A stretch of DNA of 64,000 nt from Spirosoma rigui. GTDB lineage: Bacteria > Bacteroidota > Bacteroidia > Cytophagales > Spirosomataceae. The position numbers and the translations under genes are program-made. The DNA lies in the NCBI RefSeq assembly GCF_002067135.1, contig NZ_CP020105.1, forward strand, positions 496,001 through 560,000, read 5' to 3'. This document shows positions 1 through 64,000 of the stretch, piece by piece (the stretch's first letter is position 1; every line of letters starts with the position of its first letter). The notes beneath the pieces are model-generated. The model saw nothing but the letters and a program-made list of their open reading frames with translations, was not told the DNA's origin and did not search any database.

Positions 1-2
1 CG

Positions 3-344
3 CATCCGCGTGCCTACGGCACCAATGCCCGCGTGCTGGGCCGCTACGTACGGGAACGGCACGTTATCCCGCTGGAAGAAGCCATCCGGCGGATGACATC
101 GCTGCCCGCCCAGCGGTTCCGCCTGACCGACCGGGGGTTACTACGGCCCGGCTACGCTGCGGATCTTGTGCTGTTCGACGAGAAAACTGTATCTGACCAG
201 GCAACCTATGACCAGCCCCATGCCTACACAACGGGGATTCCGTGGGTGTTGGTGAACGGTATTCCCGTTGTCGAAAACGGGCAGCACACGGGGCAACGCC
301 CCGGACAGCTGCTACTGGGTCCGGGCTATGTGCAGCCAAAATAA
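3..344 (+). CDS. D-aminoacylase / N-acyl-D-amino-acid deacylase, C-terminal end (5' truncated by window)
   Basis: The reading frame is already open at the left edge (HPRAYGT then RVLGRYVRE) and stops at 342-344, so only the last ~113 residues are present. The HPR-YGT...RVLGRYVRE stretch followed by MTSLPAQRFRL, GLLRPGYAADLVLFD and a final VLVNGIPVVENG is the end of the amidohydrolase-superfamily D-aminoacylase family, which hydrolyses N-acyl-D-amino acids. The GxAADLVLFD segment closes the small beta-sandwich typical of amidohydrolases. The metal ligands lie outside the window, so substrate cannot be judged. An internal GTG at 33 would start a 103-residue frame, but homology-like sequence begins before it, so it is not the real start. 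Confidence 0.85.
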   Translation, partial: HPRAYGTNARVLGRYVRERHVIPLEEAIRRMTSLPAQRFRLTDRGLLRPGYAADLVLFDEKTVSDQATYDQPHAYTTGIPWVLVNGIPVVENGQHTGQRPGQLLLGPGYVQPK

Positions 345-465
345 GACCCGCCCTTGCTCCAACACCACGCGGTCCGAATAACGGCTATATTCGGAACAAG
401 CCTTGTGGTTCATAACCATTTCCCGTCCTTTGCACCGGTAATGGCTGCGAACATTTTCGAGAACT

Positions 466-2058
466 ATGATTAGTCCCCCCCTACCCTCGCCCGATCAGCT
501 TCTGGGCGACCTGTTTGACGATGTGCAGCTGGGTAACGTTTTTGCTGACTCCAAAACATTTGTTGACTGCATTCCCAAACAGGACCCACCAAGTCTGCTG
601 GCCCTGTATGACAAAGAAAAAACCGAGCCCGGTTTCGATTTAAGTGCGTTCGTACGAGCGCATTTCACGCTGCCGCTGGCCGTTGCCTCCGACTACGTCA
701 GTGATACGTCTATCAGCACCGCCGAGCATATCAACCGGCTCTGGGAACGGCTCACCCGCTCGGCCGACATACCGGTTGGTACCAAGCCCGATACCTACGA
801 TTCACGCGTTCCCCTGCCTTACCCGTACATTGTACCGGGCGGTCGGTTCCGGGAAATTTTCTACTGGGATACCTACTTCACCATGCTGGGCCTGGGGGAG
901 TGTGTTCCTGGCAAGCCAACACCAGCAACGGACTCGGCCGACGAACCGGCTCCCACCGACCTGATCCGGTCGATGCTCGATAACTTCGCGTACCTCATCG
1001 ACCAGTTCGGCTTCATTCCCAACGGCAACCGAACATATTTCCTAAGCCGCTCCCAGCCGCCTTACTTCTCGCTTATGGTGCAGCTACTGGCCGAACGGGA
1101 GGGGCCTGCCATACTCGCGCAGTACCTGCCCCAACTCCAGCGGGAATACAAATTCTGGCAGAAAGGAGCCGGTGAGTTGAACAGCAACCGGTCGACCGTC
1201 TGCCGGATGGTGCAACTGCCAACGGGTGGTCAACTCAACCGATACTGGGACGATACGCCGACGCCCCGCCCTGAAGCCTACCGGCAGGAAATAGAGCTGA
1301 CCGAGAAAACCGATAAACTGGGCATCGCCCCGGAAACCGTCTATACCCACATCCGGGCCGCCTGCGAGTCGGGCTGGGATTTTAGCAGCCGCTGGCAAAC
1401 CGACCCCAATAGTCTGGCCACCATTCGCACCATCGACATTGTACCCGTCGATTTAAACTGCCTGCTCTATCACTTGGAAGTTACCCTGCGCGATGCCAGC
1501 CGGCAGGCCGGATTCACCGATGAAGCCAACCGATTCGATGCGCTGGCGACTATTCGTCGGCAGCTTATCCAAAAAACGTTCTGGAACGAGGACACCGGTT
1601 TTTACCACGATTTCGACACGGCTACCAACGGGCCTACGCCCGCGTTAACTTTGGCAGGGGTATTCCCCCTGTTTTTCAACCTGGCCACCCCGCAGCAGGC
1701 AAGCCGGGTCCACGACCGGCTAAAAGCCGATTTCCTGCACACGGGCGGCTGGGTAACCACTCTTCAGGCCAGCACGGAACAGTGGGACTGGCCCAATGGC
1801 TGGGCTCCTTTGCAGTGGATTGTCTACCAGGGGCTGGTCAACTACGGATTCACCGAAACTGCCCGTCAGGGGCGTGACCATTGGCTGGCCCTGAACGACA
1901 AAGTGTTCAAAGCTACGGGGAAGATGATGGAGAAATACAACGTAGTGGACGCATCCCTGACAACCGGCGGGGGCGAGTACGCCAACCAGGACGGCTTCGG
2001 CTGGACAAACGGCGTGTATCTGAGACTCCTGAGCGAACGCGGAACCGGCCCGGCCTAA
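466..2058 (+). CDS. Trehalase, glycoside hydrolase family 37
   Basis: This 530-residue protein should hydrolyse alpha,alpha-trehalose to two glucose. Both GH37 signatures are present: PGGRFREIFYWDTYFTMLGL near residue 125 and QWDWPNGWAPLQW near 440. The general acid Asp is seen at about residue 305 in ESGWDFSSRW and the catalytic Glu at about 489 in MMEKYNV. The C-terminus GGGEYANQDGFGWTNGVYL is also typical. The length matches bacterial trehalases. No signal peptide is apparent from the ATG at 466, so a cytoplasmic enzyme (TreF-like) seems more likely than a periplasmic one, although this is an inference from the N-terminus only. It stands alone, with ~120 bp before it and ~170 bp after it. 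Confidence 0.95.
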   Translation: MISPPLPSPDQLLGDLFDDVQLGNVFADSKTFVDCIPKQDPPSLLALYDKEKTEPGFDLSAFVRAHFTLPLAVASDYVSDTSISTAEHINRLWERLTRSADIPVGTKPDTYDSRVPLPYPYIVPGGRFREIFYWDTYFTMLGLGECVPGKPTPATDSADEPAPTDLIRSMLDNFAYLIDQFGFIPNGNRTYFLSRSQPPYFSLMVQLLAEREGPAILAQYLPQLQREYKFWQKGAGELNSNRSTVCRMVQLPTGGQLNRYWDDTPTPRPEAYRQEIELTEKTDKLGIAPETVYTHIRAACESGWDFSSRWQTDPNSLATIRTIDIVPVDLNCLLYHLEVTLRDASRQAGFTDEANRFDALATIRRQLIQKTFWNEDTGFYHDFDTATNGPTPALTLAGVFPLFFNLATPQQASRVHDRLKADFLHTGGWVTTLQASTEQWDWPNGWAPLQWIVYQGLVNYGFTETARQGRDHWLALNDKVFKATGKMMEKYNVVDASLTTGGGEYANQDGFGWTNGVYLRLLSERGTGPA

Positions 2059-2228
2059 CCATCATTACCATCTGCCCGGCCCGGCCCCCTGAGTCAGTAT
2101 ATGGACGTTCACGCTGCCTTCGTCCATTCTGACGACCGCTTACTTTCTCAGGGGTCAGCTTATCCGAATCGGATTGCAACTCTGTGGGGGTTCCGCTAGT
2201 TTAGTTGCTGTATATCACTTTTTTGACC

Positions 2229-2846
2229 ATGACACCAACGCGCAAACACGCCGTTCTCCGGCGGGTAAAAGATATTACCCTTAGCACTACGCTCAGCTTG
2301 GCACTGCTCACCGGCACCACCATGCTGCAAAGCTGCGGGTCGAACCAGTCGGACGAAGCCGAGCGAACCGAAACCAGTTTTGGTAAGGGTGTTCGCACTT
2401 ACATCACCGAAACAGCACCCGGAAATTTCAAGATCACCGACGAAGTGCCCGCTCCGCCCGGTAAAGCCGGTGCTATTGTCAGCTACGCCGACGGGCACCG
2501 CGACACCCTCAGTGTCGAAGCGGCCAAACGACTCGTTGACACCGATGAATCGACCCGCGCCTACCGCGATAATCCATCGGCTTATGGCCAACAGCACCAC
2601 AACGGGCTGGCAAACGTACTGCTTTGGGGAAGTCTGGGCTACATGCTTGGCCGCAACAATTCCAGCCAGTATTACAACGACCGGCAGCGCTACGGTGCCG
2701 GCGTGTATGCCAACCCATCAACGTTCCAGCGCTCTTCCCAGCTCGGGGAAAACATCCGTTCGTCGCGCGTAACCCGCACCGTTCGGCCATCGGGCGGGCG
2801 GAGTGGGTTCTTTGGTGGGGGACGTAGTCGCGGCTTTTCCTCCTAG
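2229..2846 (+). CDS. Putative lipoprotein, unknown function
   Basis: A 205-residue protein whose N-terminus has basic residues, a hydrophobic stretch and a lipobox LQSC (Cys at about 37), so it is probably a lipoprotein anchored in the inner or outer membrane. The mature part starts with a polar linker, contains a segment around NVLLWGSLGYMLGRN that is Gly-rich and mildly hydrophobic, and ends in a Gly/Ser/Arg-rich tail (GGRSGFFGGGRSRGFSS). I do not recognise a domain with known function. The ATG at 2229 is preferred to a TTG at 2205 because it gives a normal signal peptide. It lies between trehalase and glpD with its own gaps. Confidence 0.7.
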   Translation: MTPTRKHAVLRRVKDITLSTTLSLALLTGTTMLQSCGSNQSDEAERTETSFGKGVRTYITETAPGNFKITDEVPAPPGKAGAIVSYADGHRDTLSVEAAKRLVDTDESTRAYRDNPSAYGQQHHNGLANVLLWGSLGYMLGRNNSSQYYNDRQRYGAGVYANPSTFQRSSQLGENIRSSRVTRTVRPSGGRSGFFGGGRSRGFSS

Positions 2847-2930
2847 CCCGGCAGAAACAGACCGGCTGTTATGTATTTGTTAACGACCGAATTAACGCGT
2901 CTAATGCCGCATCGACTCTAGCAATTTGCG

Positions 2931-2938
2931 TATCTTTG
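2931..2938 (+). promoter_or_regulatory. Bacteroidota -7 element (TATCTTTG) of glpD
   Basis: TATCTTTG matches the TAnnTTTG -7 consensus of the Bacteroidota primary sigma factor. It ends only 5 bases before the glpD ATG at 2944, so a start site ~5-7 bases downstream would give an almost leaderless mRNA. No clear TTG is seen 19-21 bp upstream. Confidence 0.5.
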
Positions 2939-2943
2939 AGGGT

Positions 2944-4599
2944 ATGAATCGGGAACAGAGTTTAAAGCGGCTGCGGGAAGAGACAGTTGATATTTGCATC
3001 ATTGGCGCGGGGGCCAGCGGAGCCGGAGCGGCCCTCGATGCGGCCCTGCGCGGGTACCGGGTGGCCCTCATCGACCGGGGTGATATCTCGGGAGAAACGT
3101 CGTCGCGCTCGACCAAACTGATCCACGGTGGGGTTCGCTATTTGGAGCAGGCCATCAAAAAACTTGATCTGGCTCAGTTGCGACAAGTGCGGCACGGACT
3201 GGCCGAGCGCCGGACCGTTATTCGGAACGCCCCCCACCTGGCTCACCCGCTGGCGTTGCTTACCCCCGTCTTCAGTGCGTTCGAAGGCTTGTACATCACC
3301 ATTGGCCTTACCCTCTATGACCTCATTGCCCGCCAGGATTCGTTTCCGAAAGGACGGTGGCTGAACCGGGTGCAGGCCCTGGCCAAAATGCCGACGCTGA
3401 CGCCCCGTATGCACAGTGCGGTTTTGTACTACGACGGCCAGCTGAACGATGCCCGTTACGCACTGGCCCTGGCTCATTCGGCCAGCGAAGCAGGGGCTAC
3501 CGTTGCGAACTACGTTACCGTAACTGGATTTGAACGTACTAACGGCCGGCTGGAAACGGCTATCGGACGCGACGAGCTTACGGGCGAAGCGGTCGAGATC
3601 AAAGCCCGGCTTTTCCTGAATTGTACCGGTCCTTACGCCGACACCATTCGTCTGCTGGCTAATGAGGGTATGGAGCGCCGGATTCGCCCCAGCAAAGGCG
3701 TCCATATTGTGCTGCCGCGCGAAACCCTGCAAAGTGACTGTGCTATGCTGATTCCCAGTACCGCCGATGGCCGGGTTGTTTTTGCCATTCCGTTCGATGA
3801 TAAAGTCTTAGTGGGTACCACCGACGATGATTACACCGATTTGACGAAAGAGCCAGTACTGGAACCACAGGAGGTCGACTACCTGCTCGATACGCTACGC
3901 CCTTACCTCGCCAAAACGCCCGACAAAGCCGATGTTCAGGCTGGTTTTGGCGGTATCCGGCCGCTGATCGTCAGCAGCCGCTCTGACACCAAAACGCTGT
4001 TGCGCGACCATGAAGTGGAGCATGATCCCACCTCCAACCTGTTGAGTTTACTGGGAGGTAAATGGACCACCTACCGGCTAATGGCCCAGGATGCCATTGA
4101 CCGGGCTGGCGAACTGCTCGGCAAATCGGCTCCGAGTTCGACCGAAACGCACTTTCTGGTGGGTGGCGAAAACTACCGCTTCGACGACTGGCAGCGACTG
4201 GCCAGCCAATACGGACTCCCTGCCGACGTATGTCAGCACCTGATGCGTACCTATGGCACACGCGCCGAACAGGTTGCCAAACTAAGCCGGGAACAACCGC
4301 AGTTTGCCCAAAAAGTAGCCGATAGTCTACCCTATCTGAATGCCGAAGTCGTTTATCAGGTACGGCATGAAATGGCGGTAACGCTCCGGGACGTACTGGC
4401 CCGGCGCTGGCGGCTCGAACTCGCCGACTGGCAGCTCACCAGCCGCGTAACCCCCACCGTAGCCGGGTTAATGGCTGGTGAACTGGGGTGGAGCGACAGC
4501 CATTCCCTAGCCCAGATCGCGTCGTACCGATCGTTGCTTACATCCTTTGTGAGCCAGGCCGGTCTGCCCGCGCTGCAATCAGAACTGTCGCAGGCTTAA
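2944..4599 (+). CDS. glpD: Glycerol-3-phosphate dehydrogenase, FAD-dependent
   Basis: A 551-residue flavoprotein oxidising sn-glycerol-3-phosphate to dihydroxyacetone phosphate and passing electrons to quinone at the inner membrane. The Rossmann FAD motif IIGAGASGAGAALDAALRGY lies near residue 20, followed by the family signature SSRSTKLIHGGVRYLEQ near 55. Further family motifs are PSKGVHIVLPR (~255), VLVGTTDDDY (~290) and GGIRPLI (~345). The C-terminal DAO_C helical domain contains VRHEMAVTLRDVLARR (~480). Length fits GlpD. The ATG at 2944 is chosen over an upstream TTG at 2926 because the TTG lies inside the promoter motif and adds unrelated residues. No glpK or glpF is adjacent. Confidence 0.96.
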   Translation: MNREQSLKRLREETVDICIIGAGASGAGAALDAALRGYRVALIDRGDISGETSSRSTKLIHGGVRYLEQAIKKLDLAQLRQVRHGLAERRTVIRNAPHLAHPLALLTPVFSAFEGLYITIGLTLYDLIARQDSFPKGRWLNRVQALAKMPTLTPRMHSAVLYYDGQLNDARYALALAHSASEAGATVANYVTVTGFERTNGRLETAIGRDELTGEAVEIKARLFLNCTGPYADTIRLLANEGMERRIRPSKGVHIVLPRETLQSDCAMLIPSTADGRVVFAIPFDDKVLVGTTDDDYTDLTKEPVLEPQEVDYLLDTLRPYLAKTPDKADVQAGFGGIRPLIVSSRSDTKTLLRDHEVEHDPTSNLLSLLGGKWTTYRLMAQDAIDRAGELLGKSAPSSTETHFLVGGENYRFDDWQRLASQYGLPADVCQHLMRTYGTRAEQVAKLSREQPQFAQKVADSLPYLNAEVVYQVRHEMAVTLRDVLARRWRLELADWQLTSRVTPTVAGLMAGELGWSDSHSLAQIASYRSLLTSFVSQAGLPALQSELSQA

Positions 4600-4623
4600 G
4601 CCGGTACCAGCCCTCATACGTTC

Positions 4624-5628
4624 TCAGCGACGGGCAATCGGTTGATGCTGCATAAGGTCGTTGATGAGCGTTTCGACCTGGGAGACCGGCATTTTCGGAA
4701 CCAGGTATTGATGCCCCTTCGCTGCTGCGTTCCAGCCGTTTGACCCATCACCATTCATCGTTAGGCGACCGGATTTCACGGTATAATACGGAGCATAGCC
4801 TTTGATGCCGACCAATACGGCCGTTTGGTCCCAGCTCATTCGTCCTCCGGCATCTTCTTTTGCTTTGGGCATGCTAATAGCGAACACATCTTTAACCGGG
4901 CTTTTCCGGATGTTCGGGTTTTTTATGAGGGGCAGACCACTATGAATTTGTTCACCAATTTCGAAACCGCTTAGCAAAATGGGCGTGGGCCAGGCGGCAA
5001 AAACAGCTTTGGAAGCCGGAATGTCCCTGTAAACATTGTACTCTTTACCCGCCGGAAATTTGCCCGCCATACTCACCAGCTGCTTCACTTTCCGGCTAAC
5101 CAGCTCTTTACCCGACAGGGGTGAATACGTATCAGCTTTGGACGCCAGCAGGTTGGCCAGGTTGGTCATAAACCCAACCGAAATAATCGTTACGCTCCGG
5201 TCGGGCTGCCTGGCCAGCAGTTGCCGGTACAAGGAAATGGCATCGGGAACGCTGGCGTTGCTCCGTACGGCATGCGGGTAGCGGGCAATGAGGGTATCTG
5301 ACCAGTGCTGTACATCCCGGTCGGTGATGGCATTGCCTTTGGGAACGCCAATGGGTATACCGGGCCGTTTAAAATACGTATTCAGGACGCTAAGTACCGG
5401 CGCTACGTTGGCATATTTGGTACTGGCAATAGTGGCCAGAACGGTAGCTTCTCCTCTGTCGGCGAGGGCGTGGAGTATGGCAATGGCGCCTATATCGTCA
5501 TAGTCAGGTCCCATATCCGTATCGAAGATAACCGGAACGGGGGCGGGCCGACGGGTCGACTGGCCCCGGCTCTGACCGATCGTCAGCGTGAGCAGCAGTC
5601 CAAACAAAACAAGCAGGAAGCGGGTCAT
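4624..5628 (-). CDS. Inosine-uridine-preferring nucleoside hydrolase family protein, secreted
   Basis: A 334-residue protein with a signal peptide (TRFLLVLFGLLLTLTIGQSRGQ) and the nucleoside hydrolase calcium-binding signature VIFDTDMGPDYDDIGAIAIL near residue 33. The Asp cluster (DxDxGxDxDD) coordinates Ca2+ and ribose in this family, which cleaves the N-glycosidic bond of ribonucleosides. With an export signal it would act in the periplasm, as expected for nucleoside scavenging. The ATG at 5628 is chosen because it places the signal peptide at the N-terminus; the frame is open further up to 5694. It ends convergently with glpD, 24 bp apart. Confidence 0.88.
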   Translation of the reverse strand: MTRFLLVLFGLLLTLTIGQSRGQSTRRPAPVPVIFDTDMGPDYDDIGAIAILHALADRGEATVLATIASTKYANVAPVLSVLNTYFKRPGIPIGVPKGNAITDRDVQHWSDTLIARYPHAVRSNASVPDAISLYRQLLARQPDRSVTIISVGFMTNLANLLASKADTYSPLSGKELVSRKVKQLVSMAGKFPAGKEYNVYRDIPASKAVFAAWPTPILLSGFEIGEQIHSGLPLIKNPNIRKSPVKDVFAISMPKAKEDAGGRMSWDQTAVLVGIKGYAPYYTVKSGRLTMNGDGSNGWNAAAKGHQYLVPKMPVSQVETLINDLMQHQPIARR

Positions 5629-5715
5629 AGAAGTGATTCTTTTACATAAAGAAAGCAGGTTTGGCTGACGCCTTACCTGTTCTGCATTCATCATTCGAAT
5701 CCCCTACTTGTTACT

Positions 5716-6888
5716 ATGCTCCTTAAATCCTTACCCGTGGCCCCCGATACCCAGCTCCGAAATCTGGGCTGGGACTGGATGATTGGCCAGGATACCCTGC
5801 CTTACCTCACCAACGAAGTCGTCCCGGTTTCGGCCGCCGAAGCCGAAGCGTACTACGAAGCGGCCAACGAATTATTCGATATGTTCGTGGCCGCCGGGCA
5901 GCACGTGATTGACAATAACCGCTTTGCCGAACTGGGAATTCCGGATAACCTCGTCGAACTTATCAAACTAACGTGGAACGATGACCGGAATATTCACCTC
6001 TACGGTCGGTTCGACCTGGCGGGTGGTATTGATGGCCAGCCCATTAAGCTCATTGAGTTCAACGCCGACACGGCCACCTGCCTGCCCGAAACGGCTGTAG
6101 TTCAGTACGCTCACCTGCGGGCCAATGGGCTCGACGAAAGTCATCAGTTCAACACGGTGTTTGAAACATTGACGAGCCAGTTTGAAGAGTTGCTCGCCCA
6201 GCACCCCGATTTACAGCCAACGCTGTTGTTGTCAGCCATGCGGGGGTTTCCCGAAGACGATACCAACGTAGCGCTCATTGGTGAAGCCGCCCGGGAAGCC
6301 GGTTTTGAAACAGAATTCGACTTCATCGACAGCGTCGAGTTTTCGGCCGATGAGGGTATTTTCTGGCAAAATCCCAAAAACGGCCAATTCGAGAAACTTG
6401 ATTTCTGGTTTAAGCTTGTGCCCTGGGAATCTATCGCCGAAGACGAGCCCGACCTGACCCAAATCCTGACCGAGATTGTCCGGAATCGGCTGGCTGTTGT
6501 GCTCAATCCGCCGTATACCCTACTCTTCCAGTCGAAGTACATTCTTAAAGTGCTTTGGGAACTGTATCCCAACCACCCGCTGCTGCTGGAAACCGACACC
6601 AAACCCCTGACGGACAAAGCCTGCGTTGAAAAAGTGCTGTTCGGGCGGGAAGGAGCTAACGTACGCATCCTGAATTCGGACGGCAGCGTGCGGCAGGCCG
6701 TCGATGGTGAGTATAGCGGATACCCGAAAATTTACCAGGCCTACGTCGATTTTCCCCGCGATGAAGCCGGGCATACGTATCAGGCGGGTGTCTTTTACGC
6801 AGGTGATGCCTGCGGACTGGGGTTCCGGCGGGGCGGGTTGATTCTGGACAACGGAGCCGGTTTTGTCGGGCACGTGGTGGAAGAGTGA
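5716..6888 (+). CDS. Glutathionylspermidine synthase family protein (ATP-grasp)
   Basis: A 390-residue protein of the GSP-synthase C-terminal domain family (PF03738 type), related to E. coli YgiC/YjfC. Visible family features are the N-terminal NLGWDWMIGQDTLPYL, IKLTWNDDRNIHLYGRFDL (~95), the substrate and Mg segment IEFNADTATCLPET (~118), and the C-terminal YQAGVFYAGDACGLGFRRGG (~357), which lines the ATP-grasp pocket. There is no amidase domain, so this is the ligase module only. The family forms amide bonds with ATP, but true glutathionylspermidine synthesis is proven only for a few members, so the substrate here is unknown. It is followed by a bidirectional terminator. Confidence 0.88.
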   Translation: MLLKSLPVAPDTQLRNLGWDWMIGQDTLPYLTNEVVPVSAAEAEAYYEAANELFDMFVAAGQHVIDNNRFAELGIPDNLVELIKLTWNDDRNIHLYGRFDLAGGIDGQPIKLIEFNADTATCLPETAVVQYAHLRANGLDESHQFNTVFETLTSQFEELLAQHPDLQPTLLLSAMRGFPEDDTNVALIGEAAREAGFETEFDFIDSVEFSADEGIFWQNPKNGQFEKLDFWFKLVPWESIAEDEPDLTQILTEIVRNRLAVVLNPPYTLLFQSKYILKVLWELYPNHPLLLETDTKPLTDKACVEKVLFGREGANVRILNSDGSVRQAVDGEYSGYPKIYQAYVDFPRDEAGHTYQAGVFYAGDACGLGFRRGGLILDNGAGFVGHVVEE

Positions 6889-6896
6889 CCCACTGA

Positions 6897-6941
6897 AAAG
6901 GGGTATACCAACGAGCGTCATCCGCTCCGGTATACCCCTTT
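6897..6941. terminator. Bidirectional hairpin terminator
   Basis: Perfect 13-bp arms AAAGGGGTATACC (6897-6909) and GGTATACCCCTTT (6929-6941) around a 19-base loop. The hairpin lies between the convergent ends of the ATP-grasp gene and the small gene at 6963. Confidence 0.75.
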
Positions 6942-6962
6942 GTTCATTAGTACGCTACTGGT

Positions 6963-7256
6963 CTATTTGCCTTCTTTACGGCGCTTCCAGCGCTCTTCGA
7001 CCTTGGCCCGTTGCTCGGGTGTCATGGCGTTCAGGCGCGCCTGGCGCTGGTCGTGATGTGCCTGCTTGAACGCTTTCCGTTCGGCGGGCGTCATGCTAGC
7101 CATCTTTGCTTTGTGCGCTTCCCGGCGGGCGGTGCGTTCTTCCGGTGTCAACGTACCTTTTGCCTTATGGATGTGTACGTCAGGCTGGCTTTGCGCGAAG
7201 GCTCCCATGGACAGAAATAGCGCCAGTACAGCCAGAATATTACGGTTCGCTTTCAT
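6963..7256 (-). CDS. Small periplasmic basic repeat protein, unknown function
   Basis: A 97-residue protein with a clean signal peptide (MKANRNILAVLALFLSMGAFAQ). The mature part is highly charged and helical, and is made of three related units beginning with LTPEERTA, MTPAERKA and MTPEQRAK, each followed by a basic helix. The TPEERxxxxxxxxKxMTPAER pattern resembles small Spy/CpxP-like or DUF4890-type periplasmic helical proteins of Bacteroidota, but I cannot assign it firmly. A metal-binding or chaperone-like role is conceivable from that resemblance alone. Confidence 0.7.
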   Translation of the reverse strand: MKANRNILAVLALFLSMGAFAQSQPDVHIHKAKGTLTPEERTARREAHKAKMASMTPAERKAFKQAHHDQRQARLNAMTPEQRAKVEERWKRRKEGK

Positions 7257-7397
7257 ATACTTGTCGTTGTTTGGCTGTTGGATGCGCCTGCCGGTTCAAG
7301 GTTTAGTCAGGACCCGGTAGATCGTTTGTGCGGCAGGATGCGTAGGTTTACCCGGACGGTCGCCACTGACCATCCGCGACGACCGAACCGGCCTTTC

Positions 7398-7745
7398 ATG
7401 AACACACTAAGTCTGTACCTCCAGGCGATTCTGTACATTGCTGCAGGGACCAATCACTTCATCAATCCCAAACCGTACCTAGCGCTCATGCCGCCTTACC
7501 TGCCAGCTCATGCGCAACTGGTTATCATTAGCGGTATTGCTGAAATCGTACTGGGAGTTGGCCTGCTGTTTCCGGCTACGCGATCGCTGTCGGCCTGGGG
7601 ACTTATTCTGCTGCTGATCGCAGTTTTTCCGGCCAACGTATTTATGGCGATGTCGAATCGGTTCCGGAAAATACCCGCCTGGCTTCGGTGGGCCCGATTA
7701 CCGTTGCAGGGACTACTTATTTGGTGGGCCTATCAATATACATGA
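7398..7745 (+). CDS. DoxX-like membrane protein
   Basis: A 115-residue inner membrane protein with four predicted hydrophobic segments (about residues 5-20, 40-60, 65-85 and 95-112). The opening YLQAILYIAAGTNHFINPKPY and the following MPPYLPAHAQLVIISGIAEI are typical of the DoxX/YphA family, where the Gly-x-x-His/Asn-Phe segment is conserved. The function of this subgroup is not settled. The ATG at 7398 is chosen because it starts exactly at the first membrane segment; the frame runs upstream to 7278 without family-like sequence. Confidence 0.8.
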   Translation: MNTLSLYLQAILYIAAGTNHFINPKPYLALMPPYLPAHAQLVIISGIAEIVLGVGLLFPATRSLSAWGLILLLIAVFPANVFMAMSNRFRKIPAWLRWARLPLQGLLIWWAYQYT

Positions 7746-8139
7746 TAGGAAATACATTAGTTGGCATTAATTTTGCCCGCTGTTCGGTGTCCATACGCTA
7801 CGGCCGGATACCGCAAAAAAATAAAATCCAAAAAAGTTAAAATAATATTAAACCGTTTGGGGTTAAAAGGAATCTATACCTCAGCTGCCTACGTAAGTAC
7901 AAAACTTTCTCTGAATAAGTCAGAAAATGCCTGTTTTTTTGCTTTATGGGGAAATTTGGCTGTAAAGGCCAATTTCTTTCGGGAAAAACTACCGTTTGAC
8001 AGATTTATTGCTTGCCTAGTTGCAAATGAGGAGATAAAATCCTTATTTTTATACCCGCATTACCCGGATACACAAAAATCTTACTCCCCCCACACACTAT
8101 CGGAACAAAGCTCTACGTTACCTAATTGTCTTACTGAAA
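7746..8139. other. AT-rich gap without a convincing gene
   Basis: About 390 bases, clearly richer in A/T than the neighbouring genes. An open frame from 7761 overlaps the sigma-factor start and has a composition unlike a protein, so it is rejected. The leader and promoter of the sigma-factor gene are expected here, but no TTG/TAnnTTTG pair with correct spacing is evident. Confidence 0.5.
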
Positions 8140-8739
8140 ATGGAAAAAGCCCAGGTAAACGACAGTGAGCTGATTTCCCTGTACATCCGTGGTAATGAGA
8201 AGGCCTTTGCTAAACTAGTGCAGCGGCACAAATCGAAGCTTTACACCACCATCTACCTGATTGTCAAAGATCAATATGTGGCGGAAGACTTAATGCAGGA
8301 CACGTTTATTAAAGCCGTGGACACCATCAAGTCGGGTAAATACAACGAGGAAGGCAAGTTTCTCCCCTGGATTATTCGGATCGCCCACAACTTGGCCATT
8401 GACTATTTCCGAAAAGATAAACGCTACCCCAGTGTGGTGTTTGAAGACGGAAGCAGTGTGTTCAATACGTTGGAGTTTGCGGAGGATTCGGTTGAGTCAC
8501 TCCAGATTCGCCAGGAAACACACGAGCATTTGCGCGAGTTGATCCAGCGGTTGCCGGAGCAACAAAGGCAGGTTCTCATCATGCGGCACTACGAGGAAAT
8601 GAGTTTCCAAGAGATTGCCGATGCAACCGGCGTCAGCATTAACACGGCTTTGGGACGTATGCGTTACGCTTTAATCAATTTGCGTAAACAACTAAGCAAA
8701 CGTGCGCCGAGTTATGACAAAAACATTTACCCAAGATGA
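8140..8739 (+). CDS. RNA polymerase ECF-type sigma factor
   Basis: A 199-residue sigma-70 family protein with region 2 (AFAKLVQRHKSKLYTTIYLI...AEDLMQDTFIKA, residues ~20-65, and FLPWIIRIAHNLAIDYFRK, ~80-98) and region 4 (LPEQQRQVLIMRHYEEMSFQ followed by EIADATGVSINTALGRMRYA, ~135-180). Region 3 is missing, as in ECF sigma factors. It directs RNA polymerase to a specific promoter set. The next gene overlaps its 3' end by 26 bases, so the two are translationally linked. No classical anti-sigma factor with a membrane segment is adjacent, so its control is unclear. Confidence 0.93.
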   Translation: MEKAQVNDSELISLYIRGNEKAFAKLVQRHKSKLYTTIYLIVKDQYVAEDLMQDTFIKAVDTIKSGKYNEEGKFLPWIIRIAHNLAIDYFRKDKRYPSVVFEDGSSVFNTLEFAEDSVESLQIRQETHEHLRELIQRLPEQQRQVLIMRHYEEMSFQEIADATGVSINTALGRMRYALINLRKQLSKRAPSYDKNIYPR

Positions 8740-8965
8740 TGTAGTCCGGTATGTCTATGAGGAGACCTCACCCGAGGAGAATCTGCTCATTGAAGACGCA
8801 ATGATGTCCGAGCCGGAACTGATGACCTTCTTTCTCGAAGCCCTCGAACTACGGGCTCTGATGAACAAGATCGAACGTCAGCCCCGTGTCAGTACGGTAC
8901 AGGCCATCCTCAATTACTCCAAAAAACATCCAGCAAACCCACCTGCGCGGTTACGACAGTCGTAA
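8714..8965 (+). CDS. Small acidic protein overlapping the sigma-factor gene
   Basis: An 83-residue soluble protein that starts at an ATG (MTKTFTQDDVVRYVYEE) inside the last 26 bases of the sigma-factor gene. It is acidic and helical in its first two thirds (TSPEENLLIEDAMMSEPELM, then FFLEALELRALMNKIE) and has a basic Pro/Lys-rich tail. It has no signal peptide or membrane segment. The EENLLIEDAMMSEPEL segment resembles the N-terminal helical part of zinc-finger anti-sigma proteins without their His/Cys ligands, so a role in modulating the sigma factor is a guess from position. A hairpin follows at 9001. Confidence 0.7.
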   Translation: MTKTFTQDDVVRYVYEETSPEENLLIEDAMMSEPELMTFFLEALELRALMNKIERQPRVSTVQAILNYSKKHPANPPARLRQS

Positions 8966-9000
8966 CGATCGGGAGGGTATTGCCATGTACCACCGTACGT

Positions 9001-9032
9001 AGTCATCCGATGAAAAAATTCATCGGATGACT
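9001..9032. terminator. Perfect hairpin after the sigma-factor operon
   Basis: Arms AGTCATCCGATGAA (9001-9014) and TTCATCGGATGACT (9019-9032) pair perfectly over 14 bp around an AAAA loop. There is no strong U-tract on the + side. It ends 16 bases before the nth ATG at 9049, so it separates the two transcription units. Confidence 0.6.
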
Positions 9033-9048
9033 GTCTGTGTCTTATCCC

Positions 9049-9696
9049 ATGCTTAAGAAAGAACGCTTTCGGCGGTTCATCGATTACTTTACCCAGCATT
9101 ACCCTGAGCCTAAAACGGAACTGCAGTTCGGCAACCCCTACGAACTGTTAGTCGCCGTTATTCTGTCAGCGCAGTGTACGGATAAGCGAATCAATCAGAT
9201 TACGCCTGCTCTTTTCGCCCGGTTTCCGGAGCCTGAATCGCTGGCAGCAGCCTCAGTTGATGAGGTTTTCACCTACATCCGCAGCGTATCATACCCCAAC
9301 AATAAGGCAAAACACCTGGTGGGTATGGCAAACGCGTTGATGGAACGGTTTGAGGGAGAGATTCCGGCCACAGTCGAAGCGCTGCAAACCCTGCCGGGGG
9401 TGGGCCGCAAAACGGCCCACGTCATTCTGTCAGTCGTTTATAACGAACCGACCATGGCGGTCGACACGCACGTCTTTCGTGTGTCGCACCGGTTGGGACT
9501 GGCCCCCTTAACAGCTACCACTCCGCTGGCGGTGGAAAAAGCCCTTATGGCGCACATTCCGAAACACCACGTGCCCCAGGCGCACCACTGGCTTATCCTG
9601 CACGGTCGCTATGTATGCACAGCCCGCACACCCAAGTGCACTGTCTGCGACCTGCGCGAGTTTTGTAAATACTACGAAAAGGTCGTAAGCCCGTAA
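9049..9696 (+). CDS. nth: Endonuclease III (DNA glycosylase/AP lyase)
   Basis: A 215-residue base-excision repair enzyme that removes oxidised pyrimidines and cleaves the AP site. The helix-hairpin-helix LPGVGRKTAHVILSVVY carries the catalytic Lys, and the catalytic Asp follows in MAVDTHVFRV. The iron-sulfur loop C-x6-C-x2-C-x5-C is intact in CTARTPKCTVCDLREFC near the C-terminus. The N-terminal AVILSAQCTDKRINQITPAL is the classic endonuclease III segment. The ATG at 9049 is preferred over a GTG at 9037. The stop codon lies at the base of the following hairpin. Confidence 0.96.
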   Translation: MLKKERFRRFIDYFTQHYPEPKTELQFGNPYELLVAVILSAQCTDKRINQITPALFARFPEPESLAAASVDEVFTYIRSVSYPNNKAKHLVGMANALMERFEGEIPATVEALQTLPGVGRKTAHVILSVVYNEPTMAVDTHVFRVSHRLGLAPLTATTPLAVEKALMAHIPKHHVPQAHHWLILHGRYVCTARTPKCTVCDLREFCKYYEKVVSP

Positions 9697-9765
9697 GTCG
9701 TAGCAGCCGGCAGAGGCTGACGCATGAACGATTCAAACGCCAGCCTCTGCCGGCTGCTACGACTT
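9695..9765. terminator. 25-bp perfect inverted repeat, bidirectional terminator
   Basis: Arms 9695-9719 and 9741-9765 (each beginning or ending with AAGTCGTAGC / GCTACGACTT) are perfectly complementary over 25 bp, with a 21-base loop. The left arm includes the last bases of the nth stop codon. It lies between convergent nth and ndk and can end both transcripts. Confidence 0.8.
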
Positions 9766-9775
9766 ATAATTGTTA

Positions 9776-10195
9776 CTAGTACTGTTCCGTTCCGGCAAAG
9801 AAGAAATTGCTTTCGATCTGCGCGTTCTCGTCGGAATCAGAGCCGTGGATAGCATTTGCTTCGAGCGATTTGGCGAACAGTTTCCGGATGGTTCCTTCTT
9901 CAGCCTGCGCGGGGTTGGTTGCGCCGATCAGCTTGCGGAAATCGGCAACGGCGTTGTCTTTTTCCAGGATCATCGGAACAATGGCGCCCGACGACATATA
10001 GGTCCGGAGGTCGTTGTAAAACGGCCGCTCACGGTGAACGGCGTAAAACTGACCCGCCCGCTCGGGCGTCAGCTGCGTCTTTTTGATCGCTACGATGCGG
10101 AAACCCGCTTCTTCGATCATCTTGATGATTGCTCCGGTATGCCCCGCTTCAACAGCATCGGGCTTAATCATGGTGAACGTTTGGTTCGTAGCCAT
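9776..10195 (-). CDS. ndk: Nucleoside diphosphate kinase
   Basis: A 139-residue enzyme that transfers the gamma-phosphate of ATP to NDPs. The family start [19 protein letters not shown] is present, and the phospho-accepting His is at residue 117 in the signature NAIHGSDS. Other conserved pieces are [17 protein letters not shown] (Lys/Arg/Tyr around the nucleotide) and the C-terminal FF. The length is standard. A TACCTTTG promoter element lies ~48 bp upstream. The gene is convergent with nth. Confidence 0.97.
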
Positions 10196-10242
10196 TCTGA
10201 GTAATTATATCCAACTTTTATTTGCTCAATCCAGAGCGGGCG

Positions 10243-10250
10243 CAAAGGTA
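10243..10250 (-). promoter_or_regulatory. Bacteroidota -7 element (TACCTTTG) of ndk
   Basis: On the minus strand TACCTTTG reads from 10250 to 10243. Transcription starting ~6 bases on would give a leader of about 40 bases before the ndk ATG at 10195. No TTG at the expected -33 distance is seen. Confidence 0.5.
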
Positions 10251-10307
10251 AGCACTTTCAATCAATGTCCTACCCCGCCGGGCCGTCAGTCTTATCCGAA
10301 TTATTCG

Positions 10308-10315
10308 TACTTTTG
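10308..10315 (+). promoter_or_regulatory. Possible -7 element (TACTTTTG) of the DHH phosphoesterase gene
   Basis: TACTTTTG fits TAnnTTTG and lies 30 bases before the ATG at 10346. It is back-to-back with the ndk promoter in the 150-bp divergent gap. Confidence 0.4.
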
Positions 10316-10345
10316 AGTTTCGATTGAGGCTTAGGCCGCTTGAGT

Positions 10346-11362
10346 ATGCAAGACATTGATGCAATTGGCGCGGTTATTGGGCAACCCCAGACTGTGCTGA
10401 TTACCACCCACCAAAACCCCGATGCCGACGCGATGGGGTCGTCGCTGGGACTGGCGGGCTACCTCCGCAAAAAGGGTCATCGCGTTACGGTTGTAACGCC
10501 GACGGACTACTCGCAAAACCTGCACTGGATGCCGGGAAATGACGATGTCATTGCCTTTGACGAGAAAGTGAGGGTACCCGTAAGTCGGTTGATGGAAGAA
10601 GCCGACGTTATTTTCTGCCTCGATTTTTCGGCCCTCGACCGGATCAAGGAACTGGCGCCCATGGTGCGGCAATCCCGCGCCCGCAAGATCATGATCGATC
10701 ACCACCTCGAACCCGAATCGTTTGCTGATATGGCCCTCTGGGACCCGAAGGCAGCAGCCACGGCCGAGCTGGTATTCCGATTGATTGGTCTGCTGGGCGA
10801 CAAAGAGCTGATTGATGTACCCATTGCCGAGTGTCTGTACTCAGGTCTGATGACCGATACGGGTTCGTTCCGCCATTCGAACACGACCGGCGACGTTCAC
10901 CGCATGGCGGCTGAGTTGCTCGACCTGCATATCGACGTGAGCCGCATTCACCGGCGCATATTCGATAACGTGTCGCTCGACAAGTTCAGGCTGCTGGGCT
11001 ATGTACTGAACGAAAAACTGAAAGTAATACCCGAACACCGCTTTGCCTACATTACCCTGACCGATGCTGAACTGAAACGTTACCGGTCGAAAACGGGCGA
11101 CACCGAAGGTATGGTCAACTACGCGCTCGCAATTGAAGGCGTCGTGGCCGCAGCCATTCTGATTGACCGGGGCGATGAGATCCGGTTGTCGTTCCGGTCG
11201 GTGGGCGATTTCTCGGTGCGGGATTTAACGAGTACCCATTTTAACGGCGGTGGCCATCGCAACGCAGCTGGCGGTCGATCCAGACTGTCGCTGGCTGATA
11301 CGGAACAGAAGCTGTTAGCCGTTTTACCTCAATACCAGCAGCAGTTGCTGGCAACGGTATAG
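10346..11362 (+). CDS. DHH-family phosphoesterase, NrnA-like oligoribonuclease / pAp phosphatase
   Basis: A 338-residue protein with the DHH/DHHA1 architecture. Metal-binding motifs are visible in order: HQNPDADAMGSSLGLAGYL (~27-45), the Asp in CLDFSALDRI (~93), and the name-giving IDHHLEP (~118). The DHHA1 domain ends in the RNA/substrate motif GGGHRNAAGGRS (~303). NrnA-type enzymes degrade 2-5 nt RNA and dephosphorylate 3'-phosphoadenosine 5'-phosphate. This assignment is by family, and some Bacteroidota members act on other small nucleotides. The ATG at 10346 is used rather than the TTG two codons upstream. Confidence 0.9.
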   Translation: MQDIDAIGAVIGQPQTVLITTHQNPDADAMGSSLGLAGYLRKKGHRVTVVTPTDYSQNLHWMPGNDDVIAFDEKVRVPVSRLMEEADVIFCLDFSALDRIKELAPMVRQSRARKIMIDHHLEPESFADMALWDPKAAATAELVFRLIGLLGDKELIDVPIAECLYSGLMTDTGSFRHSNTTGDVHRMAAELLDLHIDVSRIHRRIFDNVSLDKFRLLGYVLNEKLKVIPEHRFAYITLTDAELKRYRSKTGDTEGMVNYALAIEGVVAAAILIDRGDEIRLSFRSVGDFSVRDLTSTHFNGGGHRNAAGGRSRLSLADTEQKLLAVLPQYQQQLLATV

Positions 11363-11482
11363 GGTCGTCGTGTTGTGAATTCCGGCCTGGAGCATCCGGA
11401 AGAAAAGTCAGTTTGGTGTGTGCTACGCACTGCAGTTCCAATACCTACAAACTTAATTTTTTAGTTAAACCAGTAATTTCTC

Positions 11483-12400
11483 ATGTCTCTTAAAAATTTC
11501 GGGAAAGCCGCCCTGATCGTCGCTGTTGTAGCGGCCTGCGGTAAAAACCGCGTGCAGGTAACGGACAACGGCCTGAAGTATCAAATCCACGAGCAAGCCG
11601 AAGGCACCCGCAAAGGTAAAGTTGGCGACATTCTGACGCTGCACCTGACGCTGATGAACAATAAGGACTCGGTACTGCGCGACACGCACAAAGAAGGAGC
11701 CCCCTTCCAGATGCTGCTGCAGGTTCCCCCCTTTAAAGGATCGTATGAAGAAGGCCTGACGATGCTGGGTAAAGGCGATAGTGCTACGTTCTACGTAAGC
11801 GCCGATTCGCTGTTTACGCGCGCCATGCAGCCACTGCCTCCGGGTGTTCAAAAAGGGACCGACATTGGCATTGCCGTAAAAGTCGTTAACGTACAAACCG
11901 AAGACGAATACAAGAAAACGCAGGCCGCTGACTTCGAGAAGCAGAAAGGCATCGATACCAAGATCATGGACAACTACGTAGCCAAAAATGGCCTGACGGG
12001 TAAAATCCAGAAAACGGAATCGGGCGTTTACTACGTAGTAACCCAGCCGGGTACGGGTCCAACCCCAAGCCGGGGTGATGCCGTACAGGTACACTACACC
12101 GGTAAACTACTGGATGGTAAGGTATTTGACAGTTCGCGCACGAACCCACAGTCGGGTGGTAAGCCTGCTCAATTCCAGGTGGGCGTCGGCATGGTTATTC
12201 CCGGTTGGGAAGAAGGTGTCATGAAAATGCACAAAGGCGAGAAAGCAACCCTGATCATTCCGTCGACGCTGGCCTACGGTCCACGCGGCAACCAGGGTAT
12301 TGCGCCTAATTCGGTTCTGCTGTTCGATATCGAACTGCTCGACATTCAGAAAGGCCAGCCTAACATGGGCCAGCCAGGGATGCCGCAGCCAGGTCGGTAA
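11483..12400 (+). CDS. FKBP-type peptidyl-prolyl isomerase, lipoprotein
   Basis: A 305-residue protein with a short hydrophobic N-terminus and lipobox VAAC (Cys19), so it is likely a membrane-anchored periplasmic folding factor. Residues ~30-140 form a degenerate FKBP-like domain (KVGDILTLHLTLMNNKDSVL...EEGLTMLGKGDSATFYVSAD). Residues ~165-290 form a canonical FKBP domain: VQVHYTGKLLDGKVFDSS, then IPGWEEGVMKMHKGEKATLI, then STLAYGPRGNQGIAPNSVLL. A Gln/Pro/Gly-rich tail follows. It is followed by a second FKBP lipoprotein on the same strand, separated by a terminator. Confidence 0.92.
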   Translation: MSLKNFGKAALIVAVVAACGKNRVQVTDNGLKYQIHEQAEGTRKGKVGDILTLHLTLMNNKDSVLRDTHKEGAPFQMLLQVPPFKGSYEEGLTMLGKGDSATFYVSADSLFTRAMQPLPPGVQKGTDIGIAVKVVNVQTEDEYKKTQAADFEKQKGIDTKIMDNYVAKNGLTGKIQKTESGVYYVVTQPGTGPTPSRGDAVQVHYTGKLLDGKVFDSSRTNPQSGGKPAQFQVGVGMVIPGWEEGVMKMHKGEKATLIIPSTLAYGPRGNQGIAPNSVLLFDIELLDIQKGQPNMGQPGMPQPGR

Positions 12401-12417
12401 TCAATAGATACGTTCAG

Positions 12418-12459
12418 ATCCCGGAGCGTCCTGTATGCAGGAGCCGCTCCGGGATTTTG
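12418..12459 (+). terminator. Intrinsic terminator after the first FKBP gene
   Basis: Arms ATCCCGGAGCG (12418-12428) and CGCTCCGGGAT (12445-12455) pair perfectly, with TCCTG/CAGGA extending the stem inside the loop. TTTT follows directly. Confidence 0.8.
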
Positions 12460-12563
12460 ATTCGTTGATCGCACAAACAATTCCGATTGCCTGCGAACGG
12501 AGATCCCACTCCTCTTCGTTCTTAGTCTATACTGGCTCCGGAGCGAGCCATGCTAACGAAACT

Positions 12564-13457
12564 ATGAACCGTATACCGACCTGCTCGTTCTGGGCATATT
12601 TCCTGCTGGCCTCTTCACTGCTTCTGGGGTCCTGCCAGCAGCCCGGCGAAGCACTGACCGACCGTAAGAAGCGGGAAAACGAAGCCGAGATTGAGCAGTA
12701 CATTGCCCAAAACAATCTGAACGCGACAAAGACGGCTGAGGGAATTTACTTCATCCAGACCAAGACCGTTCCAGACGGGCAGGCTCCAAAAGATGGCGAT
12801 GAGGTTCGATACCATTACATTGCCCGTCGTCTGGACGGCCTCATTGTAGACAGCACCGACATTGCCGGTAACATCCCTTCCCGTGTTGTTCTGAACAGCT
12901 TTAACACCCGGGGTATTACCCTTGGACGCTACAGCGGTATCATCAAGCTCAAGCAGGGCGAAGAAGGCTCGGTACTGGTTCCCTCCTACCTCGACGGCGG
13001 ACGGGTTGGTTCGCTGCTACTCCCGCAGTATGCACCTGTCCGATACGATCTTCGTATCGTAAGCGTGCGGAATGAAGATCAACAGATCGAGAATTACATT
13101 AGCACGAACAAGATTAACGTCACCACGAAGACGGCCGATGGACTGCGGGTGGCAGTAACCCAGGCACAACCGGACTCGGTAGCGATCACAACGGGAAAAA
13201 CCGTTACCCTCAACTACACCGGTAAACTTATGGATGGCACCCAATTTGACTCCAACGTTGCCGGAACCTTTCAGGTACGTATCGGTGAGAAGCAGTTAGT
13301 AACTGGATTCGAGAATGGACTGTCTACGTTAAGAGCTGGTGAAAAAGCAACGATCATTTTTCCGTCGGCATTAGGCTACAGCACCATTGGATCAGGAGCA
13401 AGGGTTCCTCCTTACAGTCCTTTGGCTTTTGAGGTACAGATTCTAAAGGTTCAGTAA
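12564..13457 (+). CDS. FKBP-type peptidyl-prolyl isomerase, lipoprotein, two FKBP domains
   Basis: A 297-residue protein with a signal sequence and lipobox LGSC (Cys ~23). The first FKBP-like half (residues ~55-175: DGDEVRYHYIARRLDGLIVD...LGRYSGIIKLKQGEEGSVLV) is divergent. The second half (~180-297) is canonical, with TVTLNYTGKLMDGTQFDSN, LVTGFENGLSTLRAGEKATI, SALGYSTIGSGARVPPYSPL and an aromatic-lined pocket. It is paralogous in layout to the gene before it. The start at 12564 is chosen because it gives a lipoprotein signal; the frame is open upstream to 12435 through the terminator sequence. A role in periplasmic or outer-membrane protein folding is inferred. Confidence 0.9.
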   Translation: MNRIPTCSFWAYFLLASSLLLGSCQQPGEALTDRKKRENEAEIEQYIAQNNLNATKTAEGIYFIQTKTVPDGQAPKDGDEVRYHYIARRLDGLIVDSTDIAGNIPSRVVLNSFNTRGITLGRYSGIIKLKQGEEGSVLVPSYLDGGRVGSLLLPQYAPVRYDLRIVSVRNEDQQIENYISTNKINVTTKTADGLRVAVTQAQPDSVAITTGKTVTLNYTGKLMDGTQFDSNVAGTFQVRIGEKQLVTGFENGLSTLRAGEKATIIFPSALGYSTIGSGARVPPYSPLAFEVQILKVQ

Positions 13458-13475
13458 TACTTTTCGGCCCATTTG

Positions 13476-13516
13476 AAGCGGTTTTGGCGTTATAGCTTTA
13501 AAACCGCTTTTTTTGT
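13476..13516 (+). terminator. Intrinsic terminator of the second FKBP gene
   Basis: Arms AAGCGGTTTT (13476-13485) and AAAACCGCTT (13500-13509) followed by a run of T. It lies just before the rdgB ATG at 13521, so rdgB must be transcribed by readthrough or from a promoter inside the preceding gene. Confidence 0.8.
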
Positions 13517-13520
13517 GCCT

Positions 13521-14099
13521 ATGGAACTCTGCTTTGCTACCAACAACGCCCACAAACTAGACGAAGTATCGGCCATTCTCGGCGATGCATTTACGTTGAA
13601 AACCCTCAGCGACATCGGCTGTACAGATGAACTCCCCGAAACGTCAGGAACAATACCGGGTAACTCGCGTCAGAAAGCCGAGTATGTCTGGACGCACTTT
13701 GGCGTGTCCTGCTTCGCCGATGATTCGGGCCTGGAAGTCGATGCCCTCAATGGTGAGCCGGGTGTCGACTCAGCCCATTATTCCGGCACCCGCGATCACG
13801 CCCGGAACATCGAAACCTTGCTCACCAACCTGTCGGGCCAGACGAACCGACGGGCACGCTTCGTAACGGTCTTCACGCTTATCCTGCACGGTGTCGAGCA
13901 CCAGTTCGAAGGAACTGTCGACGGACAGATTTTAACCGAGGTACGTGGTGCGGGCGGCTTTGGATACGATCCTATTTTCCAGCCCGACGGCCACGACCGC
14001 ACCTTTGCTGAGATGAGTTCGGCGGAGAAAAACGGTATCAGTCACCGCTCACGCGCCCTGAGCAAAATGGTCGCGTATCTGAGCGAGCAGGTAGGATAA
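13521..14099 (+). CDS. rdgB: XTP/dITP diphosphatase (RdgB/HAM1)
   Basis: A 192-residue house-cleaning pyrophosphatase that hydrolyses ITP, dITP and XTP to monophosphates, keeping deaminated purines out of nucleic acids. The diagnostic start CFATNNAHKLDEVSAIL (substrate-binding SxNxxK-type motif, here TNNAHK), the metal/catalytic FADDSGLEVDALNGEPGVDSA and the C-terminal GAGGFGYDPIF...MSSAEKNGISHRSRAL are all present. The ATG at 13521 places the TNN motif at residues 6-8, as usual. It ends four bases before a 50-bp palindromic terminator. Confidence 0.97.
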   Translation: MELCFATNNAHKLDEVSAILGDAFTLKTLSDIGCTDELPETSGTIPGNSRQKAEYVWTHFGVSCFADDSGLEVDALNGEPGVDSAHYSGTRDHARNIETLLTNLSGQTNRRARFVTVFTLILHGVEHQFEGTVDGQILTEVRGAGGFGYDPIFQPDGHDRTFAEMSSAEKNGISHRSRALSKMVAYLSEQVG

Positions 14100-14102
14100 C
14101 GT

Positions 14103-14152
14103 AACACAAAAAGGCCCGCTTCCTGATATCAGGAAGCGGGCCTTTTTGTGTT
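14103..14152. terminator. Perfect 50-bp loopless palindrome, bidirectional terminator
   Basis: Positions 14103-14127 and 14128-14152 are exact reverse complements with no spacer (centre GATATC). The outer part is A-rich on the left and T-rich on the right (CAAAAAGG / CCTTTTTG), so it can end transcripts from both convergent genes, rdgB and ppiD. Confidence 0.9.
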
Positions 14153-14168
14153 CTTATGCGCTGTTCTA

Positions 14169-16283
14169 CTAATAGAACTTAGCTCGGCGGTCTTCTACTT
14201 TAGCAGCCTCTTTGATGGCTTCATTGATGTAGAAACCCGTACGGGATGCGTTGTTCTGCTGAAGCTGTGTCTTGTACAGGGCGTAGTCAGCAACAGCGGA
14301 TGCCGGCGTGACCTTCGTCGTCTCCAGTACTAATACACCTGCTTCGCCTACTACAGGCTTCGAGCGTTTGCCAGGCTTCAGACCGAAGGCAGTACCCAGA
14401 GCAACCGGATCGACACCCGCGCTACGCAGGAAGCCGGTAGCCAGGTTCACATCAGGTACGGTTTCAACCAGAGCGCCAGCGCCGTATTTCTGCGCCATTG
14501 CTTCGAGCGATCCCGTAGCGCTGCCCAGCTTACTAACAATCTGTTCAGCTTTCAGCAGGTTACGTACTTTAGCCGTCAGTTCATTCTTATAGTCGGTGAC
14601 TTTAACGTCGTCCTTATCGGTCTTGTTGGTCAGGACGGCAATCACGTACTGATCACCAATTTCGAAAGGCTCCGATACGTCGTTGATATCCGTCTTATCG
14701 TCGAACGCCCACCGAACAACGGGACGGGCTTCGGTCAGGGCATTGATCTGGTTAGCACCTTCCGGAATCCGTTCGGCCGTAGCCATTACGAGCGATTTAT
14801 CTTCCTTCACCTTTGCATCGAAAGCCTCTTTCGTCCGCACCTGCGACGCAAACTCGTCGGCTTTCCGGAGTGCTTCATCGCGGGTGATCTGGCTTGGTGT
14901 GATCGTTTTGCCAATGGCAGCAATGCGATACAGGACGTTTGTTTTCGGCTGGGTTACTTTAATGATGTGGTAACCGAAATCGGTTTCTACGAGACGCGGA
15001 ATAAGACCGGCCGACGTAGCGCCAAACACAGCCGTTTCAAATGGCTTCACCATCTGGCCGTTATTTTTGAAGTAACCAAGGTCACCGCCATTCTGGGCAG
15101 AGCCATCGGCACTGTTCGTTTGGGCCAGGGCTTCGAAGCTGGCACCGCCCTGGATCTGGCTCAGGATGGCTTCGGCCCGGCGACGGGCTTCGGCTTTAGC
15201 CGAATCAGTCTTGGCAGCCGGCTGAATCAGGATGTGGCTGGCGCGGGCCGTGAAGCTGGTATCCCGCTTGGTACCACCGTACTTGTAGATAAAGTATGTG
15301 TTACCTTCCCGGAACGGACCGTAGATACCACCCGGCGAGAAAGTTGGAATCGACGCGCGAAGTTGCTCGGGCATCTCGCCGGCGGTCATATAAAGCGGCA
15401 CCCGAACGTCGCTGTTTTGCTGAGCAAACGTCGAATCGTTCTGCGCAGCACCCAGACCACGGGCGAGGTTTTTAATATCGTTGTACAGCGTTGCGCTGTC
15501 TTCCTTCGACGGAGCAACCGAAAACGTCACGTACTGGATCGAGCGGCTGTTGACACCGGGATATTCATCCTTGTGCTTGTCCAGGTAATCCTGCAGTTGT
15601 GAATCGGTCACTTTTACCGTCGTGTCATTGATGGCGTAGTAGGGTACGAACAGAAATTTCACGTCGGCCTTGGTATTCTGCGCCTGGTACTCCTTCTGCG
15701 CTTCGGCAGTAGTAGCGAAAATCGACAACCGCATCAGCCCTTCGTATTTTTCCCGAAGCCGGTCAGAAGCCAGATTCTTCTCAAAGTTAGCCCAGGCCTG
15801 TTGCTGCTGAGGGGGCAGGTTTTTCAGCCCTTTCAGGTAGCTGATAATACCGCTCTTATCGAACACACCCGTTTGAGGATTTGTGAACGCCTGCCGAACA
15901 GCGGGGCTGATGTTGTTTCCCTGCACCATGTCGACGAGTTCTTCGGGCGAGACTTTCAGGCCAAGTTTGTCAAACTCCTTCTGGTAGGCTATTTCGAACA
16001 GCATCTGATTCCAGGCTTGTTCGCGTAGCTGAGCGATATCCTGCTCGGCGGGTGCGCGGCCCGTCTGCTGCTCAAACTGCGCCCGGAGTTCGTCCACTTT
16101 GGCGTTGAAATCCGGATAAGCGATGGATTTACCGGCAATTTCGCCGATCTTTTGTTGATCCCCACCGAACAGCAGGCTGCGGCCGCCGAGTAGATCTCCA
16201 CCCACAATGAACAGAATCAAACTGACGGCAATAACACCGACAGCGAGCCCTGAACGTTCTCTGATCTTATTAATGACAGACAT
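14169..16283 (-). CDS. Periplasmic folding factor PpiD-like (SurA_N plus parvulin domain)
   Basis: A 704-residue membrane-anchored peptidyl-prolyl isomerase. The N-terminus (INKIRERSGLAVGVIAVSLILFIVGG) is a single membrane anchor, as in PpiD. Residues ~40-230 form the SurA_N-like chaperone part, with QIDAL-type helices (REQAWNQMLFEIAYQKEFDK). The parvulin core lies at about 340-450, with ARASHILIQPAAKTDSAKAE, SADGSAQNGGDLGYF and VETDFGYHIIKV. A second, degenerate parvulin-like part follows to the C-terminus. The ATG at 16283 is chosen because it starts at the anchor. It would assist folding of exported proteins, alongside the two FKBP lipoproteins nearby. Confidence 0.93.
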   Translation of the reverse strand: MSVINKIRERSGLAVGVIAVSLILFIVGGDLLGGRSLLFGGDQQKIGEIAGKSIAYPDFNAKVDELRAQFEQQTGRAPAEQDIAQLREQAWNQMLFEIAYQKEFDKLGLKVSPEELVDMVQGNNISPAVRQAFTNPQTGVFDKSGIISYLKGLKNLPPQQQQAWANFEKNLASDRLREKYEGLMRLSIFATTAEAQKEYQAQNTKADVKFLFVPYYAINDTTVKVTDSQLQDYLDKHKDEYPGVNSRSIQYVTFSVAPSKEDSATLYNDIKNLARGLGAAQNDSTFAQQNSDVRVPLYMTAGEMPEQLRASIPTFSPGGIYGPFREGNTYFIYKYGGTKRDTSFTARASHILIQPAAKTDSAKAEARRRAEAILSQIQGGASFEALAQTNSADGSAQNGGDLGYFKNNGQMVKPFETAVFGATSAGLIPRLVETDFGYHIIKVTQPKTNVLYRIAAIGKTITPSQITRDEALRKADEFASQVRTKEAFDAKVKEDKSLVMATAERIPEGANQINALTEARPVVRWAFDDKTDINDVSEPFEIGDQYVIAVLTNKTDKDDVKVTDYKNELTAKVRNLLKAEQIVSKLGSATGSLEAMAQKYGAGALVETVPDVNLATGFLRSAGVDPVALGTAFGLKPGKRSKPVVGEAGVLVLETTKVTPASAVADYALYKTQLQQNNASRTGFYINEAIKEAAKVEDRRAKFY

Positions 16284-16311
16284 TTCGCTTTTATTCGTAC
16301 ATTTTAGCCCG

Positions 16312-16342
16312 CAAAATAACAATTTTCCCTGTTGGAATACAA
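16312..16342 (-). promoter_or_regulatory. Promoter of ppiD: TTG, 20-bp spacer, TTATTTTG
   Basis: On the minus strand a TTG (16342-16340) is followed after exactly 20 bp by TTATTTTG (16319-16312), one mismatch from TAnnTTTG. The ppiD ATG is 29 bases downstream. Confidence 0.55.
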
Positions 16343-16360
16343 GTAAAAACGACGTTAGAT

Positions 16361-17071
16361 TCAGGATATCAGCGTCTGAATACCGGCGAATAGTTGTCCC
16401 TCTGCGCGGAGTACCGTAAAGCGGGCAAACAATTCTTCAGAATACCACTTGCGTTCGCGCGTCAGCCGTACCACTTCTTTATGCCCGCTCTGCCGGTAAG
16501 CGTACTGATCAACGGCGGCCGAACTCCGCCAGACGCTAATAGTACACTGCTGAACCAGCGGCACTTCGCCCACGCCGATACCGAACAGTAGCTGATCGGC
16601 CTGATCGGCCAATCGCTGTCGTGCCTGGGGGACGTGCCGCCAAAAATCAGGTAGGGCGCGCGGCCGGATGGTGGCGCGGGTGAGCACGGCAACGGGATTT
16701 CCGGACGTTTCGCTTTTCTCCCGTCCGCTCCGGGCCTCGCCGGTTGTAAACGGATTGACACCATCCCATAAACCGTGCGCCCGCTCGGGCCGAAGGTAGA
16801 GCGTACCCGTTTCAACAGTGCCCTGATTCAGATGCTGGTAGATCTGTGTCCGGGAAAAAGACTGTGCCGTTGTTATGGTATCCCAAACGCCTAGAAATAC
16901 GTAAGTCGATAGGTCGGGAATCAAACCAAAATCAACCCCACTCCCCATCAGTTTGCTGAATTGCAACCCGTCGGCGCGGAGCGGCTGCATGAGTATCCGA
17001 CCCATATTGGCAAAAGCGCGAAATCGGGCCAGGGGTTTATACCGGAATGCGGTAATGGAAATGGTGGTCAT
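16361..17071 (-). CDS. CrtA-like (spheroidene monooxygenase family) protein
   Basis: A 236-residue protein resembling spheroidene monooxygenase, a heme enzyme that adds a keto group to acyclic carotenoids. Family-type segments are RYKPLARFRAFANMGR (~10), FLGVWDTITTAQSF (~65), LTRATIRPRALPDFW (~135), QQCTISVWRS (~183), YRQSGHKEVVRLTRERKW (~200) and FARFTVLRAEG (~222). The ATG at 17071 gives the usual family length. No other carotenoid gene is visible in the window, so its substrate is unknown. Many Bacteroidota carry such stand-alone homologues. It lies directly upstream of ppiD, on the same strand, 77 bp away. Confidence 0.75.
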   Translation of the reverse strand: MTTISITAFRYKPLARFRAFANMGRILMQPLRADGLQFSKLMGSGVDFGLIPDLSTYVFLGVWDTITTAQSFSRTQIYQHLNQGTVETGTLYLRPERAHGLWDGVNPFTTGEARSGREKSETSGNPVAVLTRATIRPRALPDFWRHVPQARQRLADQADQLLFGIGVGEVPLVQQCTISVWRSSAAVDQYAYRQSGHKEVVRLTRERKWYSEELFARFTVLRAEGQLFAGIQTLIS

Positions 17072-17242
17072 ATCAATAAAAGCATACGTCGACAATGCTT
17101 GTTCAACATAATTTAAACGCGGGGCGCTATCGGCTGAAAAAAAAATAATAGACGAGTCAGTATATGGTTTTACAGCTAATTGACGCTTTTCTCCCCAAGT
17201 CAACACATTCGGGGAAAAAATACCCCATACTACCAAAGCAAA

Positions 17243-17275
17243 AAAACGCCGACCTGTCTCACAAGTCGGCGTTTT
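17243..17275 (-). terminator. Intrinsic terminator for the coiled-coil lipoprotein gene
   Basis: Arms AAAACGCCGAC (17243-17253) and GTCGGCGTTTT (17265-17275). Read on the minus strand the stem is followed by a T-run, just after the gene ending at 17312. Confidence 0.8.
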
Positions 17276-17311
17276 AATCTTCTGGTAAGTCCAGAAAGCA
17301 GTTAGCGGGAA

Positions 17312-17836
17312 CTAGTCGTCCTTGCCATCTGGATCTACTTTATCTTCAGCCTTGTCAAAGGCATTACCGATGTTACGACCTGCCTTTTTAAAGCCAGCTT
17401 TAACATCTTTCCAAGCAGCGGCCGTAGCGTTCTGTGCTTTATCGATATCGTTGCCGAGGTCTTTGCGTTTCGCTTCAAGTTCAGCCAGTTCATCTTTCGA
17501 ATCAGCCTTGGCTTCACGGCCTTTCTGCTTGATATCGGCTTTTAACTTGTCGATTTTAGCATCCAGTTCGTCTTTTTCCTGGTTCATGTTGGCTACGGCT
17601 TCTTTGCGTTCGCGCTCAAAATCATCGCCAGCCTCATTCAAATCCGCACGGGCATCGGCCGTAGCATCCTTGGCATCTGCTTCAATGGCATCGCCGGTAC
17701 GTTCCATCGCATCTTCGGTGCGGGATTCGTTTTTGTTGTCCGATCCGCAAGCCTGCAAAAGTGCCAGAGAGGCTACCAGCATGATGGTGCCGGCTACATT
17801 CTTTAATTGAGTCAAAACGAGATGAGTCTTTTTCAT
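17312..17836 (-). CDS. Coiled-coil lipoprotein, LEA/apolipoprotein-like repeats
   Basis: A 174-residue protein with a lipoprotein signal (lipobox LQAC, Cys ~30) and a mature part that is almost wholly charged amphipathic helix. Repeated Ala/Asp/Lys/Glu units such as DAIEADAKDATADARADL and KDELDAKIDKLKADIK suggest a long coiled coil or a late-embryogenesis-abundant-like sheath. The C-terminal half (AWKDVKAGFKKAGRNIGNAF) is the kind seen in small stress-related lipoproteins. No enzyme motif is present. A role in envelope stability or desiccation stress is possible from composition but unproven. It has its own terminator and stands alone. Confidence 0.75.
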   Translation of the reverse strand: MKKTHLVLTQLKNVAGTIMLVASLALLQACGSDNKNESRTEDAMERTGDAIEADAKDATADARADLNEAGDDFERERKEAVANMNQEKDELDAKIDKLKADIKQKGREAKADSKDELAELEAKRKDLGNDIDKAQNATAAAWKDVKAGFKKAGRNIGNAFDKAEDKVDPDGKDD

Positions 17837-17991
17837 AATGGTACTGTGTAGTTGATTTCCTTAGTCAACTTCGCAAATGCTGTGCCAGATGAAAAGGGGA
17901 TTAAAGGAGTTAAGAAGTACGGAGGTGACAGAGAAAGCAGCTGACCCAACTAGTGAACACTCGTCTGCCCCTTTTTCTCCTCTCTCCCCGT

Positions 17992-18603
17992 CTATTTTAT
18001 GGCACACCCGATGGGTTTGGTGATTGGCGATGGAACAGGTTGGCCAGCCAGCAATCGGCTTACGGCTTCTTCCACATATCGACGCCTTACGCTACCACTA
18101 TCCTGGGGGCTATCGTCAATGGTGCCTACATATTCCAGCACAAACTGACCCTTCGTCTGCTTCAGCACGTATACCTGCGGAGTGCGGGTTGCGCCAAACG
18201 CTTTGGCAACCTGAGTCTCATCCAGCCCGTAGGGATAGGTATATCCTTTCTCGCGCGCCCGTATCTTCATATTCTCGAACGAATCGTCCTCATAAATGGC
18301 CGGATCGTTGGGCATGATGGCCAGCACCGGAAATCCCTGCGGAGCATACTGCCGATCGAGCGCAATAAGCCGGTCTTCATATGCCTTGGAAAACGGGCAA
18401 TGGTTACTGGTGAACACCACTATTATTCCCTTCTGAGCCCGATAATCGGCCAGTGTAATGGTACGCCCGTCCACATTTTTCAGTCGGAAGTCGGCTACGG
18501 CATCGCCAAGGGCGTATCCCTTCGGTGTCTGCGCCAGTACCAGCGGAAACAGTCCCAGGAGCAGCCACCCCAATATCAGCCACGTTACCCTTCTTGTTCT
18601 CAT
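17992..18603 (-). CDS. Secreted thioredoxin-fold protein (AhpC/TSA-type)
   Basis: A 203-residue protein with a signal peptide ending at PLVLAQ, so periplasmic. The redoxin fold is seen in LGDAVADFRLKNVDGRTITL (~32), FTSNHCPFSKAYEDRLIAL (~65) and YPYGLDETQVAKAFGATRTP (~125) with the cis-Pro in TRTPQVYVL. The active site is CPFS, with one Cys only and no resolving CxxC partner, like a peroxiredoxin or a thioredoxin-like lipid peroxidase. It ends in TKPIGCAIK; this second Cys near the C-terminus may act as the partner. Bacteroidota have many such proteins annotated only as thioredoxin family. The exact substrate is unknown. Confidence 0.85.
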   Translation of the reverse strand: MRTRRVTWLILGWLLLGLFPLVLAQTPKGYALGDAVADFRLKNVDGRTITLADYRAQKGIIVVFTSNHCPFSKAYEDRLIALDRQYAPQGFPVLAIMPNDPAIYEDDSFENMKIRAREKGYTYPYGLDETQVAKAFGATRTPQVYVLKQTKGQFVLEYVGTIDDSPQDSGSVRRRYVEEAVSRLLAGQPVPSPITKPIGCAIK

Positions 18604-19065
18604 GTATTGGTTTTTATTTACGAGTTAGATCATAAGTCTCCCTGAAAGATTAGTCTACTTAATTACTTACTAAATAAAAACCAAGCAGGCGTTGAAGACA
18701 ACACAGTAACATTAGTCACTACGATCGAACATCCCTACACTGTTAGCTCTAAAACACGGTTTGGGTGCGAAAAATTAACTGAGCGGACAACAGGCTACTG
18801 TCCTGGCCTGCTCTGCTGGTCAGCATAACGATCATAGGCATTCGTCTGCGCCAGGGACTATACCGTAGTACCATCGAACGCTGTTGGGCGGAGAGATTAT
18901 AGTGATGGGTACCGACCGATCTGTGGCAACGACAGCTACAAAACGCGAATCCCCGCATAGCGTGAACAACCCCACCGTACATTACCTCTGTATCGAAGGG
19001 TTTAGAAATGAGCACGAACCCGCCGTACTCTGTTTCAGGAATAAAGGAAATGAACTCGCTCCGTT
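18604..19065. other. Gap of ~460 bases without a supported gene
   Basis: Short open frames on both strands (18749-19015 minus, 18884-19069 plus) have Cys/Arg/His-rich translations without family-like features. I see no promoter, terminator or RNA gene here. A decayed gene cannot be excluded. Confidence 0.4.
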
Positions 19066-20094
19066 TTAGGGCACAATTACTTTCTGCACTAACCGGGCGG
19101 AGCCCAGTTCTGCCCGGAGGAGATACTGACCCGCGCTAAGGGAATGCGCCGGTGTGAGCAGGAGTGTCCCATCGGACTGTGACTGCTGCGATAGACTAAG
19201 TTCGCGACCCGCCAGCGTCGTCAGCCGATAGCTGGCATTGGGCAAGTTGCGGGGTGCTACCCGCAGACTCTGACCTTGTGCAGGATTACCCAGCAGTACA
19301 AACGAAGGTGTACTGTTATCCATCACAACTGATATTGGTTTCGACAGGACGCTTGCTCCATCGAGGTCAACCTGCCTCAGGCGGTAGTAGTTGGTGCCGA
19401 CTAATGGAGCCGTGTCAAGAAGCCCGTAGTACTGGCGGTTATTGGTAGTACCTTTGGCGGATACGCTGCCAATGGTCTGAAACTCGTTCAAATCAGCGGA
19501 GCGCTGCACATCGAAGGAACTGGCATTTTGCTCGGAGGTCGTACTCCAGGAGATCTGTACCTGATCGCCGGTGGGCCTACCATCGAATGAAAGCAGCGTT
19601 ACGGGAAGTTGGGCATTAGTACAAGCTGGCGCGTTGAGTGTTATAGTTTTTGCTCCCTTGACTGTATTGCTGCCATTGAAAGGGCCAGTACAGTATTTCC
19701 CTCCAACATTAATAATTGATTGATTATTACCCCCCGTAATGATATTAGATGCCCCTTCAAGATTAATACTCGAATTGACATTAAGGAGTTCAAGTTGAGT
19801 ACTGGAACCAGCACCTGTACCAAAGTTAAGTGTACCGTTACCATACAACTTGAGTTCAACCTGATTTGTCAGTCTAATCCGTGTATAGTCAGGTAGTAAT
19901 ACAGCGTCCTTTACATTTATCACACCAGAGAAATCACCTGATGGCGTAGTGTATCCTCCAGTACAACTCCAAGTTGAGGCACTAGTCCAGCTACCTGCTC
20001 CCTGGGAAGTACACGTATTTTGCGCCCAGACCGGATGGGCCAGCAGCCACAGGGCTGTCGTTAAAACGGGTAGGTAAATTTTTAAGGCGCGCAT
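19066..20094 (-). CDS. Secreted T9SS cargo protein with C-terminal sorting domain
   Basis: A 342-residue protein with a signal peptide (ALWLLAHPVWAQ) and a G/N/T-rich body (~25-160) with parallel-beta-like repeats such as INLEGASNIITGGNNQSIIN. A fibronectin-like module then begins at LPVTLLSFDGRPTGDQVQIS and runs through NYYRLRQVDLDG. The last ~75 residues form a T9SS type A-like C-terminal domain ending GQYLLRAELGSARLVQKVIV. It is probably exported and attached to the cell surface or released. No enzyme motif is seen, and the body may be a simple adhesin. The adjacent upstream gene carries the same C-terminal module. Confidence 0.8.
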   Translation of the reverse strand: MRALKIYLPVLTTALWLLAHPVWAQNTCTSQGAGSWTSASTWSCTGGYTTPSGDFSGVINVKDAVLLPDYTRIRLTNQVELKLYGNGTLNFGTGAGSSTQLELLNVNSSINLEGASNIITGGNNQSIINVGGKYCTGPFNGSNTVKGAKTITLNAPACTNAQLPVTLLSFDGRPTGDQVQISWSTTSEQNASSFDVQRSADLNEFQTIGSVSAKGTTNNRQYYGLLDTAPLVGTNYYRLRQVDLDGASVLSKPISVVMDNSTPSFVLLGNPAQGQSLRVAPRNLPNASYRLTTLAGRELSLSQQSQSDGTLLLTPAHSLSAGQYLLRAELGSARLVQKVIVP

Positions 20095-20331
20095 GAATTG
20101 GTCGGATAGATAACTTTTTCAAAAAAGACTATGGACTTAGTATACTAATTCCCAGGCTTTTATACGCGAATTTACTCTATTGCCACCACTAAATCGACAG
20201 GATTTAGTTAACGGTAGACAACTTTTTTTGGCCGATGGTTAGCTATGTAGGTTGAACCTATAGAGAACGTTACGCTGACTTCAATGCCGCTGCATCCTGA
20301 CACGACAGGCCGACCAGGATATAGCCATCGG

Positions 20332-21621
20332 CTAAGGAACAAGTACAGTGATAACTCGTCGCTGCCCATTCGCGCGTAGCTCAAGCAGGTACAGGCCCGG
20401 CGGTAATGGCTGTTGCGGAATTACATCCGCTCCGTCCGGCCTACGCTGTAAACGGGTAGCAATATACTGCCCCGACATAGTTCGTAATTCGATAATAGCT
20501 TCATCGGCGTTCCAGAGCCGGATGCGAATCCGTGCCGGATCAACCGGGTTTGGGTACACGTCCATCACTACCTTGTCTGACTCAACCACAGCCGATACTG
20601 GCTTTGAAAGAGCAAACGTACCATCGCGGTCAACCTGCCGGAGACGGTAATAATTGTTGCCGGGCAGCGGTTGGTAGTCTACAACACCATAATACTGGCG
20701 CTGGTCAGTCGTTCCTTTCGCCGATACCTGATCAACGAATGTAAACTCACCCAGGTTATCGCTGCGTTCCACAATGAAATGGCTCGCGTCTTTTTCGGAT
20801 GTTGTCGACCAGTTCAGCTGAACGCGGTCGCCCGCTGGTTTGGCTGCGAAGGAAAGGAGAGTGACGGGAAGCGCACCGCTGATGTCCCGAATCAAAAAAT
20901 CATCGACTTGGATCTTAGAAACGCCATCGTCAAAACCTAATTTGAAATCTGTTAGCGTTTGGCTAGCAGTGAGTACAGCCTGATCATTAAATACCTTTTC
21001 TGATCCTACCCAAAGATCATAGGTATCAACTGGTTGCTGCTCCAGACTACCTAATGGTGTTAAATACTGTAACAAATTACTTGCCTTATTCAAGACGAAC
21101 GTCACCGTCTGCCAGCCACTAAACGTCTGGACACTGTTAGCAGCGCCACCACCGCTAGGTAGTGGATTCATTTTAAAATCTGTGCCGTTCTGTATATCTA
21201 TGGCAAAGCGGGCATAAACTTGTCCATTTGTGGGTGCAGCAGGACTGTTACTAAAGCCCGAACCAACATAAAATTTTACGGCATTAGCCCCAGGCTGTGA
21301 CGATGATAGAACTCGAAATCGAAACTGAATATACAAAGAGGAGGAAGCGGGCGAGAAATCAGTAGTTCGAACGGCGTACCCTTTGGTCGTATTGTCGACT
21401 TGGCGATCAAATTCCAATGCATTATCAACAATAGCAAAAGGCAGGCTGGCACCTCCTCCAATACCATTGAATTGGGTCTTATCCGGATTGGTATTTGTGT
21501 AGCCTGCTGGCAAACCACCAGCGGAGAAATCCTGCTGAAAGTAAATAGTTTGAGCAATGCCCTGATTACCCCATAAAAATAGAATAACCGAGAGTAAACG
21601 AACTAGGTGAGGAGGGATCAT
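20332..21621 (-). CDS. Secreted T9SS cargo protein with lectin-like N-terminal domain
   Basis: A 429-residue protein with signal peptide (LLSVILFLWGNQGIAQ). Residues ~25-250 look like a jelly-roll domain with YFQQDFSAGGLPAGYTNTNP at the start and VDDFLIRDIS at the end, a pattern seen in concanavalin/laminin-G-like modules of Bacteroidota. This is followed by the module LPVTLLSFAAKPAGDRVQLN...NYYRLRQVDRDG, shared with the gene at 19066. The T9SS C-terminal domain includes VYPNPVDPARIRIR and ends GLYLLELRANGQRRVITVLV. Cargo status follows from the YPNP signature. Function is likely surface binding, not established. A 17-bp hairpin touches its start codon. Confidence 0.82.
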   Translation of the reverse strand: MIPPHLVRLLSVILFLWGNQGIAQTIYFQQDFSAGGLPAGYTNTNPDKTQFNGIGGGASLPFAIVDNALEFDRQVDNTTKGYAVRTTDFSPASSSLYIQFRFRVLSSSQPGANAVKFYVGSGFSNSPAAPTNGQVYARFAIDIQNGTDFKMNPLPSGGGAANSVQTFSGWQTVTFVLNKASNLLQYLTPLGSLEQQPVDTYDLWVGSEKVFNDQAVLTASQTLTDFKLGFDDGVSKIQVDDFLIRDISGALPVTLLSFAAKPAGDRVQLNWSTTSEKDASHFIVERSDNLGEFTFVDQVSAKGTTDQRQYYGVVDYQPLPGNNYYRLRQVDRDGTFALSKPVSAVVESDKVVMDVYPNPVDPARIRIRLWNADEAIIELRTMSGQYIATRLQRRPDGADVIPQQPLPPGLYLLELRANGQRRVITVLVP

Positions 21622-21668
21622 TCAGTGAGGTGTCTAATGGTTATCAACCACTTAGACACCTCACTGAA
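21621..21668 (-). terminator. 17-bp hairpin between purM and the T9SS cargo gene
   Basis: Arms 21621-21637 (TTCAGTGAGGTGTCTAA) and 21652-21668 are perfectly complementary around a 14-base loop. In transcription order it follows purM and shares base 21621 with the ATG of the next gene. It can terminate purM or mask that start codon. Confidence 0.6.
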
Positions 21669-21695
21669 TTGAAAGTAACCTAATGGAAGAAATAA

Positions 21696-22859
21696 TTAAT
21701 AAATAAACTCACCAGCCTCCGTTTTTATAGTTACCCGCTTACCTTCGTAGGCTTCCACCCGGCCAATCACTTGAGCATCAATGCCGAAGGATTGGGCAAT
21801 CTCGGTAACTCGCTGCGCGTGTTCTTCGGACAGGTATACTTCCAGACGGTGTCCCATATTAAACACTTTGTACATCTCCTGCCAACTCGTACCACTCTCG
21901 GCCTGAATCATCCGGAACAGGGGCGGGATAGGAAACAAGTTGTCTTTAATGACGTGAACGTTGTCGACAAAGTGCAGCACCTTCGTCTGAGCACCACCCG
22001 AACAGTGGACCAGACCATGCACCTGCTGACGAAGTTCATCCAGCAACATCCTGACAACCGGCGCGTAGGTACGCGTGGGCGACAGGATCAACTGCCCTAC
22101 CGTTAAGCCGGTGCCGGCAACAGGCTCCGTAAGCCGTTTGGAGCCGCTATACACAAGGGATTTATCGACCGCCGGATCGAAACTTTCAGGGTAGACATCG
22201 GCCAGGTAATGGGCCAGTACGTCGTGCCGGGCCGATGTTAGCCCGTTGCTGCCCATACCGCCGTTATACTGCGTTTCGTAGGTAGCCTGTCCGAACGAAG
22301 CCAATCCTACGATCACATCACCCGCCTGAATCCGGTCATTGCTGATGACCTCATCGCGTCGCATGCGGGCAATAACGGTACTGTCTACAATCACGGTCCG
22401 AACCAGATCGCCCACATCGGCGGTTTCGCCACCGGTGCTGTAAATCTCGATACCATGCCCACGCAGCATCTGCAGCACCTCTTCGGTGCCGTTAATAAGC
22501 TCGGCAATGACCTCGCCCGGGATCAGATTCTTGTTGCGGCCAATAGTCGACGACAACAGCATAGGGCCGGTAGCTCCCACACAGATCAGGTCGTCGGTAT
22601 TCATAACGATCGCATCCTGCGCAATACCTTTCCAAACGCTCAGATCACCGGTTTCGCGCCAGTACAGATACGCTAATGACGACTTTGTTCCGGCCCCATC
22701 CGCGTGCATGATCGTACAGAAGTCGGGATCACCGGCGAGGGTATCGGGGACAATTTTACAGAAGGCTTTTGGAAACAGGCCTTTGTCGAGTTGGGCGATG
22801 GCGTTGTGAACGTCTTCTTTACTGGCGGAAACTCCGCGCTGGGCATAGCGGTCGGTCAT
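21696..22859 (-). CDS. purM: Phosphoribosylformylglycinamidine cyclo-ligase (AIR synthetase)
   Basis: A 387-residue purine-biosynthesis enzyme that closes the imidazole ring (FGAM + ATP to AIR). The Bacteroidota-type start MTDRYAQRGVSASKEDVHNAI, the ATP and Mg motifs MHADGAGTKSSLAYL (~50) and DAIVMNTDDLICVGATGPML (~82), GGETADVGDLVRT (~143) and GLVHCSGGAQTKVLHF (~285) fit the PurM/SelD-HypE superfamily. It is longer than the ~345-residue E. coli enzyme, as is usual in this phylum. purE and purF are present in the window but not linked. A TACCTTTG motif sits four bases before the ATG. Confidence 0.95.
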   Translation of the reverse strand: MTDRYAQRGVSASKEDVHNAIAQLDKGLFPKAFCKIVPDTLAGDPDFCTIMHADGAGTKSSLAYLYWRETGDLSVWKGIAQDAIVMNTDDLICVGATGPMLLSSTIGRNKNLIPGEVIAELINGTEEVLQMLRGHGIEIYSTGGETADVGDLVRTVIVDSTVIARMRRDEVISNDRIQAGDVIVGLASFGQATYETQYNGGMGSNGLTSARHDVLAHYLADVYPESFDPAVDKSLVYSGSKRLTEPVAGTGLTVGQLILSPTRTYAPVVRMLLDELRQQVHGLVHCSGGAQTKVLHFVDNVHVIKDNLFPIPPLFRMIQAESGTSWQEMYKVFNMGHRLEVYLSEEHAQRVTEIAQSFGIDAQVIGRVEAYEGKRVTIKTEAGEFIY

Positions 22860-22863
22860 GGGA

Positions 22864-22871
22864 CAAAGGTA
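22864..22871 (-). promoter_or_regulatory. -7 element (TACCTTTG) directly before purM
   Basis: On the minus strand TACCTTTG (22871-22864) ends four bases before the purM ATG (22859), so the mRNA would be leaderless or nearly so. No TTG box 19-21 bp upstream is visible. Confidence 0.45.
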
Positions 22872-22959
22872 AGGAGAAAAGGGCTGACGGGGTAAGGGAG
22901 CCGATAAACTAGTACGAACGGATGCACGCCGGTCTACCCGTACGGTTGTTAAAGGGTCG

Positions 22960-24132
22960 CTACCGATGCGGTCCTACATACATAATTGGGATAATGCCAG
23001 CCTGCCGGGCAACGGCGATATCGACCAGCGCGTACCCGTCTTTTTTGCGCCGGATACTCGTTTTACTACGGTTGAACGTGGCCGTGCCGGACTCCAGCGC
23101 CACAATGAACGCGCTGGCAGCAAGTTGTACCTTCTGGCTGACACTGGCGCCGGTTAAGCTTTTGTACAGGCGATTAGCTGGGATAACAGCTTTGCGGGTA
23201 TCGACACCCAGCAGCGTGGTTTCCAGATACGCCTGCTCCTCCCCTTCCTCGTCCAGATCGAAACCGACTATCATGTGACCCGGCAATATCACCAGAATGG
23301 GATTGATCCCAACCCTGCGCAAAAGAGACGCCAGCAACACAGCTCCATCAACGCAGTTAGACTGCGCATCCCGGATACTTTCGTCCAGCAGCCGCACATG
23401 CTGCGATAGGACTCCCGACGCAGCAGGTGCTACGTTGTCAATGGTACTGTACCGGATATCCCGGTCCTGCAATACCCGCCAGATGGCCTGTACCTGCCGG
23501 TATACACCCAGCTTACTGGTCTGATAGCCATCGAAGGTGTTTACATATTTCTTACGCAGAGCCTCCTCCACCATATCCTGTATCCAGGGGTGATCTTCGT
23601 TTACGTAGGCAGCAAAGGTGAAGTCAATAGGTGTTGCCTGCTCGTTTTCATCAACAAACGCATACGGGCAGTCATTTATGGAGCGTACCTGCAAACGCTC
23701 GGTGCGCGGCTGCTGCCGATGACCGTCGATGGTCAGTATGTATGTTATGTAGGTAGTGACGGGTTGGACAATGGACGCCAGCCGGTTGGGGTCGAAGACA
23801 ATTTGCGGTCGGATCAGGTATTTTTTCCCGACAGTGGAAGCAACTACGTCGATCCGCGCGGCATCAAATAGCTGTAGCCCGTTGTCAGAGCGAATGTCGA
23901 CCCTGACCCGCGTATCCGGGTGGGCGGGGATAAACGTGATACCCAGCACCCCGTTCAGATCGCCCAGCAACGTTTTGTCTTTCTGCTCATCGGCATCGGG
24001 CACCAGGTTCGCCACGGCAATCGTATACGCCGGATACAGATCACCCAGTTCGCTGTACGGCTCCCACTGCTGCGCCAGCGCAGGCAGTGCACCTACGAAA
24101 CCAATCAGGACTATCAGTATCCGGCTTATCAT
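22960..24132 (-). CDS. Secreted transglutaminase-fold protein, unknown function
   Basis: A 390-residue exported protein (signal ILIVLIGFVGALPALAQ). The N-terminal half (to ~190) is beta-rich and unassigned. The C-terminal half holds a papain/transglutaminase-like core: the nucleophile Cys in SNCVDGAVLLASLLRRVGIN (~250), then the His in LPGHMIVGFDLDEEGEEQAY (~275) and an acidic residue in the next strand. This Cys...His arrangement with the C-VDGAVLLASLLR helix is typical of the bacterial transglutaminase-like superfamily. Whether it is a peptidase or a cross-linking enzyme cannot be told. The start at 24132 gives the signal peptide; the frame is open up to 24156. Confidence 0.75.
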   Translation of the reverse strand: MISRILIVLIGFVGALPALAQQWEPYSELGDLYPAYTIAVANLVPDADEQKDKTLLGDLNGVLGITFIPAHPDTRVRVDIRSDNGLQLFDAARIDVVASTVGKKYLIRPQIVFDPNRLASIVQPVTTYITYILTIDGHRQQPRTERLQVRSINDCPYAFVDENEQATPIDFTFAAYVNEDHPWIQDMVEEALRKKYVNTFDGYQTSKLGVYRQVQAIWRVLQDRDIRYSTIDNVAPAASGVLSQHVRLLDESIRDAQSNCVDGAVLLASLLRRVGINPILVILPGHMIVGFDLDEEGEEQAYLETTLLGVDTRKAVIPANRLYKSLTGASVSQKVQLAASAFIVALESGTATFNRSKTSIRRKKDGYALVDIAVARQAGIIPIMYVGPHR

Positions 24133-24196
24133 GGCTGCGATTGATTCAGAAAGCATTGATTACCGGATGCTCCCGAGTTACGCCGGGGCCAGCCGG

Positions 24197-25165
24197 CTAT
24201 TCGTATACGATGCCGGCTTCGTTCCGGACCGTATCCAGTAAGGTCATTAGGTTGATACTATCGTTCAGCGACCAGGTATCGCTTTCGGTACGACCGTCAG
24301 TCAGGCACTGCATAACGTGCACGGCTTCATAGTCATAACCAAACGTAGTCCGGGGTATTTCAATTCGTTCGGGCTCCTGGCCATCACGTTCGAGCGTCAT
24401 CCCTTCCGTTTCGTGCCAGCGCGACTGCACCCGAATCATCCCTTCGGTACCATACACAAAGGCTTCGCAGGGCGTACGGGCGCGCAGGGTACTATCGAGA
24501 ATCGCCAGCTCGCCGTTGGGGTAGGTCATTACCATACCGCACTGCTCATCAACGCCAGTCTGGCCAAAAACGGCCGTTGCCTTCACCGTTTGCGGCATAC
24601 CCAGGAACAGATACGACCAAAAAAGCGGGTAGATACCGATGTCGAGCAGGGCACCACCACCCAGCGCTTTGTTGAACAGACGGCCTTCGGGAGAGAACGT
24701 AGCGGCAAAGCCGAAGTCAGCCCGAACGCCCGTAACAGTACCGATGGCGCCTTCGTCGACCAGCTGTTTAGCCCGCTGTAGTACCGGCATGAACCGGCTC
24801 CAGAGTGCTTCCATGAGAAAAACCTGCTTGCTTCGCGCCAGCTCGACCATCTCCCGGACCTGGGTACCATTCATGGCAAACGGCTTTTCGCCCAGTACAG
24901 CAATGCCCGCATTGAGCAGCATTTTTACGTTCTCGTAGTGCTTGACGTGGGGCGTAGCCACATAGACAACATCCAGATCGGGCAATGTCAGGAGTTGCTC
25001 ATACGAGCCAAACGCGTGGGGGGCACCATACTCCCGGGCAAAGGCATTAGCCCGTTCCTGATCAGTTGAGGCCACAGCGTAGAGTTGCGCATCGGGCACG
25101 GTCATCAGATCCTGTGCAAATTTATGGGCGATGCGGCCCGGTCCCAGTATTCCCCAGCGAGTCAT
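24197..25165 (-). CDS. Gfo/Idh/MocA family NAD(P)-dependent oxidoreductase
   Basis: A 322-residue dehydrogenase with the N-terminal Rossmann motif RWGILGPGRIAHKFAQDL and the family segments YVATPHVKHYENVKMLLNAG (~70) and VLGEKPFAMNGTQVREM (~93), whose EKP Lys is the usual catalytic residue. QVFLMEALWSRFMPVL (~118) and GGGALLDIGIYPLFW (~165) are the trans-1,2-dihydrobenzene-diol dehydrogenase-like subtype. Substrate is probably a sugar or polyol, unknown here. The ATG at 25165 gives a start typical of the family; one at 25186 adds seven residues and is also possible, since the TAGTTTTG promoter motif lies just before it. Confidence 0.9.
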   Translation of the reverse strand: MTRWGILGPGRIAHKFAQDLMTVPDAQLYAVASTDQERANAFAREYGAPHAFGSYEQLLTLPDLDVVYVATPHVKHYENVKMLLNAGIAVLGEKPFAMNGTQVREMVELARSKQVFLMEALWSRFMPVLQRAKQLVDEGAIGTVTGVRADFGFAATFSPEGRLFNKALGGGALLDIGIYPLFWSYLFLGMPQTVKATAVFGQTGVDEQCGMVMTYPNGELAILDSTLRARTPCEAFVYGTEGMIRVQSRWHETEGMTLERDGQEPERIEIPRTTFGYDYEAVHVMQCLTDGRTESDTWSLNDSINLMTLLDTVRNEAGIVYE

Positions 25166-25195
25166 AAGGCGAGTGTAGGTTGACATTTATTGGGC

Positions 25196-25203
25196 CAAAA
25201 CTA
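25196..25203 (-). promoter_or_regulatory. -7 element (TAGTTTTG) of the oxidoreductase gene
   Basis: TAGTTTTG on the minus strand (25203-25196) fits TAnnTTTG and lies ten bases before the ATG at 25186 and about 30 before the one at 25165. Confidence 0.4.
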
Positions 25204-25225
25204 TCACTTTTTCACCTGACATACT

Positions 25226-25822
25226 TCATCCGGTAGCTCGGGTTATGGCTACCCGCGATCGGCAAATCAGCCACCACTTCAGGTGACCGACTGCCGGAAC
25301 GGGTGCTGAGTCTACTACCCTTCCCGGCAATCGGTCGCGCAAGGTTGGCCGTTCCAGCGAAACGCTATGCAGCGGAATTAATCGGCCGATTGTATCATAG
25401 TATAGCCGACGTCCTTTCCCGTTACAGCCTCCTGAAATAGTTTGTAATACGCCCCCCCCCTGTTTGGCTCCGTACATCTTTTTAATCAGGGATTCAATAT
25501 CGTAGTCGCCCCCTTTGACCATCGGATCCATAATGAACAGATACGTGTACGACCCGTCGGCATTGGCTTTGACGGGGTGCATTACCCGCGTCTGCCGAAA
25601 TACCTGCTGCTCCCGGGCCGGTAATTTACGGGCACCGGGCCAGAAGATGTCATGTACGAAATGCTCATACTGTTTCCGTTTATCCGCTTTTACCGGATAG
25701 GCCCATACGTGCACTTCTTCGCCCGCCTTTGCCATCTGCCGGGCAACGGGCCTGGTTTGACCAGCGGCTCCGTATCCCAGCCCACACAGGATGAACAGCA
25801 CAAGCGTCAGCCGATTTTTCAT
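25226..25822 (-). CDS. Secreted hypothetical protein, probably frameshifted at a G9 run
   Basis: The frame as read encodes 198 residues with a signal peptide (LTLVLFILCGLGYGAAGQ). Residues to ~123 look like a real protein (HVWAYPVKADKRKQYEHFVH, MDPMVKGGDYDIESLIKKMY). At 25452-25460 the minus strand has nine Gs. After them the translation changes to an Arg/Pro/Leu-rich, unprotein-like tail (RRLYYDTIGRLIPLHSVSL...). Dropping one G gives GGAYYKLFQEAVTGKDVGYT then MIQSAD and a stop at 25378, a sensible 147-residue protein. So the run is either a sequencing error, a mutation or a phase-variable switch. It follows the DUF1059 gene by 11 bases and probably forms an operon with it. Confidence 0.65.
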   Translation of the reverse strand: MKNRLTLVLFILCGLGYGAAGQTRPVARQMAKAGEEVHVWAYPVKADKRKQYEHFVHDIFWPGARKLPAREQQVFRQTRVMHPVKANADGSYTYLFIMDPMVKGGDYDIESLIKKMYGAKQGGGVLQTISGGCNGKGRRLYYDTIGRLIPLHSVSLERPTLRDRLPGRVVDSAPVPAVGHLKWWLICRSRVAITRATG

Positions 25823-25833
25823 AAGGACATGAC

Positions 25834-26010
25834 TCATACCGTTTCTTCGTGGATCAGTGACTTCAACCCTTCGGCCAGCTCAGGCGTGACCGTTACCCCA
25901 TGTACCGTCTGCGCGTGCTGTGCCGCCTGGGACAGTATTTCTTCATCCGTTTCAGCGTGGATCTGCGCGTTACAGTCAAAACCGGCATCGCGACAATTGA
26001 GCGTTTTCAT
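25834..26010 (-). CDS. DUF1059 family small protein
   Basis: A 58-residue protein, MKTLNCRDAGFDCNAQIHAE followed by TDEEILSQAAQHAQTVHGVT and a C-terminal ELAEGLKSLIHEE. The pattern (MK-x-L-x-C, C near residue 13, TDEEILxQAAxHAxxVHG) is the DUF1059 family, small soluble proteins in bacteria and archaea of unknown role. The two Cys residues might bind metal. Its stop overlaps an in-frame ATG of the next gene (ATGA), and the preferred start of that gene is 11 bases further. The translation of the other strand here is open too but has no family features. Confidence 0.85.
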   Translation of the reverse strand: MKTLNCRDAGFDCNAQIHAETDEEILSQAAQHAQTVHGVTVTPELAEGLKSLIHEETV

Positions 26011-26299
26011 TCGTTTTTTACGTTTAAGGGTACGTCAGCCATACCGTATGGCCGTTAAGCCAAACCTACTGACTACCAAAAACTTAGACAACGATACATC
26101 CACCCTATTTATTAACCGGACAAAAAATGGGTTAGCTGCCACAGGACATCTTCCTTTCGATCCTGTCAGCGATAAAAACCCGCGCTCGTACCCGTGTTCC
26201 GCGGCCAGTCTTTGCGTCGGCCGGCCTGACGGTAAGCCGGAACCGATAACGATTTTGTGTTTCCGGTCGTTTATTAAAGCGTACCATGTTTTATTGCCT

Positions 26300-27130
26300 G
26301 TGCACAATACGTATAAACGCCTTCTTCTCTTTCTCGTCATTTTTAGCAGTCGTGTGGCCACCGCGCAGATTGTTGAGCAACCTGACCCACTTCGCCCGTC
26401 AACACCCGACAGCACCGCTGCCGATTCAACCACCACCACTCCGGGCAGCACTCTACCTAAGCCAACCACTCCGCAGCGAATTGTTCGGTATCGACTAGCC
26501 GCTGACGGCACCGTAACGGCCGGTAATATTAACCGGACGTTACTCCAACTGGCGGGCTCCGTCGACTACGAGTTGAGTAATCTGTTCAAACTGTCGAGCA
26601 ACCCATCATTCGTGTACGGACGCCAGAGCGGTATCCTGGCTGAACGAGAATGGTTCGGTGATTTCAGGACGACGTACCGACCGGAGAAACGGTTGTATTA
26701 CCTCGGATTTGGCTCGTTTGAGCGGAGTAACCTGCGAAAGATTGACCGGCGCTGGACCGTGGCAGCTGGTGCAGGCTACAAGCTGTTGAACCGGAAGCGG
26801 GCGTACATATCCCTGACCAACGTACTGCTCAATGAATACACGGATTTCGTCGAACTCAACGACATCAACATCTACCGAAACTCAACGCGTCTATTTGGCG
26901 AGTACACGTTCGATAACGACCGCTGGACCGTTACGCATACGGCTTTTTACCAGCCAGCACTGGGTGTTCCTAATATTCGCTGGAACGCCAGCCTGAGCGT
27001 TCAGGTAAAATTAACGGCCGTAGTAAGCCTGCGTACCACCCTGGCCAATGCTTACGAAAGTGTTGTTGTACCCGGTCGGCAAAACAACGATCTGCGCTTT
27101 ACGGCCGGACTTGTTTACGAAAGAAAATAA
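26300..27130 (+). CDS. DUF481-like outer membrane beta-barrel protein
   Basis: A ~276-residue protein with a signal sequence (YKRLLLFLVIFSSRVATAQ), then a Pro/Thr/Ser-rich linker (~25-60), and from ~75 a series of alternating amphipathic strands (LAGSVDYELSNLFKLSSNPS, LYYLGFGSFERSNLRKIDRR, LFGEYTFDNDRWTVTHTAFY) ending in YERK. The aromatic, 10-12 residue strand repeats are as in DUF481 (YdiY-like) barrels. The frame is open far upstream to 25652 but that part is only the reverse side of other genes. The start is taken as GTG at 26300 (TTG at 26294 also possible), directly before the signal, as there is no ATG. It is likely an outer membrane protein of unknown transport role. Confidence 0.7.
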   Translation: MHNTYKRLLLFLVIFSSRVATAQIVEQPDPLRPSTPDSTAADSTTTTPGSTLPKPTTPQRIVRYRLAADGTVTAGNINRTLLQLAGSVDYELSNLFKLSSNPSFVYGRQSGILAEREWFGDFRTTYRPEKRLYYLGFGSFERSNLRKIDRRWTVAAGAGYKLLNRKRAYISLTNVLLNEYTDFVELNDINIYRNSTRLFGEYTFDNDRWTVTHTAFYQPALGVPNIRWNASLSVQVKLTAVVSLRTTLANAYESVVVPGRQNNDLRFTAGLVYERK

Positions 27131-27208
27131 CCGAAAAGGGAGAACGCAAGAAAGTGAATGGGTAAAGGCTTACACCCATTTACTTTCTTGCGTTCTCCCT
27201 TTTCGGTC
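27131..27208. terminator. 34-bp inverted repeat, bidirectional terminator
   Basis: Arms 27131-27164 and 27175-27208 are complementary over 34 bp with one G-U type mismatch and a 10-base loop. It starts at the base after the barrel gene's stop and ends 7 bases before the stop of the convergent LysM gene, so it fills nearly the whole gap. Confidence 0.85.
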
Positions 27209-27215
27209 TCCTCAA

Positions 27216-28055
27216 CTATTGCTTTTCCGGGAATGGAATAATAAGTTTCTCACCCCGGGTCGCGATGTCTTTGCTCTTCTTGTTGGCGCGCATGATCGCT
27301 TCTTTGCTAACGCCGTACTTCTGCGCCACCACCCGTAGTACATCGCCCGGACCCACGGTATGAACGGCCATCGCCTTCACGTTTAGCCGGGTGATACCCG
27401 CCTTTACGTCGCTCTCCGATACGCCGGGGTTAAGCTGTTTCAGGGTGCTGACCTTCATGTTGTAGCGATTGGCCACGCCATAGAACGTCTCGCCCTGCCC
27501 AACGGTGTAGGAACTCGATACGCCACCGGGTTTTATTTTTGGCTTGGTTGCCGCTACCTCTTCCTTTGGTTTTTCGGCTATCTTAGGCTTCTCCTCTTTC
27601 GGCTTTTCAACGGGTTTCTCGGCTACGGGTTTCGGGGCCGGTTTTTCGGCCTCGGCCGCAGCTTTGGCCGCAGCCCGTTCTTCAGGGCCGGGCTTGCCCG
27701 CCGTTGTTTCCCGGTTAGCGTCGGCAACGTCTTCGGCTTTAGCATCGGCAACGGGCGCATCGGCGGGGGGCGTCGCCTGCGACAGATCGACCGGGGCGGG
27801 CTGCGACGATGTGTCTACTTCCTCCGGCGACATCAGCATTTCGGGATCGTTCTGGGCCAGGGGTTGCTGCGACACCGTATCGAGCGGCATGCTGGTCAGT
27901 TCGTCGGAACCATTGGTATCGTCGGTAATATACTCGTAGCCAACGTAGAGCAGAGCCGCGATAAGGCCCACCAATACGACGAGCGTAAGCGCGGGCAAAC
28001 TCGAACTTCCACTTGGACGGGGGTTCGATGGCGTCGTTTGATTCTCGGTTTCCAT
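27216..28055 (-). CDS. LysM domain protein with single membrane anchor
   Basis: A 279-residue protein. It begins with a polar N-terminus, then one membrane segment (LPALTLVVLVGLIAALLYVG, ~20-40), so the rest is probably periplasmic. A long Ala/Pro/Glu/Lys-rich linker (~60-170, repeats of EKPxEKPKEEKPK) spans the periplasm. Two LysM domains end the protein: SSYTVGQGETFYGVANRYNM (~182) and AVHTVGPGDVLRVVAQKYGV (~230). LysM binds peptidoglycan N-acetylglucosamine, so a cell-wall tether or a scaffold is likely. No enzymatic domain. It ends at the convergent 34-bp hairpin. Confidence 0.9.
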   Translation of the reverse strand: METENQTTPSNPRPSGSSSLPALTLVVLVGLIAALLYVGYEYITDDTNGSDELTSMPLDTVSQQPLAQNDPEMLMSPEEVDTSSQPAPVDLSQATPPADAPVADAKAEDVADANRETTAGKPGPEERAAAKAAAEAEKPAPKPVAEKPVEKPKEEKPKIAEKPKEEVAATKPKIKPGGVSSSYTVGQGETFYGVANRYNMKVSTLKQLNPGVSESDVKAGITRLNVKAMAVHTVGPGDVLRVVAQKYGVSKEAIMRANKKSKDIATRGEKLIIPFPEKQ

Positions 28056-28144
28056 TGAATTAATAACTGATGTAAACGGGTACTGAAAAAGGCAACGGAC
28101 TAAGCGGTGTTAAAGCTGTTGTTGGTTCGGGCAGAGAGGAATCT

Positions 28145-28633
28145 TCACTTGGCCGATTCGAGTAGGGTACGGCTCATATCGGCCACTTTTTCCTTCAGCT
28201 CCTCTTTGAAAAGACTCAGCTGGTGGGCCACTATCTCATCAAACGTACCAACGATCTGAGCGGCCAGGATACCTGCATTGCGGGCACCGTTGAGCGCCAT
28301 GGTCGCCACCGGAACGCCGGCGGGCATTTGCAAAATCGACAGAACCGAATCCCAGCCGTCAATGGAATTACTTGATTTGACAGGAACCCCGACGACAGGG
28401 AGCGTCGTCAGAGAGGCTACCATCCCCGGCAGGTGAGCCGCCCCGCCCGCGCCGGCAATGATGACCCGAAGTCCACGACTGCGCGCCGATTTGGCATAGT
28501 CGACCATTTTCTCCGGCGTGCGGTGCGCCGAAACAATATCTATTTCCCACGCTACACCCAGCGTGGTCAAAACGTCGGCGGCCTCCTGCATAATTACGCG
28601 ATCAGAGAGGCTACCCATAATAATACCTACCAT
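28145..28633 (-). CDS. purE: N5-carboxyaminoimidazole ribonucleotide mutase
   Basis: A 162-residue purine enzyme converting N5-CAIR to CAIR. Class I PurE motifs are present: GIIMGSLSDRVIMQEAADVL at the start, with SLSD binding the ribotide, the SAHRTPEKMVDYAKSA His (catalytic), and IIAGAGGAAHLPGMVASLTT with the GGAAHLPG loop. SSNSIDGWDSVLSILQMPAG (~96) closes the site. The ATG at 28633 gives the usual N-terminus; the frame is open up to 28681. No purK is beside it. Its nearest purine gene here is purM, ~5 kb away. Confidence 0.95.
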   Translation of the reverse strand: MVGIIMGSLSDRVIMQEAADVLTTLGVAWEIDIVSAHRTPEKMVDYAKSARSRGLRVIIAGAGGAAHLPGMVASLTTLPVVGVPVKSSNSIDGWDSVLSILQMPAGVPVATMALNGARNAGILAAQIVGTFDEIVAHQLSLFKEELKEKVADMSRTLLESAK

Positions 28634-28681
28634 GCGGTCTATTCCAATTGACTGTCTGCGAAATAACGCAGATTGAGGCAC

Positions 28682-28985
28682 AGTTGGGCTACCCGGCGGC
28701 TAATTTTTATCGACCTGAGCGGTATTATTATCGAGCGCGAACCTGCTTGCTCCTGTTTGTTTACCCCCGCGGCATATGCGATGTCCGTCCGGGACGTAGA
28801 TACCGTTTAGGCAGGTATACCACCCATCTACCCGAAACGGATGTAGTGACTTTTCGCGCCGACGTTGTGAGCGCCAACACGTTAAAAACGCTTTAAAACC
28901 AGCGTGTATCGCAACGACACCGGCTTTTTTGTCGTATGTTACTGGTGTAGTCGTAACCGGATCGGCTGAGTTTCAATCTATACGT
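28682..28985. other. Divergent gap between purE and the protease genes
   Basis: About 350 bases from the purE start to the protease start, with no supported gene. I see no TTG/TAnnTTTG pair of correct spacing. The promoters of purE and of the tandem proteases must lie here. Confidence 0.4.
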
Positions 28986-31900
28986 ATGCAAAACCCTTTA
29001 CGGTTCAAAGCAGGCTGGTTACGGACCACGCTCCTGATAGCAATAACGGCCGCATCCGTAACGGCGCAGCCCCTGCCCCAGTATAGCACCCAGCAACGGG
29101 CCCGTCAGCTCGAACTGCAAACGACTCTGGCAACTCTGCAGGCCCAGAACTACCAGCAGGCCCTTTCTGTAGCCAACCGGCTGGGCCGTCCCATTAGTCA
29201 GCGTCGACCCGATGGAACGGTCGAGGTCCTGCAGGGCATCAGCGAGCGGGGCGAGTTGCTCTACGACGCCACCTACAGCGTTACCCGGGCCGCGCAAACG
29301 ACACGCACAACCGCCCTGTACGCGGGTGGTAGTCTGGGCGTATCGCTGTCGGGCAGTACACTCACGAACAAACTGGGCATCTGGGATGGCGGCAAAGTAC
29401 GGGCCACCCACGTCGAGTTCCGGAATGGTACGTCGGGAAGCCGCGTCACGCAGGTTGATAACCCGGATACGCTCGACGCTCACGCATCCCACGTAGCGGG
29501 TATCATGATAGCTGGTGGAGTCAATCCCCAGGTCAGGGGCATGGCCTTTGCGGCTAACCTGCGGGCCTATGATTTCAGTAATGATGTATCGGAGATGAGC
29601 ACGGCCGCGGGCAACCTGCTCGTATCGAATCACTCCTACGGAACGCTGGCGGGCTGGGTTTATGACGACACCCGGACAACAGCTACCAAATGGGAATGGT
29701 GGGGCGACACTACGCTCAGCAAAACGGAAGACTACAAATTTGGTGTATATAACAGTACGGCCCGCTCCTGGGACCAGATTGCCCAGAATGCTCCTTATTA
29801 CCTGATGGTCAAATCGGCCGGCAACGACCATGGCCCAACCGGACCGGGCGACGGTCAGCCCCACTTCCTAGGAAACGGCCGTACTACCAGTACGGCTACC
29901 CGTTCCAGACAGGATGGTTACGACCAGATTACTACGTCCTCAACGGCCAAAAACATTCTGACCGTGGGTGCCATCAGTACCCTGAATCTGGGGTACAATC
30001 AGGCGGCTGATGTGAACCTGGGTAATTTCAGCAGCTGGGGCCCTACCGACGATGGCCGTATCAAGCCCGATATCGTCGGCGTCGGGGTCAGCGTACTCTC
30101 TTCCAGTTCAACGACCGACAGTTCGTATGTTACCTACAGCGGCACATCCATGTCGTCGCCCAACGTAGCCGGAACGGTACTGCTCTTGCAGGAGTTCTTC
30201 GCGCAGCGTAACAACGGCCGCTTTTTGCGGGCCTCAACGCTTAAAGGGCTGGTCCTGCACACGGCCGACGAAGCGGGCAGCACGCCCGGCCCGGATTACC
30301 GTTTTGGCTGGGGACTGCTCAACGCCGAACGCGCGGGTCAGGCGATCCTGAACACCAATCAAAATTACCTGGTCGACGAGCGGACGCTGGAGCAGGCCGG
30401 AACCTATTCGTTGTCAGTCGTCGCATCGGGGCGCGGGCCGTTGGTTGCCACCCTCTCGTGGTCTGACCCGGCCGGCGTGGCAACAACCTCGTTGAATGAC
30501 CGGACACCCCGGCTCGTCAACGACCTCGACATTCGCATCAACGACGGCACGTCGACCGTTCAACCCTGGGTGCTCGACCCGGCCAATCCCGCTAATCCGG
30601 CTACGCGGGGCGACAACATCCGGGACAATGTCGAGCAGGTACTGATTGCCAATGCCATTCCGGGAAAAGCATACACCATTACCGTTTCGCACAAGGGTAC
30701 TTTGACCGGAGCCAAGCAGGACTACGCCCTGCTCGTAAGCGGTATTGGCGGCAGCGCCTACTGCGTATCGAAGGCTACCTCCAACGCCGATACGCGCATA
30801 AGCCGGGTGCGGTTTGGGAACATTGACCAGGCGGGGACCGATAGCTGCACGACCTACACGGATTTTTCGACCGTCAGTACGGCCATTCAGCCGGGTCAGT
30901 CACTCCCGCTTACGGTGGTACTCGGCACTTGTGGCGCTGTCCGGAATACGGTTGTGAAAGCATTCATCGACTGGAACCAGAACGGCCGTTTCGACGACGA
31001 ATCCGAAACCGTTGGGACCTCCGCCGTTCTGGACAATACAGGGCAGTTTTCAACGACGGTGACGGTTCCGACAACGGTACAGAACGGCCAGATCATCCGG
31101 CTTCGCATCGTAGCGACCGAAACGGATAACCCGGCTGCCGTTCAGGCGTGCGGAACGTATGGAAAGGGTGAAACGCAGGATTACGTACTGAACGTAGTAC
31201 AGACTGTCAACGACGTGGGGGCCATATCGCTGGTTTCGCCACAAACAACGTTGTGTGGCCAGACCAATACCGACCTTATCATTGCCGTTCGGGTTCGTAA
31301 TTTCGGCTCCGCAGATCAGCGTAACGTTCCAATCAATGTAACCGTGACCGACGGGAACGGGTCGACGGTGGGGACAGTAGTAGGGACGGTACCCCGCCTT
31401 GCTCCCTTTCAGGAAAGCCTGTTTACGGTAACAACACCATCCGGCATCACGCTGCTACCCGGTCAGACGTACCGGTTCACCATCGCGACGGCACTGCCCA
31501 GCGACCTGAACCCGGCCAATAATATTGTTGTAGAAACCCGCACCGTTGCGGCCGCACCGACCGGCAGTTTGTTTTCGGCTACCCGCTGCGGCAGCGATTC
31601 TGCCCTGGCGTTGCGAAACAGCGGGGGCGGCACCGCATTCTGGTACGATGCACTCACAGGTGGCAACCTGCTTGCTGCCGGAAATCAGGTCACCCTTAAA
31701 ACACTGCCAGCCAACGGACAACTATACGCCGTTAGTAATGACTTCAGGGGTACGATTGGACCAGCCGACAAACGCGCTTTCGGCGGTGGCTCCTACGCAG
31801 GTAACTTCGGCCCGGCACCCCTGGTATCAACAACAGTCCCGTTACTCATTGAGCGGGCCCGGCTTTACATCGCGTCAGCGGGAAAACTCACCTTCACCGT

Positions 31901-33023
31901 CCGCAAGTTTGACGAGACAGCTGTTTCGAGTGTTACGCTGGATGTTTCGCCCACCCGCAACCAGAGCCTGACAGCCGTCAACAGCAGCGGTCAGCTGAAC
32001 GACGATCCCGACGATCAGGGAGCGTTGTACGCGCTAAACCTGTCCATTCCAACGCCAGGTGATTACAAAATCACCATCGACTACGCCGATGGGGCAGCCA
32101 TCTTCCGAAGTAACGTCGGGGTTAATGGCTTCCCTTACCAGATCAACACGCAGGCTGGTGATCCCGTCATGACCATCAAAGGGTCGCTGTTCAATACGTC
32201 CGATACGCTGAAAACCGCCTGGTATTACTTCTACGGCCTAACCGTTCGATCGCTCGATTGCCCGGCGCTCGTGCGGACACCCGTTTCGCCGGTTGTTGGG
32301 ACGTCGGCCGGCGCCACCATCACCGCCAGCGGATCGACGACCATCTGCCAAGGTAGTACCCTGACCTTGCAGGCCAATACCGGCTCCGGCTTATCGTACC
32401 AATGGTACCGCAATAACCAGCCGATCTCGGGGGCCGTGAGCAGTACGCTCCAAGCCAGTACGACGGGTAGCTACGCCGTTCAGGTAGCCAACAGTTGTCC
32501 GGCAGTACGCTCGGCAACGGTCACCGTGTCGGTGCTGTCGGCGCAGGTGCCGGTTATCACAACCACAGGCTTCACCCTCACATCCAATGTCATTGGCAAC
32601 ACCCAATGGCTGCTCAATGGCATACCCATCCCCGGCGCTACTGCTCCCAGCTATTCGGTTATTCAGTCGGGGCGTTATGCCGTCAAGGGCAGTGTCAACG
32701 GATGTGGCGAGGCTATTTCGGCCGACGTGGTGCTGGCCATTCTGGCTACTGAACCCGATCCGCAGGAGGACGAGGTTTCTGTTTACCCAAATCCCGCCAC
32801 CCGGCAGGTTACGGTATCAGTCGTTTCATCCGTCTTTTACGCATCGACAGTTCAGTTGACCGACGCCCGGGGTGCCTTGATCCGCACGGCTACCCTGGAG
32901 CGGGATGGCAGAGCAAGGTCGGCCGTTCTGCCCCTTGCCGACTTGCCGGGTGGTACGTTTTTTGTAACAATTCGGGATGACCAGACCCAGCAGGTCCGGG
33001 TCAAACGCATTTACAAACCGTAA
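28986..33023 (+). CDS. Large subtilisin-like (S8) protease with T9SS C-terminal domain
   Basis: A 1345-residue secreted protease with signal TTLLIAITAASVTAQ. The S8 catalytic triad is complete: Asp134 in GIWDGGKVRATHVEF, His166 in AHASHVAGIM, Ser388 in GTSMSSPNVAGT, plus the oxyanion Asn in SAGNDHG (~280). After the protease and a P-domain-like beta region (to ~590) come a GEVED-type domain (~610-735; FIDWNQNGRFDDESE, YGKGETQDYVLNV), a CARDB-like domain (~745-850), Ig-like repeats (~855-915 and ~1110-1185), and the T9SS sorting domain (VYPNPATRQVTVSV to the end, ~1262-1345). It is a tandem paralogue of the next gene, 88 bp away. The start at 28986 gives the signal peptide. Confidence 0.92.
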   Translation: MQNPLRFKAGWLRTTLLIAITAASVTAQPLPQYSTQQRARQLELQTTLATLQAQNYQQALSVANRLGRPISQRRPDGTVEVLQGISERGELLYDATYSVTRAAQTTRTTALYAGGSLGVSLSGSTLTNKLGIWDGGKVRATHVEFRNGTSGSRVTQVDNPDTLDAHASHVAGIMIAGGVNPQVRGMAFAANLRAYDFSNDVSEMSTAAGNLLVSNHSYGTLAGWVYDDTRTTATKWEWWGDTTLSKTEDYKFGVYNSTARSWDQIAQNAPYYLMVKSAGNDHGPTGPGDGQPHFLGNGRTTSTATRSRQDGYDQITTSSTAKNILTVGAISTLNLGYNQAADVNLGNFSSWGPTDDGRIKPDIVGVGVSVLSSSSTTDSSYVTYSGTSMSSPNVAGTVLLLQEFFAQRNNGRFLRASTLKGLVLHTADEAGSTPGPDYRFGWGLLNAERAGQAILNTNQNYLVDERTLEQAGTYSLSVVASGRGPLVATLSWSDPAGVATTSLNDRTPRLVNDLDIRINDGTSTVQPWVLDPANPANPATRGDNIRDNVEQVLIANAIPGKAYTITVSHKGTLTGAKQDYALLVSGIGGSAYCVSKATSNADTRISRVRFGNIDQAGTDSCTTYTDFSTVSTAIQPGQSLPLTVVLGTCGAVRNTVVKAFIDWNQNGRFDDESETVGTSAVLDNTGQFSTTVTVPTTVQNGQIIRLRIVATETDNPAAVQACGTYGKGETQDYVLNVVQTVNDVGAISLVSPQTTLCGQTNTDLIIAVRVRNFGSADQRNVPINVTVTDGNGSTVGTVVGTVPRLAPFQESLFTVTTPSGITLLPGQTYRFTIATALPSDLNPANNIVVETRTVAAAPTGSLFSATRCGSDSALALRNSGGGTAFWYDALTGGNLLAAGNQVTLKTLPANGQLYAVSNDFRGTIGPADKRAFGGGSYAGNFGPAPLVSTTVPLLIERARLYIASAGKLTFTVRKFDETAVSSVTLDVSPTRNQSLTAVNSSGQLNDDPDDQGALYALNLSIPTPGDYKITIDYADGAAIFRSNVGVNGFPYQINTQAGDPVMTIKGSLFNTSDTLKTAWYYFYGLTVRSLDCPALVRTPVSPVVGTSAGATITASGSTTICQGSTLTLQANTGSGLSYQWYRNNQPISGAVSSTLQASTTGSYAVQVANSCPAVRSATVTVSVLSAQVPVITTTGFTLTSNVIGNTQWLLNGIPIPGATAPSYSVIQSGRYAVKGSVNGCGEAISADVVLAILATEPDPQEDEVSVYPNPATRQVTVSVVSSVFYASTVQLTDARGALIRTATLERDGRARSAVLPLADLPGGTFFVTIRDDQTQQVRVKRIYKP

Positions 33024-33111
33024 CAACATAGCCTGCCCGGCTCTCCTCTTGCGACATAAACCAGCCTCTCAGCATCAGCCATACTACGCCAATCCACCGC
33101 TATATCGACTG

Positions 33112-35646
33112 ATGCTAGGGTTTGTTCTATGGATTTCAATCGGTACACATTCGCCAATCCGGGCCCAGACGGCAACCCGTGTCGGTCTGTCAGCCTGGGA
33201 AGATACACTCATCCGGCAGCACACCCGCCAGTACCAGCAGACGCACAGGCTCGCCCGTCGATACGGCTGGCCGCTCCGCAAAAACTATTCCAGCCAGCGA
33301 ATACTGTCGTTGCAGTCGGTCGATCCGTTTGGTCAGCCCGTGTATTATACACTGCACAACAGTGAAGCCGCGCAGGGCACGCGGACCGAATCGCTTTATT
33401 CGGGTGGGTCGCTGGGTGTCAATCTGTCGGGCAACGCATTAGTCATGACTAGTCGACTGGGCATGTGGGACGGGGGCGCCGTCAGGGCCGGCCATCAGGA
33501 GTTTGCCGGCAGGGGTAATGGGCGCGTCAACAACCGGGACGCGTCGGCGGTGAGCGCCCACGCTACGCATGTGGCCGGCACCCTCATTGCCCGGGGCGTA
33601 ATGCCCGATGCCAAAGGCATGGCCTATGATGCAACGCTACAGACCTGGGATTACACCAACGACATTGCTGAGTTAACGGTGGCGGCCCCGGGGCTGCTCG
33701 TATCCAACCACGCCTATGGGCCCGTCGTTGGCTGGGTCTACAACGCCAGCCGCCCCGGCACCGACCCGAACCTGAAATGGGAATGGTGGGGCAATACCGC
33801 CATAAGCCCCACCGAGGATTACCTGTTCGGCTTTTACACCGACAACGCCCGCGACCTAGATCAGGTGGCCTACAATAATCCGTTTTTCCTGATGGTCCGC
33901 TCGGCCGACAACAAGCGGAGCGAAACCGGCCCTCCGGCGGGAACGGCTTATTTCCTGAAAAATACAGATGTCACGAGTACGCTGCCTCGCAGTCGCAACG
34001 ACGCCTATGACGCGATCCCGGCCGAGGCCACGGCGAAAAACGTGCTGACGGTGGGGGCGGCCACCGCAACGTATGATAGTCAGCACAGCGTTCTGGAAAT
34101 CGAAACTACTCCGTTCAGTGGGTGGGGGCCAACCGATGATGGCCGTATCAAGCCTGACTTGCTGGGTATGGGGACCGACATTTTTTCGACTCTGTCAGGC
34201 AGTGATGACGAGTATGGGAGCAAAAGTGGTACGTCGATGGCAGCGGCCAACGTCTCGGGCTCTCTCTTCCTGCTGCAGGAGTTATACGCCCAAAAGCAGG
34301 CAAAGGCCGGTAACATCTCCGCCGTTGGGCGGTTTATGCGGGCGGCTACCCTGCGTGGTCTGACGCTGCACACGGCCTCGCGGACAAAGCCCGTGTCCGG
34401 TCCCGACTACCGCCAGGGCTGGGGCCTGATGAATACCGAAGCGGCTGCCCGGGTTATCCAGAACGCCGACCAGGCACATCTTATTCTGGAGCAGACATTA
34501 GCCAAGGGAGGAACGTTTGTACAGCGTATTGTTGCGCAGGGGAATGAACCGCTAGTTGTAACGCTCTGCTGGACTGACCCGGAAGGAGTCGCAACGCCGG
34601 TTGCTCCGGCTTCGGTCAACAGCCGCCTGCCTAAACTGGTCAATGACCTCGACCTTCGACTAACCGGCGACAATACGGTCGATCTGCCGTTTGTTCTTGA
34701 TCCCGCCCGACCGGATCAGCCTGCTGCCCGGGGCGACAACAGTCGGGATAATGTTGAGCAGATTTACATAGCCAATCCCGCTGCCGGGCACGTATATACT
34801 TTGTCAGTAGCTCACAAAGGGAAAATGACGTATCCGGGCCAGCCGTTTTCTCTTGTTATCAGCGGTCTGCGCCGGACCAACTGTACCCTTACGGCAACGA
34901 TAAGCCCATCGAACGATACAACGATCTGTGCGGGGGCAACGCTGGTGCTGAAGACCGGTAGCCGCCCCAATACCCGCTACGAATGGCTGCGGAATGGCGT
35001 TCTTATTCCCGCTGCGGATGCATCCACCTATACCGTCAGGCAGGCAGGCAGCTATTCCCTGCGGCTCACCGATGCAAGTGGCTGCTCGGTCTTATCCAGG
35101 CTTACTACGGTGCAAGTCAGTACCGTCGACAGCGTCGCCATTCAGCCCCTTGAAACGAACCTGCTGCTGTTACAGGGAGCAACCGTTACGCTAAGAGCCC
35201 CGGACAACGCGACGTATCGCTACCAGTGGTACCGCAACAACCTGCCCATCGACAATGCAACCCAGTCGCGGTTCGCCGTGTCGCAGGCTGGCGTGTACAA
35301 AGTCCGGGTGAGCCAGCAGCAGTGCGTCGGCTGGTCATCAGTACGATCCGTTCAAATGGCGGTGGTCACGGCGCTCTCCCCCGATCCGGTACCGTCGCTG
35401 ACGGTCTACCCAAACCCCGTTGAAAACATCCTCTACCTGCGGTACCGTAACCCCAACGTAAAGCAACTCCGGATCAGCCTACTCGACTTGCGCGGTGTCC
35501 GGCTTACCGACCCTGTCCGACTGCGGTCCGGCAACGGTCAGTTCGACGCGGAGATACCCGTCAGCACTGTACCGGCCGGTCTTTACTGGCTGCATCTGAG
35601 TGATGGCGAGCAGCGCCTACAGACCTACTCCATCCTGAAAAAATAA
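33112..35646 (+). CDS. Subtilisin-like (S8) protease with T9SS C-terminal domain
   Basis: An 844-residue paralogue of the protease before it. Signal LGFVLWISIGTHSPIRAQ. Triad: Asp120 in GMWDGGAVRAGHQEF, His150 in SAHATHVAGTLIA, Ser375 in KSGTSMAAANVSGSL. The usual AGN of the oxyanion region is ADN (RSADNKRS), and the common Pro after GTSMAA is Ala. Two Ig-like domains follow (TTICAGATLVLKTG, ~605; then ATYRYQWYRNNLPIDNAT, ~700), and the T9SS C-terminal domain (LTVYPNPVENILYLRY to the end). It lacks the GEVED and CARDB parts of its neighbour. It shares a transcription unit with it and ends in a hairpin overlapping its stop codon. Confidence 0.9.
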   Translation: MLGFVLWISIGTHSPIRAQTATRVGLSAWEDTLIRQHTRQYQQTHRLARRYGWPLRKNYSSQRILSLQSVDPFGQPVYYTLHNSEAAQGTRTESLYSGGSLGVNLSGNALVMTSRLGMWDGGAVRAGHQEFAGRGNGRVNNRDASAVSAHATHVAGTLIARGVMPDAKGMAYDATLQTWDYTNDIAELTVAAPGLLVSNHAYGPVVGWVYNASRPGTDPNLKWEWWGNTAISPTEDYLFGFYTDNARDLDQVAYNNPFFLMVRSADNKRSETGPPAGTAYFLKNTDVTSTLPRSRNDAYDAIPAEATAKNVLTVGAATATYDSQHSVLEIETTPFSGWGPTDDGRIKPDLLGMGTDIFSTLSGSDDEYGSKSGTSMAAANVSGSLFLLQELYAQKQAKAGNISAVGRFMRAATLRGLTLHTASRTKPVSGPDYRQGWGLMNTEAAARVIQNADQAHLILEQTLAKGGTFVQRIVAQGNEPLVVTLCWTDPEGVATPVAPASVNSRLPKLVNDLDLRLTGDNTVDLPFVLDPARPDQPAARGDNSRDNVEQIYIANPAAGHVYTLSVAHKGKMTYPGQPFSLVISGLRRTNCTLTATISPSNDTTICAGATLVLKTGSRPNTRYEWLRNGVLIPAADASTYTVRQAGSYSLRLTDASGCSVLSRLTTVQVSTVDSVAIQPLETNLLLLQGATVTLRAPDNATYRYQWYRNNLPIDNATQSRFAVSQAGVYKVRVSQQQCVGWSSVRSVQMAVVTALSPDPVPSLTVYPNPVENILYLRYRNPNVKQLRISLLDLRGVRLTDPVRLRSGNGQFDAEIPVSTVPAGLYWLHLSDGEQRLQTYSILKK

Positions 35647-35688
35647 AATCGGCTGGTTAACACGTGGATGTGTTAACCAGCCGATTTT
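35645..35688. terminator. 19-bp perfect hairpin between convergent proteases
   Basis: Arms 35645-35663 (AAAATCGGCTGGTTAACAC) and 35670-35688 pair perfectly with a six-base loop. The left arm starts within the TAA stop of the T9SS protease; the minus-strand S8 gene ends at 35726. Confidence 0.85.
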
Positions 35689-35725
35689 CTGGTCATGTAC
35701 CCGTACCGACTGGCGGCACCTGGTC

Positions 35726-37333
35726 TTATTTTCCTTTCGTAGCGGTACCTGACTCCATGGCCAGTGCCATTTTCACCGCATCGTACAGATTAACAACACC
35801 CCCCGTTTTTGACAGGGCCGAGAAAGCCACCGTATCTGATGACTCGGGCCGACGTACCTTAGTCTGATAGGGCGTTGCCGACTGCATAATGATCCGCTTG
35901 ATATCGGCATAGGTCAACTTGGGAAAGTATGATTTCAGCACGGCTGCGACCCCAGCCACAACCGGCGAAGCCATACTCGTTCCGCTGTTACTTTCGTACT
36001 TACTGTCGGGTACGGTCGAGTAGATATCTTTACCGGGGGCAAACACATCGACGGTTGACTTCCCGTAGTTCGAAAAGCTGGCAATCAGCTCGCTGTCGTT
36101 CGTTTCGGCGCTGGCTCCCACGGTGATCACGTTTGGAATTTCCTTTCCGTCGATGAAACGTGGGGATGGGTAATTGGCCGCCGTATCGATGTCTTTACCG
36201 TCATTCCCTGCGGCATGTACCATCAGTACGCCTTTCGATAACGCATATCGTTCGGCTTCTTCCACGGCTTCGCGCTGGGGCGAGTAGTCTTTACCGAAGC
36301 TCATGTTGATGATCTGCGCTCCGTTGTCGACAGCGTAGCGAATGGCGTTGGCTACGTCTTTGTCGCGCTCGTCGCCGTCTGGCACGGCCCGCACACCCAT
36401 AATCTGTACGGCATCGGAAATACCCATGACACCCAGGTTGTTCGTTCGGTCGGCCCCGATGATACCCGCTACGTGGGTACCGTGATCGGCCCGGGGGCCC
36501 ATGATGTCAGCGTTACCGTAATCGCGCTGCTTCAGATCATTGGGATTATCACCAACGATGTCGCGGCTATTGAAATCCGGATTGTAGTTATACTCGGCGC
36601 GAGCTTTCAGCTGCTCATTGGCTTTTTCCAGTTCACCCAGCACCACGTCGGTATCGGCCGCGCCCTGTTGGCGCAGTAACCGCAACAGACCGGAAGCGGG
36701 GCGCTTCAGAGCTGCATCCCGGAGCGTGTCGGCAGCCTGGCGGAGCGTATTGGTATCGAGTTTCGTGACGTTGAGCGCCTGTTTCAGACCACTCACCGCT
36801 TCTTTATACTGCGCGTAGAACTGGCTGATGCCCTGATACTGCGCTTTGTACTGAGCCTGATTTTTCTCTACCTCAGCTTTTATTTTCGCGTAGAGATCAA
36901 ACTCCTTCTGCTCGGCTGGCTTCAGCGACGCCCGGCTTTTTCCTTCGTACTTCGGCTTTAGCTGGACATAAAGCCGGGTTACTTCAGCGGTTTCGTAGCT
37001 CACATTGCGGCCGTCTTTGCCGCCAATGAAATTCCAGCCATGAACATCGTCTACATACCCGTTTTTATCGTCGTCCTTACCGTTGCCCGCTACTTCTTTC
37101 GTGTTGGTCCAGAGTACCCGGCGCAGGTCTTCGTGATTTACATCAATGCCACCATCAATGACCGCTACGACAACGGGGGTTGGTTTCCGGTTTTTCAGCA
37201 ACTCCCGGTAGGTCCGGTCAACGCTGATCCCGGCGGTACTGTCGGTCTTGTCGCGCAGGAACCATTGCGTTTGCTGCGCCGAAGCTGCTACAGAGAGCAG
37301 ACAAATCGACGCGCTTATAATGATTTTCTTCAT
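35726..37333 (-). CDS. S8 serine protease with long coiled-coil insertion
   Basis: A 535-residue exported protease (signal IIISASICLLSVAASAQ). Triad: Asp60 in VVVAVIDGGIDVNHED, His284 in RADHGTHVAGIIG, Ser453 in GTSMASPVVAGV, oxyanion Asn377 in HAAGNDGK. Normally Asp and His are ~30-40 residues apart; here 224 residues intervene. The insert (~110-250) is helical and charged (KSRASLKPAEQKEFDLYAKI, KANEQLKARAEYNYNPDFNS), probably a coiled-coil arm. There is no T9SS tail, so it is likely periplasmic or released by another route. It is convergent with the two T9SS proteases but less related to them than they are to each other. Confidence 0.93.
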   Translation of the reverse strand: MKKIIISASICLLSVAASAQQTQWFLRDKTDSTAGISVDRTYRELLKNRKPTPVVVAVIDGGIDVNHEDLRRVLWTNTKEVAGNGKDDDKNGYVDDVHGWNFIGGKDGRNVSYETAEVTRLYVQLKPKYEGKSRASLKPAEQKEFDLYAKIKAEVEKNQAQYKAQYQGISQFYAQYKEAVSGLKQALNVTKLDTNTLRQAADTLRDAALKRPASGLLRLLRQQGAADTDVVLGELEKANEQLKARAEYNYNPDFNSRDIVGDNPNDLKQRDYGNADIMGPRADHGTHVAGIIGADRTNNLGVMGISDAVQIMGVRAVPDGDERDKDVANAIRYAVDNGAQIINMSFGKDYSPQREAVEEAERYALSKGVLMVHAAGNDGKDIDTAANYPSPRFIDGKEIPNVITVGASAETNDSELIASFSNYGKSTVDVFAPGKDIYSTVPDSKYESNSGTSMASPVVAGVAAVLKSYFPKLTYADIKRIIMQSATPYQTKVRRPESSDTVAFSALSKTGGVVNLYDAVKMALAMESGTATKGK

Positions 37334-37420
37334 GTATTGAGAACGTATTAGCTTACCAAATTACGAAAAAACGCCCGGACAATTCCCTTAAAATTTGTTA
37401 AATGGTCCGGACGTAAGCCG

Positions 37421-38557
37421 TCAGGGCTTGGTGTGGGCACTGGTTCGGTAATGTTCTCGCAGTAGATCTTCGCCAAAATCGTTCGTCAAATCACGCACAA
37501 CCGTGTGAATGTGATTGGCATTACTCTGGGTGTTGTCATACTCGATCAAAATCGTTGGGCCATGAATGCGGTAATACCAGCCCTTGCCATCACCCAGTTT
37601 AGGGGTCAGGTCGCCCGCCCAGGCAAACCGCAGGTTCTCCATATCACTTTTCTTCAGCTTATCCAGTTGCTGACTGGCGAGTGTTACGTGGTAGTTGGTC
37701 AGGTAGGTCTGGAGCAGCTCCATAAACAGCGCCCGCTGGGCCGTTGTCATGTCGGCCATGCGAAGCCCGTCCATTTTCTCCATCGACACCGTCCGGACGT
37801 TGGTTGTGAGAATATCCGGATAAGCCACCGGTGCGACGATAACCTGTTTCATCTGCTCCGGAGTCAATGTTTTCAGCAGTGCAAACGCCCGTTCCGTTTC
37901 CTGTTTGAGAATTTGCCGGCCGTATTGTGGCAAACTTACCAGACGTGGGTCGGTCATGCGCGTATCGGCCATGCCAGGTTCGTTCTGTAGGAAGCCGGGA
38001 TTGCTGCCGAAAAAGGTGGGTGTCTGGGCCAGTACCCTACCCTGCCCGCCCGGACCCGCCGTTGACACGAACTGCAGGGACAGGTGGTGCCCATCGAACC
38101 GCCAGCTCCAGGGCTTGTCCTCGTCCGGGTTGCCGAAAAACGTCAGATAATAGTTATCCGGATCACGGTACGTATCGTTTGGCGGTCGATTCTCAACCAC
38201 CCGCAGGACGTTTTCCATGTCCATAATGGAGGCCGCTTTATCGTAACCCTGCGCGCTAAGGCCCGTTTTGAGCAGCGTCAGTATGGCTTTCCGCTGGTCG
38301 GGCGTCATCTGTTTCAGGGGTAATCCTTTGCGTTCATGCGGGGTATAGTACCAGATGAACCGTTCCGGATCGTCCAGATTGTAGGTAGCCTGTTTGCGTT
38401 GGTCGGGCGACAGCGTCGCGACAAACGCCCGCGCTACATCGTTCATTTCATTTTTTATGCGCTGGTTAGCAGCAGACGGTTTGGGGCGGGGCGTTTTCGT
38501 AACGCTCTGCGCAAACACGGGCCCAATGAGCAACCAACAAAACAGGATACGTATCAT
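37421..38557 (-). CDS. Secreted DUF3500 family protein
   Basis: A 378-residue exported protein (signal IRILFCWLLIGPVFAQ). The sequence matches the DUF3500 pattern: an N-terminal helical part, SPDQRKQATYNLDDPERFIW (~50), YTPHERKGLPLKQMTPDQRK (~70), then YYLTFFGNPDEDKPWSWRFD (~135) and GHHLSLQFV, and near the end a C-terminal WYYRIHGPTILIEYDNTQSN followed by NHIHTVVRD. His-rich motifs (GHHLSL, NHIH) suggest metal binding but no reaction is known. It is followed by 87 bp and then the S8 gene on the same strand. Confidence 0.85.
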   Translation of the reverse strand: MIRILFCWLLIGPVFAQSVTKTPRPKPSAANQRIKNEMNDVARAFVATLSPDQRKQATYNLDDPERFIWYYTPHERKGLPLKQMTPDQRKAILTLLKTGLSAQGYDKAASIMDMENVLRVVENRPPNDTYRDPDNYYLTFFGNPDEDKPWSWRFDGHHLSLQFVSTAGPGGQGRVLAQTPTFFGSNPGFLQNEPGMADTRMTDPRLVSLPQYGRQILKQETERAFALLKTLTPEQMKQVIVAPVAYPDILTTNVRTVSMEKMDGLRMADMTTAQRALFMELLQTYLTNYHVTLASQQLDKLKKSDMENLRFAWAGDLTPKLGDGKGWYYRIHGPTILIEYDNTQSNANHIHTVVRDLTNDFGEDLLREHYRTSAHTKP

Positions 38558-38767
38558 AGCGACTGTGTGTATGTTCTCCCGGAGAAAGCCTCGTATTCAG
38601 GGGATTTACTGAATAAGGCAGCAATGCCTTTTCAAAGGCCCTCTGCGCCCTTGACGGGGCATTTTCGTTACCGATTAGTCAAATCTGGTGGGTGGTATAC
38701 TGAATTTTAGCTAACAACCCTACCCGTTCCGTAGTTGTACCAGTGAATCCACTGTCACGATACGATC

Positions 38768-39877
38768 ATGTCTACCCGGCCACCGAACAACAGTACTGGT
38801 CCGTTCGATCATCTGGCGATGCGTTATCTTCGCCAGGCGCTCGACACGTCGCACCCAACCGATGAGCCGTATGTGCTGAATGCCCTCGAATGCCGTATCA
38901 TTCGCCGTACTAAAGTGCTTACTCTCACCCTGGCGGCCCTGTTGGGCGTTCTGGGCGTTTTGCTGTTGTATCTTCCCCAGTATTACTGGCCCGACTTTTT
39001 TACTAATACGCCCATTCCACTTTTTGGGACCGTGTATCAGGTACCGCTGATTGCCGCCCTTTACGGCATTCTGCTGGTCTATCTGGAAGTGAGCCTGCTG
39101 GTAGCCATCAACCTGCAGGGTGTAAAATCAATCATGGAAGTGTGTCAGTTTCCGAAGGCCCACGATGCTCAGTACGAGCGTCATTTACAGGCCTTGGCCG
39201 ATGCAGCCCTTGAACGAACCAACCGGGGTATCCTGCGCTTCGGCATCGACCCATACCTGAATATGCCGCGCTGGGGACTGACCATTTTCTTTTTGCTGAA
39301 CATGGTGAAAGCGGCTCTCAGTAACCTGGCGCTCAAGTTTCTTCTGAAGCGTTTTCTGGGCCGTTTTGCGTTGCGGCAGGTAACCGATCTAGCTGGCATG
39401 CCCATCTACGCGGTCTGGAACGCGTGGGCATCGTGGCAGGTGCTGCACGAAGCACAGGTCCGGGTGATGGCTCCTACAACCATACGGGAATTCGTGAATG
39501 AACTGCACGACGAGTGGGGCAAGAGTGAAGAGTTTCGGCCACTTATCCTGGAGGCATTGCAATACGTAGCTATTTTGAAACGCCAGTACAATTATGCCCA
39601 CTTTCTGTTGACTGAAACCCTCGTTGACCGATTTGAGTTACAAACCGACGCTACCCTGACCGGACATTTTGCCGAACGTGTTGTGCAAGCCCCGCCCCAG
39701 ATACGTCGAAGCCTGGAGCGCCTTATCGTTTTTGGCGTTCTGGTCGATGGCAAACTATCCTGGCTCGAAAAGAGACGACTGCGCCAGTTGCGCCGGAAAG
39801 GTTTTCTGACTTATTCGGCCGAGTCGATTGAGCAAATTGGTGAAGACTACAACCAGGGACGTGGTCTTTGGGTATAA
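38768..39877 (+). CDS. Membrane protein, LBF_2804-like, unknown function
   Basis: A 369-residue protein with two strong N-terminal membrane segments (LTLTLAALLGVLGVLLLYLP, ~50-70; IAALYGILLVYLEVSLLVAI, ~95-118) and a third hydrophobic region around GLTIFFLLNMVKAALSNLAL (~178-198). The C-terminal part (~235-369) is soluble and helical, with LERLIVFGVLVDGKLSWLEK (~318) like an EF-hand/TerB-type helix pair (DGKLSWLEKRRLRQL). I recall a family named after Leptospira LBF_2804 with such a layout, but the match is by memory of pattern. No role is known. It is convergent with the next gene, 5 bp apart. Confidence 0.65.
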   Translation: MSTRPPNNSTGPFDHLAMRYLRQALDTSHPTDEPYVLNALECRIIRRTKVLTLTLAALLGVLGVLLLYLPQYYWPDFFTNTPIPLFGTVYQVPLIAALYGILLVYLEVSLLVAINLQGVKSIMEVCQFPKAHDAQYERHLQALADAALERTNRGILRFGIDPYLNMPRWGLTIFFLLNMVKAALSNLALKFLLKRFLGRFALRQVTDLAGMPIYAVWNAWASWQVLHEAQVRVMAPTTIREFVNELHDEWGKSEEFRPLILEALQYVAILKRQYNYAHFLLTETLVDRFELQTDATLTGHFAERVVQAPPQIRRSLERLIVFGVLVDGKLSWLEKRRLRQLRRKGFLTYSAESIEQIGEDYNQGRGLWV

Positions 39878-39882
39878 TAGGA

Positions 39883-40704
39883 TTAGCGAGTTGTCTTGAC
39901 GGGAAAGTACCGGGCCATGGCCAGCATGAATACGGCCATCAGCATCAGGGCTACTGCAACAGCTACTTGTAGCCACCAGCCACCGGGAAATGCCTGTAGG
40001 GCCTTGATTAGATCGTCCATGTTCTTGACCCATTTAGGGTTTTCGTTCCACGCACCTTTTATCAGGTACCAGCCTGTACTGGCCAGAATGCTCCCTACAG
40101 CAATGAAGCCTATGAAGCAGCAAATACGCAGGAAGCCCTTCCAGAATGGGTGAACACCGTCGAGCTGGAGGCTCTTGTAGACGTTCCCGGTTACGCCTTT
40201 GAACAGTTGAAGTCCAGCCCATACGATAAGGATGGAGCCGACAATTATGATCAACCAGCTGCCTCCCTCAATCTGCAGCAGTTTAGCGACCCAGATCTGT
40301 TTCTGGTTTCCCGGTCCGCTGCTCTTACCGAAAAGTAGCTTAATGGCGGTATAGCCCAGACTTCCGTAGGTTATAGCGCTCAACAAATAATTCAGCCGGT
40401 AGAGCCACCCCCCTGTACCGGTTCCCTTTTCGTAAGGATCATACCGGATCTCGGCCAGCCGCCATAGAGTATGCCCGGCCAGCGCCAGTGCGATCAGCGC
40501 AATGACCAGTTGGCCGAACGCATTGCTGGTCAGCTGCTCAAGTACCTCCTTACGCCCCGGGTCCGGCCCCCGCGATCCCATAGCCAGGTTGAAGGCAAAT
40601 AGACCCACTGCGCCGTAGAGTAATGCTTTTGCCAGGTAACTCCCCCTCGTTAACCACTCAATGCCCTGCTTCGACTTATCAGTCACCTTCTCTGTATCGA
40701 TCAT
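39883..40704 (-). CDS. DUF1206 family membrane protein
   Basis: A 273-residue inner membrane protein with six membrane segments in three repeated pairs, beginning at about residues 25, 63, 105, 150, 195 and 240. The repeats contain YLAKALLYGAVGLFAFNLAM, YRLNYLLSAITYGSLGYTAI and FLRICCFIGFIAVGSILAST, each like the DUF1206 repeat (G-hydrophobic-Y-x-A-x-G). An unknown function, found widely in bacteria. Its stop is 5 bp from the stop of the convergent gene at 38768. Confidence 0.87.
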   Translation of the reverse strand: MIDTEKVTDKSKQGIEWLTRGSYLAKALLYGAVGLFAFNLAMGSRGPDPGRKEVLEQLTSNAFGQLVIALIALALAGHTLWRLAEIRYDPYEKGTGTGGWLYRLNYLLSAITYGSLGYTAIKLLFGKSSGPGNQKQIWVAKLLQIEGGSWLIIIVGSILIVWAGLQLFKGVTGNVYKSLQLDGVHPFWKGFLRICCFIGFIAVGSILASTGWYLIKGAWNENPKWVKNMDDLIKALQAFPGGWWLQVAVAVALMLMAVFMLAMARYFPVKTTR

Positions 40705-40809
40705 TTACCGTTCGTGAGGCTGCTGGCCCCGCTGGTGACTTTATTACGCTCTTAGCAACGTATAGTCTAATCCGGTTGTTGGGCTTTCGGAGCTGAAAGC
40801 CAAAAAAAA

Positions 40810-40829
40810 GCCTGGTGCATGCACCAGGC
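40810..40829 (-). terminator. Intrinsic terminator of the PhyH-type gene
   Basis: A 20-bp perfect palindrome GCCTGGTGCATGCACCAGGC. On the minus strand it is followed by a run of eight Ts (plus-strand A-run at 40802-40809), and it lies after the gene ending at 40856. Confidence 0.85.
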
Positions 40830-40855
40830 CGTAGATATAGTAAGATCAAATGCGT

Positions 40856-41890
40856 TTACATATTCTTTCCTGCCGTGAAAATATCTTCCTGCTCCGGCAT
40901 GACTGGGTTAGCAAAGACATCGGCTCCGTTGATGGTGCGCCGTACGGGTTCAGCCTGCGGGCTCTGACGGTGGTGTTTGTACGCCTTGTCTGACGAATAG
41001 TGGCAAACGTACGATTTGCGGGTCAGCGTCTGGTTCCGAATCGCATCGCCCCCGTGGGCTAGAGCCGCATGCCACAGCAAGACATCACCTTTTTTGATGA
41101 GCAGCGTTTTCTTTTCCAGACCGGCATCCTGACAGGCTTTATCCAGGTAGTTTGCAAAATCTCCGGGGTGAAGTTTGGATTCACCGTTGTAGAAGATCCC
41201 GTTACCGAAGTTGAATTTATTGACGGTATGCGAACCCGGATAGTAGTATAACGGCCCCGAGTCGATATGAACATCTTCAAGGGCAATCCAGGCGGCAGCC
41301 AGGTGACTGGGAATCTCCGATACTACATACGCAAAATCCTGGTGAGTGGCCTGCTGGCTTCCGTATTTGAAAATAAGGCTCTGCATACCAACCACCCGGT
41401 CGCCGAACACAGCTTCTAGGAATGCAACGATGTTCTCGTGAAGCATGATCTTCTTGGCCATGACCGAGTTATCATGAAAGTCGAGAAACTTGATGAACGG
41501 CCCATTGAGCACTGCTTTCGGAACATCCTTGATGGCCATTACCGGGGTGGCAGAATACTCAGGCAGATCGATTCGAACGTTGATCTCGTGTTCTTTATGA
41601 TGATCAATCAGCTCTTCCACTTCACTCCACAACTGGTCCAGCCAGGAGGTAGCGATAGCCTGATCCAACACGACATAGCCATTCTGTTTCCAGAACTTCA
41701 TCTTTTCTGCCAGATCATACGGCAATGCTTTACCCCGTGCATAGCCTCTAACGAAGCCATCAATATCAGCACCATCTTTGTCGATCCAGGGCAGCGTGCT
41801 TTTGTCAAATTCGGTAACTACTTTGGTGGTGCCGTTGGGCATCAGCGTGCGTTTTGCAACGGCCTTTATTCTGGATAGGATGTCTGTCAT
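40856..41890 (-). CDS. Phytanoyl-CoA dioxygenase (PhyH) family protein
   Basis: A 344-residue Fe(II)/2-oxoglutarate oxygenase. The facial triad is visible as HQDFAYVVSEIP (His-x-Asp, ~178) and the distal His in LLWHAALAHGGDAIRN (~270), followed by the Arg-containing TLTRKSYVCHYS. LAAAWIALEDVHIDSGPLYY (~195) and YPGSHTVNKF are typical of the PhyH/EctD class. The substrate is unknown: members hydroxylate fatty acids, ectoine and various natural products. It lies downstream of gldE on the same strand, where gldD is found in several gliding Bacteroidota. Confidence 0.9.
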   Translation of the reverse strand: MTDILSRIKAVAKRTLMPNGTTKVVTEFDKSTLPWIDKDGADIDGFVRGYARGKALPYDLAEKMKFWKQNGYVVLDQAIATSWLDQLWSEVEELIDHHKEHEINVRIDLPEYSATPVMAIKDVPKAVLNGPFIKFLDFHDNSVMAKKIMLHENIVAFLEAVFGDRVVGMQSLIFKYGSQQATHQDFAYVVSEIPSHLAAAWIALEDVHIDSGPLYYYPGSHTVNKFNFGNGIFYNGESKLHPGDFANYLDKACQDAGLEKKTLLIKKGDVLLWHAALAHGGDAIRNQTLTRKSYVCHYSSDKAYKHHRQSPQAEPVRRTINGADVFANPVMPEQEDIFTAGKNM

Positions 41891-41975
41891 CTGAGGTTTT
41901 GATTTACACGAAGACTAAAATACAGCATTTCAAACGTATATCCATCCGACGATCGAACAGACCAATCACTATTTT

Positions 41976-43322
41976 TTATACGGTCGGTTCAGTCATTTTA
42001 ACCACCCTGACTTCGTTGATCCGCTTGTCGTCGGCCGACAAAACATGAAACATAAAGCCGGCATATGTTGTTTCGTCGCCAGCCTTGGGTAACCGGCTGA
42101 ACAGTTCCAGCAACAGCCCGCCCAGCGACTCACTATCGCCCTGCATGGTTTCGAACGTAGTAGCCTCTACGTTAAGTACTCTACATACATCGGTCAAAGG
42201 GATCTTGCCCTCAAAAACTACCGTCCGTTCATCCTCACGGCGGTAGCCATCCGGTGTTTCATCGTCGAACTCATCGTTGATGTCCCCAAAAATTTCCTCG
42301 ATTATATCCTCCAGTGTTACCAGACCGCGCGTTCCTCCGTATTCGTCGACCACGATGGCGATGTGAACCCGCCGTTTCTGAAAATCCTGCAGCAGATCGT
42401 CCACCTTCTTGTTCTCTGGAATAAAATAGGCCGGTCGAAGCAGGGTTTGCCAGTTGAACGTATCGGTTTCGTGAATATGTGGCAGCAAATCCTTGATGTA
42501 CAGAATGCCTTCTATCTGGTCAAGCGATTCGTGGTAGACCGGCACCCGGGAATAGCCCGAGGCATTGATCTGCTCCATTAACTCACTGAAGGTCAACTCA
42601 TCGGCAACGGCCGATATATCCATTCTGGTTCGCATGACCTGCCTTGCCAGCAGGTTACTGAAGTTGACAATACCTTTCAGGATTTCTTTCTCTTCGGTAG
42701 TCGCGTCGGTTCCCGTTAGTTCGACGGCCTGACTCAGTTCTTCGACGGAAAGTTTGTAGCCCCGCCGTTCGATCCGTTTATCAACCTGGTTACTCATGCT
42801 GACCAGCAGGGCCGAAAACGGCCGAAAAACGGCTAATCCAAGCTGGGCCAAGGGGGCCGTTCGACGCGCTACTATCAGGTTGTTCTGACTCGCGTATACC
42901 TTAGGCACAATTTCACCGAACAGAACGATTGTCAGTGTAACACCCAGAGTAACCCCGGATAAAACCCAACCAGATTCACGCGAGGCCACGGAAGACTCCC
43001 AGGTCAGGTACATGGCAATGACGACGACGGCAATGTTGAGCAGGTTATTGAATATGACCAGCGAAGCCAGCAACCGCTTGGGTCGGTCGAGCAACACGGA
43101 AATGCGCCGGTCTTCGAGTTGAACACTATCGCGGCACCGGGCGCGGTCATCGGGCGAGAGCGAGAAGAAAGCGGCCTCGGAAGCCGATACCAAGCCAGCT
43201 AACGCCAGCAGCAGCAGAATCAACGCCACATACGGGCCGTATAAATCAAAATAGGTGCCCCAGCTATCAATAGCCGGAGGCACCTGTCGAGGAAGCGGAT
43301 CACCAGGGTCCATGTACATCAA
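41976..43322 (-). CDS. gldE: Gliding motility-associated GldE (CNNM/CBS/CorC_HlyC protein)
   Basis: A 448-residue membrane protein. The DUF21/CNNM domain (residues ~30-205) has membrane segments (YVALILLLLALAGLVSASEA and others) and the FGEIVPKVYASQ motif. Two CBS domains follow (residues ~220-340; YSRVPVYHESLDQIEGILYI, HIAIVVDEYGGTRGLVTLED), then a CorC_HlyC domain (~360-445). The Bacteroidota order mutY-ssb-gldE identifies it. GldE is needed for full gliding and T9SS function in Flavobacterium; CNNM relatives handle Mg2+. It begins 31 bases after ssb and may share its transcript. Confidence 0.9.
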   Translation of the reverse strand: MMYMDPGDPLPRQVPPAIDSWGTYFDLYGPYVALILLLLALAGLVSASEAAFFSLSPDDRARCRDSVQLEDRRISVLLDRPKRLLASLVIFNNLLNIAVVVIAMYLTWESSVASRESGWVLSGVTLGVTLTIVLFGEIVPKVYASQNNLIVARRTAPLAQLGLAVFRPFSALLVSMSNQVDKRIERRGYKLSVEELSQAVELTGTDATTEEKEILKGIVNFSNLLARQVMRTRMDISAVADELTFSELMEQINASGYSRVPVYHESLDQIEGILYIKDLLPHIHETDTFNWQTLLRPAYFIPENKKVDDLLQDFQKRRVHIAIVVDEYGGTRGLVTLEDIIEEIFGDINDEFDDETPDGYRREDERTVVFEGKIPLTDVCRVLNVEATTFETMQGDSESLGGLLLELFSRLPKAGDETTYAGFMFHVLSADDKRINEVRVVKMTEPTV

Positions 43323-43352
43323 ATCTCGTTCAACAATTGAGCAGCGTGCAGA

Positions 43353-43877
43353 TTAGAACGGAAGATCGTCGTCTCCACTGTTGCTCTCAAACGGCACAGG
43401 CGCCGGCTGGCGTTGCGGCTGCGGGCGGGCCGGGGCGGCCTGCGGTTGTGGCGCAGCTTGCTGACGGGCCGGAGCCGGAGCAGCCTGCTGCGGAGCCTGC
43501 TGTTGGCGGGGGGCTTCGTAAGCCACATCGTCCTGACCACTACCAGCCGGGCCACCCAGTAACTGCATGGTATTAGCCCGAACCCGCAGTGAAGTACGCT
43601 CTTTACCTTCTTTATCCGTCCACACTTCGGTCCGTAAACGCCCCTCAATGTACACAGGATTACCTTTTTTCAAATATTTTTCGGCCACTTTAGCCTGTTC
43701 GTTCCACAGTTCGACGCGAAACCATTCGGTCTGTTCTACTTTCTCACCGTTTCGGTTCGTATATTTTTCGGTTGTCGCTACGTTGAACTGAGCAACCACA
43801 GCGCCACCGTCCAGGTAACGCACTTCAGGATCGGCACCTAAGTTGCCGATTATTGTCATTTTATTGAGGCTTGCCAT
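43353..43877 (-). CDS. ssb: Single-stranded DNA-binding protein
   Basis: A 174-residue SSB with an OB fold (residues ~4-105: MTIIGNLGADPEVRYLDGGA, TEWFRVELWNEQAKVAEKYL, YIEGRLRTEVW), a long Gln/Ala/Pro-rich flexible linker (~115-160), and the acidic tip DDDLPF that binds partner repair and replication proteins. It lies between mutY (upstream, 72 bp) and gldE (downstream). Coverage of ssDNA in replication, repair and recombination. Confidence 0.96.
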   Translation of the reverse strand: MASLNKMTIIGNLGADPEVRYLDGGAVVAQFNVATTEKYTNRNGEKVEQTEWFRVELWNEQAKVAEKYLKKGNPVYIEGRLRTEVWTDKEGKERTSLRVRANTMQLLGGPAGSGQDDVAYEAPRQQQAPQQAAPAPARQQAAPQPQAAPARPQPQRQPAPVPFESNSGDDDLPF

Positions 43878-43949
43878 ACTACGTTTTGAGTTACGTTTGA
43901 ATAAAATCGGGGGGCTTAAGAAGAATTAAAGATACTGAAATAAACCAAC

Positions 43950-45038
43950 TTATCCAAACCCCTTTTCCAAATAGTTAGTGACCAATACTGGCTTGGGTAG
44001 CTGCTCCGCCTGCTCCATCGAGTACCACTGCAAACCTGCCGGTAACTGTCCGATTAGCGCGTCAGGAACGCTTATTTCGTAGAATACGGCCCGGATCCGC
44101 TGGTGGGAAAGCAACTGGATCGTCTCAATGGGCTCTTTCATCAGTTGGCCCTGCCGGACCAGTTCCCCCGCCGACCCCGTCAATGTCAGATCCCGGATCG
44201 AACCCGGTGGCTCGTCGGTTTCGGCGAGGCAAAAATCGTACAGATTTTGCCATACATCCCGACCGGTTCGCTCCCGGAGTGCAACCCTGTCGTTGTTTCT
44301 GAAGACCAGGTAATTAAAAAAACGATCCCGCACAGGCGCTTTCTTTGCTTTCACCGGAAGTCGATTTTGCCGACCAGTCAAATAGGCAATACAGGTCTGT
44401 TGCAGGGGACACAGCAGACAGTCGGGCGCGACGGGTGTACACTGGATGGCCCCAAATTCCATAATGGCCTGGTTGTAGGTAGCCGGGTCCCCGGCCGACT
44501 CGATCAGACGGACCGCCAGGGCCGCAAACGTTTTCTTTGCCGTCGTGGTGGTGATGTCTTCGTCTATACCAAATACCCGTGCCAGAACGCGGTATACATT
44601 GCCGTCCACCACGGGCACACGCTCGCCGAAGGCGAAGGAGGCAATAGCAGCCGCCGTGTAGACACCTATCCCCTTCATTTTCAGCAATTCACGAAAACTA
44701 TCAGGAAACTTTCCGTCCAGCTCATTGGTTACGTAGCGGGCTGTCTGGTGCAAATTCCGGGCGCGGGAGTAATACCCCAGTCCCTGCCAGAGCCGGAGTA
44801 AATCGCGCTCGTCGGCGCGGGCCATATCGGCGACCGTAGGATAGGTATCCACGAAGCGCTCGTAGTAGGGTTTTCCCTGTGCCACGCGGGTTTGCTGGAG
44901 GATTATTTCCGACAGCCAAATGCGGTAAGGATCGCGGGTATGACGCCACGGAAGGTTGCGTTTATGGTGCTCGTACCACCGCTCAAGGGTCGGTGCAAAC
45001 GTCGCTTCGGTCGCGTTAAAGCCTGATTGCCAATTCAA
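43950..45038 (-). CDS. mutY: A/G-specific adenine glycosylase
   Basis: A 362-residue repair enzyme that removes adenine mispaired with 8-oxoguanine or G. The catalytic Glu44 is in SEIILQQTRVAQG, the HhH motif is MKGIGVYTAAAIASFAFGER with the catalytic Asp in VPVVDGNVYRVLAR (~143), and the iron-sulfur cluster loop is CTPVAPDCLLCPLQQTC (C-x6-C-x2-C-x5-C). A NUDIX-like C-terminal domain (~230-350) follows for 8-oxoG recognition. Usually the HhH starts LPGVG; here it is MKGIG. It is divergent from the HU gene. Confidence 0.95.
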   Translation of the reverse strand: MNWQSGFNATEATFAPTLERWYEHHKRNLPWRHTRDPYRIWLSEIILQQTRVAQGKPYYERFVDTYPTVADMARADERDLLRLWQGLGYYSRARNLHQTARYVTNELDGKFPDSFRELLKMKGIGVYTAAAIASFAFGERVPVVDGNVYRVLARVFGIDEDITTTTAKKTFAALAVRLIESAGDPATYNQAIMEFGAIQCTPVAPDCLLCPLQQTCIAYLTGRQNRLPVKAKKAPVRDRFFNYLVFRNNDRVALRERTGRDVWQNLYDFCLAETDEPPGSIRDLTLTGSAGELVRQGQLMKEPIETIQLLSHQRIRAVFYEISVPDALIGQLPAGLQWYSMEQAEQLPKPVLVTNYLEKGFG

Positions 45039-45110
45039 AATAAAAACAAAAAAAACGCCGTTAGTAGTAAAATGGGCTAAGTGGAGTTTTTATAGTTTAG
45101 CAGAAACCCC

Positions 45111-45118
45111 TACCTTTG
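45111..45118 (+). promoter_or_regulatory. -7 element (TACCTTTG) of the HU gene
   Basis: TACCTTTG fits TAnnTTTG and lies ~60 bases before the GTG of the HU gene at 45180. T-rich sequence 20-25 bp upstream could be a weak -33 box. Confidence 0.5.
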
Positions 45119-45179
45119 TGCTCCCATTTTTGACACCCGAATTTTCAACAACACAGTAAACGTTAAAGTTTAAGAAGTC

Positions 45180-45482
45180 GTGACGAAAGCAGACGTAATT
45201 GCAGAGATCGCCGATAAGACCGGAATCGATAAGGCAGAGGTAACGAACACCCTTGAGACCTTCTTTTCGGTAGTAAAAGACTCGTTGGCCGAGGGAGAGA
45301 ACATTTATGTGAGAGGGTTCGGCAGTTTCATCAACAAGAAAAGAGCCAAAAAGGTAGCCCGGAATATCTCGAAGAACACCGCTATGGTAATCGACGAGCA
45401 TTTCATTCCGAGCTTCAAACCCGCCAAGGTTTTCGTTGAACAAGTGAAAACCAGCGACAAAGCCAAAGTAGCGGCTGAGTAG
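45180..45482 (+). CDS. HU/IHF family DNA-binding protein
   Basis: A 100-residue nucleoid protein. It begins with a GTG and has the helical dimerisation part (TKADVIAEIADKTGIDKAEV, TLETFFSVVKDSLAEGENIY) and the DNA-bending arm region IYVRGFGSFINKKRAKKVAR followed by NISKNTAMVIDEHFIPSFKP. The GFGSF and FxPxxxP-like segments are HU signatures. In many Bacteroidota an HU/IHF-like gene lies next to mutY-ssb-gldE, as here. It is followed by a TPR gene on the same strand after 48 bp. Confidence 0.93.
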   Translation: MTKADVIAEIADKTGIDKAEVTNTLETFFSVVKDSLAEGENIYVRGFGSFINKKRAKKVARNISKNTAMVIDEHFIPSFKPAKVFVEQVKTSDKAKVAAE

Positions 45483-45530
45483 TGTCTTGACTGACAATGT
45501 TCCGTTCGTTTGCGACGTGAATCCCCCACT

Positions 45531-46427
45531 ATGAATAAATCCGTTCTGTTTGTTATCGTGCTGGCTTCGGCTCTTACGGTAGGGCTATACACCTTACCCA
45601 AGGTCGTAGTACGTAACGAAAACCGGCAGTTGGCAGGCGTGGGTGGACGCACGTCGCAAGCGCCGGGCATGACTGGTAACCAGCCAACCGACTCGCTGAA
45701 CGCAACCGCCAACATGGGCGCCGTTGATAACAGCCAGCCCGACCGGTCGGCTCTTCACGAAAAACCAGTTTCGGCAGCGGAACAGAAGCAACTGGCGTCG
45801 TTACGGACTGCGTTCCTGGCAGCGGCCCCGGACCAGAAAGAAGCAACCGGAGAAAAATTAATTGACGCTTACCGAAACGTTACCCGGTACGACAGTGCAG
45901 CGCATTATGCTGAACTGCTGGCCGTTGCTCAACCCAACGAACGAAATCTGCTTCGGGCAGGCGATGCCTATTTTGAAGCCTATACTTTTGCCGTTGATGA
46001 GCAGAAAACAGCACGACTGGGTCAGAAAACACGCGACCTTTACCAGAAGGCGCTGGCCAAAAACCCAAATCTGCTGGATGCCAAGGCGAATATGGCCATG
46101 ACGTATGTCAACACGCAAACACCCATGCAGGGGATTATGCTCCTGCGTGAAGTGCTGCAACAGGAACCGACAAACGAACTGGCTTTGTTCAATCTGGGTT
46201 TGTTATCGATGCGATCAAACCAATATGGAAAGGCGATTGAACGGTTTCGTCAGATACTGGTCAATAACCCGGACAGCCGGAAGGCTCAGTTTTACTTAGG
46301 CATCAGCTTGGCTGAAGCCGGACAGAAAGACGAAGCCCGACGCGTATTGGCCCAAGTGAAAAAGCAGGAGAAAGACCCGCAAATTCTGGCAGCCGTCCAC
46401 GAGTACGAGGACCGGCTGGCAAAATGA
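45531..46427 (+). CDS. TPR-repeat protein, membrane-anchored
   Basis: A 298-residue protein with an N-terminal hydrophobic segment (SVLFVIVLASALTVGLYTLP, ~4-24) acting as an anchor or signal, a linker to ~80, and tetratricopeptide repeats to the end. Repeats are seen in GDAYFEAYTFAVDEQKTARL..., LFNLGLLSMRSNQYGKAIER and AQFYLGISLAEAGQKDEARR, with the TPR pattern W/L-G-Y/F-A-P. It is probably a periplasmic protein-protein scaffold. It follows HU and is likely co-transcribed. Start is the ATG at 45531, with an earlier frame-opening at 45510 lacking features. Confidence 0.85.
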   Translation: MNKSVLFVIVLASALTVGLYTLPKVVVRNENRQLAGVGGRTSQAPGMTGNQPTDSLNATANMGAVDNSQPDRSALHEKPVSAAEQKQLASLRTAFLAAAPDQKEATGEKLIDAYRNVTRYDSAAHYAELLAVAQPNERNLLRAGDAYFEAYTFAVDEQKTARLGQKTRDLYQKALAKNPNLLDAKANMAMTYVNTQTPMQGIMLLREVLQQEPTNELALFNLGLLSMRSNQYGKAIERFRQILVNNPDSRKAQFYLGISLAEAGQKDEARRVLAQVKKQEKDPQILAAVHEYEDRLAK

Positions 46428-46482
46428 GTTACGCAGCCGATGGCTCGTGGTTAACACTACCGGGCCATCGGCTGCGTGACTC
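46426..46482 (+). terminator. 19-bp hairpin after the TPR gene
   Basis: Arms 46426-46444 and 46464-46482 (GAGTTACGCAGCCGATGGC / GCCATCGGCTGCGTGACTC) pair over 19 bp with one G-U. The left arm starts in the TGA stop codon of the TPR gene. Confidence 0.75.
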
Positions 46483-46556
46483 GACGTTTATACAAATTTT
46501 TGGGCTGACCAGGTGGTTGGCCGACATGTATTTCAACCTTAAACACTGTTTACACT

Positions 46557-46646
46557 ATGCCTTGCGGTAAGAAACGGAAGCGGCACAAGATTGCCACCCA
46601 CAAGCGGAAGAAACGGCTCAGAAAAAACCGGCATAAGAAAAAATAG
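46557..46646 (+). CDS. AURKAIP1/COX24-type small basic protein
   Basis: A 29-residue protein, MPCGKKRKRHKIATHKRKKR followed by LRKNRHKKK. It is more than half Lys/Arg/His. This short sequence is a known conserved Bacteroidota product of the AURKAIP1/COX24 domain group, whose mitochondrial relative mS38 is a ribosomal small-subunit protein. It is always seen near ribonuclease G in many genomes as I recall, as here. A ribosomal role is likely but inferred. Far too short for most gene finders; the start is the ATG at 46557 and the stop TAG at 46644-46646. Confidence 0.85.
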   Translation: MPCGKKRKRHKIATHKRKKRLRKNRHKKK

Positions 46647-46780
46647 TTTGTGGTTCGTGGTTCGTGGTTCACAGGTGTCGGCTTAGGGCGATGTGGGGTG
46701 TAACCGTCAAAACACGAACTACAAACTCATTTTGTGGAAGCCTCGTGCCGGTCTGCAAAGCCCGAACGTGGCTTCTTTCT
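46646..46780 (+). promoter_or_regulatory. Structured leader of ribonuclease G (two hairpins, U-tract)
   Basis: A first hairpin pairs 46646-46659 with 46713-46726 (14 bp, one G-U, ~53-base loop; the left arm begins at the last base of the small gene's stop). A second one pairs GAAGCC (46737) with GGCTTC (~46769-46774), with CGT/ACG as an extension, and is followed by TTTCTTTTT. It looks like a terminator or attenuator between the small basic protein and rng, 35 bases before the rng GTG. Three GTGGTTC heptamers in a row lie at 46650-46670. Confidence 0.5.
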
Positions 46781-46814
46781 TTTTATATAGCCATTCTAAC
46801 CGTACTTTCATCTT

Positions 46815-48377
46815 GTGAGTAATGAATTAGTTATCAGTTCGACTCAGAAAGGTGATCGGATTGCGCTCTTGCAAAACAAGAGACTGCTGGAGTATCACGA
46901 AGAAGAGTTAGACAGCAACTTTACCGTTGGCGATCTTTACTTAGGAACAGTCAAAAAACTTTCGACGGGCCTGAATGCGGCATTCGTGGACGTTGGCCAT
47001 GATAAAGATGGTTTTTTGCACTACCAGGACTTAGGGCCGAATATTAATTCGCTCAACAAGTTCGTCAAAGATGTTATCGCCAAGCGCGTCACCACCGGTC
47101 GGCTCAACAACACCAAGCTGGAGCCGACTATCGAGAAGATTGGGAAGATCGATAAGGTACTGACGAAAAACGCACCCATACTGGTTCAGGTGGTCAAGGA
47201 GCCCATCTCAACCAAAGGTCCACGCCTTTCCTGCGACATTTCAATTGCGGGCCGTTATCTGGTCCTGGTTCCGTTTTCGGACGGCGTAAACCTTTCCAAA
47301 AAAATTACTGACCGTGCCGAACGGTCGAGGCTGTTACGGCTGATGTCGTCGTTGAAGCCCGCTAATTTCGGCGTTATTGTGCGGACAGTTGCACAGGAAA
47401 AAGATGTTGAAGAGTTAGACCGCGACCTGCAGCATTCCCTTGAGAAATGGGAACAGGCCGTTAAAGCCCTTTCCGAAGCCAAGCCCCGCGATCGGGTGCT
47501 GGGTGAAATGAACCGGGCTTCGTCGATTCTTCGCGATATGCTCAACGAATCATTCGAGAGTATTACCGTCGACACGAAAGAGTCGTTTGACGAAATACGA
47601 ACCTTTATTCATACGATCGCTCCCGAAAAGGAGAAGATTGTTAAGCTGCATACGGGTAAGACAAAGGTATTTGAGGCCCTGGGGCTTGAAAAACAACTAA
47701 AGTCACTGTTTGGCCGGTCGGTTAGCCTTCCCGGCGGTGGCTACCTGATTATTGAGCATACCGAAGCGCTCCACGTTATTGATGTCAACAGCGGTAATAA
47801 ATCCAATTCGGAGGAAGATCAGGAGGCTACGGCTATCAGTGTAAACCGGGAGGCTGCCAAAGAGATTGCCCGCCAGCTTCGTCTGCGCGACATGGGTGGT
47901 ATCATCGTTGTCGATTTCATCGATATGAAGAAGGCGGAGAACAAAAAGCTCCTCCAGGATATCATGCGGGACGAAATGAAGCCCGACCGCTCGAAGTTTA
48001 CAATTCTGCCCCTGACAAAATTTGGTCTGATGCAGATTACCCGGCAACGCGTGCGGCCCGAGATGAACATCGTTACGCGCGAAGTATGCCCCACCTGCGA
48101 CGGTACCGGTACCATTCAGGCCAGTGTACTGGTCACGGACGTTATTGAAAACAACCTCGATTACATCCTGACCAAGCAGAACGAGCGCGGTATCTCCATT
48201 GCCATGCACCCGTTCCTGTATGCCTACTACACCAAGGGCTGGTATTCTAAACAGATGCAGTGGTACACAAAGTACAAAACCTGGGTTAAGCTTGTTAAAG
48301 ACAGCTCGCTGGGTATTGTTAACTTTAAGTTCTTCAATAAAGCCGGTGAAGCCATTGAAATTGGTAGCGTAGCCTGA
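46815..48377 (+). CDS. rng: Ribonuclease G/E family endoribonuclease
   Basis: A 520-residue RNase E/G family enzyme for rRNA maturation and mRNA decay. The S1 domain is residues ~38-125 (VGDLYLGTVKKLSTGLNAAF, VDVGHDKDGFLHYQDLG). The catalytic DNase I-like part has IEHTEALHVIDVNSGNKSNS (~315; the Asp in VIDVNSG binds Mg2+) and GGIIVVDFIDMKKAENKKLL (~360; the VVDFIDM Asp). The Zn-link pair Cys is in CPTCDGTGTI (~424). The E. coli RNase E C-terminal scaffold is absent. GTG start. Followed by a terminator. Confidence 0.95.
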   Translation: MSNELVISSTQKGDRIALLQNKRLLEYHEEELDSNFTVGDLYLGTVKKLSTGLNAAFVDVGHDKDGFLHYQDLGPNINSLNKFVKDVIAKRVTTGRLNNTKLEPTIEKIGKIDKVLTKNAPILVQVVKEPISTKGPRLSCDISIAGRYLVLVPFSDGVNLSKKITDRAERSRLLRLMSSLKPANFGVIVRTVAQEKDVEELDRDLQHSLEKWEQAVKALSEAKPRDRVLGEMNRASSILRDMLNESFESITVDTKESFDEIRTFIHTIAPEKEKIVKLHTGKTKVFEALGLEKQLKSLFGRSVSLPGGGYLIIEHTEALHVIDVNSGNKSNSEEDQEATAISVNREAAKEIARQLRLRDMGGIIVVDFIDMKKAENKKLLQDIMRDEMKPDRSKFTILPLTKFGLMQITRQRVRPEMNIVTREVCPTCDGTGTIQASVLVTDVIENNLDYILTKQNERGISIAMHPFLYAYYTKGWYSKQMQWYTKYKTWVKLVKDSSLGIVNFKFFNKAGEAIEIGSVA

Positions 48378-48407
48378 TACGCTGTTCGCAACACGACCAC
48401 ATTATGC

Positions 48408-48441
48408 AGAAGGCTCAATCCCGTTCAGGATTGAGCCTTCT
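48408..48441. terminator. Terminator between rng and the LPLAT gene
   Basis: Arms GAAGGCTCAATCC (48409-48421) and GGATTGAGCCTTC (48428-48440) pair perfectly around a six-base loop, with a T-rich flank on the + side and an A-rich left flank that gives Ts on the minus side to a lesser degree. It lies between the convergent rng and the peptide operon. Confidence 0.85.
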
Positions 48442-48470
48442 TTTCTTACGATTCTTTTTCTGTAGGTATC

Positions 48471-49586
48471 TCAGCAGAGAACTTCCATCTCCACTAACTC
48501 GCCGAACATTTCCTCACCGACTACGCCTTCGACGGAATCGACTGAGCCAAGGTTCAGTAATAAATCACGCAGGTCTTCCGTAATCTCGTAGGTCTGGTAC
48601 AGCCGCCGATCAAATAGAATTGGGGCCTGCTCCAGATCACATAACGAATACCGATCCTGGTTAAATACCGGGCGCGCTGACCGGCGTCCGTTTGTGCCCC
48701 GCTGGGGTGCTTCGGGCTCCAGGAACGACTGGATATAATTCCACCCCTCCCACTGGCCTGGATAGCGGCTCAGGTACGGCCAGAATGCATCATAGAGCTG
48801 TTGCATGGCCTCCTGACAATACATATCCCGGTTACTCTCCCGAATGGGTCGAATAGGATTCAGGAAATGCAGCACATTGGTAAGACTTGCTTTTCGATAG
48901 CTCACGACGGGGACGATAGGTACCCCAGCCGCGTGCGACAGATAGCCAACTCCTTTTCGTGTCATTACACGCCGATGACCAAATTTAACCGACAGGAACT
49001 GGTTTTCTTCACCGGGCTCCGGGGCCGTTTCCGGGCTCCCGTCTACGTAGACGATCAGCGACCGGCCGGCTTTCAATTCCCGCAGTACGGTCAACCCAGC
49101 CGACGGGCTACCGGTCTCCACAATCCGGAAGACATTCGTCAGGCCATGTTTCTCGCGCAGCCCATCAATATGAGCCTGAAGATCCCCGCCCTGCTGGCGG
49201 TTCATAGTATTGCCAACCAACAATACACAATCCACACCGTTCCGAAAGAGCACGCTTGTCAGTTGCCGATAGGATCCGAGATGGTAGGTGCAGTAAATCT
49301 TTGGTCCTTCCATCTTCGTAAATACATCGTAGGCTCCGCTCAACTTGACCAGATCACCCGCTGAAAGGCACTGCTGATCAAAGGTGGTGAATGCCTGCTG
49401 GAGCAACAGTTCCCGGAACAGTGACTCGTGCTGGCTGCGCGGGATGAAGGGCATGATATTCTCCATGTTCGCTGAGAACGTAGTGAATTTCATTAAATAG
49501 CCCCTTTCCTTCCGCAGATCGACTCGCTCGAAGTATTCGCGGCAGCGAGCCAGCTCTTTTTTATACAGGACGCGTGCTGTTGGCAT
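48471..49586 (-). CDS. LPLAT (LpxL/HtrB-like) acyltransferase-type protein with PqqD-like C-terminus
   Basis: A 371-residue protein of the lysophospholipid acyltransferase superfamily, third gene of a predicted operon behind two 54-residue peptides. Motifs: IYCTYHLGSYRQL (~98-110) corresponds to the HX4(D/E) active site, but the acid position is Arg107; then VYVDGSPETAPE (~180-190) and FGHRRVMTRKGVGYLSHAAG (~202-221) with GVPIVPVVSYR, as in LpxL-type enzymes. There is no N-terminal membrane anchor as in LpxL. Residues ~300-371 are extra: QAPILFDRRLYQTYEITEDL then LLLNLGSVDSVEGVVGEEM, a beta-hairpin plus two helices that resembles PqqD-type RiPP recognition domains. Acyl transfer to the peptides is inferred. 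Confidence 0.75.
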   Translation of the reverse strand: MPTARVLYKKELARCREYFERVDLRKERGYLMKFTTFSANMENIMPFIPRSQHESLFRELLLQQAFTTFDQQCLSAGDLVKLSGAYDVFTKMEGPKIYCTYHLGSYRQLTSVLFRNGVDCVLLVGNTMNRQQGGDLQAHIDGLREKHGLTNVFRIVETGSPSAGLTVLRELKAGRSLIVYVDGSPETAPEPGEENQFLSVKFGHRRVMTRKGVGYLSHAAGVPIVPVVSYRKASLTNVLHFLNPIRPIRESNRDMYCQEAMQQLYDAFWPYLSRYPGQWEGWNYIQSFLEPEAPQRGTNGRRSARPVFNQDRYSLCDLEQAPILFDRRLYQTYEITEDLRDLLLNLGSVDSVEGVVGEEMFGELVEMEVLC

Positions 49587-49598
49587 GGTATGTGTTAA

Positions 49599-49763
49599 TT
49601 AAAGCGAGAAAACTGGCTTGGCTGTAAATCCCTGGAATAACATCGTTGTGCAGCAACCGTCGGGTTTGAGAAACTTGAGCACGTTGGCCGTTTCGTTTTT
49701 AGCGGCAGAGACAGCGACGTTTTTCGATACTTGAGCGACTTTGATGGCGAATTGCTTTTTCAT
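49599..49763 (-). CDS. Small peptide B, candidate RiPP precursor
   Basis: A 54-residue peptide (MKKQFAIKVAQVSKNVAVSA, then AKNETANVLKFLKPDGCCTT and MLFQGFTAKPVFSL). It differs from peptide A (49798-49962) only at positions 6, 9, 16 and 17; residues 18-54 are identical, with GCC at 36-38. The charged N-terminal half followed by a conserved hydrophobic, Cys-containing C-terminus is the layout of ribosomally made, modified peptides with leader and core. No signal peptide is apparent. The stop TAA is 12 bases before the acyltransferase ATG. Too short for standard gene calling. Confidence 0.75.
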   Translation of the reverse strand: MKKQFAIKVAQVSKNVAVSAAKNETANVLKFLKPDGCCTTMLFQGFTAKPVFSL

Positions 49764-49797
49764 GGCGACTTTTTTGTTTTAGGATTGTTTATGGGTA

Positions 49798-49962
49798 CTA
49801 GAGCGAGAAAACTGGCTTAGCTGTAAATCCTTGGAACAACATCGTCGTGCAGCAACCGTCGGGTTTGAGGAACTTCAATACATTGGCCGTTTCGTTTTTA
49901 GCGGCAGAAACAGTGATGTTTTTCGATACTTGAGCGGCTTTGATGGTGAATTGCTTTTTCAT
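49798..49962 (-). CDS. Small peptide A, candidate RiPP precursor
   Basis: A 54-residue peptide (MKKQFTIKAAQVSKNITVSA, then AKNETANVLKFLKPDGCCTT and MLFQGFTAKPVFSL), first gene of the predicted operon. Its stop lies 34 bases before the start of its near-copy. The two copies also share the leader sequence just before the ATG (AAAACAAGAAAGTCGCC versus AAAACAAAAAAGTCGCC), so they come from a tandem duplication. The promoter at 50046-50076 is ~85-115 bp upstream. It has no known-family hallmark beyond the leader/core-like split. Alternative roles are a bacteriocin or a signal for the adjacent LytTR regulator. Confidence 0.78.
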   Translation of the reverse strand: MKKQFTIKAAQVSKNITVSAAKNETANVLKFLKPDGCCTTMLFQGFTAKPVFSL

Positions 49963-50045
49963 GGCGACTTTCTTGTTTTTCGATTTGATTGATTAGTAAA
50001 TTTATCCGTCTGTTCAGAGCGCTTAGTGGCGCTGTTTGATGGATA

Positions 50046-50076
50046 CAAAGGTATAGCCCCCCCTGAGGGTCATCAA
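50046..50076 (-). promoter_or_regulatory. Promoter of the small-peptide operon
   Basis: On the minus strand a TTG (50076-50074) is followed after exactly 20 bp by TACCTTTG (50053-50046), a full match to the Bacteroidota -33/-7 consensus. Transcription would start near 50040, giving a leader of ~78 bases with a small hairpin (AGCGC 50018-50022, GCGCT 50029-50033). Confidence 0.75.
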
Positions 50077-50155
50077 TCGCAATAAAGTCACCTTGTGAAG
50101 GTTAGATTAGTCAATAATTACCAGTATCTTAGTCTCAGCTTTTGTTAAGGGAACC

Positions 50156-51178
50156 ATGAACGCAGTACAACTCAACCGGACCTTTTTGAAGAAGCCGCTC
50201 TACAGCGTCTATCTTCTTATGGGCCTCGTGTTGCTTATCGAAGGGTTATCCTGGACGTCTGCTTTTCCCGCCAAACTAGAGCTCATGACCCGGCTGGGCG
50301 GTCCCTGGCCTTACTTTAGCCGGTTCTTTCAGGAGTTTATTCTGACCGAAGTTTGTACAGCCTTTATCCTGGCTACGCTCATTAACCAGCATCACAAACG
50401 GTTTCACCTGGATGCTGTCGATTTAACACCGCGCGATATCGCACGTTACGAACTGCATTTGTTGCCAACACTCCTGCTTTCGTTCTTCGTATTTAATCCC
50501 ATTACCGAATCCGTCCGCTTCCTGCTGGTCGAATTTCCTAATTATTCATTTTCTCATTTTCTGAATACTTATCTGATCGGAACCTTTACGGTTGAGATTT
50601 ACATACGCTACTTAATCCCAATTCTGGTAACAGGTTACTTACTGATCAACATATCGCTCGCGACCGATTACTTCAGCCAGCGACAGGCCGCGCAGGAAGC
50701 CGCCGAAGCGCAGGCTGCCGAAGCATCGCAGGCTGCACTGGCGTTATCTGCCGCTTTTACGTCCAAACCTCCCCCGGCCGCTTCACCTTATCTGGCTCAT
50801 CTTAAAGGCAAAAACGCGTATGGGGAACTGGACTTTCCCGTTACCGATGTTTACTTCTTCACGATTGAGGACCGATCCTATTATGCCGAGTTGGCAAAGG
50901 GTCGGTATGCTGTTGTTAAGACACTCAACGACTTAGAAACAGAGCTGGACCCCAGCCGTTTCTTCCGCGTCAAACGCGATTATATTGTTAACAGACACGC
51001 CGTTCTGAACTATGCCTACTGGGAGAACGGCAAGTACATTGTTAGACTGAACACCCCCGAACGCCACGAAATTGTTGTGCCCCGGGCACGCATGCAGGTG
51101 TTCCGTGAATGGTTACAGGAGACCCAGCAGCCGTTTCTGGATGAAACGACTACCAGTTCTCAAACCATTGATGTATAG
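50156..51178 (+). CDS. Membrane-anchored LytTR-type transcription regulator
   Basis: A 340-residue protein with four predicted membrane segments (about residues 16-35, 56-77, 105-122 and 140-170; SVYLLMGLVLLIEGLSW, HLLPTLLLSFFVF, YLIPILVTGYLLINISL among them), an Ala/Glu/Gln coiled-coil-like linker (~175-205), and a LytTR DNA-binding domain at ~220-325 (VTDVYFFTIEDRSYYAELAK, DPSRFFRVKRDYIVNRHAVL, IVVPRARMQVFREWL). The membrane part may sense a ligand. It has no receiver domain. It is divergent from the small-peptide operon across 193 bp, which suggests that it controls it, and might respond to the product. It ends 13 bp from the convergent LuxR gene. Confidence 0.85.
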   Translation: MNAVQLNRTFLKKPLYSVYLLMGLVLLIEGLSWTSAFPAKLELMTRLGGPWPYFSRFFQEFILTEVCTAFILATLINQHHKRFHLDAVDLTPRDIARYELHLLPTLLLSFFVFNPITESVRFLLVEFPNYSFSHFLNTYLIGTFTVEIYIRYLIPILVTGYLLINISLATDYFSQRQAAQEAAEAQAAEASQAALALSAAFTSKPPPAASPYLAHLKGKNAYGELDFPVTDVYFFTIEDRSYYAELAKGRYAVVKTLNDLETELDPSRFFRVKRDYIVNRHAVLNYAYWENGKYIVRLNTPERHEIVVPRARMQVFREWLQETQQPFLDETTTSSQTIDV

Positions 51179-51191
51179 TTTCCCCAATCGT

Positions 51192-51890
51192 TTACAAATA
51201 GTTCTTCACGGCAATTCCGTATCTCGGTAGCTGACGACAACTGCTCAAATCCAGTTTTTTAGCGATGTGAGCCTTGTGGTTAACCGCCGTTCGGTAACTG
51301 ATACTCAACCGATCCGCAATTTCGTCGGACGTATGGCCGTTTGCTACCAGTTTGAGTACCTCACGCTCCCGATCAGTAAGCCGTCTAAGTTCATCGCGGG
51401 TGTTCTCATCGATCATTTCTACTCCGTAGTTCTTCAGCAGGTCCATAAAGCCGCTGCTGTAGTAGCAACCACCATTGCTCACCGTTTGAAAACACCGGTA
51501 TAGCTCATCCAATCCATCGCTGGCGTAGAGAAAGCCGAAAAAACCCATCTGCATCGCCGTAGCCACCATACGGTGGTCGGGTTTGCTGGTGTATAGAATA
51601 AACTTGGTTTGCTGATTGGACTGCTGCATTTCGTGTACGATATCGAATCCCCGGCGACCAGACATTTCTGATTCCAGAATAACGCAGTTGGGTCGCTTTA
51701 CGCGGATCTGCTGGAGCGTATCATCCATTTCCACAGCACGCCCTACAACGTTGTATCCCTGCTCCTTGAGGAGTTGACTTAGCACTTCGCAGTTAAACAC
51801 TTCAGACTGGGCGACAAGAATCGAAAAATCCCGACGACGAAGCGCAAAATTCTTGGCGGCCTCCTGGCCATTTGCTGGTCTGTCCATCAT
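51192..51890 (-). CDS. LuxR-type regulator with degenerate receiver domain
   Basis: A 232-residue response-regulator-like protein. The receiver (residues ~22-145) has the fold sequence, but the phospho-accepting Asp is Glu73 (VILESEMSG in place of VLMDLxMPG), the acidic pair is QS (ILVAQSE) and the conserved Lys is Ala123 (GFFGFLYAS). The C-terminal GerE-type helix-turn-helix (~165-225; LTDREREVLKLVANGHTSDE then IADRLSISYRTAVNHKAHIA) is intact. So it probably acts without phosphorylation; the Glu could mimic the phosphorylated state. It is convergent with the LytTR gene. Upstream of it lies a 29-bp inverted repeat. Confidence 0.9.
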   Translation of the reverse strand: MMDRPANGQEAAKNFALRRRDFSILVAQSEVFNCEVLSQLLKEQGYNVVGRAVEMDDTLQQIRVKRPNCVILESEMSGRRGFDIVHEMQQSNQQTKFILYTSKPDHRMVATAMQMGFFGFLYASDGLDELYRCFQTVSNGGCYYSSGFMDLLKNYGVEMIDENTRDELRRLTDREREVLKLVANGHTSDEIADRLSISYRTAVNHKAHIAKKLDLSSCRQLPRYGIAVKNYL

Positions 51891-51954
51891 GTGTGTTTGT
51901 ATTCAGATAGGTGAAGGTAATGAGTCGATAATTGGATGGATGATAAGCCCGGCT

Positions 51955-52036
51955 TGAAATCACCATTTCACCGGACGAAATCAACGATAAATCGGGAATG
52001 ATTTGAGTGATTTCGTCCGGTGAAATGGTGATTTCA
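51955..52036. repeat. Perfect 29-bp inverted repeat in a divergent promoter gap
   Basis: Arms 51955-51983 and 52008-52036 are exact reverse complements, with a 24-base spacer. Within each arm GAAATCA occurs twice (51956, 51977) or as TGATTTC (52008, 52029), 21 bp apart. It lies between the divergent starts of the LuxR gene (51890) and the gene at 52118, so it cannot be a terminator for either; it ends 11 bp before the -33 box of the latter. Confidence 0.85.
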
Positions 52037-52047
52037 CACAAATCGGG

Positions 52048-52078
52048 TTGGTAGACATAGGCTGTCACTATACATTTG
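52048..52078 (+). promoter_or_regulatory. Promoter of the 52118 gene
   Basis: TTG (52048-52050), exactly 20 bp, then TACATTTG (52071-52078): a full Bacteroidota promoter. The start would be ~52084, giving a leader of ~34 bases to the ATG at 52118. Confidence 0.75.
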
Positions 52079-52117
52079 ATTGATAGCTACGGAAATAAAT
52101 TATTAACGTGTTGTGTA

Positions 52118-52501
52118 ATGATGCACCAAGAAGAAGTATCGTCGTCCGTTTACGAAGCGTCTCCAGCGGAGGTGCAGAGTGTGATCATGGATTGGGTAAA
52201 AGCAACCGAAGCGTTCCATCATCGTTATGCCAACCTGACTGAGGTAATAAATAAAATGCAGGCTAATGCTCGGCGGCAACCCGCCCAGAGTAAAGCGCGT
52301 CTGCGGAAGTTGATGATGCTGCGTCAACATATGAGTGATGTTTTAATGACGTTGTTGCTGGATATGACGGGTCAGCGCCCGGGTCGTTCAACACAGCCTT
52401 CTAAACCTGGTCAGCTCCGCTCGCATGCGTGCCTGCTCGACGAATTGAACCGGGAAATCGATGCCGAGCTGACACAAGTCACAACGGTAGCCCAAGCGTA
52501 G
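52118..52501 (+). CDS. Small helical cytoplasmic protein, unknown
   Basis: A 127-residue protein starting MMHQEEVSSSVYEASPAEVQ. It is mainly helical (VQSVIMDWVKATEAFHHRYA, EVINKMQANARRQPAQSKAR, LRKLMMLRQHMSDVLMTLLL) with a polar Pro/Arg-rich stretch (~88-100) and a final helix (CLLDELNREIDAELTQ). No signal peptide and no membrane segment. I do not recognise a family. The start is placed at 52118 because the promoter -7 box overlaps any earlier TTG start (52076). It has its own promoter and terminator. It is divergent from the LuxR gene, so the two may be coregulated by the inverted repeat. Confidence 0.7.
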   Translation: MMHQEEVSSSVYEASPAEVQSVIMDWVKATEAFHHRYANLTEVINKMQANARRQPAQSKARLRKLMMLRQHMSDVLMTLLLDMTGQRPGRSTQPSKPGQLRSHACLLDELNREIDAELTQVTTVAQA

Positions 52502-52530
52502 TGTTCACCCGTCCCTATTGATAAAGGTCA

Positions 52531-52560
52531 GGCCCCCCACCATCTGGGGGGCCTTTTTTT
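52531..52560 (+). terminator. Intrinsic terminator of the 52118 gene
   Basis: Arms GGCCCCCC (52531-52538) and GGGGGGCC (52546-52553) with a seven-base loop, followed directly by an eight-base T run. Confidence 0.9.
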
Positions 52561-52818
52561 TACTAGGCATAGTAATTTATTACTACTGTTAACGATACAA
52601 AAGGTAATTACCATAAACAAAAACCTTGCCCAAGTCGCTCTTAGCCCAATAAAATAGACCAAAAGGAGCGCTATACAGAATACTACAAATCAATATTACT
52701 ACGTTCAGGATACCCCCATAGAGCATCTAGACTGGGGATGCCCAATGAAGTACCATACCCGCCTGGCCACGGAGGGTAGCCTGGGTAACCCTAAGTTTCT
52801 GATGGATGTGTGGCGTTT
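52561..52818. other. Gene-free A/T-rich stretch before dnaG end
   Basis: After the terminator, ~260 bases hold no open frame with protein-like sequence, no tRNA-like fold and no promoter I can name. The dnaG gene (minus) ends at its right end. Its terminator was not identified here. Confidence 0.4.
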
Positions 52819-54924
52819 TTAGCCCGAAATAACCGTTCCCAGCAAGCGGGAAATCTCCATATCGAGACTTTTCACGTGCATAAATTCGGTCATCAACTGA
52901 TCGAATTCTTCGGGAGTTTTCCCCCCGGATTCCCGGATCTTTTGCTGTAGCGCGGCCATGCGCTGCTCGGCCAGCAACTTTTTAATACGCAGTATATTAC
53001 GGAAGGCGGCATCAGCCAGTATACCGATTTCTTCCTCCGATGGCACGTGAATCTCGTGCTTCAACCAGCCTTCACTTATCTCGTAACGGGGCGTAGTCAA
53101 ATGGATAGCCTGGTGCTGCATGGCAGCATCCTCAGGTCGTTCCTTATTTATTTCGGTCGATCGCCGGTTCAGGAAATCGTTCGCCGTCAGAATATCACCC
53201 TGTATATAAGCCTCACGGAACAGCGTCAGAATAAGGTCGAACGGAGACGTCTGAAAGTCAATCTCGTGGAGTTCATTCAGTACATAATGGCAAAGCGTAA
53301 TACCCGGTTCAAGCTCCCGCGCGCCATAGTTGATCAACAGCCGGATGCATTCCTCTTCCTGGTAGGAGATCGGGGTGCGGATGGACGGGGTGCGGGAGAC
53401 TGACGGGGCAGGAGACGCAGGCGCTCCCCCAAACCCACCAAAGCCGGCATCCATGTGGTCAATGCCGGCATCGGCCAGCAGCGCGTTGATCTCATCAATG
53501 GATGGTCCGCCCACCGATGGCTGCCCCGCAGCACCACCCCCCGTTTGCTGCCGCTCCTGGCGGTCTTTCTGCCGGTCAGACTCTTTGCGGCTCTGGTCCT
53601 GCTGCTTCCGCAGAAGTCTGTTTATCTCCGAAATAACAGTTTGTTCACTCACATGGAATACCTGGGCTACGCGCTGCGACAGCGTTTGTCGTTTGAGCGG
53701 ATCAGGTATTCTGGTTATGCTGGCGCACACATCTGAAATTCCCTCCGCACGTTTAAGCGGGTCATCGCCTGCGTCGGCCAGCCACCGGACGGCCTTAAAA
53801 TCAATGAAGTCTTTAGCTTCCGTTCGCACGTACTCCTTGAAGGCGTCGGCACCTACTTTATGCACATAACTATCGGGATCTTCGCCATCGGGCAACAGTA
53901 GCAACCGCAGGTTGAGCCCCTCTTCCAGCACCATGTCCAGCCCGCGCAGAGCCGCTTTGATACCGGCGGCATCGCCATCGTACAAAATCGTAACATTGGG
54001 TGTGAAGCGCGCAATAAGCCGGATCTGCTCCGTCGTCAGCGATGTTCCCGATGAGGCTACTACGTTCTTTATACCCGCCTGATGCAGTGAAATAACATCG
54101 GTGTATCCTTCAGTCAGGTAACAGACATCTTCCTGCCGAATAGCCTGCTTGGCTTGGAAGATCCCGTACAGTACCTGGCTTTTGTGGTACACGGTTGTTT
54201 CGGGCGAGTTTAGATACTTGGGCTGGGTTTTATCCGCCTTTAGAATCCGCGCCCCGAACGCAATGACCCGTCCTGATACGTTATGAATCGGAAACATAAC
54301 CCGTCCCCGGAAACGGTCGAACACTTTATTTTCGCCCCCACTCGTATTCTCCCGGCTCAGGACCAGACCCGCTTTTTCAAGCAGGTCGCGGCTGTAACCC
54401 CGCCTTACCCCTTCCTGTAGAAGCGCATCCCACTTGTCGAAGGAGTATCCCAGTTCAAATGCGTCGAGCGTAGGATTGGTAAAACCACGTTCCCGAAAGT
54501 AGCTGAGGCCAATGCTCTTGCCTTCGTCCGTCGTCTGGAGTGTCTGCTGAAAAAAAGTTTTGGCAAAGTTCAGGACAATCAGCAGGCTCTCGCGTTCATT
54601 CTGTCGCAGGAGGTCTTCCGGAGTCTGCTCCTGCTCTTCAATATCGATGCCATACTTCTTGGCCAGGTAACGTAATGCTTCCCCGTAGCCAATGTTCTCG
54701 ATGTCCATCACAAACTTGACAGCATCGCCCGCCTTACCGCACCCGAAGCATTTATAGATTTGCCGGGTAGGGTTGACGTTGAACGACGGTGACTTTTCAT
54801 TGTGAAACGGGCAGCAGGCGGTGTAATTACTACCCCGCTTTTTGAGCGAAACAAAATCACCAACGACCTCCAGTATATCAGCAGCCTGCCGAATTCGATC
54901 GACAGTGTCTTCGGGTATGCGCAT
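52819..54924 (-). CDS. dnaG: DNA primase
   Basis: A 701-residue enzyme that makes RNA primers for replication. The N-terminal CHC2 zinc finger is CCPFHNEKSPSFNVNPTRQI followed by CFGCGKAGD (Cys-x2-His...Cys-x2-Cys, ~38-66). The catalytic core has EGYTDVISLHQAGIKNVVAS (~265, TOPRIM Glu) and ILYDGDAAGIKAALRGLDMV (~308, TOPRIM DxD) and PKYLNSPETTVYHKSQVLYG (~235). A Gln/Arg/Gly-rich linker (~440-520) leads to the C-terminal helicase-binding domain. TAAATTTG, a -7-like motif, lies 30 bases upstream of the ATG. Confidence 0.96.
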   Translation of the reverse strand: MRIPEDTVDRIRQAADILEVVGDFVSLKKRGSNYTACCPFHNEKSPSFNVNPTRQIYKCFGCGKAGDAVKFVMDIENIGYGEALRYLAKKYGIDIEEQEQTPEDLLRQNERESLLIVLNFAKTFFQQTLQTTDEGKSIGLSYFRERGFTNPTLDAFELGYSFDKWDALLQEGVRRGYSRDLLEKAGLVLSRENTSGGENKVFDRFRGRVMFPIHNVSGRVIAFGARILKADKTQPKYLNSPETTVYHKSQVLYGIFQAKQAIRQEDVCYLTEGYTDVISLHQAGIKNVVASSGTSLTTEQIRLIARFTPNVTILYDGDAAGIKAALRGLDMVLEEGLNLRLLLLPDGEDPDSYVHKVGADAFKEYVRTEAKDFIDFKAVRWLADAGDDPLKRAEGISDVCASITRIPDPLKRQTLSQRVAQVFHVSEQTVISEINRLLRKQQDQSRKESDRQKDRQERQQTGGGAAGQPSVGGPSIDEINALLADAGIDHMDAGFGGFGGAPASPAPSVSRTPSIRTPISYQEEECIRLLINYGARELEPGITLCHYVLNELHEIDFQTSPFDLILTLFREAYIQGDILTANDFLNRRSTEINKERPEDAAMQHQAIHLTTPRYEISEGWLKHEIHVPSEEEIGILADAAFRNILRIKKLLAEQRMAALQQKIRESGGKTPEEFDQLMTEFMHVKSLDMEISRLLGTVISG

Positions 54925-54953
54925 GAGCTTTTAAAGCAACGTTGTAAGGTTGT

Positions 54954-54961
54954 CAAATTTA
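54954..54961 (-). promoter_or_regulatory. Possible -7 element (TAAATTTG) of dnaG
   Basis: TAAATTTG on the minus strand (54961-54954) fits TAnnTTTG and lies 30 bases before the dnaG ATG. No TTG at the -33 distance. Confidence 0.4.
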
Positions 54962-55090
54962 CGCTGAAAGTTCCGTTGTCTCCCGCACTCACAGTCCAAT
55001 ATATGATAACTATGAACTACCATCTGGCAGCGTTTTTGCTAAACTTAAGAGCGCCGGCTCACGTGTAGGACGGTATAATTCATCGTTTTC

Positions 55091-56494
55091 ATGCATCCAC
55101 CTCTACGAATACTGGCAGGAGTATTGCCTGCGCAGCCCAGGCGAACTGGGCTACTAACCCTACTACTTTTTTCGATCCTGCTGGAAGCCTGCCGCCCCAA
55201 ACCCGACGATATGGTTCAGCCGGCAACCTCGTTTGGTAAATCCGCCGACCAATACAGCGCCGATGTTGCCACCAAGTGGGCCGGCCTGCAACTTAAACTA
55301 ACGAAGTCTACGGCTGGTTTTACTCCACCCGTTGCCTCCCGGGCATATGGTTACGCCGGACTGGCGCTGTATGAAGCAGTCGTAGCGGGCGTCTCCGGCG
55401 GAAAGTCATTGGCGGGGCAACTGCAGGGTTTTGTTAGTCTGCCCCAGCCCGAATCCGGCCAGGTATACAATTGGGCGCTTAGTGCCAATGCAGCCCAGGC
55501 CAGTCTGATCCGAAGCCTTTATCCTAAAACATCTGATGCAAACAAGGCCCTCGTCGACTCACTAGAAACGGCCCTGCTGACGCAGTTTCAGGACGTCGAC
55601 GTTTCCACCAACCAGCGATCGATCGATTACGGCAAAAAAATAGCAGAAGCCATTTTCACATACTCAACCTCCGACGGAGGACACGAAGGGTATGCGCGCA
55701 ATTTTCCGGCCAGCTACGTGCTACCCACGGGTGCCGGGCTGTGGCAGACAACCGAAAACGGCCAGAAAATCCCCATGCAGCCCTATTGGGGCCAAAACCG
55801 TACGTTCCTGAAAACGAACAGCCAGTTGGTAATGCCTGTCCCGCTCCCCTATTCAACCGATATCAAATCTCCCTTCTTCGCGCAGTACCTGGATGTATAT
55901 GCCAAGTCGAAAAATTTAACGCAAACCGAGAAAGAAATTGCCGTCTGGTGGGCCGACAACCCGGGCGAAACCTTCACCCCACCCGGCCACTCCTATAACA
56001 TTGCCCGCATTGCGGTGCAGCAGTCAAAGGCAGACCTGGGCAAAGCCGCCGAAACCTTTGCTCGTACAGGCCTGGCCGTTTCCGATGCGTTTGTGCTCTG
56101 CTGGCGCTGTAAATACATCTATAACAACCTTCGCCCCTATACATACGTCCGGCTGGCCATCGATCCAACCTGGATACCGTTCTGGCCGGCACCCCCATTT
56201 CCCGGTTTCCCGTCGGGCCACGCTACGCAATCTTCTTCAGCGGCTACGGTGCTGGGCGCGCTCTACGGCGACAGTTTTACTTTTACCGACGACTCAAACG
56301 TGAACCGGGTCAAAGACTTGGCTCGTGGTGTTGAGTTCAAGCCCCGGACGTTCAAATCGTTCAGCGATGCCGCTCAGGAATCGGCCGACTCACGTTTCTT
56401 TGGCAATATCCACACCAAACAGGATAACGAGACGGGCTTGGCCGAAGGTCGGAAAATTGGCCGTAATGTAAACGCCCTAGCCTGGAAAAAATAA
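55091..56494 (+). CDS. Vanadium-dependent haloperoxidase-like (PAP2) lipoprotein
   Basis: A 467-residue protein with a lipoprotein signal (LLTLLLFSILLEAC, Cys ~34). The PAP2/haloperoxidase core has the Lys/Arg motif KYIYNNLRPYTYVR (~340-352), the FPSGHATQSSSAATVLGAL (~372-390) His and Ser, and the distal NIHTKQDNETGLAEGRKIGR (~440-458). These line the vanadate or phosphate site in vanadium haloperoxidases. Similar Bacteroidota lipoproteins are annotated so, but actual haloperoxidase activity is rarely shown, and they may be phosphatases. It sits 166 bp beyond the divergent dnaG. It ends at a 27-bp hairpin. Confidence 0.87.
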   Translation: MHPPLRILAGVLPAQPRRTGLLTLLLFSILLEACRPKPDDMVQPATSFGKSADQYSADVATKWAGLQLKLTKSTAGFTPPVASRAYGYAGLALYEAVVAGVSGGKSLAGQLQGFVSLPQPESGQVYNWALSANAAQASLIRSLYPKTSDANKALVDSLETALLTQFQDVDVSTNQRSIDYGKKIAEAIFTYSTSDGGHEGYARNFPASYVLPTGAGLWQTTENGQKIPMQPYWGQNRTFLKTNSQLVMPVPLPYSTDIKSPFFAQYLDVYAKSKNLTQTEKEIAVWWADNPGETFTPPGHSYNIARIAVQQSKADLGKAAETFARTGLAVSDAFVLCWRCKYIYNNLRPYTYVRLAIDPTWIPFWPAPPFPGFPSGHATQSSSAATVLGALYGDSFTFTDDSNVNRVKDLARGVEFKPRTFKSFSDAAQESADSRFFGNIHTKQDNETGLAEGRKIGRNVNALAWKK

Positions 56495-56504
56495 GGATAG
56501 AGGC

Positions 56505-56585
56505 ATAAGAAAGGAGGGGTCGATAGGGAGAACGAGGGCTGCACTAAGCATTCATCATTCTCTCTATCGACCCCTCCTTTCTTAT
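56505..56585. terminator. 27-bp inverted repeat, bidirectional terminator
   Basis: Arms 56505-56531 and 56559-56585 are complementary over 27 bp with one G-U, loop 27 bases. It fills the 101-bp gap between the convergent haloperoxidase-like gene and purF, with T-rich flank on the + side. Confidence 0.8.
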
Positions 56586-56595
56586 TCTTTTTTAT

Positions 56596-58488
56596 TTAGT
56601 ACGCCCGTACCAGCTTGCCTTCCATAAAATTCACAAAGGCTTTATTTACAACATTGTTGCCACCCGGTGTAGGGTAGTTACCCGTAAAATACCAGTCGCC
56701 CGAGTGGTTCGGACAGGCTTTGTGCAGATTTTCTACTGTTTGGTACACGACGGCAACTTCCGCTTTGAGGTCAGATGGCGTAACGATCTGAGCAACCTTG
56801 CGCGACAACTCATCGTGGGTAAATGGATCAAACAGGGCTTTCACGTAGTTCTGCTCACTGGCGTTGCCCGATTCGATGGCGGCTACGCACTGCGCATACA
56901 CTTCGTCGACAATGTTGTCCTGACCGCGTTCGCGCAGCAGTTCCATGGCCGCCCTGAAGCCAACAAACTCCTTAAATTTCGACATATCGATACCGTAGCA
57001 GTCGGGGAAGCGAATTTGCGGTGCCGACGAGACGATAATGATCTTTTTGGGGCCGAGCCGGTCCAGCATACGCAGGATACTCTTCTCAAGCGTCGTTCCA
57101 CGAACGATAGAATCATCGACCACAACCACATTATCTTTTCCCTTCTTGATAACCTCGAAGGTCGTGTCATACACGTGCGCTACCATGTCGTCGCGCTGGG
57201 AGTCGTCGGTAATAAACGTCCGCAACTTCACGTCTTTAGACACCAGTTTTTCGATCCGGGGTCGGAATGACAGTACACGATCAAGCTCCTGCTCAAACAG
57301 AATACCATCCATGATGGCTTTCTTACGCTGCTTGTACAGGTATTCTTCGAGGCCCTCAACCATGCCGAAGAAGGCAGTTTCAGCCGTATTCGGAATGTAG
57401 GAAAAGACGGTATTTTCAAGATCGTAATCGATCTCTTTCAGAATTTGCGGTACCAGCAGTTTGCCGAGTGTTTTGCGCTCGTTGTAAATGTCGGGATCAG
57501 TAGCGCGGGAGAAGTAGATCCGTTCGAAACTACAGGATTTTTTCTCGATGGGCTTCACAAACTGCTGTTCAGCGTATTCACCATGCTTGTCGATGATAAG
57601 CGCGTGACCGGGCTGAACTTCCTTTATTTCGTTGTATTCGACGTTAAAAGCCGTTTTGATCGCGGGCTTTTCCGACGCAACGACAACCACTTCGTCATCG
57701 GCGTAGTAGTACGCAGGACGAATACCGGCCGGATCACGTGCCACGAAAGCACCGCCATAGCCCGTCATCCCCACCATGGCATAGCCACCATCGAAGTCAC
57801 GGCACGACCGGTGCAGTACGCGCTGAATATCCAGGTTTTCCTCAATAATATCCGACAGATCCGGGTTTTCGTAAATGCCCTTAAACCGGTCAAACACCCG
57901 CTGGTTTTCTTCGTCCAGGAAGTGGCCGATTTTTTCCATTACCGTAATGGTATCTACCTTGTCCTTCGGGTGCTGACCCAGCGACACGAGCTTGTCGAAT
58001 AAACTGTCGACGTTGGTCATGTTGAAATTGCCGGCCATAACCAGGTTCCGGCTGCGCCAGTTGCTTTGCCGCAGCATAGGATGGCAGTTCTCAATCTCGT
58101 TGGCACCGTGGGTACCGTAGCGCAGGTGTCCCATCCAGACCTCACCGGTAAAGGCGATGTTCTCCTGGAGCCACTTAGCGTCTTTGGCTTTCTCTTTATT
58201 ACCCTTGAGTGCTTTCCTGAATTTTTTGTTGACTTTCTCGAAGATGTCGGTAACCGGACGTTGATCTACAGACCGGTAGCGGCTGATGTAGCGATGTCCG
58301 GGCGGTACGTCGAGTTTGATGTTGGCGATACCGGCTCCGTCCTGACCCCGGTTCACCTGCTTTTCCATAAGCAGGTAAAGCTTATTGGCCCCGTAGAGGG
58401 CGGTACCGTACTTATCGATGTAGTACTGGTACGGTTTGCGGAGCCGGATTAGGGCAATACCGCACTCATGTTTGATGGCGTCGCTCAT
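56596..58488 (-). CDS. purF: Amidophosphoribosyltransferase
   Basis: A 630-residue enzyme for the first step of purine synthesis (PRPP + Gln to phosphoribosylamine). The class II glutaminase domain begins after processing at Cys9 (HECGIALIRLRK), followed by MGHLRYGTHGANEIENCHPM (~125). The phosphoribosyltransferase part holds the PRPP loop VVVVDDSIVRGTTLEKSILR (~440). It is ~125 residues longer than E. coli PurF, as in other Bacteroidota. The ATG at 58488 is preferred to that at 58509 because it places Cys9 near the N-terminus. A -7-like TACATTTG lies ~85 bases upstream. Confidence 0.94.
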   Translation of the reverse strand: MSDAIKHECGIALIRLRKPYQYYIDKYGTALYGANKLYLLMEKQVNRGQDGAGIANIKLDVPPGHRYISRYRSVDQRPVTDIFEKVNKKFRKALKGNKEKAKDAKWLQENIAFTGEVWMGHLRYGTHGANEIENCHPMLRQSNWRSRNLVMAGNFNMTNVDSLFDKLVSLGQHPKDKVDTITVMEKIGHFLDEENQRVFDRFKGIYENPDLSDIIEENLDIQRVLHRSCRDFDGGYAMVGMTGYGGAFVARDPAGIRPAYYYADDEVVVVASEKPAIKTAFNVEYNEIKEVQPGHALIIDKHGEYAEQQFVKPIEKKSCSFERIYFSRATDPDIYNERKTLGKLLVPQILKEIDYDLENTVFSYIPNTAETAFFGMVEGLEEYLYKQRKKAIMDGILFEQELDRVLSFRPRIEKLVSKDVKLRTFITDDSQRDDMVAHVYDTTFEVIKKGKDNVVVVDDSIVRGTTLEKSILRMLDRLGPKKIIIVSSAPQIRFPDCYGIDMSKFKEFVGFRAAMELLRERGQDNIVDEVYAQCVAAIESGNASEQNYVKALFDPFTHDELSRKVAQIVTPSDLKAEVAVVYQTVENLHKACPNHSGDWYFTGNYPTPGGNNVVNKAFVNFMEGKLVRAY

Positions 58489-58811
58489 GAGGGTGGCGCC
58501 GAAGCGCATAGAGTTTTAGATTGTCTCGAAGTAACGGCCCTGCGCCGAAAAGGGTTCGGCAGAATGGTGTAGCAAATGTAGATAAACTAGATGGGGATAT
58601 TGCCAAGCCGTCCCTCACTTATCCCGCCGGTGTCCCGAAAAAATAGCCTTTTAATTAATTTTTATACCGGCCAATTAAATTAATCAATCATCAGATTAGC
58701 TACTCGTCTAGATTTACTTTAAACAAATTCTTGCGTAGATAGATCACCCAATCGCCTGTCTATTAGCGAGGTATATCTGTATCACCAACCCCCTTCTAAT
58801 CAAAAAAACGT
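58489..58811. other. Divergent regulatory gap, purF / ScyD-like gene
   Basis: About 320 A/T-rich bases between the divergent starts. They hold a TACATTTG box for purF at 58580-58573 (minus) with a TTG about 23 bp further upstream, slightly outside the usual distance. No gene or RNA is seen. No PurR-like operator or guanine riboswitch fold was recognised. Confidence 0.45.
58573..58580 (-). promoter_or_regulatory. -7 element (TACATTTG) of purF
   Basis: TACATTTG on the minus strand fits TAnnTTTG and gives a leader of ~78 bases to the ATG at 58488. Confidence 0.45.
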
Positions 58812-59810
58812 ATGCGCACAAAACTGCTAAGCCTCGTTTCGTTGTTTTCACTGCTGTTAACAACGAGTTGTCTCGATCACCGCGAACTGGCCAGCCCCAG
58901 CCAGCTACAGGTACAGGATTTTGCTTCCCGGTTAGCCGCTCCGCTCGGTATGGCTATCGACAATAAAGGCTGGATCTGGGTAACCGAAGTAGCAGCAGGC
59001 CGGGTATCCGTAATTACCCCTGACGGGAAATCGTACCCCGTTATTACGGGATTCAGCGTAGCCCTCAGCCCCGAAAACACACCCGATGGCCTGAATCACC
59101 TGGCGTATAAGGATGGTGTGCTGTATATTCTGCACGGTGTCGATGAGAAACTGTATAAAGCCAATGTCGCTTCATTCAAACCCGGCGATCAGCCTCTGAC
59201 GGTCAACCAGCTGGATAGCGAACCCATTGGTCAATTTGTGCTGAACTACCAATTCGCGCAAGACACCGACGATTCGAACCTCTACAACTTAACGTTTGGG
59301 CCCAACGGGGATCTGTATATTGCCGATGCGGGTGCCAATGCCATTATCCGCCGGACAAAAACGGGCGAACTTAGCGTATTTGCTACGTTCCCGAATATCC
59401 AGAATCCAACGAACGTTGGTCCCCCCTTCATTCAGGTCGTGCCAACGGGGATTGTGTTCGACGGAACGAAGTTCCTCGTCACCAACCTGGTAGGTTATCC
59501 CTTCCCGGCGGGTCTGTCGAAGATTTACCAGGTTGACACAAACGGCACGGTCTCGGTCTACAAGGATGGCTTCACCAGCCTGGTCGACATTATTCTGGGA
59601 GCCGACAAACGCCCCATTGTGGTGAGCGTAGCTGAATTTGGTGCGCAGGGGCCAACCCCTAATACGGGTAAAATCCTTAGCACCGTGGGCGGCCAAACGA
59701 CTACCCTGTTACAGGGCCTGAACTTGCCAACGTCGATCGTTGGTGGGGCGGCCAATACCTATTACTTCAGCAGTCTGGTCGATGGTACAGTGAAAAAGAT
59801 CACCTACTAA
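58812..59810 (+). CDS. ScyD/ScyE-like beta-propeller lipoprotein
   Basis: A 332-residue protein with lipobox TTSC (Cys ~20). The mature part is a beta-propeller with NHL-like repeats: APLGMAIDNKGWIWVTEVAA (~43), YNLTFGPNGDLYIADAGANA (~158) and the closing LPTSIVGGAANTYYFSSLVD (~305). This is the ScyD/ScyE family layout, named from cyanobacterial scytonemin genes, but other scytonemin genes are absent here, so the product is unknown. It may bind a ligand or a surface polymer. It stands alone, followed by a hairpin. Confidence 0.85.
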   Translation: MRTKLLSLVSLFSLLLTTSCLDHRELASPSQLQVQDFASRLAAPLGMAIDNKGWIWVTEVAAGRVSVITPDGKSYPVITGFSVALSPENTPDGLNHLAYKDGVLYILHGVDEKLYKANVASFKPGDQPLTVNQLDSEPIGQFVLNYQFAQDTDDSNLYNLTFGPNGDLYIADAGANAIIRRTKTGELSVFATFPNIQNPTNVGPPFIQVVPTGIVFDGTKFLVTNLVGYPFPAGLSKIYQVDTNGTVSVYKDGFTSLVDIILGADKRPIVVSVAEFGAQGPTPNTGKILSTVGGQTTTLLQGLNLPTSIVGGAANTYYFSSLVDGTVKKITY

Positions 59811-59849
59811 AGCACCAGAATTCATAGTACCATACTGCATAATACCATA

Positions 59850-59890
59850 CTGCCCGGGCGCACTACGATATAGTACGTCCGTCCGGGCAG
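59850..59890 (+). terminator. Hairpin after the ScyD-like gene
   Basis: Arms CTGCCCGGGCG (59850-59860) and CGTCCGGGCAG (59880-59890), 11 bp with one G-U. No U-tract follows. Just before it the unit TACCATACTGC is repeated at 59828 and 59843. Confidence 0.5.
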
Positions 59891-59971
59891 CAATCTAGCA
59901 AACGGTAGTAAACCGTGTTTGTGGACCCGGCCAAGGGAACGACTAAATCAACAAACCGATCTACATCTACC

Positions 59972-60313
59972 ATGAATGCTACATCCCGCTTCCGTGCCGT
60001 TCTGGCAACAGCCCTGTTCCTGTCGACCTTTACCCTAACACCCGCTCAGATCCGGCCGCAACCTGCTACGTACCGCGAGGGGTCATGGGTCATTGAATGG
60101 ACCCCAAAAAGTCGCTCCTGTATTGTTCGCTTCTACAACGACCAGCAACAGCTGATCTACGAAGAAACGATAAACCGGCGACTGAACATTACCCGTTGGC
60201 AAACCAAACGAAACCTTGACGTAGCGCTGGATCAGGCCATGTATGTCTGGAATGCAACCCACAAAATGTTGACCGACCGGCAATGGGTCGCGGTGCAGTT
60301 TGACCGAAAATGA
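59972..60313 (+). CDS. Small secreted protein, unknown
   Basis: A 113-residue protein with a signal peptide (FRAVLATALFLSTFTLTPAQ). The mature part (~90 residues) is beta-rich: EGSWVIEWTPKSRSCIVRFY, NDQQQLIYEETINRRLNITR, a helix VALDQAMYVWN and AVQFDRK at the end. No domain recognised. The start at 59972 is the ATG directly before the signal; the frame is open to 59915. It has its own unit and no close neighbours in an operon (117 bp before the next gene). Confidence 0.7.
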   Translation: MNATSRFRAVLATALFLSTFTLTPAQIRPQPATYREGSWVIEWTPKSRSCIVRFYNDQQQLIYEETINRRLNITRWQTKRNLDVALDQAMYVWNATHKMLTDRQWVAVQFDRK

Positions 60314-60430
60314 ACCGGCGGATACGTCGACCGGTTCAGGTAACTTCTGACTCGCTCCTGCTTTCGTCAGAAAGCCAACAACGGCCGAGTCCAAACGTAC
60401 CTAGCGCCACGCTTTCGGCAACATGCATTG

Positions 60431-61450
60431 ATGATCTATAACAGGAAAGCCCTACGCTCAAAAAAGCCAGCCTACTGGCTCTGGCGTGGGGCACTGCTGG
60501 TTTTACTTACGTGGGTGCTTACGGATCTGTATATCCCTACCCGGCACAATATTCGCCAGTTCGACCCGGGCGAGGTGGCCCGGCTGGAAACCGAAATGTG
60601 GCGTTCTTACTACGACAAAAACCCGGCTTTGCTATTCTGGCAGTTGGCCGGTGGACTCCGGCAGCAATTTCACGCACCGTTCTGGCGTTCGTTCGGGCTG
60701 GCTTTTCAGGCAACGAGGGCCGCTTTCGTATTTAAACAGGGACAGTCAACGGCCGACTATCAGCGGGCCATGCCTGTGCTTGTCGACTATTACCGGGCTA
60801 TTCAGGAACTTAGCAGTGTACCGTTCAATACCCGGCGGGTAGCCGCACTGGAACTCAACTGGTGGATTATTCACCGGCAGCGCGACCGTTACACCTACGC
60901 AGATCTGGCAGATGCACTGGCCCGAACATCGGCCGCCTTATACAGCCAGCCCGTTGCCAGTTTCGCTACGTATGCCCGGCTGCGCGCCGATGCCATGAAG
61001 TCATGTGATGAAGCAGGTCAACTCCCAAATGGCGCGACCGAAGCCGATTGGAACCGTATCCAGACTGCGCTGACCCGCGCCTGGAGCACCCTCCACACCG
61101 TTGTTCAGGAACCCCGGCCGTTAACGGCGCCTGTTTATTCCGATTTGACAGTCCGTAGCTGCTGCATGGCCTGGCGCAACTGTTGCCGGGCCGTTTCCAC
61201 GGGCAAACCTAAATTTTGGGCGGCCTCCTCGGGCGTGCAGTTCTTAAACAGGACGGCGTCGATCAATGCGTTGGCAGGCACCGAAGCCGGCTCCGACCGG
61301 GGCGAACCTGCCGGTGAGTGGAGGGGGGTAGTGACAACCTGCCCGGCCGATGTAAGCCGTAAAATAGGCGTTTCCGTTGATCTTGGGTTTTGTTTGGCTT
61401 CCAACGCAGTTGTCCGGGCAATAGACATCAGCCAGATGAACAAGGGTTGA
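60431..61450 (+). CDS. Unknown protein with N-terminal membrane segment; 3' part antisense to sigma factor gene
   Basis: The frame encodes 339 residues. The first ~230 look genuine: an N-terminal membrane segment (WLWRGALLVLLTWVLTDLYI, ~17-36), then a helical body (EVARLETEMWRSYYDKNPAL, DYQRAMPVLVDYYRAIQELS, WIIHRQRDRYTYADLADALA). No family recognised. From ~61120 on, the residues (SCCMAWRNCCRAVSTGKPKF...) look like an unselected reading of the opposite strand of the sigma-factor gene. The natural stop may be lost by a frameshift: a TAA occurs in another frame at 61121. Start ATG 60431 (a TTG precedes it). Confidence 0.6.
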   Translation: MIYNRKALRSKKPAYWLWRGALLVLLTWVLTDLYIPTRHNIRQFDPGEVARLETEMWRSYYDKNPALLFWQLAGGLRQQFHAPFWRSFGLAFQATRAAFVFKQGQSTADYQRAMPVLVDYYRAIQELSSVPFNTRRVAALELNWWIIHRQRDRYTYADLADALARTSAALYSQPVASFATYARLRADAMKSCDEAGQLPNGATEADWNRIQTALTRAWSTLHTVVQEPRPLTAPVYSDLTVRSCCMAWRNCCRAVSTGKPKFWAASSGVQFLNRTASINALAGTEAGSDRGEPAGEWRGVVTTCPADVSRKIGVSVDLGFCLASNAVVRAIDISQMNKG

Positions 61451-61665
61451 TGTCCGGGCCGGAACTGTCCAAACTGCGAACGGATTCTAACGAACGTCTC
61501 TTCCAGTACGGTTTCGGCCTGCGCTTTGTCGCGCACGATCGCCATGATTACCCCAAGTAGGCTGGATGCATATTGGTCGTAGAGGGCAGCGAAGGCAGGC
61601 TGGTCAATAGCAACCGAGCGGCCAAAAGGAGACGTCTCCGGCTGAGCAAGGGTCGGCTGATTCAT
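61135..61665 (-). CDS. RNA polymerase ECF-type sigma factor (SigK-like)
   Basis: A 176-residue sigma-70 family protein. Region 2 is at ~22-85 (DQPAFAALYDQYASSLLGVI, AETVLEETFVRIRSQFGQFR, FIWLMSIARTTALEAKQN). Region 4 is at ~128-172, with the sequence VPANALIDAVLFKNCTPEEA AQNLGLPVETARQQLRQAM spread over the helix-turn-helix. The region 4 start is unlike the common LPxxxR, so it is a variant. No anti-sigma gene follows. The + gene at 60431 overlaps its 3' 316 bases in antisense. Confidence 0.88.
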   Translation of the reverse strand: MNQPTLAQPETSPFGRSVAIDQPAFAALYDQYASSLLGVIMAIVRDKAQAETVLEETFVRIRSQFGQFRPGHQPLFIWLMSIARTTALEAKQNPRSTETPILRLTSAGQVVTTPLHSPAGSPRSEPASVPANALIDAVLFKNCTPEEAAQNLGLPVETARQQLRQAMQQLRTVKSE

Positions 61666-61942
61666 AAAAGAGGAGAATCGTCGTGTGTGGTCATAGCAAT
61701 AAGGGTTTACCCGCTGGTGTCCGGGATTCTGTCCTTAAAGACACACCGCATAAATGCATATAATGAGATGTGTAGTTATACCGTAACGAATTGGACCCCG
61801 TTTGGTTTACCAGCCTCAGAGCCATCCCGGTAGAAACCCCGGCTACCTTACCGCTTACTCAACAAATGTCAGAAAATAAGCCACTATAAGCCTGGCCAGA
61901 ATTGGTTTTCATGCGTTGTATAGACAGACGCAATCATTTTTC
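61666..61942. other. Gap between sigma factor and methyltransferase genes
   Basis: About 280 bases without a supported gene. The start of the minus-strand sigma gene is at its left and the methyltransferase start at its right, so two promoters are expected. I could not see consensus elements. Confidence 0.4.
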
Positions 61943-62986
61943 ATGCAACTCACCATCTCCCCCGAAAACCCGCTCGAATGGCTTGCCCTCCGCGCCAACC
62001 TGGCACCCATTCCGCTCCTGCACGCTCAAATCATGCCAGTGCTGGCCAAAGCCGTACTCGAAGCCGCTGACAAGGGTGTTTTTGATGCGGCTAAAGATGG
62101 CCCTCAAACGCTCGATGACCTCGTCCGTACGCTCGGACTGAATCGCAAAGCGCTGGGCGAGCTGATGGGGCTATTGACCGCCATGGGCTACTTCACCTAC
62201 CAGAACGAACGCTTCGACCTGACGCGCATGGCCCGGCGGTTTGCGCTTAAAGATGACCCACAGTCGGTGCATGGTATGATGGTATTTAATAACCGGGTTA
62301 TGTGGGACTGGATGAGCCAGTTGGGGAATTACCTCGAAACGGGGCAGGGCGTGCAGTACCACGAGACATTGTCGGCCGAGCAGTGGCGCTACTACCAGGA
62401 AGGAATGGTTGCCGCCACCAGCACCGAAGCCCGGGAATTTGGCCGACGGGCCCCCGTTCCCAAATCGGCCACCCGCATGCTCGACATCGGTGGTTCGCAC
62501 GGGCAGCATTCAGTGGCGCTGTGCAAAAAACTATCAGCCCTCACCTCAACCATCCTTGACCTGCAACCCGCCATTGAGCAGGCCGCGCCCTTGCTGGCCC
62601 GCCAGGGCATGGGCGACCGGGTGCAACACCAGGTGGGCAATGCCCTGTCCGACGATTTTGGCGACGCCCAGTATGATATTATCCTGCTGTCAAGTCTGGC
62701 GCACCACTTCACGGCCGAACAAAACCAGTTGGTGACCAACAAAGTAGCCCGGGCCTTGCGGCCGGGAGGTGTGTTTATTGTCAATGAATTTATCAAACCG
62801 GCAGTGGGCCAGAAGCCCGAACTGGTAGGCAGCAGCACCGACTTATTTTATGGATTGAGCAGTACGGCGGGTAACTATTCTATTGCCGAAATTCAGGAGT
62901 GGCAACAGCGGGCGGGCCTGAAATCGCATAAAGTGGTGAGCTATCGCACACTGCCGGGCCGCGCTATGGTTGTTGCAAAGAAATAA
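61943..62986 (+). CDS. SAM-dependent methyltransferase (O-methyltransferase family 2 type)
   Basis: A 347-residue enzyme. The N-terminal winged-helix dimerisation domain (residues ~1-100; LDDLVRTLGLNRKALGELMG) precedes a class I methyltransferase core: motif I MLDIGGSHGQHSVALCK (~175), LTSTILDLQPAIEQAAPLLA, then YDIILLSSLAHHFTAEQNQL (~235), ALRPGGVFIVNEFI (~270). The DIGGSxG with DLQPAIEQA is typical of plant-like O-methyltransferases (tcmP/caffeate types), which methylate small aromatic or polyketide molecules. The substrate is unknown. The ATG at 61943 starts the helix; the frame is open to 61916. It lies 88 bp before the ferredoxin-like gene. Confidence 0.9.
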   Translation: MQLTISPENPLEWLALRANLAPIPLLHAQIMPVLAKAVLEAADKGVFDAAKDGPQTLDDLVRTLGLNRKALGELMGLLTAMGYFTYQNERFDLTRMARRFALKDDPQSVHGMMVFNNRVMWDWMSQLGNYLETGQGVQYHETLSAEQWRYYQEGMVAATSTEAREFGRRAPVPKSATRMLDIGGSHGQHSVALCKKLSALTSTILDLQPAIEQAAPLLARQGMGDRVQHQVGNALSDDFGDAQYDIILLSSLAHHFTAEQNQLVTNKVARALRPGGVFIVNEFIKPAVGQKPELVGSSTDLFYGLSSTAGNYSIAEIQEWQQRAGLKSHKVVSYRTLPGRAMVVAKK

Positions 62987-63036
62987 AGAACGCGTTGATA
63001 AGCCCCGGACGCTGGCAAAACCTGCGCGCTTCGGTT

Positions 63037-63044
63037 TACCTTTG
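63037..63044 (+). promoter_or_regulatory. -7 element (TACCTTTG) of the 2Fe-2S protein gene
   Basis: TACCTTTG fits TAnnTTTG and ends 30 bases before the ATG at 63075. A TGG about 21 bp upstream is a weak -33 candidate. Confidence 0.45.
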
Positions 63045-63074
63045 TCCAGCATTTTACGAATCCCAAGGAAGCTG

Positions 63075-63380
63075 ATGAAGTATAAAAAACACGTATTTAT
63101 CTGTGCTAATCAGAAAGAGGCCCCCAAGAAAAGCTGCGGTACAGAACACGGGCTGGCTCTAGTTGACGCGTTCAAAGCCGCGCTGGCCGAGCGGGGTTTA
63201 TTGAAAGAAATGCGGGCGCAGCGCACAAGTTGCCTCGACGCCTGTGCCTTCGGTCCGGCGCTGGTGGTATATCCCGAGGGGACGTACTACGGTAATGTGC
63301 AGCTGTCCGACGTTGCCGAAATTGTGGAGAGCCACCTGGTTAACGACCAGCCCGTTGAGCGGCTCAAGCTGGACTATTGA
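63075..63380 (+). CDS. Thioredoxin-like [2Fe-2S] ferredoxin family protein
   Basis: A 101-residue protein. The start MKYKKHVFICANQKEAPKKS followed by CGTEHGLALVDAFKAALAE, and then RTSCLDACAFGPALVVYPEG, gives four Cys residues (C10, C21, C55, C59 approx.) in the pattern of the thioredoxin-like 2Fe-2S ferredoxins. This small electron-transfer or Fe-S scaffold family is common in Bacteroidota and in cyanobacteria. The start at 63075 is the ATG after the promoter; the frame runs open to 62970. No clear electron partner adjacent. Confidence 0.9.
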   Translation: MKYKKHVFICANQKEAPKKSCGTEHGLALVDAFKAALAERGLLKEMRAQRTSCLDACAFGPALVVYPEGTYYGNVQLSDVAEIVESHLVNDQPVERLKLDY

Positions 63381-63460
63381 TGATCGTATGCGTTGTGTGG
63401 TCGTAGCGTTTCATGGCGCGCCTGGCGCTGTAACCACACAACCGTACAACCCAACTACGC

Positions 63461-64000
63461 ATGAAATACCGCCACTTATTCTTCGACCTCGACCACACGC
63501 TCTGGGACTTCGACCGGAACTCAGCGGAGTCGATCACTGAACTCTTCGACACGTTCCGGCTGGCCGACGCGGGCATTGCGTCGGCGGCTGAGTTCAGCAC
63601 CCACTTCATTGCCATCAACCGACAGCTGTGGGCCGACTACGACCGGAATATCATCACGCACGGCTACATCCGGGAAAACCGCTTCCCGATGGTTTTCAAA
63701 TCGCTGGGGGTCGATGCGTCGTTGATTCAGGCCGATCTGAATGCCGAATACCTGAACATCCTGCCCCGCAAACCGCACCTGCTGGAATCAGCGCGCGAAG
63801 TGCTGGACTACCTGAAAGGCCGGTATACCATGCACATTATTACCAACGGGTTTGCCGAAATTCAGGCCGTAAAAATGGATAGCGCCGAGATAGCGCACTA
63901 TTTTACCCACGTCATCACCAACGGTCTTGTCGATGCCAAGAAGCCGGACCCGGCCATATTCAACTATGCCATGGAAGTTAGTGGGGCCAACGTAGCCGAA
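63461..64000 (+). CDS. YjjG-type HAD nucleotidase (3' truncated by window)
   Basis: The first 180 residues of a HAD-superfamily phosphatase. Motif I FDLDHTLWDFDRNS (nucleophile Asp and acid Asp), the cap region RFPMVFKSLGVDASLIQ, motif II IITNGFAEIQAVKM and motif III VITNGLVDAKKPDPAIFNYA with Lys are all present in order. This is the YjjG (noncanonical pyrimidine nucleotidase) subfamily, which dephosphorylates damaged nucleotides such as 5-substituted dUMP. The frame is open to the window end, so the C-terminal motif IV is missing here. Starts with ATG 63461. Confidence 0.92.
   Translation, partial: MKYRHLFFDLDHTLWDFDRNSAESITELFDTFRLADAGIASAAEFSTHFIAINRQLWADYDRNIITHGYIRENRFPMVFKSLGVDASLIQADLNAEYLNILPRKPHLLESAREVLDYLKGRYTMHIITNGFAEIQAVKMDSAEIAHYFTHVITNGLVDAKKPDPAIFNYAMEVSGANVAE

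Follow-up and report, generated by a model that had tools for sequence, protein, structure and literature searches.

A candidate LPLAT-family peptide acyltransferase with an altered active site, encoded beside two precursor-like peptides in Spirosoma rigui

In the window (the whole stretch of 64,000 nucleotides of Spirosoma rigui DNA that was analysed), a gene for an LPLAT-family enzyme with arginine at the place of the catalytic acid was found together with two genes for precursor-like peptides and two regulator genes. Judging from the sequences and their conservation, we give about an even chance to the proposal that this soluble enzyme is a peptide acyltransferase acting on the two upstream peptides, yielding a lipidated RiPP-like peptide from a regulated unit. 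Peptide acylation of some kind is probable. A signalling role of the unit falls somewhat short of an even chance, and cysteine as the acceptor in the core branch is proposed more tentatively. The sequence-only reading of the enzyme gene that preceded this analysis mentioned neither its strand nor the peptides, the regulators or the operator.

Gene organization

The features of the locus were as follows, with positions counted from the first nucleotide of the window.

48471..49586, minus strand: LPLAT-family enzyme gene, 371 aa, with H102 and with Arg107 at the acid place (ORF call, alignments)
48474..48671, minus strand: extra C-terminal domain of the enzyme, residues 306–371 (conservation in core rows)
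49599..49763, minus strand: precursor-like peptide gene, 54 aa, containing GCC and ending in FSL (ORF, conservation, codon bias)
49798..49962, minus strand: second, near-identical copy of the 54-aa precursor-like peptide gene (ORF, conservation, codon bias)
50046..50053, minus strand: -7 promoter element TACCTTTG (TAnnTTTG) of the peptide operon (motif scan)
50108..50123, no strand assigned: operator-like palindrome in the intergenic region of the divergent genes, 70 bp ahead of the -7 element (motif scan)
50156..51178, plus strand: membrane LytTR regulator gene, 340 aa, divergent from the peptides (PF04397, hydropathy)
51192..51890, minus strand: NarL-type response regulator gene, 232 aa, with receiver and GerE/LuxR domains (PF00072, PF00196)

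Active site of the enzyme

The active site of the LPLAT superfamily is HX4(D/E). The sequence-only reading had described the ORF as an LPLAT protein in which the motif YHLGSYRQ places arginine where the acid should be, and this description held throughout. The ORF is real (371 aa, minus strand, 49586..48471), and the motif is present, with Arg107 five residues on from His102. When a 26-row alignment of the enzyme family was compared by hhalign with 20 PF03279 proteins from the same genome and order, homology to these LpxL-type proteins extended across 222 columns, with a probability of 95.8 and an E value of 8.3e-9. HLGSYR was aligned to the H-x-x-x-W-E of the PF03279 proteins, 20/20 of which had H in the His column and E in the acid column; Arg therefore stands at the acid place and the altered dyad is real. 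Residue 102, aligned to the catalytic His of LpxL, was H in 53/53 core rows, and residue 107 was R in 53/53. Twelve more distant rows had R (7), Q (2), P (1) or G (1) at the acid place, the region being absent from the remaining one. S or N was found there in L092–L097, R in L146, L147, L149 and L151, and F in L148; an HX4 motif was looked for in L150 and not found.

The enzyme alone matched PF01553 under the cut-off (E 0.25) and two LpxL-type NCBIfam models far under the cut-off (E 0.024 and 0.039). The distant homologue L090 exceeded the PF03279 cut-off (28.5 vs 22.3 bits), and L054 was barely under it (22.1 vs 22.3 bits). The whole-family profile gave no matches to PDB sequences, and a full-length AlphaFold2 model built from seven close sequences had a pLDDT of 49.3.

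The C-terminal domain

The claim of an extra, PqqD-like tail stood in its first part and was not supported in its second. The tail is real and conserved, spanning about 66 residues (306–371), of which F308, N309, R312, Y313, L324, D326, Y330 and L343 were identical in 53/53 core rows. A profile of 26 tails was compared by hhalign with 13 PqqD proteins from related genomes, giving an E value of 0.23 vs 0.07 for the control, a reversed alignment. As a positive control, the N-terminal parts of six M50-type proteins, taken from loci of the enzyme family, scored E 7.6e-4 with these PqqD proteins, at a probability of only 25, and 0.16 with the reversed PqqD alignment; since the former value was obtained, the profile method was not blind. 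The enzyme tails matched these M50 N-terminal parts in hhalign at E 0.042. No PqqD match was found when the 26 tails were searched against Pfam or the tail against PDB sequences. PqqD/RRE identity of the tail was thus rejected at the sequence level by Pfam, PDB sequences and hhalign, and a tail lacking PqqD similarity, the outcome named beforehand as counting against the claim, is what the sequence profiles returned. A tail-only AlphaFold2 model (seven close sequences, pLDDT 71.7) contained helices only and was weak at the presumed hairpin; this model (pLDDT 72) had no Foldseek matches in the PDB.

Precursor-like peptides

The nearer peptide gene stops 13 bp ahead of the enzyme start on the same strand. 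The peptides have the layout MKKxFxIK...AKxE...LKF...CC...FSL, with a conserved N-terminal half (MKKxFxIK...AKxES). In a family sample of 200 genomes, 65 had an enzyme match at E 1e-5, and 61 of the genomes were taken as having core orthologues (cut at 6.2e-69, next match 1.8e-55). The peptide survey covered 53 of these 61, leaving out G191, G197, G071, G100, G091, G116, G058 and G138. All 53 genomes examined had a Cys-containing precursor-like peptide upstream of the core enzyme, and in all 53 it showed what is expected of a RiPP precursor, namely a short length, a conserved N-terminal half and a position beside the enzyme.

Peptides were detected by pattern in 54 of 59 loci and by eye in L021, L038, L039, L046 and L047; six of the 59 (L031–L036) are duplicate contigs counted elsewhere in the survey. 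The pattern yielded 48 distinct peptides, one of which (L025_2) was spurious, and the other 47 had either CC (40) or one Cys (7). The invariance of Cys is partly built in, because the pattern filter demanded it; in a listing made without the Cys filter, every precursor-like peptide had Cys, and the same was true of the five loci inspected by eye.

The two copies in the window differed from each other at third codon positions in 11 of 16 cases, and from four relatives in 22/42, 25/53, 26/56 and 23/54 cases (a fifth, L068, gave no comparison). The differences were mostly at third codon positions, as expected of coding sequence. Six precursor peptides matched no NCBIfam families.

Regulators and promoter

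The LytTR regulator had its PF04397 match (7.8e-19) at the C terminus; its hydrophobic segments number three or four, according to the threshold chosen. Its gene adjoined that of the enzyme in 30/30 core loci with flanks and, when coordinates were compared by eye, in 61/61 core genomes. At L053 (G003:C2:4263806-4264737) the membrane LytTR gene was split into two ORFs. The NarL-type regulator gene was present in 30/30 core loci with flanks. Of the flanking genes, DnaG and Rng were both present in the window, L031–L036 and L066–L069, DnaG only in L037–L041 and L071, and neither in the stretch covered at L042–L053 and L070. The idea that chromosomal synteny alone keeps the block together was rejected, because DnaG and Rng were lost in several genera while the NarL, LytTR, peptide and enzyme genes stayed.

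A palindrome, TAGTMAWTAWTKACTA, was located 70 or 71 bp ahead of the motif TAnnTTTG, which we take to be the -7 promoter consensus, in 50 of 52 loci; the -7 match was lacking in L022 and L023, and the 52-locus scan omits L021. Mismatches to the palindrome consensus numbered 0 in 8 loci, 1 in 19, 2 in 4, 3 in 12 and 4 in 9, vs mononucleotide-shuffle expectations per 52 loci of 0.01 with 1, 0.28 with 2, 2.3 with 3 and 12 with 4 mismatches, the rows with 4 mismatches being assigned by the fixed distance alone. These occurrences are not independent, since the consensus was derived from the same sequences and relatives share ancestry. ACTA repeats spaced 22 bp apart were found in 31/52 loci vs 0.65 expected. 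In the strain's own genome, seven sites matched TRGTMAWTAWTKACTA with at most one mismatch (backward-read control, 4 rows vs 12). Only the site at the peptide promoter had a -7 element at 70 bp; the other six did not, and a wider regulon of the operator was not found. A further site at 52570-52585 of the window, one mismatch from the operator consensus, is bordered by a 141-aa ORF and by the DnaG gene at its 3' end; no -7 element occurs within 200 bp on either strand, and the site probably arose by chance.

The membrane LytTR protein alone was rejected as a marker of the system. Among ten further membrane-LytTR loci, L152–L157, L160 and L161 had no such enzyme in the stretch covered, and other membrane LytTR proteins of the same type sit in unrelated contexts. 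ORFs of about 180–200 aa whose match to the LytTR protein is confined to its membrane half were also seen (G164:C1:4763948-4764484, G182:C1:455210-455746 and similar ones, including L159).

Distant homologues

The 26-row enzyme profile at E 1e-20 retrieved homologues from 42 of 391 order genomes and 7 of 396 class genomes; the two samples overlap, and both include family genomes. Several distant homologues adjoin RiPP genes. In L095, two DDVLF precursors, a JmjC protein (PF08007) and the enzyme homologue are followed 4 bp on by a peptide arginase of the FlmR/OhkR family (404.7 vs an NCBIfam cut-off of 350); an FlmE/OhkG rSAM protein was also encoded (718.1 vs cut-off 500). L065 and L091 contained an M50-type protein (PF02163, just under the cut-off), the homologue, grasp-with-spasm ATP-grasp and SPASM proteins (TIGR04192 and TIGR04193, under the cut-off) and Cys peptides, and the grasp-with-spasm ATP-grasp was likewise present in L096. 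M50-type proteins also occurred with Cys peptides in L054, L063 and L090; L054 additionally has a PF00491 arginase (5.6e-59) next to the homologue, and L090 a radical SAM protein. The L054 arginase (L054:3518-4768) carries about 120 extra N-terminal residues and lies by a peptide containing Cys and Arg. In L063, five near-identical peptides of 49–51 aa stand in a row at -2681 to -1341 from the homologue, followed by the M50-type protein.

Ketosynthase-type genes, named by eye, were found upstream of the homologue in L056–L062 and L064. A lantibiotic dehydratase gene was present in L057 and L060 and was not among the few neighbours checked of L056, L061 and L064. The combination of homologue, ketosynthase-type genes and lantibiotic dehydratase at L057:2325-4928 and L060:6184-9082, the latter also with a 70-aa GG peptide, possibly represents a lipolanthine-like cluster in Bacteroidota. 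The L060 peptide had no Cys.

At the class level, L146–L149 and L151 (5/5) had a Cys peptide of 35–63 aa, then the homologue and then a PF06580 kinase, the peptides of L149 and L151 being chosen by eye among other small ORFs. These peptides have 3–6 residues past the last Cys (KCDIEIL, KCDFVIL, SCCFDY, DCEYWDL, KCNIVFPF). A response regulator with LytTR was identified by Pfam in the three class-level loci checked (L146–L148). The ORF after the kinase looks cut short in L149; in L151 it looks receiver-like, and no LytTR was found.

No clear peptide was seen in L055, L096 and L150, and no small ORF upstream of the homologue in L092 and L093. The homologues of L092–L094 and L097, all from one genus, are 440–469 aa long and have Ser at the acid place and no visible RiPP genes nearby. 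In a 51-row tree, the LpxL set was separated (100/99) and the core enzymes formed one clade (96/88); the deep order was unresolved, the M50 and kinase groups were not single clades, and several branches were very long. No relative of the enzyme was found in viral contigs with the two patterns scanned or in the plasmid collection.

The earlier suggestion that the changed dyad reflects a different acceptor gained support from this gene content: peptide genes lie upstream in all 53 genomes examined, and RiPP genes lie beside several distant homologues.

Proposed function

In this layout, the NarL-type regulator, the LytTR regulator or both would act at the palindrome to turn on transcription of the peptide–peptide–enzyme genes. 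The enzyme would recognise the precursor by the latter's conserved N-terminal half, perhaps using its own extra C-terminal domain. His102 would deprotonate the acceptor, and the acyl group would come from acyl-ACP or acyl-CoA. The acceptor would most likely be the thiol of the conserved Cys, with Lys as the alternative; the acid place may have been free to become Arg because a thiol would be acidic enough without an Asp or Glu polarising the His. Cleavage and export would be carried out by proteins encoded elsewhere; the conserved block has no protease or exporter gene. Finally, the product might act on the neighbouring membrane LytTR protein, or through it, in a pheromone-like feedback, which is the least certain step. 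We regard as doubtful the full circuit, in which an HX4R LPLAT of Bacteroidota S-acylates the peptide Cys to a lipopeptide pheromone and the product is sensed by the membrane LytTR protein or, in the relatives, by a kinase and a LytTR regulator. In the arginase-linked relatives, the acceptor may be Orn or Lys.

It is unlikely that the acylated peptide is instead secreted as a lipopeptide antibiotic or a surface-active RiPP, with the regulators controlling its production only and with Lys or the N terminus perhaps replacing Cys as acceptor. The RiPP contexts of the distant homologues fit such a product, and the peptide arginases beside L095 and L054 point to an amine (ornithine) acceptor there, but exporter, immunity and protease genes are absent from the block and the regulators are conserved (NarL 30/30, LytTR 61/61). 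The Lys variant is further weakened by 11 of the 48 peptides, which have no Lys after the last Cys.

Because the acid is missing, catalysis is not assured, and the catalytic acid was replaced in every row examined. That the protein is an inactive LPLAT confined to peptide binding, as a chaperone, sequestering or immunity protein, is nevertheless improbable, since His102, Gly104, D182 and the QWE motif were conserved in 53/53 core rows and the relatives occupy the positions expected of a modifying enzyme. The homology to LpxL and the homologue subgroup without peptides would suit an ordinary lipid-modifying acyltransferase with the small proteins as unrelated operon partners. This is highly improbable, as the Spirosoma genome already encodes one separate, normal LpxL with HX4E, the enzyme has no membrane helix by hydropathy (no 19-residue window above 1.3) whereas the genome's LpxL has one at 12–30, and the pairing with peptides is 53/53. 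Least credible is another Cys reaction of the kind seen in agr-type signals, in which the carboxylate of the same peptide would be joined in a thioester or thiolactone: although the last Cys of the class-level peptides lies 3–6 mostly hydrophobic or acidic residues from the end and kinase and LytTR regulator genes adjoin those homologues, the Cys of the core branch is far from the C terminus, and we know of no LPLATs that activate carboxylates.

Comparison with known systems

The preferred reading, a peptide acyltransferase acting on the upstream peptides, can be set against several known systems. The enzyme is homologous to LpxL/LpxM (HtrB, PF03279), with the catalytic His aligned, and differs from them in Arg for Glu, the extra tail, the lack of a membrane helix by hydropathy and the adjoining peptide genes. 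In agr and ComQXPA, genes for a small peptide, a modifying enzyme and a LytTR-type or kinase regulator are found together. The same kinds of gene (peptide, candidate modifying enzyme, LytTR or kinase regulator) are clustered here, a likeness of gene layout only; no sequence relation was seen, an LPLAT replaces the prenyltransferase or AgrB, and the core has one membrane LytTR protein.

Fatty acylation of ribosomal peptides by GNATs is described for selidamide, nostolysamide, microvionin and goadvionin in PMC13060382. The window enzyme shares with the selidamide-type acyltransferases the proposed role, peptide fatty acylation, but these are GNATs, whereas neither Pfam nor NCBIfam gave a GNAT match for the window enzyme. 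According to PMC12703449, FlmR and OhkR convert precursor Arg to Orn. With these flm/ohk peptide-arginase clusters and their DD(I/V)LF precursors, homologue L095 shares the arginase family and two DDVLF precursors; the window locus differs in having no arginase and a precursor of another type. The word 'acyltransferase' is absent from the main text of that paper (PMC12703449). The DAG-RiPPs of Bacteroidota carry a lipoprotein signal and are lipidated via Lgt/LspA/Lnt, as PMC12636315 describes. A lipidated ribosomal peptide from Bacteroidota, as proposed here, would be common to both, but the window peptides had no lipobox by eye and the locus has its own acyltransferase.

In these accounts, fatty-acylated RiPPs are made by GNATs (PMC13060382) or through the lipoprotein pathway (PMC12636315). 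Among the open-licence PMC papers listed by the literature searches, none described, judged by title and start of abstract, an LPLAT-type RiPP enzyme or such a circuit, and the term 'LPLAT' is absent from the nostolysamide paper (PMC13060382). If the proposal is true, an LPLAT family associated with precursor, arginase, grasp-with-spasm and lantibiotic dehydratase genes would provide another enzymatic way of acylating such peptides, using an altered active site. Were the pheromone reading to hold, Gram-negative bacteria would possess a counterpart to ComQXPA that is not homologous to it, and the wider LPLAT family would form a second, non-GNAT lineage of RiPP fatty-acyltransferases. Should the regulators serve as receptors, the two peptides, the enzyme, the two regulators and the single operator would make up a simple signalling circuit of Bacteroidota.

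In L037–L041, L071 and L045–L050, the genes that come next after the enzyme gene resemble, by eye, polysaccharide export genes or genes for very large secreted proteins. In these genera, such genes are possible targets of the regulators.
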